A stretch of DNA of 35,072 bases, from contig CAMWXM010000002.1 of assembly GCA_947178195.1 (NCBI GenBank), positions 1 through 35,072 on the forward strand, written 5' to 3'. Within the stretch, counting starts at the first letter, position 1. Each line of letters opens with the position of its first letter. Below are positions 1 through 35,072 of the stretch, piece after piece. The stretch comes from an uncultured Ruminococcus sp. (lineage in GTDB: Bacteria > Bacillota > Clostridia > Oscillospirales > Ruminococcaceae). The position numbers were made by a program, and so were the translations under genes. The notes beneath the pieces were generated by a model. That model was given only the letters and a program-made list of their open reading frames with translations. It searched no databases and was not told the origin of the DNA.

Positions 1-401
1 ATCATAAAAAAGCATACCGTAGCCGGAAAATGACCGATCATGGTACATCTGTTGTCGTCAGTTCTCTCATCATTTATATCTATAAGTCCGATAAGAGTTT
101 TGTCAGAAAGAGTATTAAGATATTCTGAATACCTGCATTCCTGCAATGTCATCTGTGTAACCTCGCAGAAGACCCGAAGAAGGCTTGATAGATTTGAGGC
201 AAAGATTCTGACAATATGTTCGTTTACTGTATTGAGTCCCCTTAGATGTTCTTTTGTAAATTTTTTTGGTTTTTTAAAATCGTAATTCTTAATTATTGAT
301 TTTTCGCTCTGAACAGTATTCTGCCGAAAATCATAGCTTGAAACCGAACCCTTAGCCTTTCCTTTCGCTTTAGGCTTCGGACTGCCTTTTTTTTGCTTCA
401 T
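1..401 (-). CDS. fliM: Flagellar motor switch protein FliM, N-terminal part (truncated by window edge; absent from ORF track)
   Basis: Manual minus-strand translation from ATG 399-401: MKQKKGSPKPKAKGKAKGSVSSYDFRQNTVQSEKSIIKNYDFKKPKKFTKEHLRGLNTVNEHIVRIFASNLSSLLRVFCEVTQMTLQECRYSEYLNTL...; 'YDFKKPKKFTKEHLRGLNTVNEHIVR' matches the FliM core start; SD caGGAG upstream; follows motB. Confidence 0.85.
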   Translation of the reverse strand, partial: MKQKKGSPKPKAKGKAKGSVSSYDFRQNTVQSEKSIIKNYDFKKPKKFTKEHLRGLNTVNEHIVRIFASNLSSLLRVFCEVTQMTLQECRYSEYLNTLSDKTLIGLIDINDERTDDNRCTMIGHFPATVCFFM

Positions 402-429
402 CTTTCATTCTCCTGACCGATGGATTGTA

Positions 430-1347
430 TTATTGACCCGCTATATTCTGAATATCTCCGGCGTTTTCTTTAAAGGATGCGCCAAGAATTCTCAAAAGCT
501 CACCGCTCTTTGCCAGATCGCTGTTTTTGCTTATTATAACGATTTCAACACGGCGGTTTTTACTTCTACCCTCTTCATTTTCATTTGTAGCGATAGGATA
601 ATCCCCTGCTAGACCTATAGGATATAGCTTTGTTGATTTAATTTTATGATTTCTTTCTAAGAAGTTTGAAATTGTACTTGCACGCTCAGAGGAAAGCAAT
701 CGTGAGTCCACTATTGAGTTCGGAGCGTCGGCGGTATGACCCTTGATTATGACCATTGCAATGTCATCATCGACTTTTTTCAGACATTCTCCCAAAAAAT
801 CGATAACCTCATTGCTGCCCTTTTTAAGGGTCGATTCGTCCGGATTAAAAAGCACATCGTTAGTAAACTGTATATAAATATTTTTAGAAGCATCGCCCAT
901 TCCCGGAGATGCCAAAGCGTCCGTAGAACTGCTTTCGTCCTTCTCGTCAACAATTTCAGCGCCTGTTTTACCCTCTGTTTCGCCCAGTTGGACAATGATA
1001 CTGTCCTGCATACTATGTTTATCCACATATTGCTGTATCGCAACAAACAATTCGTCCATGTCGTTACTTATGCGTTCTTCATCGCTCATTCCGGGATTAA
1101 GCCCCGAATTTGTATTATCCAGAGGATTGTCACCCGAACTAAACATATCGGGAGTAATAACAATCTGATCTACGCTTTCAGTACCAAATCTGTTATTAAA
1201 CGCCTCAACAAGAGCTGCCCATTTGTCCTCGGCAACTGACGCCATACTATAAAGCATTACAAAGAATGTGAGAAGAAGCGTTACCAGGTCGCCATAGGTA
1301 TCCATCCAGCTTCCGCCGCCCTCTTCTTCCTGTTTTTTTCTAGCCAA
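430..1347 (-). CDS. motB: Flagellar motor protein MotB (OmpA-like C-terminus)
   Basis: N-term 'GGGSWMDTYGDLVTLLLTFFVMLYSMA' TM with conserved Asp; C-term OmpA-like 'IKGHTADAP...LSSERASTISNFL...GRSKNRRVEIVI'. Confidence 0.95.
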   Translation of the reverse strand: MARKKQEEEGGGSWMDTYGDLVTLLLTFFVMLYSMASVAEDKWAALVEAFNNRFGTESVDQIVITPDMFSSGDNPLDNTNSGLNPGMSDEERISNDMDELFVAIQQYVDKHSMQDSIIVQLGETEGKTGAEIVDEKDESSSTDALASPGMGDASKNIYIQFTNDVLFNPDESTLKKGSNEVIDFLGECLKKVDDDIAMVIIKGHTADAPNSIVDSRLLSSERASTISNFLERNHKIKSTKLYPIGLAGDYPIATNENEEGRSKNRRVEIVIISKNSDLAKSGELLRILGASFKENAGDIQNIAGQ

Positions 1348-1368
1348 ATCGGATCACACTCCTTGTCT

Positions 1369-2169
1369 TTATTGATTATTATTAGCCGCAATATTTTTAG
1401 CAGCAGATTCCGGAAGCAGACGGGTAAGCTTTTCCTGAATAAAGTTAGGGTTATCTCCGCCCTGGATCGCCTGCACACCTTCTGCAATTATCATCTTACA
1501 AAGATATTCTTCATTATGTCTTTCTTTAAGCTTTCTTGCAATAGGCTTAAAGATAACGTTTGCCATAATAGTACCATAAAATGTCGTAATAAGGGCAACA
1601 GCCATGCTTTGTGCCAGAGCCGCCTGGTCAGACAGATTAGCAAGAAGATTTATAAGACCGATAAGAGTACCAATCATACCGAATGCCGGAGCATATTCCG
1701 CTGCCTGTAAATAAAACGACTGATCCTGTCCGTGTCGTTCTTCCATATAGTCCAATTCATTATTGAGCAGAGCATTTACCTTATCAGGTTCAACCGAGTC
1801 AACAACCAAAAGAAGGGAATTTTTAAGAAATTTGTCTTCAACATTGTTAAGCTTATCTTCAAGAGCAAGAAGACCGTTGATTCTCGCTTCCTTTGCAAAG
1901 AAAACAATTTGCTCTATATAATTTTGAGGATTATATTTTTTAGGCATAAGTACTATCTTTAAATGCTTTGGTATTTTTCCGAGACTTTTTGCCGGGAACG
2001 ATATCATTAAAGCGGCGATCGTTCCGCCTATAACGATCATAACCGAAGGTATATCACCAAACTGCACTAAATTTCCCGGAATAATCGACCATGTATCACC
2101 ATCAAGCATTATTGACAGCAATATAAAGCCTGCCCCAAATATATATCCAAGCACTGACATTAAATCCAT
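1369..2169 (-). CDS. motA: Flagellar motor stator protein MotA
   Basis: MotA/TolQ/ExbB pattern 'YAPAFGMIGTLIGLINLLANL...AQSMAVALITTFYGTIMANVIFKPIARKLK'; upstream of motB. Confidence 0.95.
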   Translation of the reverse strand: MDLMSVLGYIFGAGFILLSIMLDGDTWSIIPGNLVQFGDIPSVMIVIGGTIAALMISFPAKSLGKIPKHLKIVLMPKKYNPQNYIEQIVFFAKEARINGLLALEDKLNNVEDKFLKNSLLLVVDSVEPDKVNALLNNELDYMEERHGQDQSFYLQAAEYAPAFGMIGTLIGLINLLANLSDQAALAQSMAVALITTFYGTIMANVIFKPIARKLKERHNEEYLCKMIIAEGVQAIQGGDNPNFIQEKLTRLLPESAAKNIAANNNQ

Positions 2170-2218
2170 AATTTACGTCCCTTTCTATATGGTATTTTAA
2201 TTTTTATTTATTAATTTA

Positions 2219-2401
2219 TCAAACACGGATGCCTTTTTCAAATTTATAAATCATCTGTAAAATAACCTCTATCGGCTCTTTTACCAGATATGTATCGCCG
2301 TTTGACATTTTTATAGTTGTATCGGGATTTTCCTGAATTGTCTCTATCAAATGATGATTAAGAACAAATTTTTGTTCATTAAGCTTTGTAAGAATTATCA
2401 T
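2219..2401 (-). CDS. swrD: SwrD/FlbD family flagellar protein (internal ATG preferred over the longer ORF)
   Basis: MIILTKLNEQKFVLNHHLIETIQENPDTTIKMSNGDTYLVKEPIEVILQMIYKFEKGIRV is FlbD/SwrD-like; located between flgE and motA as is usual. Confidence 0.88.
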   Translation of the reverse strand: MIILTKLNEQKFVLNHHLIETIQENPDTTIKMSNGDTYLVKEPIEVILQMIYKFEKGIRV

Positions 2402-2487
2402 ACTGCATACTGTGCAAATAAAGCACAAGCTCCTTTTACATTTATGCTGCGGGACGGACATTTTCCCGCCCCGCAGATAATTTCAAA

Positions 2488-4065
2488 TTATCTCTTCAGG
2501 TTAATAAGCTCTTCAAGCATTGTATCAGAAACTGTTATAAGTCTTGAACAAGCCTGGAAACCTCTCTGAGTTGTTATCATATCAGAAAATTCCTGAGAAA
2601 GGTCGGTATTTGAAGTTTCAAGAGTACCGCCAAGAATACTGCCCGTACCGTTACTACCTGCAATTGCAAGCTCCGGTTCGCCCGAGTTCAGTGATTCTGA
2701 GAAGTATGTATCGCCCACCTGTGTAAGACCAGCAGGGTTTGCAAATGTAGCAAGGCTTATCTGACCGAGTTCAAGAATACCGAAAGTAGCGTGAGTTCCG
2801 GTAAGAACGCCCTTATCGTTAATTGAAAGACCTGTAAGATCGGCAACTGTTTGCTCGCCGCCTTCAGTACCACCTGACAAGATAAAGTTACCATCGCCAA
2901 GACCCAGATTTGAAGATGGCTGGCTGGCTGTCATCTGAACCTGACCGCTCATACCATTAATACCATATGCATTAATAGTATTAAGGTTAGGATATGAGAT
3001 TACAATAGAGTCGCTTGAATCTGTACCGCCTCTTTTAAGCACTACCGAACCCGCCGTTGCAAGCTGACTGTCGTTTACTGTTCCTACATAATTACCGATT
3101 GTAATTGTGAGCGCATTAGCAGCTGACAATGACGCTGTAAATGTAGAAGTACCAGTACCGCTGAATTGATCTCCTACTGACTGAATTGCAAAATGCTGAG
3201 CCAGGTTGTTAGGGAGAGTAACACTACCTGAGCGAACGCCGAAATCTGCTTCAACGATTTCCGCACCGGTAAGAGTCTTATTGAATTTAGAAGGGTCACT
3301 CATAGTGATATTAAAATCACCGCCTGCATGTGCAACGCCGCCATTAGCAGCTCTGATAGCATTATTTACTTCCGTATTAAGCTGTGCGAGGCTTGAAAAT
3401 GTTTCATCAGCATTAAGCGTAACTACGATAGATGAGCTTGTAACGGTAGCAGAAGCCTTCTGTCCGATAGGGAGCTTTTTGCTTGTTGCAAAAACTATAT
3501 TAACGTTACTTGCTTCATTCTGATTTGAACCGCTAATAGTATAGCCCACATTGTTTATAGTATCAGTTACTGAGCCTGCCTTTGCGTTTTCATATGGAAG
3601 AGAGATTCTGATTCTGTTTGAAGCCGGATCTTTACCTGTAGGATTTCCGGAAACACCAAGAACAAAGTTACCGTTTACATCAACAAGATTACCTGACGGA
3701 TCAATATCGAGCATACCTGCCTTTGTATAGAAGATATTTCCGTCACCATCCATAACCTGGAGATAGCCTTCACCTGCGATAGCAACGTCAAGAGTATAGC
3801 CAGTTGTAGACATAACCGACTGTGAATGGTTTACGTCAACGCTTCCCAACTTTGCGCCGTAACCTATCTGTGTAGGATTAACACCACCGCTTGTAGGAGT
3901 CGGAGCGGAAGCAGCCGAATTTGTCTGATAATAAACATCTCTGAAGGTTGCTCTACCGTGCTTGTAACCATATGTACTTACGTTTGAAATATTGTTACCA
4001 ACTACGTCCATTTTGTTCTGATGAACCATCATACCTGCAACGCCTGAATATAAAGATCTAACCAT
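2488..4065 (-). CDS. flgE: Flagellar hook protein FlgE
   Basis: MVRSLYSGVAGMMVHQNKMDVVGNNISNVSTYGYK... N-term and ...LSQEFSDMITTQRGFQACSRLITVSDTMLEELINLKR C-term of the FlgE/F/G family; strong SD AAAGGAGG. Confidence 0.93.
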   Translation of the reverse strand: MVRSLYSGVAGMMVHQNKMDVVGNNISNVSTYGYKHGRATFRDVYYQTNSAASAPTPTSGGVNPTQIGYGAKLGSVDVNHSQSVMSTTGYTLDVAIAGEGYLQVMDGDGNIFYTKAGMLDIDPSGNLVDVNGNFVLGVSGNPTGKDPASNRIRISLPYENAKAGSVTDTINNVGYTISGSNQNEASNVNIVFATSKKLPIGQKASATVTSSSIVVTLNADETFSSLAQLNTEVNNAIRAANGGVAHAGGDFNITMSDPSKFNKTLTGAEIVEADFGVRSGSVTLPNNLAQHFAIQSVGDQFSGTGTSTFTASLSAANALTITIGNYVGTVNDSQLATAGSVVLKRGGTDSSDSIVISYPNLNTINAYGINGMSGQVQMTASQPSSNLGLGDGNFILSGGTEGGEQTVADLTGLSINDKGVLTGTHATFGILELGQISLATFANPAGLTQVGDTYFSESLNSGEPELAIAGSNGTGSILGGTLETSNTDLSQEFSDMITTQRGFQACSRLITVSDTMLEELINLKR

Positions 4066-4150
4066 TGTTAATTTCCTCCTTTAATTTTGAGGAACTGTGT
4101 CGTGTACCGTCTGTCGTTCGGGCACACTCGACCCCCTGTAAGGTCCGGTC

Positions 4151-4540
4151 TTAAATTACAACAGTTCCGTCGATGTTTGTAAACACATTTCCTGTCATTT
4201 CTTCTTTATTGACAGTTGTTATTACTGTGTTGTTCTTTACGCTTACTATAAAAGCTGCTTCGTCAAGAAGAATAAGAGTGTCGTCAAGTCCCTTCTCCTC
4301 CGCAAGTCTTACTCCTTCGTTCAGCCTTTCAAGATTATCAATTGACAAATCAATATCTCTTTCCAGCACACGGTTCATAGCGTGTCTTGAAAAGTTGACC
4401 CCAAGAGAGGTATCTATCTGTTCCTGGAGAATATCTCTGAAACTTCTGCATGAAGTTGAATCAGCAACCTCCTGCGGTGTTTTCAAAGGAATACCGGTAG
4501 TAATAGGGGCGGATATGCGTTTGATATCAATTTCGTTCAT
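4151..4540 (-). CDS. Flagellar operon protein (TIGR02530-like)
   Basis: 'NFSRHAMNRVLERDIDLSIDNLERLNEGVRLAEEKGLDDTLILLDEAAFIVSVKNNTVITTV' typical of the small protein between flgD and flgE. Confidence 0.82.
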   Translation of the reverse strand: MNEIDIKRISAPITTGIPLKTPQEVADSTSCRSFRDILQEQIDTSLGVNFSRHAMNRVLERDIDLSIDNLERLNEGVRLAEEKGLDDTLILLDEAAFIVSVKNNTVITTVNKEEMTGNVFTNIDGTVVI

Positions 4541-4577
4541 ACTAACAGACTCCTTTCCGTTAGATATTCAGTCAGAA

Positions 4578-5087
4578 TTACAATTCTTCTGCCTGAACAG
4601 TGTCATTTTTATTTGAATTATTCTTATTATCAGATACTGATGAAGCATTGATTGAAGTAACTTTGCTGTAATCGTAAGGTTTACCGTCTATGTAAATTTT
4701 ATAGTCGTTATTCTCAACAACAATTTTCTCAACCCTGCCAGTGATTGTTTTAGACTCACCGCCGATTTCATTTTTCGTAAGCGAAACTTCCTGTCCCAGC
4801 ATACCCATTACATAATTCTGCTTGGAATACTGACAAAGATCCATCATTTCCTGCATTGTAGCAAACTGTGCCATCTGCGCAAGATACTGAGTATCGTCCA
4901 CCGGATTCATAAAATCCTGATTTGTAAGCTGAGCCACCATAAGATCGAAGAAATCGGTTACAGACAAATCGCTCTTATTGCTTCCAAAAACAGCATTATA
5001 GGTTTTGCCAGTCGAAGCCGTACCGTTTAATATGTCCAGATAATTTCTGTCATAGCTACCAGACGGATTTGTTGAATTTACTGCCAT
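4578..5087 (-). CDS. flgD: Flagellar hook capping protein FlgD
   Basis: 'DFFDLMVAQLTNQDFMNPVDDTQYLAQMAQFATMQEMMDL...GMLGQEVSL' FlgD signature; start placed at MAVNSTN with upstream AAAGGA. Confidence 0.92.
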   Translation of the reverse strand: MAVNSTNPSGSYDRNYLDILNGTASTGKTYNAVFGSNKSDLSVTDFFDLMVAQLTNQDFMNPVDDTQYLAQMAQFATMQEMMDLCQYSKQNYVMGMLGQEVSLTKNEIGGESKTITGRVEKIVVENNDYKIYIDGKPYDYSKVTSINASSVSDNKNNSNKNDTVQAEEL

Positions 5088-5111
5088 AAATACCATCCTT
5101 TCTTAAAAATA

Positions 5112-7184
5112 TTAAATTGTTATATTGAGTGCCGAATCAACTGCGCTTACGCTTATCGATTCGCTCTCGTTTTCATAGGAAACATTTCCTACTGAAAGAT
5201 TACCAAGCTTTTTCCTGATTTTTCTGAACTGATTTTGCTGAGCCCCCTCGTCCTGACGCCGTTCATCATACTGAGTAAACGCCGACTGCTGAGAAGCCGT
5301 CACAGTTTCAAGAGTTTTAACGCTGTTATCTTCAATTTCAACGTTATGCTGATTAAGCGAAGACTGAAGCATCGGTAAATCACGGTTTAAAAGCTGAGCA
5401 GTTTTTGCGCTTGAAGTCACCATAGAAAGAATTGCTTTTCCGCCGTCCTCTGAGACAAGCTTTACAAGAATTTCACCAAGTCCTTCCGGTTTCAGCTTAA
5501 CTGTAAATTCGCTTCTTCCCTTCTGGAGATTTTTAGAGATCCCATCAAAAAGCTGCTTATCTGCCGAAGCGTATTTAGCCTTGTTCAATTCATATTCCGC
5601 ATAAGCTCTGTCGAAGCTTATATCAATTTTTTCTGCGGTATTGTTCATATCCTCCGCAGTCATCAAAACAATTTCCGGCTTAACCTCATCATCTTCATCT
5701 GAGATAACAGGCATTACATTTTCCCTGACGCTTTTCATTGTACGGGCAAAATCAATAGTTTTCTCATCGTTTTCAAGCATATTCTGCGGCTTTGGCAAAA
5801 CAGGCTTCTGCATTGTTTCAGCTGGCTTATAGCTTAAAATTTCCATTTCACCGCTTCTGATCATATCTTCAGGATCAAAAAGCGATCTTTCAGAAATTCT
5901 TTCCATTGCCCCCGATTCGCTGATGTTCTTAAACAGCTGACTATCGGAAATATCGGTAGCTTCCGGTATTCCTGTACCTGTACTGATAAAATCAAGAAGT
6001 CCTGCAAGCTGAAGCGGGTCAGCTTTTATAACATTTTCAGAAAAATCAAAACTGTCTTTTCTGTCCCTTTCGTCATTGTTCATGAGCTCAGGCGTTATAA
6101 TTCCGAAAATATCCGTAAGCTTCTGGGTCATAGCATTATAGGAATGCAAACCTTCATTAGCAACAGCAGTATTACCAGCCTTTGCCGGAACAACATTTTT
6201 ATCAGCATTCGATTGGTTAAAATCAATCTTGTTATAAGCGTTTGGCTTATCAGCATTTTTTCTGCTATCCTTGAGTTTACCAGACGCAATTTTAATGTCG
6301 TATAAGTTAAATTTACTTACATTAACCTGCTGTTCGTCCTTATTGTAAAAAGACTCATAAGGATTTTTAGTTGCGACCGGCTTATCCGTGGTCTGAGGTT
6401 TATCAGCATTGATCTTATCTGTGAGTTCAGGTTTTTCCTTATTCTCAACATTTGGTTTTTTCTCAGATACGGGAGTTTTTATTTCCGGTGAATCCTGCGA
6501 ATCTGGTTTTACCTTGTTCTGGGTTTCAGCATTATTTTCAGGCTTAACAATATTATTTTCGTTTTTTACCTCAAAAGTCTCCTTTTCATCAGTCGGCTTA
6601 ACAATAACCTCTTCATTTTTTACTTTGATGTCATTATTTTCAGGCTTTGAAACAGAAATATCATTTTTATCTTCAACTTCAATAACATTATTTTCATTTT
6701 TGGTATCAACAATGTCAATGTTATTTTCGTTTTTTACTTCAACAGCATTATTTTCATCTGTTATTTCAGCAACATTATCCATAGTATCATTTACATCGCT
6801 GTCTATAACATTATTTTCGCTTTCAGAATCAACGATATCAGCTTCACCTGAGGCCGCAAAAAGATTTTCCAGATCCAGGATTGGAGCCTGAATATTCGGT
6901 AAAATCGCCGAAGCATCATTTTTAACAGCGAACAAATCGGTCATATTCAAAAGATTTTTCAGATAAGACATATCCTGCGTATTCAAAAGATTCTGCAGAA
7001 TTTCCATATCCTGACCTGCAAGAATATCACCTTCATTCTGACCATTCTGCACATTTGCAATAATTACATTCATAATATCTGCAAAGGAAGCGCCTGAGCC
7101 AGTAGTCTGCCCGGCAACAGAGCCGTTTACATTCTGCATCATAGAATCGGTTCTCAATCCCTGAGTAATCTGTCCTGCATCCAT
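5112..7184 (-). CDS. fliK: Flagellar hook-length control protein FliK
   Basis: Conserved C-term 'FTVKLKPEGLGEILVKLVSEDGGKAILSMVTSSAKTAQLLNRDLPMLQSSLNQHNVEIEDNSV'; long low-complexity linker; position between fliJ and flgD; start at MDAGQITQ after AAAGGTGG. Confidence 0.9.
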   Translation of the reverse strand: MDAGQITQGLRTDSMMQNVNGSVAGQTTGSGASFADIMNVIIANVQNGQNEGDILAGQDMEILQNLLNTQDMSYLKNLLNMTDLFAVKNDASAILPNIQAPILDLENLFAASGEADIVDSESENNVIDSDVNDTMDNVAEITDENNAVEVKNENNIDIVDTKNENNVIEVEDKNDISVSKPENNDIKVKNEEVIVKPTDEKETFEVKNENNIVKPENNAETQNKVKPDSQDSPEIKTPVSEKKPNVENKEKPELTDKINADKPQTTDKPVATKNPYESFYNKDEQQVNVSKFNLYDIKIASGKLKDSRKNADKPNAYNKIDFNQSNADKNVVPAKAGNTAVANEGLHSYNAMTQKLTDIFGIITPELMNNDERDRKDSFDFSENVIKADPLQLAGLLDFISTGTGIPEATDISDSQLFKNISESGAMERISERSLFDPEDMIRSGEMEILSYKPAETMQKPVLPKPQNMLENDEKTIDFARTMKSVRENVMPVISDEDDEVKPEIVLMTAEDMNNTAEKIDISFDRAYAEYELNKAKYASADKQLFDGISKNLQKGRSEFTVKLKPEGLGEILVKLVSEDGGKAILSMVTSSAKTAQLLNRDLPMLQSSLNQHNVEIEDNSVKTLETVTASQQSAFTQYDERRQDEGAQQNQFRKIRKKLGNLSVGNVSYENESESISVSAVDSALNITI

Positions 7185-7224
7185 TTTTCTCACCACCTTT
7201 CACTGTAAAATATTATATATATAA

Positions 7225-7665
7225 TCACTCGGTCGAAAGCTTAAATGAAAGAAACTCTTCAATAGCACTTTCATTTTCCTTTATGGCGAGATGATCATAT
7301 TCTGATTTTTGTGCATCTCTGAGCTTTTCAAGCCCTGAGACGTCCTGAGAAACAGCAACAACCTTTCTTCTTTGCTTCTCAATTTTCATATCCATTATGT
7401 TGATTTCATATTTTATCTGAGTCTGTTCACGTTTAATTCCGTCCATCTGCATGCTGAAAAACATAAGCTTAGCAGCAGTCGTACCTTTTGAAACCTCTTC
7501 CACCGATTTCACACGAACATCATCCATAGTCTGAGCCAGAACCTCAAGCCGGTTCAGGTACTCATTTTTTTCACGTCTCAGACTCATTAGGGTATTTTTT
7601 TCAGATTCAAGAATCTGCTTTTTATAATCATACATCTTTTGGAGAGAAAATGCAAATTTTTTCAC
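7225..7665 (-). CDS. fliJ: Flagellar export protein FliJ
   Basis: 'KKFAFSLQKMYDYKKQILESEKNTL' coiled-coil FliJ pattern; between fliI and fliK. Confidence 0.88.
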   Translation of the reverse strand: MKKFAFSLQKMYDYKKQILESEKNTLMSLRREKNEYLNRLEVLAQTMDDVRVKSVEEVSKGTTAAKLMFFSMQMDGIKREQTQIKYEINIMDMKIEKQRRKVVAVSQDVSGLEKLRDAQKSEYDHLAIKENESAIEEFLSFKLSTE

Positions 7666-7681
7666 CTGTTAAATTCCTCCA

Positions 7682-9010
7682 TTATGCTAATATTTCACTC
7701 ATAATAGACACCGTTTGCTCAAAATCGACCTTTTCATCAACAGGCTGCTGAAGAAATTCATTAATTTTCTCCATTCTCTGTATAGCATCGTCAAGCTCAG
7801 GATTTGTACCACTTTTATATGCGCCGATAGAGATAAGATCTGCATTTTCCTGATAAAGCGACATGATTTTTCTTATTTTTGACGCACACCTTTTCTGTTC
7901 CGGAGAAGCCACCTCCGACATAAGACGGCTCAGACTCGCCGTAACGTCGATTGCAGGATAATGATTCTTCATAGCAATTTTTCTTGAAAGCATTATATGT
8001 CCGTCAATAATTCCCCTTACGGTATCTGATACCGGTTCATTTGAATCGTCACCTTCAACAAGCACTGTAAAAAGTCCTGTTATCGAGCCTTTGCGGAAAT
8101 TACCGCAGCGCTCAAGCAACTTTGGCAGTGACGCATAAATTGACGGAGTATAGCCTCTTGCAACCGGAGGCTCACCAATACTGAGACCGATCTCACGTTC
8201 AGCCATGCAGTAACGTGTAAGTGAATCCATCATAAGCAGGACGTCCTTACCCATATCTTTAAAATATTCGGCAATAGTTGTAGCTGTCAGCGCACATTTA
8301 GAGCGAAGCATAGCAGGTTGGTCAGAAGTTGCGACAACCAGCACAGACCTTGCCAGTCCCTCAGGACCCAGGTCACGATTTATAAACTCCATTACTTCCC
8401 TGCCACGCTCTCCCACAAGAGCAATAACATTCACATCTGCCTTGATATTCCTGGCTATCATACCCATAAGAGTACTTTTTCCAACACCGCTTCCCGCAAA
8501 GATTCCCATTCTCTGTCCTTTACCGATGGTCATCATTCCATCTATAGCCTTTACTCCAAGCTCGATAGGCTGAGCGATAGGTGGTCTTTCCAACGGATTA
8601 GAACGGTTTCCGTTAATGCTGTAGCGAGTTCCCTCATCAATAGGACCCTTACCGTCTATAGGATTTCCCAGGGCGTCAATGGTCCTGCCGATCAAAGATT
8701 CACTTACATTTACGGTCAGCTTTTCACGAGTATTTTCAACATAACTGCCATACCCGATACCGTCGGTATCAGAATAAGGCATAAGCAACACCTTGTTATC
8801 TCTAAAGCCTACGACCTCTGCAAGAACCTCTGCTTTGTTCTGCCCTTTTGTAAACATCTTACATACATCTCCGATATTGCATTCAATTCCGGAGGCTTCC
8901 ACTGTCATAGCGACAATCTGTTCTATTTTTCCATATATTTTATAAAAATTATTTAATCTGATATTTGTACATAAATCAGTCTGATCGAGATTAACCTTCA
9001 AAGTTATCAC
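7682..9010 (-). CDS. fliI: Flagellar protein export ATPase FliI
   Basis: Walker A 'GIFAGSGVGKSTLMGMIAR', 'GERGREVMEFI', 'DSLTRYCMAEREIGLSIGEPPVARGYTPS'; overlaps fliH by ~20 nt; start may be GTG 9010 or TTG slightly downstream. Confidence 0.97.
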   Translation of the reverse strand: MITLKVNLDQTDLCTNIRLNNFYKIYGKIEQIVAMTVEASGIECNIGDVCKMFTKGQNKAEVLAEVVGFRDNKVLLMPYSDTDGIGYGSYVENTREKLTVNVSESLIGRTIDALGNPIDGKGPIDEGTRYSINGNRSNPLERPPIAQPIELGVKAIDGMMTIGKGQRMGIFAGSGVGKSTLMGMIARNIKADVNVIALVGERGREVMEFINRDLGPEGLARSVLVVATSDQPAMLRSKCALTATTIAEYFKDMGKDVLLMMDSLTRYCMAEREIGLSIGEPPVARGYTPSIYASLPKLLERCGNFRKGSITGLFTVLVEGDDSNEPVSDTVRGIIDGHIMLSRKIAMKNHYPAIDVTASLSRLMSEVASPEQKRCASKIRKIMSLYQENADLISIGAYKSGTNPELDDAIQRMEKINEFLQQPVDEKVDFEQTVSIMSEILA

Positions 9011-9833
9011 CTTTATCGATAGTATTTAAAAAATCCCTCAGATTTTTCAACTGTTCAGAAAGTGTAGCGACAATAACGCCATCGGAGGTATTCAGAATAC
9101 ATGTATCTCTCGGAACGCTTTCAGAAAGAATAAATTCAACATTCTGTCCCGATTCCTGTAATTCCTTTTCAAGAGAATCTATGTACCCGGAAAGCTGACT
9201 TGAAACATCGGCTTTAATCCATTTTGTATCTCTTGCATACCTCACAGCGTTTTTTATAACGCCGTACATGATCATATCGTCATCTTCAATTTTCTGAGAG
9301 ATCACCTTTTCGCATATTTCAATAGAAAGGTGTTTAAGTTCTTTGGCATACTCTGCAAAAAACTGATTTTTTTCTCTTTTTATCTCTTCAATTGAATGAG
9401 AAATATAAAGAGCAAGATTATCTAAAAGCGCTGTTTTTTCCTTAAAGCCCTTATACGAGCCTTCTTCATAAGCTGCCGCCGCAGTCTGTTGCGCCTTAGC
9501 GTTTGCTTCGCTTAAAATGCGTTCTTTTTCTGCGTTTGCCTGAGCAATAATGACCCCTGCCTCATTTTTGGCGTCACGCAGAAGCATATTACATTCCTTC
9601 TGAGCATTTAATTTTTTCCTGCCCAGTTCGCCGACAAGCTCCTCACGGATCTCCGCAGCTATCTGCTCACGGAGCTCCTGAGTAAGGGCCGGTTGGGTCT
9701 GAGATTCTTCCTTTTGAACTTCCTCATTAGTTTCGGAATCTTCTTCCGGCGTTTCTATTTCAAATTCAATATCAGGAATTTTAACAATTTTTTTGTCCCG
9801 CCTGATGTCATCAGGCTTGAATATCTTACGCAA
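8991..9833 (-). CDS. fliH: Flagellar assembly protein FliH
   Basis: Charged coiled-coil plus FliH/YscL-type C-term; between fliG and fliI, overlapping both. Confidence 0.88.
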   Translation of the reverse strand: MRKIFKPDDIRRDKKIVKIPDIEFEIETPEEDSETNEEVQKEESQTQPALTQELREQIAAEIREELVGELGRKKLNAQKECNMLLRDAKNEAGVIIAQANAEKERILSEANAKAQQTAAAAYEEGSYKGFKEKTALLDNLALYISHSIEEIKREKNQFFAEYAKELKHLSIEICEKVISQKIEDDDMIMYGVIKNAVRYARDTKWIKADVSSQLSGYIDSLEKELQESGQNVEFILSESVPRDTCILNTSDGVIVATLSEQLKNLRDFLNTIDKGDNFEG

Positions 9834-10863
9834 TTATTTCATCCTCTCCGCCTTTGGAAATTACAATCTCACCGGATTCTTCAAGTCGTCTGATAACAGA
9901 AACAATCTTCTGCTGTGCTTCTTCAACATCACGCATACGAACGTTATGCAGATACTGCATATCCGTCTGTATCTGTTCTCTCTGACGCTGTGACATATTG
10001 TTGAATATAACGTTTGTAACCTCTTCTGAAGCCGCCTTGAGGGCAATAGTAAGGTCTTTTGCATCGATTTCTCTGATAAACATCTGAATCTCCATATTGT
10101 CCAGATAGATAATATCGTCGAATACAAACATAAGCTTTTTGATTTCTTCTGCGAGTTCCGGATCTTCGTCCGACAGTTCCTCGAAAATAAATTTCTCGGT
10201 TTTTCTGTCCACTCTGTTCATAATTTCGGCAATGAAGTTTACGCCGCCAAATTCCGTAACGTCCACAGAAGCGATCGCTGACGCTTTTTTACTGAGCACT
10301 GATTCAACAACGGCAATAATTTCCGGTGAAGCTCTGTCCAGATTTGATATTCGCTTAATAACATCAAGCTGTATATCGCTGGGCAGCTCAGAAATAATCT
10401 GCGAAGTCTGTTCAGCGCTCACATAAGAAAGTACAATCGCAATTGTCTGCGGATGCTCATTCTGAAGCATCATCAGTAAATTTTTATAATCAACACGCCT
10501 TAAAAACTCAAAGCTTCTTGTTTTATTTGACTTCAGCACCTGTTCCATAAGAAACGCCGCACGCTGAGGACCGAAGGCCTTATCAAGGACGCCTCTGGCA
10601 TAAGCCTCACCGCCCTCGGTAACCACCTTCTGAGTTACGCAAAGATCGTAAAAGTCCTCTATAATGCGCTGCATTTCATCAGATGAAAGCAGATCAATTT
10701 TAGCAATTTCACTTGTTATAGCTTCAATTTCGTCATCTCTGAGGTATTTATATACTTCCGATGCACTGTCAACACCCAAAGCAATCATTATTGCAGCAAC
10801 TTTAGTGGCCGACGTTATTTTCGTTTCCTGTTCTGTAGTTGCTGTTGATGTTACTGAAGCCAT
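9826..10863 (-). CDS. fliG: Flagellar motor switch protein FliG
   Basis: 'VDYKNLLMMLQNEHPQTIAIVLSYVSAEQTSQIISELP' and 'MFVFDDIIYLDNMEIQMFIREIDAKDLTIALKAA' FliG signatures. Confidence 0.97.
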   Translation of the reverse strand: MASVTSTATTEQETKITSATKVAAIMIALGVDSASEVYKYLRDDEIEAITSEIAKIDLLSSDEMQRIIEDFYDLCVTQKVVTEGGEAYARGVLDKAFGPQRAAFLMEQVLKSNKTRSFEFLRRVDYKNLLMMLQNEHPQTIAIVLSYVSAEQTSQIISELPSDIQLDVIKRISNLDRASPEIIAVVESVLSKKASAIASVDVTEFGGVNFIAEIMNRVDRKTEKFIFEELSDEDPELAEEIKKLMFVFDDIIYLDNMEIQMFIREIDAKDLTIALKAASEEVTNVIFNNMSQRQREQIQTDMQYLHNVRMRDVEEAQQKIVSVIRRLEESGEIVISKGGEDEIIA

Positions 10864-10865
10864 AT

Positions 10866-12476
10866 TTATTCGTCACGCTCCTTCAGCATTGAGCGGATAA
10901 GAGCCGCTGTGATCTCAGGATTATTCTTAGCAAATTCTCTGACTTCTTCTTCTGTTGCCTTTTCTTTCTTGTTGTGTTCATCCGCCTGTTCTTCAAGGCT
11001 CATACTTTCAGCCTCTTCAAGCCTCTGGTTAAGCTCTGCAATAGTCTGTTCATGCTCTGCCTGCTGTGCAAGTCTATGTTTCTTTGCACGTCTGAGAAGC
11101 AAGAATATAATAAGACCTGCAATAAGAAGAAGTGCCAAGAGACAAATACCGCAAATAATAAGAACACGGCGTAAGTTTTCATCAGAATCGTCATCCTTCT
11201 TATTAGGATCATCAATAGGATCCACAGGACTTTTTCTGCTGTAAACTGAAATTTTATCTTCATCAATATTTGTAGCATTTTTAACAAGCATAATAACAGC
11301 ATTTCTGTCATCTCTTGTCATATATGCATTTTCTGTTGTAACTACGACAGATATAGATGCATCGCTTACAGTACCTTGAGCTCTTTCTGTTTGTCTGAGC
11401 AAGTATCCCAGATCGTAATCTCTGTCTCTTTCATAATAAGGCGTATCATCGGTATTGAGATTATCCTCCTCATCATTCTGATAATTAGGAAGATCGGTAT
11501 TTTCTTCTTCTCCAGTCACGCCTCCCGGATTAATGGGATTTCGGTTGGTATTGTATTCAACATGCTCCGTATCTAAGTATCCCACACCTGTTTCTTCATC
11601 AGGAATCAGCTGTTTCAATTCTTCAACGACCTTATTATAGTCGATTTCAACGGAAGCAACTACATCAACTCCGTCGGGGAACATATTCTGAAGTACTCTT
11701 CTTGCCTTATCTTCATATTGCTCTTCAATAGCTTTTACATATTCCATTTTTTCAGCAATATCAATACCCGATTTATCATTCTTAGCTTCCACCTCTTCAG
11801 CTGAAAGAAGCTGATTACCAGTGCTGCTGTCTATAACGGTTACATTTTCAGGCTCTATCTGCTGCGCACTGAACGCAACCAGATTTTTAACCGCCGAAAC
11901 ATTTTCCGCCGTAAACGCCCCACTGTTCACAAGACTCAGAGTAACGCTTGCCTTTGCCTTTTCGTTACTTTCCTTCCACGCATAATCGTTACTTTCAGGG
12001 AAGGTGATAGTAACTACCGCTCCCTTTATGCCTTCGATTCTTTTAAGCGTGGTCTGTAGTCTGTCCTGAAGCTCGAATCTCAGAGTCTGTTCCTTTTCAA
12101 ACTGGGTCATAGTCATACCAAGGTTATCAAAGAACGTACCGTAAGAAGGAGCTGTCTGCGGATAACCTCGCTGAGCGAGATCATAAACCAGCGTATCCCA
12201 CTGATTTCTTCTTACATATATTTCTCCGTTGGAATCAAGCTTAGTTTCAACTCCCTGATTCTGCAGTTCCAGATAAACCGCCGTTGATTCTTCCGAGGAC
12301 ATTCCGGGAAAGAGAACAATGAAATCATCATCTCCCGAGCTATTCAGGATTACCGTCAGGACTATAGCTCCTATTACAAGAGCCGCACCTCCGATTATAG
12401 CTATTTTCAGGATCTTGGTAAGACCATTCCAGAATGTTTTGATTTTTTCCCAAATATTTTTTAACTTATCTTTCAT
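10866..12476 (-). CDS. fliF: Flagellar MS-ring protein FliF
   Basis: 'FIVLFPGMSSEESTAVYLELQNQGVETKLDSNGEIYV...', 'ALNNTD'-region equivalent, two TM segments, C-term FliG-binding acidic tail. Confidence 0.96.
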   Translation of the reverse strand: MKDKLKNIWEKIKTFWNGLTKILKIAIIGGAALVIGAIVLTVILNSSGDDDFIVLFPGMSSEESTAVYLELQNQGVETKLDSNGEIYVRRNQWDTLVYDLAQRGYPQTAPSYGTFFDNLGMTMTQFEKEQTLRFELQDRLQTTLKRIEGIKGAVVTITFPESNDYAWKESNEKAKASVTLSLVNSGAFTAENVSAVKNLVAFSAQQIEPENVTVIDSSTGNQLLSAEEVEAKNDKSGIDIAEKMEYVKAIEEQYEDKARRVLQNMFPDGVDVVASVEIDYNKVVEELKQLIPDEETGVGYLDTEHVEYNTNRNPINPGGVTGEEENTDLPNYQNDEEDNLNTDDTPYYERDRDYDLGYLLRQTERAQGTVSDASISVVVTTENAYMTRDDRNAVIMLVKNATNIDEDKISVYSRKSPVDPIDDPNKKDDDSDENLRRVLIICGICLLALLLIAGLIIFLLLRRAKKHRLAQQAEHEQTIAELNQRLEEAESMSLEEQADEHNKKEKATEEEVREFAKNNPEITAALIRSMLKERDE

Positions 12477-12538
12477 GTATAAAAATCATACTTTCCATCA
12501 AAATTTTATAATATAATTTTACTTGAATCTTACTCAGA

Positions 12539-12850
12539 TCAGACCTGTATATTCAGAATATCCTTATATGCATTAACAGCTCTCGTTGTAAGCTGAACTG
12601 TCATTTCTATAGCCGTCTGAGCCTTACTGGCGTTCATCATAGCCGTTTCAATATCGTTCGAGTTTCCCGTTGCGATATCGTAAGCGCTCTGAAGTGACTG
12701 ACTTTCAAGATCCTTGACATTCTGTATTTTGCTTTTAAGTATATCGCCGAAAGATACTGTATTGTCCTCTTTTTCAGCAGCATTTGCTTTTAAAGGAGTA
12801 ATAAAATCATCTGAAACTGATGATAAACCTGTAAGCGGAACTATGTACAT
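12539..12850 (-). CDS. fliE: Flagellar hook-basal body complex protein FliE
   Basis: 'SFGDILKSKIQNVKDLESQSLQSAYDIATGNSNDIETAMMNASKAQTAIEMTVQLTTRAVNAYKDILNIQV'. Confidence 0.94.
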   Translation of the reverse strand: MYIVPLTGLSSVSDDFITPLKANAAEKEDNTVSFGDILKSKIQNVKDLESQSLQSAYDIATGNSNDIETAMMNASKAQTAIEMTVQLTTRAVNAYKDILNIQV

Positions 12851-12873
12851 TTTAAATTACCTCCAAATTATTT

Positions 12874-13302
12874 TTAACCGTTTCTGCCGATTTCAAGAGC
12901 CTTTGTCGCCATTGCCTTAATGACAGACAATGCACTCATATTAGCCTCATAAACTCTTGAGACTTCCAGAAGATCCACCTGTTCTTCCGTGTTGTTCACA
13001 TTAGGATAGTATACGTATCCGTCCTCGTCTGCATCGGGATGATCCGGGTCGTAAACCGGTTTGAAATCCTCCTGGCTTTCAGCGACTCTTGTCACCCTTA
13101 CGCCGCCGCCCCGAACCTGATTCAGTGCCTCGTTAAAGGTTTGTGTTCTTTCCTGGAAAATCACCTGTTTTCTGCGGTAAGGCTCGCCGCTGGCGGTTCT
13201 GGTAGTATTCTGATTTGCCAGATTCTGCAAAATTATATCCGAACGGAATCTCTCAGCCGTAAGAGCAGAACCGATCGTATTAAGCGAATTAAGAAAAGCC
13301 AT
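12874..13302 (-). CDS. flgC: Flagellar basal-body rod protein FlgC
   Basis: 'AFLNSLNTIGSALTAERFRSDIILQNLANQNTTRT...PYRRKQVIFQE...VRVTRVAESQEDFKPVYDPDHPDAD'. Confidence 0.95.
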   Translation of the reverse strand: MAFLNSLNTIGSALTAERFRSDIILQNLANQNTTRTASGEPYRRKQVIFQERTQTFNEALNQVRGGGVRVTRVAESQEDFKPVYDPDHPDADEDGYVYYPNVNNTEEQVDLLEVSRVYEANMSALSVIKAMATKALEIGRNG

Positions 13303-13320
13303 TTTTTATCACTCCTTGAA

Positions 13321-13683
13321 TTATTTGAAGTTACTGTTCATAAATACATAGCGAAGGTTGCTCACAGCGGAATTATACTGGCTGATAATAGCCGATTCCT
13401 GAATATATGTACTATAAAGCTCAAGACCCTCCTTGTCTACGTCAACATTATTTCCGTCAACTCTGACATCTGTTTCATAAATTTCGGAAACGTCTGCCTT
13501 GAAAGAATATTTCTTTTTACCCTTGTCCATTGCGTCGTCAAGGGTATTCTTAAAGCTTACGGTTTTGTAATTGTAATCTGGTGTATCAATGTTTGCAATA
13601 TTCTGTGTATGTATTTCTTTTTTTAAAGTCATTTGCTTCAGACCGTTTTCCATTGCCTTGAAAGCTATTGAATCAAGATACAT
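13321..13683 (-). CDS. flgB: Flagellar basal-body rod protein FlgB
   Basis: MYLDSIAFKAMENGLKQMTLKKEIHTQNIANIDTPDYNYKTVSF; start at ATG 13681-13683 with SD GGAGG ~8 nt upstream. Confidence 0.93.
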   Translation of the reverse strand: MYLDSIAFKAMENGLKQMTLKKEIHTQNIANIDTPDYNYKTVSFKNTLDDAMDKGKKKYSFKADVSEIYETDVRVDGNNVDVDKEGLELYSTYIQESAIISQYNSAVSNLRYVFMNSNFK

Positions 13684-13775
13684 AATTTCCCTCCACAATA
13701 CTTAGGACGCAGCCGTAAAGAAGCGTCATTAATTTACAGAAGCGTCATATTTTTTAAAGCCTCCTATGTCTTTCA

Positions 13776-13895
13776 TCATAGTCCGACGCAGTCGCTGTTC
13801 ATTGCCGGTATCGGCAGAAGCCGTATTTCCACCGATGGATTGTTCCCCATCATCTCAAAGAAACGGTCAATCTGCTTCAATTTATGAATAGACAT
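13776..13895 (-). CDS. Candidate 39-aa leader ORF upstream of flgB (not in ORF track)
   Basis: ATG...TGA: MSIHKLKQIDRFFEMMGNNPSVEIRLLPIPAMNSDCVGL; starts ~20 nt after the predicted promoter start point; no clear SD. Confidence 0.3.
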   Translation of the reverse strand: MSIHKLKQIDRFFEMMGNNPSVEIRLLPIPAMNSDCVGL

Positions 13896-13921
13896 AGTTC
13901 AACTATTACTGCTTATAAGAT

Positions 13922-13950
13922 ATTATATCATATTATTCTCCAAAAAGCAA
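13922..13950 (-). promoter_or_regulatory. Sigma-A-type promoter of the flagellar operon
   Basis: Minus strand TTGCTT-N17-TATAAT (-35 at 13945-13950, -10 at 13922-13927). Confidence 0.7.
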
Positions 13951-14001
13951 CAGGAAATCTCAATTTTTTTCTAAGAAATTTCGTAAATTATGCCGAAATG
14001 A

Positions 14002-17000
14002 TTACACATTGTAATCTTTCAGTAATAAAAACGTCGTATTTTCGGCGTTTTCGCTAAGTTTAATATTTTTATTTTTATATACAATTAAGCCATGATTTTC
14101 CAGATATTTCACTCTATTTTCAATGAAAACAGGCGCAATTCCCAGTACATTTGATATATTTTTGACAAATAGGGGTTGATTTTTAAATTCCTGGGCTGCT
14201 TTAAGTATAAAATAATCCAGAATATTAACACTGTCTGCATCATCAACGCTGTCGTCTCCGGGCGTCGTGTCGAATTTGTAACTATTTTTTTCAGCCGTCT
14301 GAAAATTCCCCTCCGGCAACCTTATATCCGGTATTTCAGCGGCATTTTTCAAGCCGTCAAGTCTTTTAACAATATTATATGCATTACTGAACATTATTGA
14401 CGCATCATTATCTGACGAAGATATAAAATTTTCAGAGCTACCTGTTATAATAAGAAGCTCTCTTGCTCTTGACATTGCCACATTTATTCTTCTGCTGTCC
14501 TTAGCAAAGCCAATCTGACATTCACGATTATTTCGCACAAAGCTTAAAATAATAATATCCTCTTCCATGCCCTGAAATCTGTCCACCGAGCCTACCCTGA
14601 GGGACATATGTCCGAAACGGCTGCAAAATCCACTGTTTATTATTTTATCCTCGATAAGCTTCACTTGTGCGTCATAAAAGGTAATGACCCCGACGCTTTT
14701 TTTACAGTTGTTTTCAGAAAGATTTTTTTCCAGAACGCATAAAATTTTCTTCACACATTCCGCCTCATACTCATTATAAAAGCTCTTATTTTTCTTTTTT
14801 TCAAAATAGCGTTCACTATTTGGTATATCATACCAAATAACATGGTTGTCCTCGGATATTTCCGTTCCCTGACAGCAATGCTTTTTAAATTCGGAAGCAG
14901 GAGATTCAAGTCTTCCTGCATCAGTATCTATGTAAAACTGATTTATAAGAGCGGCAATATCTCTGTGCATACGATATTGTCTGAAAAGCATAGTTCTCAT
15001 AGTCTTTTCCGATTTTTCATACAATTCCTCAAAAAGGCTTACCTTTATAAGCTTTTTAAGCTGTTCGTTATCGTTTTCCAGCTCGTCATAAGCGTTCGAG
15101 TCTATAAACGGTGGAAGCTGCTTATGGTCTCCCACCAGAACAATTTTTTTGCCCTTGAGCATCGGCAGTATTATATCCGGCGGAGTGCTCTTACTTGCCT
15201 CGTCGATTATAACCACATCGAATGAAGGATAATTTTCATTAAAATCCTTAGTACCACTTTGTATGCAGGTTATACCGATAACATTGGCGTTTTCAATATA
15301 AAGCTTTTTAAGGGCATGATAATTCTGACCTTTTGAATCTGAAATTTTTCTTCGCCATTCATCAAGCAGTTTTTTCCATTTATCATATCTTGTATATCTC
15401 AATTGAAAATACCTGTTAATATTATATTCAACTTGTTCAAGACTAATGTCATATGGATCGATATTATTAAGCGCTTTTGAAAAAAAATCATCTTGAATTT
15501 TTTCTTTAAAAAGCTCCACTGCATAATTATATTCTTTTACGGAGTCTGCGCTTTCATTATATAACTTTTCACATTTTGCCTTAAAGCTGTAATACTGATT
15601 GTCGTAATTTTCCCCCAGTGCGTCAAGGCACAGTCGAAAGGACTGTACATTATCAATAAATACGCTGTCATTTTTAATTTTATCTATTCTTTCACAAAGC
15701 CTTATGGTTTTCTGCTGAATGCTCACAATAAGATTTTCCGCACGTCTGTAATAAATAGCGGCGACCTGACGCCATTTATGCCCAAAAATAATTTTCCGGA
15801 TTCCCACCGGCTCAGAGTCGATTATTCTTTCTCCCTCTTCAAAAAGAGCATTCACCATTTCCCTGTCGGCATAGTAAAATACGCCCTCATAAGCGGTATT
15901 TTCCATCATTCCTGCACTTATTCTGCGGCGGAGGTATGCAAACTGAGCGACAAATTTTTCAGTGAAATAATTCAAAAAATCAAGCTCATCTGTATATTCG
16001 TGATACATTTCAGCGTCTGCCTTTATATCAAGGTACTTGCTTTCCAAGTCGTTATAAATGCTGTTTGGAATCTGAAAATCCTGTGGATAACAGTTTCTGG
16101 CTGTTTCAGCATATTCAATATTATCAGTTTCATATGCCTGTGCAATAAGTTCAAAAAAATTCGTTCTTTGTTTTTTGGCCTCGTCAAGAACATTTTTATA
16201 AAAATAAAGCTGAGATTCCTGAACATTTTTTTCATATTTAAGCTCATTCACATTTTCAGCAGCTGAAAGAATATCCGGGAATTTCAACTTTTGCTTTTTC
16301 AGACGGTCAATTCTTGCCGAAAGATCAGCATTCATATTTTCAGTCGCTTCAGCGATCTTAGCTATCCACGTACCTACAACATTATCCTCCACAAAGGGCA
16401 GTCCCTCCTGCTCCACCCTTGAGCTGTCTCCTTTTCTGAGCACTCTTAGGTCGGCATGGTTCATAACTCTTGAAATTGCGTTATCCACCGCCAGATTGGA
16501 TTGCGAAACAATAAGAGTTTTCAGTCCTCTTACGGCGTTCTGATAGCATATTTCAGCAATTACAGTAGTTTTACCTGTGCCCGGAGGTCCCTGAATAAGA
16601 TACAGATCTTCAGCGTTAAGAACTCCCTCCACTGCGCTTATCTGTTCAGGGTTCATATTTTTTGCCAGAAGCTCGTAATCATTAAGGGTTATATTTTCTC
16701 CTACCGTTTTGTTTGCCTTCTGCGGATCAAAAATAAATTCAGGAAGCCTTTTATTTACCGCATCTCCCCTGCAAAGCTTGTCCAACCCCGATTTCATTCT
16801 TTTACAGGTAATATCCGACGCCCCGTCATAAGCGATAAGCCTGATTCCCGAAGAAAGCTCTTTCATAATGTTAATAGTATCGCTCCCGAATGGTTTTACA
16901 GTCAGTATATCATTTTCAAGTCGTTCACAACTCCCGAAGCCCCAGGCAGGACGATTTTTTTCATCAAGAAAACCAACAGTAAGATTCCGTATGTCCGTAC

Positions 17001-17481
17001 CAGGCTTCAGGTCGTATGTAACTATATCTATCCTGCCGTTTTTTACCGAAGCGCCTTTACAGAAAAATATATGTGAAGAAGCGTCAGCCTTTTTCATGAC
17101 CGATTCGATATAGTCGTACCACATGGAAAAACGCTGTTTAACCTGTTCATTAATGTATGCAAAATCCTCGTTTTTTTCCTGAGCAAAATAAAGTGTAAAT
17201 CCCTTGCCAGCTATTTTTTTATCAGAAACGGAGGTACAGAAAAAATTATTATGGTCAAGCTTGCCGGAAAGTGTAATATTTTCTCCGTCAATATCCAGCC
17301 CCAGCATAACAAGCTGACTATCCGATACTGCTGCAGATATTTCAAATGCCTTTTCTTCCGGAAACATTATAAGAGGAAGCTCATATTTTGAAATTCCTTT
17401 AAGGGTACTGAATTGTTTCAGCTCATCGATCGCTCTCGGCGACATAGACAGATTAAGTCTTAATATTCTGTTGTCTTCCAT
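14002..17481 (-). CDS. Superfamily 1 DNA/RNA helicase (UPF1/DNA2-like AAA_11/AAA_12) with C-terminal winged-helix-like region
   Basis: Walker A 'LIQGPPGTGKTT', 'FDVVIIDEASKSTPPDIILPML', 'VGDHKQLPPF', 'FRQYRMHRDIAALIN', 'SVDRFQGMEEDIIILSFVR', 'INVAMSRARELLIITG'. Confidence 0.93.
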   Translation of the reverse strand: MEDNRILRLNLSMSPRAIDELKQFSTLKGISKYELPLIMFPEEKAFEISAAVSDSQLVMLGLDIDGENITLSGKLDHNNFFCTSVSDKKIAGKGFTLYFAQEKNEDFAYINEQVKQRFSMWYDYIESVMKKADASSHIFFCKGASVKNGRIDIVTYDLKPGTDIRNLTVGFLDEKNRPAWGFGSCERLENDILTVKPFGSDTINIMKELSSGIRLIAYDGASDITCKRMKSGLDKLCRGDAVNKRLPEFIFDPQKANKTVGENITLNDYELLAKNMNPEQISAVEGVLNAEDLYLIQGPPGTGKTTVIAEICYQNAVRGLKTLIVSQSNLAVDNAISRVMNHADLRVLRKGDSSRVEQEGLPFVEDNVVGTWIAKIAEATENMNADLSARIDRLKKQKLKFPDILSAAENVNELKYEKNVQESQLYFYKNVLDEAKKQRTNFFELIAQAYETDNIEYAETARNCYPQDFQIPNSIYNDLESKYLDIKADAEMYHEYTDELDFLNYFTEKFVAQFAYLRRRISAGMMENTAYEGVFYYADREMVNALFEEGERIIDSEPVGIRKIIFGHKWRQVAAIYYRRAENLIVSIQQKTIRLCERIDKIKNDSVFIDNVQSFRLCLDALGENYDNQYYSFKAKCEKLYNESADSVKEYNYAVELFKEKIQDDFFSKALNNIDPYDISLEQVEYNINRYFQLRYTRYDKWKKLLDEWRRKISDSKGQNYHALKKLYIENANVIGITCIQSGTKDFNENYPSFDVVIIDEASKSTPPDIILPMLKGKKIVLVGDHKQLPPFIDSNAYDELENDNEQLKKLIKVSLFEELYEKSEKTMRTMLFRQYRMHRDIAALINQFYIDTDAGRLESPASEFKKHCCQGTEISEDNHVIWYDIPNSERYFEKKKNKSFYNEYEAECVKKILCVLEKNLSENNCKKSVGVITFYDAQVKLIEDKIINSGFCSRFGHMSLRVGSVDRFQGMEEDIIILSFVRNNRECQIGFAKDSRRINVAMSRARELLIITGSSENFISSSDNDASIMFSNAYNIVKRLDGLKNAAEIPDIRLPEGNFQTAEKNSYKFDTTPGDDSVDDADSVNILDYFILKAAQEFKNQPLFVKNISNVLGIAPVFIENRVKYLENHGLIVYKNKNIKLSENAENTTFLLLKDYNV

Positions 17482-17492
17482 TTTTCCCGCCT

Positions 17493-17522
17493 CCGCTTAA
17501 TAACGATTAATGCCGCTTAATA
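17493..17522. repeat. Direct repeat CCGCTTAATA x2, 20-nt period, just downstream of helicase start point
   Basis: CCGCTTAATA at 17493-17502 and 17513-17522. Confidence 0.75.
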
Positions 17523-17537
17523 TAATAGCTAAAATTA

Positions 17538-17566
17538 ATTATAACACAAAATGGCAGATAATACAA
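17538..17566 (-). promoter_or_regulatory. Promoter of helicase gene
   Basis: Minus strand TTGTAT-N17-TATAAT. Confidence 0.6.
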
Positions 17567-17582
17567 TAAGCTTTTATACAAA

Positions 17583-17621
17583 AACCCGTATTCCAACAAG
17601 ATAAGCGTGTGAATACGGGTT
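17583..17621 (-). terminator. Rho-independent terminator of LUD-domain gene
   Basis: 11-bp stem AACCCGTATTC/GAATACGGGTT followed on minus strand by TTTTTG. Confidence 0.75.
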
Positions 17622-17638
17622 CTATAGAATAATTTCTT

Positions 17639-18307
17639 TTAATATCCCAGCGGTTCTGCAACAAGAATGACCTTGATTCTGTTTTTATGCCTTTGCTGTG
17701 CCGAAACAAGAAAATTGCAACATATTCTTCCGTCTCCTGCGCAGCCTGCTGTCATACCCTTACAGTCCTGAGCCAGAGATAAACATTCGCCTTTGTCACG
17801 GCAATAGGTATCGCAGTTAAGCCTTGAAGTATTAGCTGGTGCGGCAATGGTTTTTACACGCTTTATCGCATCATCAAGATTTTTCACAATTTTGTTGCAG
17901 CCTGCCACAACGATGACCGACTTTGGCCCGAAAGCGATCGCCGCAATCCTGTTACTGTTGCCGTCAACATTATAAAGCTCGCCGTTTTCGGTAATAGCGT
18001 TCGAGCTTGTAAAATAAACGTCGGTACTAAAGCATTTAATGTAAAATTCATTAATATTTTCAGGAGCATAATCATCTCTGTCAACAAAACGATAATTTCC
18101 TGTACGGAGCATGTCAATGACGCCGGTTTCTTTAAGGGTAACAGAACCGCCGCTTCCGACCATATCATTTTCCGAAATAAGTGATTTTACAATACCCACA
18201 ACTTCATTTTTTGAATCGGCAATAAACACCTGCATATTATTATTTTCCAAAGCTTTTTTTGTTTTTTCCAGGCGAAGCTTAGTGACCTTACGTGTATTTT
18301 CGTCCAT
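17639..18307 (-). CDS. LUD domain (DUF162/LutC-like) lactate utilization family protein
   Basis: 'TRKVTKLRLEKTKKALENNNMQVFIADSKNEVVGIVKSLISENDMVGSGGSVTLKETGVIDMLR...VIVVAGCNKIVKNLDDAIKRVKTIAAPAN...'; start at MDENTRK with SD GGGAGG. Confidence 0.85.
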   Translation of the reverse strand: MDENTRKVTKLRLEKTKKALENNNMQVFIADSKNEVVGIVKSLISENDMVGSGGSVTLKETGVIDMLRTGNYRFVDRDDYAPENINEFYIKCFSTDVYFTSSNAITENGELYNVDGNSNRIAAIAFGPKSVIVVAGCNKIVKNLDDAIKRVKTIAAPANTSRLNCDTYCRDKGECLSLAQDCKGMTAGCAGDGRICCNFLVSAQQRHKNRIKVILVAEPLGY

Positions 18308-18346
18308 AATATTATCCTCCCGTTTTCTGATGTATCTGATAAAGAA

Positions 18347-18389
18347 CAGGATTTCTCTATAAACGCTCATGCTATTCAGAGAAATCCTG
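18347..18389 (-). terminator. Hairpin/probable terminator downstream of lipoprotein gene
   Basis: Perfect 12-bp stem CAGGATTTCTCT/AGAGAAATCCTG; weak U-tract (TTCTTTATC) on minus strand. Confidence 0.5.
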
Positions 18390-18408
18390 ATTCAACTACG
18401 ATTCTGTC

Positions 18409-19668
18409 TTAATATTTTACCTGTACCCCGCCAGCCTGAGTAGTTTCTTCCTTTTCATAATCAAATGGCTTATATCTGTCGATTGCCGATTGATTCAGTT
18501 CAATAGGCAAAGCCTCTGCCCAGTCGCCGATTTTTACCTGCATATCCTTAGCATATTTTGAATATCTTTGCGTATCAACAGCATTTTCACTCCAAAGGTC
18601 GTCCTCTGTCATGCGTTCTTTAATATCCAGCTTTACGGCAACATAAATCGTTCCTTCTTCTTCAATAATTTCAGGAACGCCTATCTTAGTTGAATCATTG
18701 TAGACCCAGTCGTAGAATGTTTTGGAAGGATAATATGTCACATCATTCTCAGCAGTACCCTCTTCTGTTGTAACCACCGGAATAATAGATTCATTAGCAT
18801 AAGGGTTTGTAGTGGTAGTTGTGGTAGTTGTTTCGGTATCAGATTCGGAAGCCGCCGTGGTGACCGCTTCTGTAGGCGTTTCGGTTTCTTCTTCACTTTC
18901 AGCAGCCGCTTCCGCAGCTTTATCGGACACATACTCGTCATATTCTTCCTGAGCGGTATTAAACGCTTCCAGCATATCCTTTTCAGATGAAGTCTTTTTT
19001 ATATCTGCAAGGAATTTATTTGCCATATCCTTGATTTCTTTTTGACCTGCCTCATCAAGGTCGTTTCCGTCAGCGTCATGCAGATCCAGATCAACATATT
19101 TAACTCTTGAATTATTTTCAACATAATAATCTTTAAGCTCGTCTTCCGTTACATTTTCAGTACCGCCTTCTCCGTAAACTGCGTCAAAAAGATCGTTTGT
19201 TTTATATGTCATTTCCAGAATTTCAGCTATTGACTCTTCTCCTATGCCGTTTTCAGAATATTCAGGATACTGCTCTATATTTAAAGCTGCTGCTGCCTTG
19301 ATGTTTTCGATCTCGCTTTCCTCAAGCTCCAGCTTATATTCCTCAAATTTTCTTGTTACAGCAACATGCTCCCTGCAGCTTGCTATAGTTTTAGCGTTTA
19401 TCCAATCAAGGAATTTTTTTCCCTCGATAGTTGTATTTTCCAATGCGTCCTGATCCTCCAGGTCTATATTTGCATCAGCCTCCTGAGCAAGCTGCTTTGC
19501 GTCCTCCAGAGCAGCGTTCTGATAATAAATATAAACTCCGGCTTTAATTTCATAACCGTCGATGGTCATAGCGTTAGCGGTGGAATCGCCTATTGTACAG
19601 CCTGCGCATGAAATTGTAATTGCAGCGGCGATTACCGCTGTCAGATATTTTTTTAACTTCTTTAACAT
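18409..19668 (-). CDS. Predicted lipoprotein, possibly SurA/PrsA-like foldase N-terminal domain
   Basis: Lipobox-type signal 'MLKKLKKYLTAVIAAAITISCAGC'; 'MTIDGYEIKAGVYIYYQNAALEDAK'; Thr-rich linker. Confidence 0.6.
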   Translation of the reverse strand: MLKKLKKYLTAVIAAAITISCAGCTIGDSTANAMTIDGYEIKAGVYIYYQNAALEDAKQLAQEADANIDLEDQDALENTTIEGKKFLDWINAKTIASCREHVAVTRKFEEYKLELEESEIENIKAAAALNIEQYPEYSENGIGEESIAEILEMTYKTNDLFDAVYGEGGTENVTEDELKDYYVENNSRVKYVDLDLHDADGNDLDEAGQKEIKDMANKFLADIKKTSSEKDMLEAFNTAQEEYDEYVSDKAAEAAAESEEETETPTEAVTTAASESDTETTTTTTTTNPYANESIIPVVTTEEGTAENDVTYYPSKTFYDWVYNDSTKIGVPEIIEEEGTIYVAVKLDIKERMTEDDLWSENAVDTQRYSKYAKDMQVKIGDWAEALPIELNQSAIDRYKPFDYEKEETTQAGGVQVKY

Positions 19669-19913
19669 GATGTATCTCTCCTGTTCTGCCGCAAAAAAGC
19701 TGCGGTATCGTTTTTATCAATATGCAATCCGTTTCAATCGGATATTGCATACCATATACTTTATTATTATACTATATTACGATTTATAAGTCCATAGTTT
19801 TTTAAAATTTTTTTTAATTTTTCATAACTTTTTCATAATTATGGATTTTTTAAAAAAATATGGTATAATAAATATAGTATATCAAAATAAAAATTTTATA
19901 GGAGTGAAATAAA

Positions 19914-20666
19914 ATGAATGTATTAATAACAGGAGCAAGCTCAGGTATAGGGCGAGATATGGCAAGATATTTATCCGGGAAAGGACATGACCTGATCCTT
20001 GCGGCAAGAAATGTTGAAAAGCTCAAAGAGCTTAAAAGTGAATTAAAAACAAATGTTGAAATAATCCACTGTGATTTATCTCAGGATAATGCGCCATTTG
20101 AATTATACAAAAAATGTCGTTTTAAAAATATAGATTTTCTTATCAATAATGCAGGATATGGCATTTTCGGAGAATTTCACAAAACAAATTTAACCGACGA
20201 GCTTAAAATGCTTAATGTAAATATCCGTTCGGTTCATATTCTTACTAAGCTTTTTTTAAAGGATTTTAAGTGTGCAAATAAAGGAATTATACTTAATGTG
20301 GCTTCCAGCGCAGGCTTTATGACCGGTCCGCTGATGTCCTCTTACTATGCTTCAAAAAATTATATAGTAAGACTTTCTCTTGCCGTTTCTGAGGAACTCA
20401 GAAGAAGCAGAAGCAAAGTAAAAATAAGCGTTTTTTGTCCCGGCCCAGTAAGTACTAACTTCAACAACAGAGCCGGTGTAAAATTCAGCGTACCTTCCAT
20501 TTCAAGCGAATACGCTGCAAAATATGCCATTGATAAAACACTGGAGGGAAAAACAGTTATTATTCCCACAAAAATTATGAAGCTGGGAGTTGTGGCATCA
20601 AGACTTGCGCCAATAAAGCTACTGGGAGCGATAACCTATAATATCCAGCATAAGAAAAGCAGATAA
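19914..20666 (+). CDS. SDR family oxidoreductase
   Basis: 'VLITGASSGIGRDMARYLSGKGHDLILAAR', 'DFLINNAGYGIFG', 'SSYYASKNYI', 'VFCPGPVSTNF'. Confidence 0.93.
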   Translation: MNVLITGASSGIGRDMARYLSGKGHDLILAARNVEKLKELKSELKTNVEIIHCDLSQDNAPFELYKKCRFKNIDFLINNAGYGIFGEFHKTNLTDELKMLNVNIRSVHILTKLFLKDFKCANKGIILNVASSAGFMTGPLMSSYYASKNYIVRLSLAVSEELRRSRSKVKISVFCPGPVSTNFNNRAGVKFSVPSISSEYAAKYAIDKTLEGKTVIIPTKIMKLGVVASRLAPIKLLGAITYNIQHKKSR

Positions 20667-20672
20667 ACAGAC

Positions 20673-20700
20673 CGCCGTGAAAAAATTCACGGCGCATTTT
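20673..20700 (+). terminator. Rho-independent terminator of SDR gene
   Basis: 9-bp stem CGCCGTGAA-AAAA-TTCACGGCG then CATTTTT. Confidence 0.75.
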
Positions 20701-20713
20701 TGCAATATTGCCT

Positions 20714-22189
20714 TTACAATATGAAACATATCAATCCGCTGCAGCCTTCATTTATCACTCTTTCAAGAGTTTCCTGAAGCTTTATTCTTGCGTCCATAGG
20801 CATTTTATACAGCTTATTATGAAGTCCTTCGTTTACAAGCTCATGGAGAGATTTACCGAAAATATTCGACTCCCATATTTTTTTCGGGTCCTCTTCAAAG
20901 CCTGACAACAAATATCTGATAAGCTCCTCACTTTGTTTTTCAGTACCCACAATAGGGCTTACCTTAGTATTTATAGCCGCCCTCATCATGTGGATAGACG
21001 GTGCGGAAGCTTTAAGCCTTACGCCGTATTTGCCGCCCTGCTTTATTATCTCTGGCTCTTCCAGAGAAAGCTCGTCAATGTCCGGCATAACTATTCCATA
21101 TCCGGTAGCCTCTACCTCGTCAAGAGCCGGCTTGATTTTTTCATATTCTTTCTTTATTTTATTAAGCTCCAGCAAAACCGGAAGCAGGTCGCTTTCATTT
21201 ACTATCTCAATACCCGTAGTTTCGCCTAAAATTTTATAAAACAGCGTACCCTCAAGGTTTACCTGAATCGTAACGCTACCCTGCCCCAGATCTATTTCAG
21301 CAATTTTTGAATCAGTAATATACCGGCAGTCGTTTATCCTTTCCGCAACCTCCTTTGCGTCTTTAACAAGATTAATATTTTCAGCTGCCTCCCTTACTGC
21401 ATTAAACACCTCGTCTTTAAGCCAGTGCCCTTTTTTAAGACCGGTTATCCATTTTTCCATTCTAATATTTATTTCTCTGATAGGAAAAGCAAAAAGAATT
21501 TCCGACATAATTTTTTCAATGTCCTTTTCGTCCAGCTCCAGGCAATTTACAGGAACTACCGAAGCCTCATATTTTTCGGACAATTCCGCAGCTAAATTAA
21601 TAGAATCCTCCGAATATGGATCCTGACAATTCAATACTATTATGAATGGCTTGTTGATTTCCTTTAATTCGTTTATTACACGCTTTTCACAGTCTGCATA
21701 TTCTTCCCTGGGAATATCAGAAATGCTCCCATCGGTAGTTATTACCATTCCTATAGTAGAATGCTCTGAAATAACCTTTTGCGTACCCACCTCTGCCGCC
21801 ATATTAAATGGTACTTCTTCTTCAAACCAGGGAGTGACCACCATTCTTGGCGCTTCGTTTTCAATATATCCCAGCGAGCTTGGCACTATATAACCTACGC
21901 AGTCGATAAGTCTTACGTTGAATTTTGCACCGTTTTCAAGATTTACTTCAACCGCTTCTTCGGGAATAAATTTAGGCTCTGTAGTCATAATAGTCTTTCC
22001 AGCTGCCGACTGGGGGAGCTCGTCAATAGCTCTTTCACGCTTATATTCGCTTTCAATATTGGGAATAACCAGGGATTCCATAAATTGCTTTATAAAGGTG
22101 GATTTTCCGGTTCTTACAGGTCCTACAACGCCGATATAAATATCACCGTCTGTACGTTTTGAAATATCGTTATAAATATTGCTATCCAT
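20714..22189 (-). CDS. spoIVA: Stage IV sporulation protein A (spore coat morphogenetic ATPase)
   Basis: 'IYNDISKRTDGDIYIGVVGPVRTGKSTFIKQFMESLVIPNI...RAIDELPQSAAGKTIMTTEPKF...RLIDCVGY' characteristic SpoIVA; C-term 'NEGCSGLICFIL'. Confidence 0.97.
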   Translation of the reverse strand: MDSNIYNDISKRTDGDIYIGVVGPVRTGKSTFIKQFMESLVIPNIESEYKRERAIDELPQSAAGKTIMTTEPKFIPEEAVEVNLENGAKFNVRLIDCVGYIVPSSLGYIENEAPRMVVTPWFEEEVPFNMAAEVGTQKVISEHSTIGMVITTDGSISDIPREEYADCEKRVINELKEINKPFIIVLNCQDPYSEDSINLAAELSEKYEASVVPVNCLELDEKDIEKIMSEILFAFPIREINIRMEKWITGLKKGHWLKDEVFNAVREAAENINLVKDAKEVAERINDCRYITDSKIAEIDLGQGSVTIQVNLEGTLFYKILGETTGIEIVNESDLLPVLLELNKIKKEYEKIKPALDEVEATGYGIVMPDIDELSLEEPEIIKQGGKYGVRLKASAPSIHMMRAAINTKVSPIVGTEKQSEELIRYLLSGFEEDPKKIWESNIFGKSLHELVNEGLHNKLYKMPMDARIKLQETLERVINEGCSGLICFIL

Positions 22190-22198
22190 TATACCCTC

Positions 22199-23737
22199 CT
22201 ACACAATTGGTATCAATAACATTCCGTTTTCCGGTAAACATTCATTTTCAAGAGAATTTTCTTCCATTATGGCATTTACTGATGTGCAGTATTTTTTTGC
22301 TATATTCCATACCTGTTCGTCTTTGACGCCGTAATAAAGCTTTAAGGCATAGTCTCCGTCACGGGTTATTTTTACCGTATCGTCAACGCTTAGGTCAGTA
22401 ACTGCTTCACAGTAGGAAGAAGTAAAAAGCTCTCCTTTAACGCAAATATCCGCCTTGATGGATATACCGTCCGAATCGGTCAGAGTATATGTACATTCCG
22501 ACGGAATAACGCAAAGTTCAGCGATACTGTTTTCCGTCACCTCGCCGCATTTTATCTCATGCTCAAAGGCCGATTCCTTTTCAATGATCGACGGGTAATT
22601 ATTTTCATTTTTCACCATTGCCTGATAGCAAAGCATACCGCTGACTCTTATGGCTTTTTCTTCACTGTCAACATTTATATTAATATTTTTTACATTACAC
22701 CATACATCATAAACGCACAGAATGCGACTTCCATCATTTTCTATCAATATCTTATTCTGGAATTTTTCGTTTATCATTATAGGAGTCTGTTCAACGGGAA
22801 GCTTTGCACAAGCAGACTCACAAGGATAAGATGTGGAATATGCGTCTGCAACAAGCCTTACGGGTATAGTTTTATACGCCAGGCATTTTATGCTTATTTT
22901 AAGCTCACATTTTAACAGCCTGTTTTCGCCGCTGCTGTCAGGAAAAACAGAAAAATCACATGTAGTCCCCTCGGTTTTCACCATACATTTAAAGCTTTCG
23001 TCCAGCCCCTCCATATCCACTATCTGGCTGTATGGCACTGAAAATGTCATGGTTTCCATATTTTCAGGACAGGTGTAAAGAATCTTTATTTCAGCCTCTC
23101 CTTTTACAACCAGCTTGTTGGCAATGATTTTTTTATCAGGCTCAGAAAGCCTTATATCATATCGTACAACATCTGATACAGGCGGCTTTGCCGTATTCAG
23201 TTCAAGGTCCTCGCTTAAAGTAATGACCTTATTCTGAATTATTTTCTTGGCCATGCATTCAACAGGCATTTTTTTCATCTGAATATTCATTCCGAAAATA
23301 TCGCTTACCGCCTCACGCTTCGACTCGCCGAAAACCTTTATTTTTATAGACACCGCACCACGAAGGTCGATCCTGCGCTTATTTACCACACGGCAGTTGA
23401 TATGGTCCGATTTGGGAACAATTGTTACTTCGGGATTATTTACACTGTCTCCCAGATTTACGGTCTTGTTAAAAACAAGCCTTTGTGGTATGCATTGCAG
23501 ATTGTTGTCATTCTCCGAGCAATAGAGTATTTTTACATCTGCAATAAGCTCATACGTTAAAGTATCTCCATTTATGCTGTAGGAATTAATTGACGGCTGA
23601 ATACTGGATTTTATCATTTTGAAAATGTCGGGATAATAATCGGGCAGAATATAATCCAGCTCTACATTCTGCTCTTGAATACCGTCATAAATTTTCTCAT
23701 TTACAGAAATCATTTCACGGTTGATCTTCAAATTCAT
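22199..23737 (-). CDS. sipL: DUF3794 (SPOCS) domain protein with C-terminal LysM, SipL-like
   Basis: Repeated SPOCS-like beta domains ('VNEKIYDGIQEQNVELDYILPDYYPDIFKMIKSSIQ...') and C-term LysM 'YYGVKDEQVWNIAKKYCTSVNAIMEENSLENECLPENGMLLIPIV'; 9-nt gap to spoIVA. Confidence 0.8.
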   Translation of the reverse strand: MNLKINREMISVNEKIYDGIQEQNVELDYILPDYYPDIFKMIKSSIQPSINSYSINGDTLTYELIADVKILYCSENDNNLQCIPQRLVFNKTVNLGDSVNNPEVTIVPKSDHINCRVVNKRRIDLRGAVSIKIKVFGESKREAVSDIFGMNIQMKKMPVECMAKKIIQNKVITLSEDLELNTAKPPVSDVVRYDIRLSEPDKKIIANKLVVKGEAEIKILYTCPENMETMTFSVPYSQIVDMEGLDESFKCMVKTEGTTCDFSVFPDSSGENRLLKCELKISIKCLAYKTIPVRLVADAYSTSYPCESACAKLPVEQTPIMINEKFQNKILIENDGSRILCVYDVWCNVKNININVDSEEKAIRVSGMLCYQAMVKNENNYPSIIEKESAFEHEIKCGEVTENSIAELCVIPSECTYTLTDSDGISIKADICVKGELFTSSYCEAVTDLSVDDTVKITRDGDYALKLYYGVKDEQVWNIAKKYCTSVNAIMEENSLENECLPENGMLLIPIV

Positions 23738-23932
23738 TTATATACCTCCTAATTTAAATCCTGTCGGACTTGTCTTGCTAAATCAAGTATATTCATAAGA
23801 TTTTGCATTTATGACAAATCCGAGTTGACGAAAATGTTTGGGACGGTTGGTCAGAAAAATTTATCCGGATCGGAACAGAACAAAAATTAGTCGTGGATAA
23901 AACATACTTGCAGCCAATTTTTTAAAAATAGG

Positions 23933-23961
23933 TTGACATGATTGTAATTTTACAGTATAAT
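23933..23961 (+). promoter_or_regulatory. Near-consensus sigma-A promoter driving a putative ncRNA
   Basis: TTGACA (23933-23938)-N17-TATAAT (23956-23961). Confidence 0.8.
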
Positions 23962-23996
23962 AATAAAAAAGGAGCATACCGATAAGCGGTCGCTCC
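23960..23996 (-). terminator. Rho-independent terminator of the peptide transcript (overlaps the 5' end of the + RNA)
   Basis: Minus strand GGAGCGACCGCTTATCGGTATGCTCC followed by TTTTTTATTATT. Confidence 0.75.
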
Positions 23997-24041
23997 CAAA
24001 CTATGATTTTAATAAACCGCTAAGTTTGGTTGCTGGGCGGT

Positions 24042-24110
24042 TTATTTCTTTATATTCTTAATAATCTCATTGATAACAACAAGACTCAGGAAAATAATGA
24101 TAGATTCCAT
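24042..24110 (-). CDS. 22-aa hydrophobic peptide, candidate type I toxin-like (not in ORF track)
   Basis: MESIIIFLSLVVINEIIKNIKK; near-perfect SD GGGAGGTGATagatATG; one hydrophobic segment plus Lys-rich tail. Confidence 0.65.
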   Translation of the reverse strand: MESIIIFLSLVVINEIIKNIKK

Positions 24111-24232
24111 ATCTATCACCTCCCTGCCATGCTTATTTCGCCTGCACATAATTTATGTGTGGACGATACTAAGTATTTTGGCATATGGAGGGAACAACCG
24201 CCTACCGTTTTATGGTATGCTCTATGCCTATT

Positions 24233-24269
24233 AAAAGTACCGTGAGTTACCGCTCCGGTACTTTTTGTC
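24233..24269 (+). terminator. Rho-independent terminator of the + strand ncRNA
   Basis: 10-bp stem AAAAGTACCG (24233-24242)/CGGTACTTTT (24256-24265) with T-run. Confidence 0.75.
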
Positions 24270-24279
24270 ATATAAGAAT

Positions 24280-24308
24280 TTGCATTTATCTTAAATATGT
24301 GTTATAAT
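24280..24308 (+). promoter_or_regulatory. Promoter of cyclophilin gene
   Basis: TTGCAT-N17-TATAAT. Confidence 0.7.
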
Positions 24309-24351
24309 AAAATGTCAAATAAAAATTTCTACTTTAGCGGAGGTTTAAAAA

Positions 24352-24822
24352 ATGGTTATTATTGAAATGGAAAACGGCAAGGAAATGAAAATCGAGCTTT
24401 ATCCTGATATTGCTCCCATCTCTTGTGAAAACTTTGAAAAGCTTGTAAATCAGGGATTTTACGACGGGCTCTGCTTTCACAGGGTCATTCCCGGATTTAT
24501 GATTCAGGGCGGCTGTCCCGACGGCACAGGTATGGGTGGTCCGGGTTGGTCTATTCAAGGCGAGTTTGCTTCAAACGGCATAAAAAATGATCTGAAACAT
24601 ACCAGAGGTGTTATTTCCATGGCTCGTTCCATGATGCCCAATTCAGCAGGCTCACAGTTTTTTATAATGCACGAGGACGCTCCTCATCTTGACGGTGATT
24701 ACGCCGCATTTGGAAAAGTAGTTGAAGGAATTGAAACGGTTGACGAAATAGCCTCTGTACAGACCGATAGAAACGACAAGCCGGTTACTCCCCAGGTAAT
24801 AAAAAGAGCGTATATCAAGTAA
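24352..24822 (+). CDS. Cyclophilin-type peptidyl-prolyl cis-trans isomerase
   Basis: 'APISCENFEKLVNQGFYDGLCFHRVIPGFMIQGGCPDGTGMGG...SMARSMMPNSAGSQFFIM...HLDGDYAAFGKVVEG'. Confidence 0.96.
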   Translation: MVIIEMENGKEMKIELYPDIAPISCENFEKLVNQGFYDGLCFHRVIPGFMIQGGCPDGTGMGGPGWSIQGEFASNGIKNDLKHTRGVISMARSMMPNSAGSQFFIMHEDAPHLDGDYAAFGKVVEGIETVDEIASVQTDRNDKPVTPQVIKRAYIK

Positions 24823-24835
24823 GGAGGACCGTTTT

Positions 24836-25420
24836 ATGAAGCTTCATTACAAAGGAACTTACGACCTGAATCCCGACTCTCTTCCTCACGGAGAGCATAA
24901 ACCAAATGCCGTACCTTTCAAGGAAGCAGAAAGTCCCAAACAGCTTGCAATAATAGCAAATATTGTGGGAGTTGTTATAATGATACTGTTGGCAATACCG
25001 GCGTTTATAAGATGCCGGGAATATATAAACCAATATAACTATTGGCAGCTGTGTGTCGGCGGTCTTGTATCGATTTTGACTTTGTTCCCTCATGAATTTC
25101 TTCATGCTGTTTGCTTTAAAGAAGATGTTTACTTATATACGAATTTTAAGCAGGGCATGCTTTTTGTTGTAGGTCCTGAGGTCATGTCAAAAAGCAGGTT
25201 TATTTTCATGTCGCTTTTGCCTAATATAGTTTTTGGATTTATTCCCTATATTATCGGAATGATATTCCCCAAGCTTCTCTTTCTGACCGCTCTTGGAATA
25301 ATCGCAACAGGTTCGGGCGCAGGAGATTATTATAACGTATTTAACGCTCTGACCCAGATGCCCAAAGGCGCTAAAACATATTTATATAAATTCAATTCGT
25401 TCTGGTTTATGCCGGAATGA
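24836..25420 (+). CDS. DUF3267 domain membrane protein (putative zincin-like metalloprotease)
   Basis: HExxH-type 'LFPHEFLHAVCF' within multi-TM protein; 'GPEVMSKSRFIFMSLLPNIVFGFIPYIIG'. Confidence 0.8.
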   Translation: MKLHYKGTYDLNPDSLPHGEHKPNAVPFKEAESPKQLAIIANIVGVVIMILLAIPAFIRCREYINQYNYWQLCVGGLVSILTLFPHEFLHAVCFKEDVYLYTNFKQGMLFVVGPEVMSKSRFIFMSLLPNIVFGFIPYIIGMIFPKLLFLTALGIIATGSGAGDYYNVFNALTQMPKGAKTYLYKFNSFWFMPE

Positions 25421-25422
25421 AG

Positions 25423-25458
25423 AAAAGCAGTGTTCAGAAACAAGAACACTGCTTTTTT
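25423..25458. terminator. Bidirectional terminator between convergent genes
   Basis: 13-bp stem AAAAGCAGTGTTC/GAACACTGCTTTT, T-run on both strands. Confidence 0.8.
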
Positions 25459-25460
25459 AA

Positions 25461-25802
25461 TTAATTCAACTTAAATATTTCATTTATTTTTTCAGGAGAA
25501 ACATATTCGAACGCCTCATCTGGAATATCTATTCCAAAATCAGAAAATGAAGCATGAGGATTTTCAACAAGACGTTTTTTAGCGGCATGAGTAAGTTTTC
25601 TTTTCAGCCGTATCTCAAGCTTTCTTGCATATTCGCCCGATTTATCCTCCCAGACAGCCGCCACAGCCGTCACTCTATGCGTATGAGTATACTTTGCGCC
25701 GCCTTTCAAAATTCCCAGATGCTGCTTTAAACGGCGCTCCATATCAGCTGCGATACCGATATAGTATGAATTGTCCCTGCATTTTAAAATATATACATAC
25801 AT
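25461..25802 (-). CDS. GIY-YIG nuclease family protein (UPF0213-like)
   Basis: 'MYVYILKCRDNSYYIGIAADMERRLKQH'; start at ATG 25800-25802. Confidence 0.9.
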   Translation of the reverse strand: MYVYILKCRDNSYYIGIAADMERRLKQHLGILKGGAKYTHTHRVTAVAAVWEDKSGEYARKLEIRLKRKLTHAAKKRLVENPHASFSDFGIDIPDEAFEYVSPEKINEIFKLN

Positions 25803-25804
25803 GC

Positions 25805-28717
25805 TTAACCAATTATCACCGCTCTCCATTTCGCAACTATCTCACAGCAACGATCTATATCGCTCTGCTCAGCATACTCCTTCAATTGTTCATAATATTC
25901 CTGATAAGCGTTGGCATATTTGTATTTTCCAAGTGATTCGACCTCTTCATCAATTTTAAGAATATCAAAATTATTCAAAGCGTCCTGCAGATTTTCAAGC
26001 ATATTCAGAACGGTCTTATCAGATATATCATTGCTTCCCGAAGAAGGCACCGAATTAATTTCTTCACGCCATTGAGCGGCTATTTCAAGGCATTTATCTA
26101 TATCGCTGTTTTCAGCAGCCTTTTTCAGATTGTTAAAAATCGGCTGATACCGTTCATCATATTCATATCCGTCCATCTCGGCTATGACATCATCTATCTG
26201 GAGAATATCATAATTTTCCAGAGCTTCATCAATCTTACTGATAAGCGACAGCATAATATTGTTATCAGCATGCTCTGTATTGGCTTCTGTTTCTTCCTCA
26301 GCAAAAATCGGAGCAAGTATTTTCTTGAATCTCATATATTCATCAAGCAAATGCTGTGTTTTCTCCCTGATAAGCTCAATGTTATTATCCTTGCCTGCCT
26401 GTTCAAGCTCTGCGGCAAGCTCGCCTACATCGTCTGCACCTATCTGCCGTGAGGTACTCTTTAAAGCGTGTACCTCAATAGTATATTCCTTCCATTCTTC
26501 CCGGCAGTAATGGGACTGAATAGAACCTGCTTTTTTATCTATAGAGCTGTAATACTCCTTCAGAACCGAAAGATATAATTTTTCACTTCCAAGCATTGAA
26601 ATTGCATTTTCAACATTAAGCTCGGGAATATCAACAAGCTTTCTTTCGCTGCTTTCTTCATTCCCTTCCACTTTATTTGCAGGAAGTATCTTATCCTGTG
26701 GCAGCCATTTTCTTAGCTTTGATATAATATCCTTTACTTCGATAGGCTTTGCTACAAAATCGTTCATGCCTTCCTTGATAAACATTTCCCTTGCACCGCC
26801 TACTGCATTGGCCGTAAGTGCGATTATCGGAGTATCGCTGTAGCTTGGAAGCATACGGCGGATAATATGAGTTGCCTCAATACCGTCCACCTCAGGCATC
26901 ATATGATCCATAAAGATAAGGTCATATTTTGTTCTGCTTGCAAGCTCAATTGCAACCGACGCACTTTCAGCAGTATCTACTATCATATTAATAGGCTCAA
27001 TAAGACCCTTTGCTACAGTAAGATTGGTTGAATTATCGTCAACAATAAGTATACGGGCGTCAGGAGCAACAAATGTAAAGCTGTCAATTTCCTTATTCTC
27101 AGCTATAACATAATTGCTTATACCCATTGCGTTATAGAGCGTAAGTGAATAAACGGGCTTATGTATGATCTTTACGTTGGGACTTTCAATATCGTTGGGA
27201 GCGTCATAATTGGCTATAACGATAATGCACTGGGTATTTGGAGCTTTCTTCAGACGCTCTTCCATTTCATGGGAGTAGAAATCCCTTTCCATAATAATAT
27301 ATTCAAAGTCATCAATTTCCGAAAGAGCAACATCGTCCAGCATAACAGGCTCTGCGCCGATACGGTTAAGGTCTCTTATAAGCTGTTTTCTTACATATTC
27401 GTTGCTAATGATTATACCAGTTTTAGAATTTTTATTCAGCATAGGGATAGCAGGAGTATCGTCAATAATTCTCTGCGGAAGTTCAAAGAAGAAATTACTA
27501 CCCTTGCCGTATTCACTTTCCACGGAAATTTTTCCGTCCATAAGCGACAGAAGCTGCTTGCTTATGGCAAGACCTAATCCTGTCCCCTCAATATTTCTGT
27601 TTCGCTTGCTGTCCACCTGCTGGAAGGAATTAAACAGCTTCTGGAAATTTTCCTCTTTAATACCCATGCCGGTATCAGACACCGATACTTTAAGATTGAC
27701 CATGCCTTCTTCAGCTTGAACGCATTCAAATTTCAGATGCACTTCGCCCTGCTTTGTAAATTTAATAGCGTTTGTAACAAGATTTAAAAGTATCTGATGT
27801 ATTCTTACGTTATCGCCGAAAATCAATTGCGGCATATCGGGAGAAACATCAATAGTAAATTCAATATTCTTATTTCCTATTCGGCTGTTTGCTATGCTTG
27901 CAAGGTCGTTTATAAGCGAAAGAGGTTCATAAGCTACGTTAATAATATCCATTTTACCGGATTCGATTTTTGAAAAGTCAAGGATATCGTTAATAATTAC
28001 AAGCAGATTTTTAGCCGATGACTTAATCTGATGAACATAATTTTTTGCGTTAGGCGGCATCTCTTCTCTGAGTGCCAAATCGACCATACCTATAACGGCG
28101 TTCATAGGAGTACGAATCTCATGACTCATATTGGCAAGAAAATCGCTTTTCATATGAGAAGCTTTTTCAATTTCAAGATTACTTCTATAAAGCTCCAGGC
28201 TCTGATATGCCATATAAGAAAAGGCATTTGCGATAGCGGCAAGAGATTCTGCTGATTTTCTTATCTGCTCACTGTCGAGTATTTTAACCTTTGATGCAGC
28301 TATTTTATATTCTACAGGATTGATACCCAGTTCAATAGCCGTTTTTTCTATCTGATTCATATTGGGCGGAGTAGGAAGAACCTGACCGCCTATAAAGCTG
28401 CCTATCATTTTATCCTTGAAAAGAATAGGGGCGGCAAAGTCAACAAGTCCTGCATGGCAATAATATGTACATGCCCTTCCTGAGTTCATCGTAAGCTCAG
28501 CGCCCATTTTATCGCATCTCATACAACGGCTGTTTCCAAGAGGGGTCTGTCTGGTATATTTCATGCAGAATTCGCTGAAATTTGAAGGCTCTGTTATTGG
28601 TACTCCGTATGCATCGGTGGTAACAGCTGCCATTCCTGTCATTTCAGAAAATGCATTTTGCAGCTGCTGTAGTATATCGACGCTTATGACATCAGTAAGA
28701 TAGAGTTCTTCGTCCAT
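25805..28717 (-). CDS. Hybrid sensor histidine kinase/response regulator: PocR - HisKA - HATPase - degenerate REC - REC - HPt - two C-terminal repeats
   Basis: PocR-like Cys-rich 'NSRCMRCDKMGAELTMNSGRACTYYCHAGLVDFAAPI'; H-box 'SHEIRTPMNAVIGM'; N/G boxes; REC 'ARILIVDDNSTNLTVAKGL...DLIFMDHMMPEVDG'; HPt 'EVHALKSTSRQIGA'. Confidence 0.93.
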   Translation of the reverse strand: MDEELYLTDVISVDILQQLQNAFSEMTGMAAVTTDAYGVPITEPSNFSEFCMKYTRQTPLGNSRCMRCDKMGAELTMNSGRACTYYCHAGLVDFAAPILFKDKMIGSFIGGQVLPTPPNMNQIEKTAIELGINPVEYKIAASKVKILDSEQIRKSAESLAAIANAFSYMAYQSLELYRSNLEIEKASHMKSDFLANMSHEIRTPMNAVIGMVDLALREEMPPNAKNYVHQIKSSAKNLLVIINDILDFSKIESGKMDIINVAYEPLSLINDLASIANSRIGNKNIEFTIDVSPDMPQLIFGDNVRIHQILLNLVTNAIKFTKQGEVHLKFECVQAEEGMVNLKVSVSDTGMGIKEENFQKLFNSFQQVDSKRNRNIEGTGLGLAISKQLLSLMDGKISVESEYGKGSNFFFELPQRIIDDTPAIPMLNKNSKTGIIISNEYVRKQLIRDLNRIGAEPVMLDDVALSEIDDFEYIIMERDFYSHEMEERLKKAPNTQCIIVIANYDAPNDIESPNVKIIHKPVYSLTLYNAMGISNYVIAENKEIDSFTFVAPDARILIVDDNSTNLTVAKGLIEPINMIVDTAESASVAIELASRTKYDLIFMDHMMPEVDGIEATHIIRRMLPSYSDTPIIALTANAVGGAREMFIKEGMNDFVAKPIEVKDIISKLRKWLPQDKILPANKVEGNEESSERKLVDIPELNVENAISMLGSEKLYLSVLKEYYSSIDKKAGSIQSHYCREEWKEYTIEVHALKSTSRQIGADDVGELAAELEQAGKDNNIELIREKTQHLLDEYMRFKKILAPIFAEEETEANTEHADNNIMLSLISKIDEALENYDILQIDDVIAEMDGYEYDERYQPIFNNLKKAAENSDIDKCLEIAAQWREEINSVPSSGSNDISDKTVLNMLENLQDALNNFDILKIDEEVESLGKYKYANAYQEYYEQLKEYAEQSDIDRCCEIVAKWRAVIIG

Positions 28718-28761
28718 AATGATTATGCTTCCTTTTTATAATTTTTTTGATTATTATAATT

Positions 28762-29595
28762 TTAGTCAATAAGGTTGCTTATAGTGGCAAGAAACGCTTC
28801 CATATTAACCGGTTTAAGTAAGTATGCGTCAGGTTTAAGGGAAAGTATTTCCATAATTTTTTCTCTGTCTGCGATACCAGTCAGGAAACAGATCGGAATT
28901 TTATTTGCGCTGTCTATAGTTCTGATATTTCTCAGAACATCAGCTCCTGTTTTGACAGGCATTTCATAGTCAAGTACGATAAGATCGACCTTACGGCTCT
29001 GCAAGAACTTTTCAACTAAAACACCGTTGACCATAGTCGTAACCTCATAGTTTTCCTCCAGAGCGGCTTTGAGCATTTTAAGTATAGACCTGTCATCGTC
29101 CACAACAAGAATATGCTTTTTGGCATTTGAACTCTCAGAGGCAGCAATAGCATTTTTTTCACTTGAACCATCTTCGGGAATAAAGTCAATAGTTTTTGCT
29201 TTTTCTTCAGCGGCACGCTTCTTTTCCTCATCGCTGAAATATTTAACTATTCTCAATGAAAGGTTATCGGCTGAAACAGGACGTTTAAGCATAAGATTTA
29301 CAAGTTTCGGATTATTTCTCTGTATTTCAGCACACACGTCCACCGGTGCGCACATAAAAAGCGGACAGCCATTATAATTAACATAATTTTTAAGCTTGTT
29401 AATCATAGAAATTATGTCGTCATTTGCCGTTTCAGGAAAAATCAGGTATGCTTCCGGTTCAAATAAATCAAAATGCTTTTCCACGTCGTGCCAGCAGTCG
29501 GTACAGCCAAGAGTTTTGAAATATCTGTCTGAATGCTGAATAAAATCCTTTACAATAGCCATATTTGTACCTGTTACCAGTATTTTTTTCTTCAT
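28762..29595 (-). CDS. Response regulator with N-terminal receiver-like (degenerate) region and C-terminal REC
   Basis: C-term 'KHILVVDDDRSILKMLKAALEENYEVTTMVNG...DLIVLDYEMPVKTGADVLRNIR...CFLTG...YLLKPVN'; no DNA-binding output domain evident. Confidence 0.9.
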   Translation of the reverse strand: MKKKILVTGTNMAIVKDFIQHSDRYFKTLGCTDCWHDVEKHFDLFEPEAYLIFPETANDDIISMINKLKNYVNYNGCPLFMCAPVDVCAEIQRNNPKLVNLMLKRPVSADNLSLRIVKYFSDEEKKRAAEEKAKTIDFIPEDGSSEKNAIAASESSNAKKHILVVDDDRSILKMLKAALEENYEVTTMVNGVLVEKFLQSRKVDLIVLDYEMPVKTGADVLRNIRTIDSANKIPICFLTGIADREKIMEILSLKPDAYLLKPVNMEAFLATISNLID

Positions 29596-29679
29596 AAGTA
29601 TTATCCTTTCAAAAAATAAAATTTCTGAGTTAGTAACATTTTAACATATTTTTATTGTTTTGTCAATACGATTTTGTTT

Positions 29680-29723
29680 TATTTTAAAAATGCCGCATAA
29701 GGATTTACGAATCCTTATGCGGC
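29680..29723 (-). terminator. Rho-independent terminator of ABC exporter operon
   Basis: 14-bp perfect stem GCCGCATAAGGATT/AATCCTTATGCGGC (29692-29723), minus-strand tail ATTTTTAAAAT. Confidence 0.8.
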
Positions 29724-29731
29724 GTCATATC

Positions 29732-31339
29732 TTAAAGAAAACTAAATATCTGAGTACCTTTTTTTCTTATCCATATATACATAACAACGGATATTGCTGC
29801 AATAAGTGCAACGCTTAACATCAGATATATTTCAGCAGAAATTATCTTATTGACCAAAAAATACAAACCGGAAAGAAGAATAACAGTCACCCAGCTTGCG
29901 AATAAAGCTATAAGAACGCTTACCCCTTGTTTAACGGCAACCGCTTCGTTTGTCCATTTCAAATCAGGCATTTTCAGATTTAATATCATTCCGAAAACGG
30001 CCTCAAAAAATGAAAATACTACACCGACAACCAAAAGCATTATTTTTGAAACAAGAGCTATATCCACAAGGCAATCTGCTACAACCGATATTATAAGCGC
30101 AGGTACTGCCGTCATTATCATATGCAGCAAAATTTTAGATTTAAGTACCTTCCATGCCGGAACAGGACAGGACTGAACTATCCATATATTTTTTCCTTCA
30201 AGAGAAATTGAAGGAGCCGTAAGGTAATTTGAGCTTACTATAAATGCAAGAGCTGCGCATAATATAAGTCCCATATATTCTTTTCCGATAACGTCGGTCA
30301 TTTGTGCGATAACATCACGCTTTATAATTAGAAAAACAGTCGCTATTATCATGAGCATTGTTCCCATACTGCAATTTAAAATATATACGGGACTGCTTTT
30401 AAATCTTAAAAGCTCACGTTTTAACAACGTGCCGTCAACTGAAGATGAATTAAGCTCTTTTTTGGTGAATTTTTTTAGTGTCGAGCCTTTGTTTGCCGTT
30501 GTAAGCGATAAGAATGTTTTTGAAAGTATAGCATGGATTATTGAAAATACCAAAATTGTAATTCCTATGCTTATAAGGAATGAACTGATTTTACCTACGC
30601 TGCCCCAGCCATATTCAAAAATCGGATAAAAAGCATATTTTGCGATTTTAGTAATACCTTCCTGATTTTCAGCAATACTGCTTATCATACCCGGAATCAC
30701 TTCATTTGCCGCAGAAATCATATAAAAGTATAAGCTGATAAATGCAACAGATACCAAAATTATAACAACTGTTTTAGCGTTTTTAGGCAGCTTTGACGCA
30801 ACAAGAGCAATGATCCAGCCAAGAATACATGAAATCGACAGCGACATTAGCGGCATGATAAATAAATTAATTACTGCAAAAATTATATTTAAAGCACTGA
30901 AATCACGGTTTACAATATATACCGCATAACAGGGAATAAAAACAAGGCTTTCAAAAAACAATGTCATTATATAACAGCCTGATATTCTTGCAGTTAAAAT
31001 TTTTGACGGAGGTATCGGCAATGATATTAACTGTTCATTATCCTTTGCCACATATATGGAGGCATATGTAGTAAATATACTGCCGATCACGCCAAATCCT
31101 GTAGCAGTAAGCCCTGCAAATATAAAGTAAATCTCGCCAATACCGGTGTCAAAATACAAATTGCACATATGGTCAAACAGCATATAAAACATTCCGCCGA
31201 ACACGCCCACAGCATAGATAAGCAAAAATATGTAAATCAATATTGAAGCTTTGCTTCGTGTTTTTCCACTTTTTTTACTTCGAAAAATAAATGACGTCAT
31301 TTCCCGCAATTGCTTTATTATTAAAGTTTTAAGCATCAT
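29732..31339 (-). CDS. ABC transporter permease (ABC-2-like exporter, multi-TM)
   Basis: Many TM segments, overlaps the upstream ATPase gene by 4 nt. Confidence 0.8.
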   Translation of the reverse strand: MMLKTLIIKQLREMTSFIFRSKKSGKTRSKASILIYIFLLIYAVGVFGGMFYMLFDHMCNLYFDTGIGEIYFIFAGLTATGFGVIGSIFTTYASIYVAKDNEQLISLPIPPSKILTARISGCYIMTLFFESLVFIPCYAVYIVNRDFSALNIIFAVINLFIMPLMSLSISCILGWIIALVASKLPKNAKTVVIILVSVAFISLYFYMISAANEVIPGMISSIAENQEGITKIAKYAFYPIFEYGWGSVGKISSFLISIGITILVFSIIHAILSKTFLSLTTANKGSTLKKFTKKELNSSSVDGTLLKRELLRFKSSPVYILNCSMGTMLMIIATVFLIIKRDVIAQMTDVIGKEYMGLILCAALAFIVSSNYLTAPSISLEGKNIWIVQSCPVPAWKVLKSKILLHMIMTAVPALIISVVADCLVDIALVSKIMLLVVGVVFSFFEAVFGMILNLKMPDLKWTNEAVAVKQGVSVLIALFASWVTVILLSGLYFLVNKIISAEIYLMLSVALIAAISVVMYIWIRKKGTQIFSFL

Positions 31340-32043
31340 TCTTCCTCCAATTCAAGAAATACAGCTTCAAGAGAAGTATCGCCCTTGACCTCTTCCATTT
31401 TTCCGGCTTTGACAAGCTTACCATCCTTAATAATTGCAATTTTATCGCAAAGCTTTTCCGCAACCTCAAGCACATGAGTTGAAAAGAAAATCGCTCCGCC
31501 ATCGTCACAAATTTTTCTCATTATTTCTTTTACAATATGAGCGGCTTTCGGGTCAAGTCCAACAAAAGGCTCATCCATAATAATAAGTTTAGGTTCATGG
31601 ATAAGAGCGGAAATAATTGCCAGCTTCTGCTTCATTCCGTGGGAATATTCGCTGATATACTGGGAAAGGTTTGCCGTAAGCTCAAATGTATCCGAATATT
31701 TATAAATACTTTCTTCACGCTTTTGTTTATCTATGCCAAAAATATCCGCAATAAAATTCAGATATTGTATACCTGTCATATATTCGTATAAATCAGGATT
31801 ATCAGGTATATATGCAATTACTTTTTTGCATTCAAGTGGCTTTTCCTTAAGCGACATACCGTCAACATAAATTTCACCATCATCAAATTTTAATATACCG
31901 CAGCAGGATTTTATGGTAGTAGTTTTGCCTGCCCCATTATGACCGATAAATCCGTAAATTTCTCCTGGACAAATATGTAGCGACAAATCGTCAACTGCTT
32001 TTTTCTCCCCGTATTGTTTTGTCAAATGTTGTACTTTTAGCAT
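31336..32043 (-). CDS. ABC transporter ATP-binding protein
   Basis: 'GFIGHNGAGKTTTIKSCCGIL', 'YSHGMKQKLAIISALIHEPKLIIMDEPFVGLDP', 'FFSTHVLEVAEKLCDKIAII'. Confidence 0.96.
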   Translation of the reverse strand: MLKVQHLTKQYGEKKAVDDLSLHICPGEIYGFIGHNGAGKTTTIKSCCGILKFDDGEIYVDGMSLKEKPLECKKVIAYIPDNPDLYEYMTGIQYLNFIADIFGIDKQKREESIYKYSDTFELTANLSQYISEYSHGMKQKLAIISALIHEPKLIIMDEPFVGLDPKAAHIVKEIMRKICDDGGAIFFSTHVLEVAEKLCDKIAIIKDGKLVKAGKMEEVKGDTSLEAVFLELEEE

Positions 32044-32114
32044 TTTAGCCTCCTAAGCGTCACGACAACACAGCATAAGAATATGCACTATTGCCGAATT
32101 TTTCTACAATATCC

Positions 32115-32143
32115 ATTATACAACATTTTCAAAATTTTGTAAA
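32115..32143 (-). promoter_or_regulatory. Promoter of ABC exporter operon
   Basis: Minus strand TTTACA-N17-TATAAT. Confidence 0.65.
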
Positions 32144-32166
32144 GAAAAAACACCTTAAAAGGCGTT
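32140..32166 (-). terminator. Terminator of pilus/sortase operon
   Basis: Minus strand AACGCCTT-TT-AAGGTGTT followed by TTTTCTTT, immediately after the sortase stop. Confidence 0.65.
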
Positions 32167-32169
32167 CTT

Positions 32170-32784
32170 TCATTGAGTATTTTTTTTACAGCGAATAGTA
32201 ACTCTTTCAGTACCATCAAATGTACAGGTAAACATAGACAAATCCCAATCTCCTGCCAGCATTTTATCCGCACTATTTCCATCTATAATTTCAATATAAT
32301 CCACATAGAATTCATAAACTTTTCCGTTCACATCAATAAAATAAACTTCATCGTCCAGTATAAGATTTTTAAGTTTACCAAAGTGTCCCGAATAGTTATG
32401 GGCAGCCAAAATCATGCTACTGTCGATAGTTCCGCTGTATCTGCATGGTGCAATCTTGAGGTTATCATAATTCCACTCGCTTAGCACTGGCAATTTAATA
32501 TTGATAGCCGGAATATCAATAATGCCTATGTAATTTTTATTTTTCACCATAATTGCATCAAGAGTATCCGTTTCATTCAGATTCTCATGGCTTACGTTCA
32601 GTTCAATATTTGTATTGTTTGTTTCAGAACGCTGAGTGATTTCTTCTTCAAGCTTTACAAGTACGCTCATAGATTTTTTTTCAGCTTCCCTATCCGCATG
32701 AATATTAAAAACAGCAAGGGACAATGCTGCGATAACAAGCATTGCCCCTAAAATCATCAATGTAACGCCAAGTTTACTTTTCAT
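32170..32784 (-). CDS. Sortase family protein (class B/D-like; class not resolved)
   Basis: N-term TM; 'IGIIDIPAINIKLPVLSE', catalytic 'ILAAHNYSGHFGKL', 'FTCTFDGTERVTIRC'; start at MKSKLG. Confidence 0.85.
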   Translation of the reverse strand: MKSKLGVTLMILGAMLVIAALSLAVFNIHADREAEKKSMSVLVKLEEEITQRSETNNTNIELNVSHENLNETDTLDAIMVKNKNYIGIIDIPAINIKLPVLSEWNYDNLKIAPCRYSGTIDSSMILAAHNYSGHFGKLKNLILDDEVYFIDVNGKVYEFYVDYIEIIDGNSADKMLAGDWDLSMFTCTFDGTERVTIRCKKNTQ

Positions 32785-33886
32785 ATTTTTTCCTCTTGTG
32801 CGAATTAAATTTCCAGCCCGCCGCAAAAACGATCAAGCCTAATGCTGACATTGCAGGAACCGGCCACCATAATTGTCCAGTCTGAGGAAGCTGCTTTGAG
32901 TGTACAGCAGGTTTAACTTCTACCTGCGGTGTCGGAGCTTTAGGTGCAAGATTTCCTCTGTTCACTATAATATATTCAATATCATGTTCCTTTGGATTTT
33001 CAGGATTAACATTTATATTATTTTCGGAATAGGTAACGCTGTAACCATCCAATTTGCCCTCTTCAATTACAGTCCACTTATATTTTGAAGATAATTTTTC
33101 AAAGGTATAAGTCCAGTTATTTTCTTCGCTGAGAGTGACTGTTTTAAATTTCTCACCATCTTTTGCAAGCGTAACATCTATCGATTTAGGGCGTGTTTTT
33201 TCATCATCGTTTTCCCAGATTTTTTTTACAATACCCGAATAATGAAATACTCTGTTATTTGCGCCTAAAACCGTAAGCTTTGGCATAGCCGTAACATTAT
33301 AACTCCAATTCGGAATACCCGACCCGTCGTTTTGGGTTAATGTCACAAGCGATGGTGCAGGAAGATAATATTTACCGTTAATAGTAACATCTGAACCACT
33401 TAAAAGATACATTCCATACGAAAGACCGCTAAATTTAATTATACCCTCGGCGTCTGTAGTTCCTGAACCCAACGGCTGAATATTGTTTATCTCTGCATAT
33501 GCCTCAAGAGTCTCAGCAGCGACAACAATTTGCGAAGTACTAAGATTATTTAAGCTAATATTACAGTTTTCAAATTCATCAGTATTAATATAAGCATTAT
33601 CAGAATTTCTTTCAGCGACCTTAAAAATTTTCCAATCCATGCCGCTTAATACTGATTTATTATCATGGCAATCTATTGTTAATACATTATTATTAACGTT
33701 TATGGTACTCTCTTCAGGTAAATCATCAACGTTATTTTCAGAGTTTAAATCCTCTTCGTAATTCTCTGAACTGACATCAGTTACAAAATTTTCAGTTATA
33801 TCTTCATCTTCAGCATAAACGCCAAAAGTTCCCGAGATCATAAACATCATAAGAGTAACAAAAACTGCAAATAATTTACTTTTCAC
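32774..33886 (-). CDS. LPXTG-anchored pilin-like protein with Cna_B-type domain
   Basis: Signal peptide 'KSKLFAVFVTLMMFMISGTFGVYAED'; 'VKKIWENDDEKTRPKSIDVTLAKDGEKFKTVTLSEENNWTYTFEKL'; C-term 'LPQTGQLWWPVPAMSALGLIVFAAGWKFNSHKRKKYEK'; GTG start with SD GGTGGTGATC. Confidence 0.9.
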   Translation of the reverse strand: MKSKLFAVFVTLMMFMISGTFGVYAEDEDITENFVTDVSSENYEEDLNSENNVDDLPEESTINVNNNVLTIDCHDNKSVLSGMDWKIFKVAERNSDNAYINTDEFENCNISLNNLSTSQIVVAAETLEAYAEINNIQPLGSGTTDAEGIIKFSGLSYGMYLLSGSDVTINGKYYLPAPSLVTLTQNDGSGIPNWSYNVTAMPKLTVLGANNRVFHYSGIVKKIWENDDEKTRPKSIDVTLAKDGEKFKTVTLSEENNWTYTFEKLSSKYKWTVIEEGKLDGYSVTYSENNINVNPENPKEHDIEYIIVNRGNLAPKAPTPQVEVKPAVHSKQLPQTGQLWWPVPAMSALGLIVFAAGWKFNSHKRKKYEK

Positions 33887-33891
33887 TATGA

Positions 33892-34734
33892 TCACCACCC
33901 TTTTTTCTTAGAACGTTTTTTTCTACGGTTGCCTATAATGGTAACAACAATAATAGCTATTAAAAACGGCATTGCTATAAATATTGCAACTATCATAGGT
34001 TCTACCTGAACTGCGTCCGCACCAATTCTTATAGAATGAGTATTTCCGGCTTCCAATCTTGTGCCTCTGACAAGAAGTCTATGGGTATTAATACCATAAG
34101 GAGTACAAGTAATAAGCGTTACCAGATCCCGACCTTCCACAATTTGAATTTTGCTTAAATCTTCGGGAGTCACCACATTAATTTCGTCAATAGAATATTT
34201 TAGAACCTCATTCAAAACGGTTATTTCAAAGGTATCGCCAATATCCAGCCTGTCAAGATCGCTGAAAAGCTTGGCTGACGGAAGTCCCCTATGAGCAGAA
34301 ATAACTGCATGAGTACTAACGCCGCCTATTGGCAAAGTCGAACCCTGAAGATGACCCACGGCAACATTTAAAACCTCTGCGCTTGTTCCGTGATAAATCG
34401 GGAGTTGAACGTCAATTTTAGGAATAGTTATATATCCCATAATTCCCGTACCTGTTACGTCAAGCGTTTGTTCATAGCCATAAACCGCACTATAATTTTC
34501 AAGAGGAGCATATACTTCGCTAAGCTTTTTATTATAATTCTCAGCAGCTTCTCTCATTTTGACATGTTCGGTATCGTCCATTTGGTTTAAAACGCTGTCA
34601 TAATGTGTAATTGCTCTTCGCTGTTCTCTGGTATTCAGATAGTCGCTTATTGTTGGATAGAGCATTAAGGAGAGTCCCGATAGAAAAACAATTATTAATA
34701 ACCCCGTTGAAAAATATTTTTTCTTCTTCCTCAT
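33892..34734 (-). CDS. srtC: Class C sortase (pilus assembly)
   Basis: 'TGIMGYITIPKIDVQLPIYHGTS...GVSTHAVISAHRGLPSAKLFSDLDRLDIGD', 'LVTLITCTPYGINTHRLLVRGTR'; start at MRKKKK with SD AAGGAG. Confidence 0.95.
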   Translation of the reverse strand: MRKKKKYFSTGLLIIVFLSGLSLMLYPTISDYLNTREQRRAITHYDSVLNQMDDTEHVKMREAAENYNKKLSEVYAPLENYSAVYGYEQTLDVTGTGIMGYITIPKIDVQLPIYHGTSAEVLNVAVGHLQGSTLPIGGVSTHAVISAHRGLPSAKLFSDLDRLDIGDTFEITVLNEVLKYSIDEINVVTPEDLSKIQIVEGRDLVTLITCTPYGINTHRLLVRGTRLEAGNTHSIRIGADAVQVEPMIVAIFIAMPFLIAIIVVTIIGNRRKKRSKKKGW

Positions 34735-34754
34735 GAAACGCTCCTTAACGCTGC

Positions 34755-34772
34755 CCCCGGAAAGCTCCGGGG
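34755..34772 (-). promoter_or_regulatory. GC-rich intergenic hairpin between pilin and srtC (attenuator or mRNA stability element)
   Basis: CCCCGGA-AAGC-TCCGGGG; no T-run after it on the minus strand. Confidence 0.5.
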
Positions 34773-34811
34773 ACATTGTTATGATTTAGAAAAATTCTTT
34801 AATATTTATGT

Positions 34812-35072
34812 TTATTTGTTTACACGTCTTTTAACTACTAAAAGAACTACTGCGCCAGCCATTAAAACGCCGCCTGCAATGTAGAATATTGTTGTACCGA
34901 TGCCGCCTGTGCCGACTAACGCTGTACCGGATGTGTTTAAAATTAATAATGTACCATTATCTAATTTATCTAATGTTGATATATTATCATCAGTCATCGA
35001 TACAGATCGCTTAGTAACACCTGGAGTATAGGTCTCATTACCATACGACGCAGTTAATTTTAATTTCACATA
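34812..35072 (-). CDS. C-terminal fragment of a backbone pilin, 5' end outside window; sorting signal LVGTG
   Basis: Open to the window edge; C-term 'LVGTGGIGTTIFYIAGGVLMAGAVVLLVVKRRVNK' = sorting motif + TM + basic tail, upstream of class C sortase. Confidence 0.8.
   Translation of the reverse strand, partial: YVKLKLTASYGNETYTPGVTKRSVSMTDDNISTLDKLDNGTLLILNTSGTALVGTGGIGTTIFYIAGGVLMAGAVVLLVVKRRVNK

Follow-up and report, generated by a model that had tools for sequence, protein, structure and literature searches.

We found that a stretch of 35,072 nucleotides from an uncultured Ruminococcus sp. (hereafter the window) very probably carries one copy of a multi-copy family of type I toxin-antitoxin units of the Clostridia, which has lost here the promoter of its toxin gene and which, when intact, would act by the mechanism proposed below. 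The initial annotation had described this locus as a compact type I-like module, a 22-aa hydrophobic peptide opposed by an antisense RNA; the homologous loci support a module of this type, but not a lone compact locus, the unit belonging instead to a large and often tandem family. A short hydrophobic ORF together with an opposed promoter and RNA was found in 63 units, and the homologues also present a conserved frame, consensus promoters on both strands, a predicted leader hairpin that sequesters the Shine-Dalgarno (SD) sequence, a convergent 3' overlap and members that match the Hol_Tox toxins. Elsewhere in the window, both on the minus strand, are what we take to be a flagellar basal-body and motor gene cluster (430-13698) and, presumably, a sortase with pilin-like surface proteins (32170-35069).

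Table 1. Features of the toxin-antitoxin unit in the window (position 1 is the first nucleotide of the window).
Feature	Position	Strand	Basis
Antitoxin RNA promoter, TTGACA-N17-TATAAT (12/12)	23933..23961	+	Same element upstream of nearly all family units
Antitoxin RNA (predicted, ~90 nt), made up of 5' hairpin, linker and terminator	23968..24060	+	Covariance model R1 and 62-sequence alignment
Antitoxin 5' hairpin, GGAGC-AUACCG-AUAAG-CGGU-CGCUCC, near-invariant	23971..23997	+	89% mean pairwise identity in 62 units
Hypervariable linker (proposed cognate barcode)	23998..24010	+	40.5% mean pairwise identity
Terminator hairpin of the antitoxin, followed by a U-rich tail that reaches about 24060	24011..24046	+	Six pairs with compensatory changes
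ORF of 22-aa hydrophobic peptide, MESIIIFLSLVVINEIIKNIKK	24042..24110	-	Homologue MESIIIFLILVALNEVIKNIKK in intact unit L054
SD sequence GGGAGG	24119..24124	-	Sequence
CCCUCC arm, predicted to sequester the SD	24187..24192	-	Leader fold; similar SD hairpins predicted in most units examined
5' leader repeat AGAGCATACC	24214..24223	-	Repeats the antitoxin 5' end in the same sense and complements the 3' end of the toxin mRNA
Toxin promoter site of relatives, degraded here	24230..24271	-	Site occupied by a promoter in 55 of the 63 units with an ORF

The plus-strand promoter of the initial annotation is present and is the sole 12/12 match to TTGACA-N17-TATAAT in the window, in which four matches are found against 0.60 expected when one mismatch is allowed. 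Downstream of it, R1 matches positions 23969-24065 with an E-value of 7.7e-16. The complement of the antitoxin 5' hairpin corresponds to the 3' terminator of the toxin mRNA, and the GGAGC..GCTCC hairpin followed by six T residues that had been noticed on the minus strand was indeed found at about 23965-23997. The toxin stop codon lies within the 3' arm of the antitoxin terminator stem and the last codons lie in its U-rich tail, so that the basic C-terminus of the toxin and the tail of the antitoxin share bases. Folding is far below that of dinucleotide shuffles on both strands (z = -9.4 for plus and -10.0 for minus), none of 100 shuffles being as good. A hairpin at 24233-24269 had been taken for the terminator of the plus-strand RNA; the hairpin exists, but we place the terminator at the earlier one, because that hairpin is conserved and six of its pairs present compensatory changes across the family, a number reached by one of 500 shuffles with the structure fixed by the analyst. 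The plus-strand RNA probably ends near 24,046-24,060. Given this terminator, the two RNAs would overlap only around the toxin stop codon and in the 3' UTR of the toxin, and not almost completely as had been suggested.

On the minus strand, the SD-led ORF was confirmed, and the peptide, which had not been recognised as a named toxin, indeed matches no protein family. Conservation of the 22-aa frame had been put forward as a check, and the frame is kept in homologous loci, whose products include the relatives MESIIIFLILVALNEVIKNIKK and MDFVYLILAILLLVALDNVIKSIKK. At the site of the toxin promoter, the window retains only TTTAAT (24230-24235) and ATGACA (24266-24271), about 30 bp apart and with a hairpin between them, and the best of the other minus-strand candidates for this ORF are poor and located further upstream. 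The initial annotation was thus right that there is no convincing minus-strand promoter here, but this is a defect of the window copy, as 55 of the 63 units have one at this site, and it is normal in L054, the closest intact relative of the window unit. Since the toxin promoter is broken and the antitoxin promoter is perfect, the window unit is probably, as judged from its sequence, a remnant making antitoxin only, with a silent toxin gene. Its ORF is still open despite the dead-looking promoter, and an unrecognised promoter may lie further upstream.

For the analysis of the family, 80 non-redundant units were extracted, 63 of them with an assignable minus-strand ORF, and 62 were aligned. The plus strand is organised as a promoter, the near-invariant 5' hairpin, a linker of 13-26 nt, the terminator hairpin and a U-rich tail. 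No compensatory changes were detected in the 5' hairpin within the genus, where it is near-invariant and therefore too conserved for covariation. For the minus strand, 55 of the 63 units with an ORF have in the usual place a promoter that deviates from TTGACA-N17-TATAAT by two mismatches or fewer (by 0-1 in 52 units), and one with a single mismatch lies further upstream in L075, L067 and L050-1224; among these 63 units, no convincing minus-strand promoter was found in the window, L085, L076, L059 and L087. The toxin mRNA would start with a copy of the antitoxin 5' sequence, followed usually by a tight SD hairpin (for example CUCCC-GGAA-GGGAG) and by the ORF, and partition function calculations predict a mostly paired SD in most of 20 mRNAs (mean unpaired 0.23), three of them being at 0.75-0.80. 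The same roughly 110-130-bp hairpin-forming insert occurs at the same place of the toxin leader in two paralogous units of the CAMBLM genome (L067 and L075), and the leaders of L077 and L049 contain other hairpin inserts. Of the units L032-1257, L078-54, L061+1910 and L086+2710, in which no toxin ORF could be assigned, L032-1257 and L061+1910 resemble antitoxin-only remnants and the others may have been cut by contig ends.

A DNA search with the window segment gave 10 matches in its own genome, nine of them beyond the window, and matched 17 of 61 genomes including its own, with clustered matches in genomes G006, G008, G001 and G007. An exact motif scan of named genomes identified 45 DNA stretches, mostly from MAGs labelled Ruminococcus, Oscillospiraceae or Clostridia, but also from the isolate Pseudoruminococcus massiliensis, a cultured species whose locus L061 contains two complete units; a contig labelled Candidatus Melainabacteria (L058), which bears Ruminococcus-type units, is probably mis-binned. 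With R1, the window unit is one of 10 strong copies in its own genome (E < 1e-5), and at least six other copies in that genome look intact (L035, L036, L040, L098, L099 and L103, the plus-strand promoter of L103 not being cleanly placed). In relatives the units, about 270 bp long with inverted end repeats, are tandemly arrayed, often in rows. A covariance-model search of the Clostridia had been called for, and R1 finds the antitoxin RNA across the family, order and class: 101 of 299 genomes of the family were matched at E <= 0.001 and, at E <= 1e-4, 85 of 347 genomes of the order, 58 of 392 of the class and 21 of 399 of the phylum, in overlapping samples that share the same near relatives and with Infernal E-values that are rough. 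Many of the distant matches inspected, though not all, keep both promoters and an SD-led hydrophobic minus-strand ORF. Searches of phage and plasmid collections with the unit DNA gave marginal short matches only, and no paper on the family was found in a literature search that covered sources other than subscription journals and supplements. The family is large, real, conserved and widespread, and it appears to be new as an RNA family.

Three units of the window's own genome (L098, L099 and L103, on C130, C60 and C34) form a second subfamily, distinguished by its 5' hairpin (GGTGCTGCGATAAGCGGTTTACC or a similar sequence) and with the toxin MTIMEVLTFLLVIIEIIKFNNKKK and perfect toxin promoters. 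R1 also scores weakly (E 0.03-0.25) on the opposite strand of the own-genome units C130:7189-7268, C132:3048-3126 and C3:15940-16020, owing to the near-symmetry of the element.

The minus-strand ORFs of the family encode hydrophobic peptides of 22-40 aa ending in K/R, and ORFs of 22-35 aa present conserved frames, SD sequences and basic tails. At least three kinds occur in the genus, namely MTWNDF..NKRK, MNNYVTWNDLIQ..FHNKRK and the window peptide with its two relatives given above. Ten genus toxins had no match at cut-off in Pfam or NCBIfam and no significant one in PHROGs, sub-threshold matches apart, and a PDB search with genus toxins returned nothing. Hol_Tox, the Pfam family of BsrE-like toxins (PF16935, cut-off 23.3 bits), matched neither the window peptide nor the window genome, and of 41 aligned genus toxins three match it weakly, most having no match above the cut-off. 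Three toxins located via the RNA model alone (L157, L155 and L174), however, pass this cut-off, the scores being 32.0, 29.5 and 37.1 bits, and, because these loci were found by the RNA alone, the matches constitute independent support for the toxin-antitoxin reading. In tblastn searches, one Hol_Tox-like toxin had no phage or plasmid match and a second one weakly matched plasmids of Bacilli; R1 gave no convincing antitoxin match at two plasmid loci, from Planococcus and Halobacillus, that encode toxin relatives.

Conservation along the antitoxin is highly uneven, with mean pairwise identities in 62 units of 0.89 for the 5' hairpin, 0.41 for the linker, 0.78 and 0.86 for the terminator stem arms and 0.44 for the terminator loop. 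In twelve within-genome pairs with an ORF identity of at least 0.90, mean identity was 0.95 for the ORF and 0.60 for the linker, against 0.55 for shuffled linkers, and in six of the twelve the linker was no better than its shuffles. Three linkers recur unchanged in different genomes, which together with the divergence between paralogs indicates that linkers can be conserved over species and yet differ between paralogs. The predicted linker duplex is -22.6 kcal/mol for cognate and -4.2 kcal/mol for non-cognate pairs, with no overlap (cognate range -14.0 to -32.3; best non-cognate within a genome -11.4), and in each of the two RNAs most of the linker is predicted to be free of pairing (unpaired 0.71 in one, against 0.35 outside the linker, and 0.57 against 0.33 in the other). 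It is reasonable to suppose that the linker is a specificity element, a barcode of the cognate pair with a role comparable to that of the Sib target recognition domains. With linker and loop being what separates otherwise near-identical paralogs, an antitoxin would be expected to act mainly on its cognate toxin.

The antitoxin 5' arm was also compared with the leader of its own toxin in 35 diverse units, resulting in a mean score of 8.56, somewhat inflated by unit relatedness, against a mean of 5.56 (sd 0.21) for permuted leaders and a maximum of 6.27 in 2000 permutations; the own leader ranked first in 22 of the 35. Because the 5' end of the toxin mRNA copies that of the antitoxin, it is complementary to the 3' end of the same mRNA, and folding predicts about 22 pairs between the two ends. 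The partition function did not support the idea that the SD is exposed or masked by such a 5'-3' closure (mean unpaired 0.23 at full length and 0.17 without the 3' UTR). The predicted SD pairing is thus almost independent of the 3' UTR, and the model does not extend to a switch of translation by the antitoxin or by the closure.

We propose that in an intact unit the plus-strand promoter would yield an antitoxin RNA of ~90-100 nt, with the conserved 5' hairpin, the unpaired variable linker and the terminator hairpin, and that the opposed consensus promoter would yield a toxin mRNA of ~220-270 nt, encoding a membrane peptide of 22-40 aa that has a single helix and a basic C-terminus. This mRNA would be folded for poor translation, with the SD held in the leader hairpin and the two ends of the molecule able to pair with each other. 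The antitoxin is antisense to the part of the toxin mRNA that comprises the stop codon and the 3' UTR. Its contact with this mRNA would begin at the linker and the terminator loop, which are exposed, and would lead to mRNA degradation with or without a tighter occlusion of the SD, and linker and loop differences would restrict the antitoxin mainly to its own toxin. The window copy would provide antitoxin only.

The known systems invoked in the initial annotation are apt in part only. BsrE/SR5 and TxpA/RatA are the best fit among known systems, and Fst differs by the orientation of its repeats. Similarly to bsrE/SR5, bsrG/SR4 and txpA/RatA, the toxins here are short and single-helix with a charged C-terminus, the antitoxin lies at the 3' end of the toxin mRNA, and in 62 aligned units the antitoxin terminator is at the toxin stop codon, a BsrE/SR5-like layout in which the two RNAs would pair. 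In B. subtilis, the antitoxins bind the 3' ends of the toxin mRNAs and promote their decay, SR4 binding also extends SD sequestration, and toxin RNAs are about 255-290 nt (PMC6562991), compared with ~220-270 nt here; BsrE/BsrH-like systems have been described in Bacillus, Lactobacillus, Halobacillus and Enterococcus (PMC6562991). The antitoxin is about 90-100 nt here versus 163-222 nt in the B. subtilis systems, from which the present family also differs by toxins mostly outside Hol_Tox, by chromosomal tandem arrays with divergent linkers, and by same-sense 5' repeats in both RNAs. In Clostridia, CD2517.1/RCd8 and other systems of C. difficile also combine convergent small membrane toxins and antisense RNAs, with toxins of 34-59 aa located mostly in prophage regions (PMC6563280). 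In contrast, the toxins described here have 22-40 aa and the units adjoin ordinary chromosomal genes where examined.

In the Fst/RNAII par locus, direct DNA repeats give rise to complementary 5' regions in the two RNAs. Convergent RNAs, a short hydrophobic toxin and SD sequestration are shared with this system, but here the end repeats are inverted in the DNA, so that both RNAs carry the same sequence in the same sense, and there is no Rfam match. The E. coli Sib RNAs span the whole ibs gene. Both ibs/Sib and the present family comprise several similar short toxins opposed by cis antisense RNAs; in the present family, unlike Sib, the overlap of the antitoxin is limited to the 3' region, and specificity would reside in the linker and loop; SibC uses two target recognition domains (PMC8309996).

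Other explanations were considered both for the family and for the window copy. The units might form regulatory pairs of an antisense RNA and a small protein, the peptide being a membrane regulator like the ComI competence inhibitor and not a self-toxin. Two members do give sub-threshold scores with the ComI model (28.3 and 22.9 bits, the cut-off being 55), and the 22-aa peptide might be weakly toxic; PepG1 and Hol_Tox matches occur too, however, and toxins are a better fit for the tandem arrays, the orphan copies and the strong repression in several layers, which makes this explanation unlikely. A small mobile or repeat element of the MITE or REP kind, bounded by inverted repeats and devoid of toxin function, would account for multi-copy, dispersed and tandem units of this size with inverted end repeats, and nine genus relatives lack the unit in front of the peptidyl-prolyl isomerase gene that adjoins it in the window (one of them with 167 bp upstream only), an absence that fits mobility or lineage-specific gain, neither being proven. 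Nevertheless, from one genus to another the ORFs retain their frame, SD, hydrophobic core and basic tail while other parts change completely, two opposed consensus promoters and six compensatory terminator pairs are present, and distant copies encode Hol_Tox toxins, so that we regard such an element as very improbable.

For the window copy alone, the second hairpin with its T-run at 24233-24269 would suit a fully functional pair whose plus-strand RNA continues to 24269 and spans the whole toxin transcript; we find this improbable, given that the conserved terminator comes earlier and that, unlike most relatives, the window lacks a usable minus-strand promoter. Finally, Rfam detected no family at gathering score in the window and, at permissive thresholds, gave sub-threshold matches only, among them the pT181 ctRNA (RF00242; 30.9 bits versus 56 needed, E 0.022), a replication-control RNA of plasmid type with a similar two-hairpin antisense shape. 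That the family is such an RNA is scarcely conceivable, as its chromosomal copies adjoin ordinary genes with no rep gene and the opposed transcript would encode a short hydrophobic peptide.

The preferred reading, a type I toxin-antitoxin family, could be extended to a phylum-wide and uncatalogued family of antitoxins, in which tandem paralogs would be kept independent by fast-diverging linker and loop barcodes on a near-constant toxin and scaffold, and in which the antitoxin would compete with the 5'-3' closure of the mRNA by means of the copied 5' sequence; this extension is advanced tentatively, at slightly less than even confidence. The family as such would represent a large and apparently unannotated class of toxin-antitoxin systems in gut and rumen Clostridia, in which, according to reviews, the type I systems described are mostly those of C. 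difficile. Its searchable signature is the RNA and not the 22-40 aa peptide, the RNA recovering toxins missed by protein models and tying them to BsrE-like toxins, and the tandem arrays, with near-identical toxins and unrelated linkers, constitute a natural experiment on how RNA antitoxins gain and maintain their specificity.
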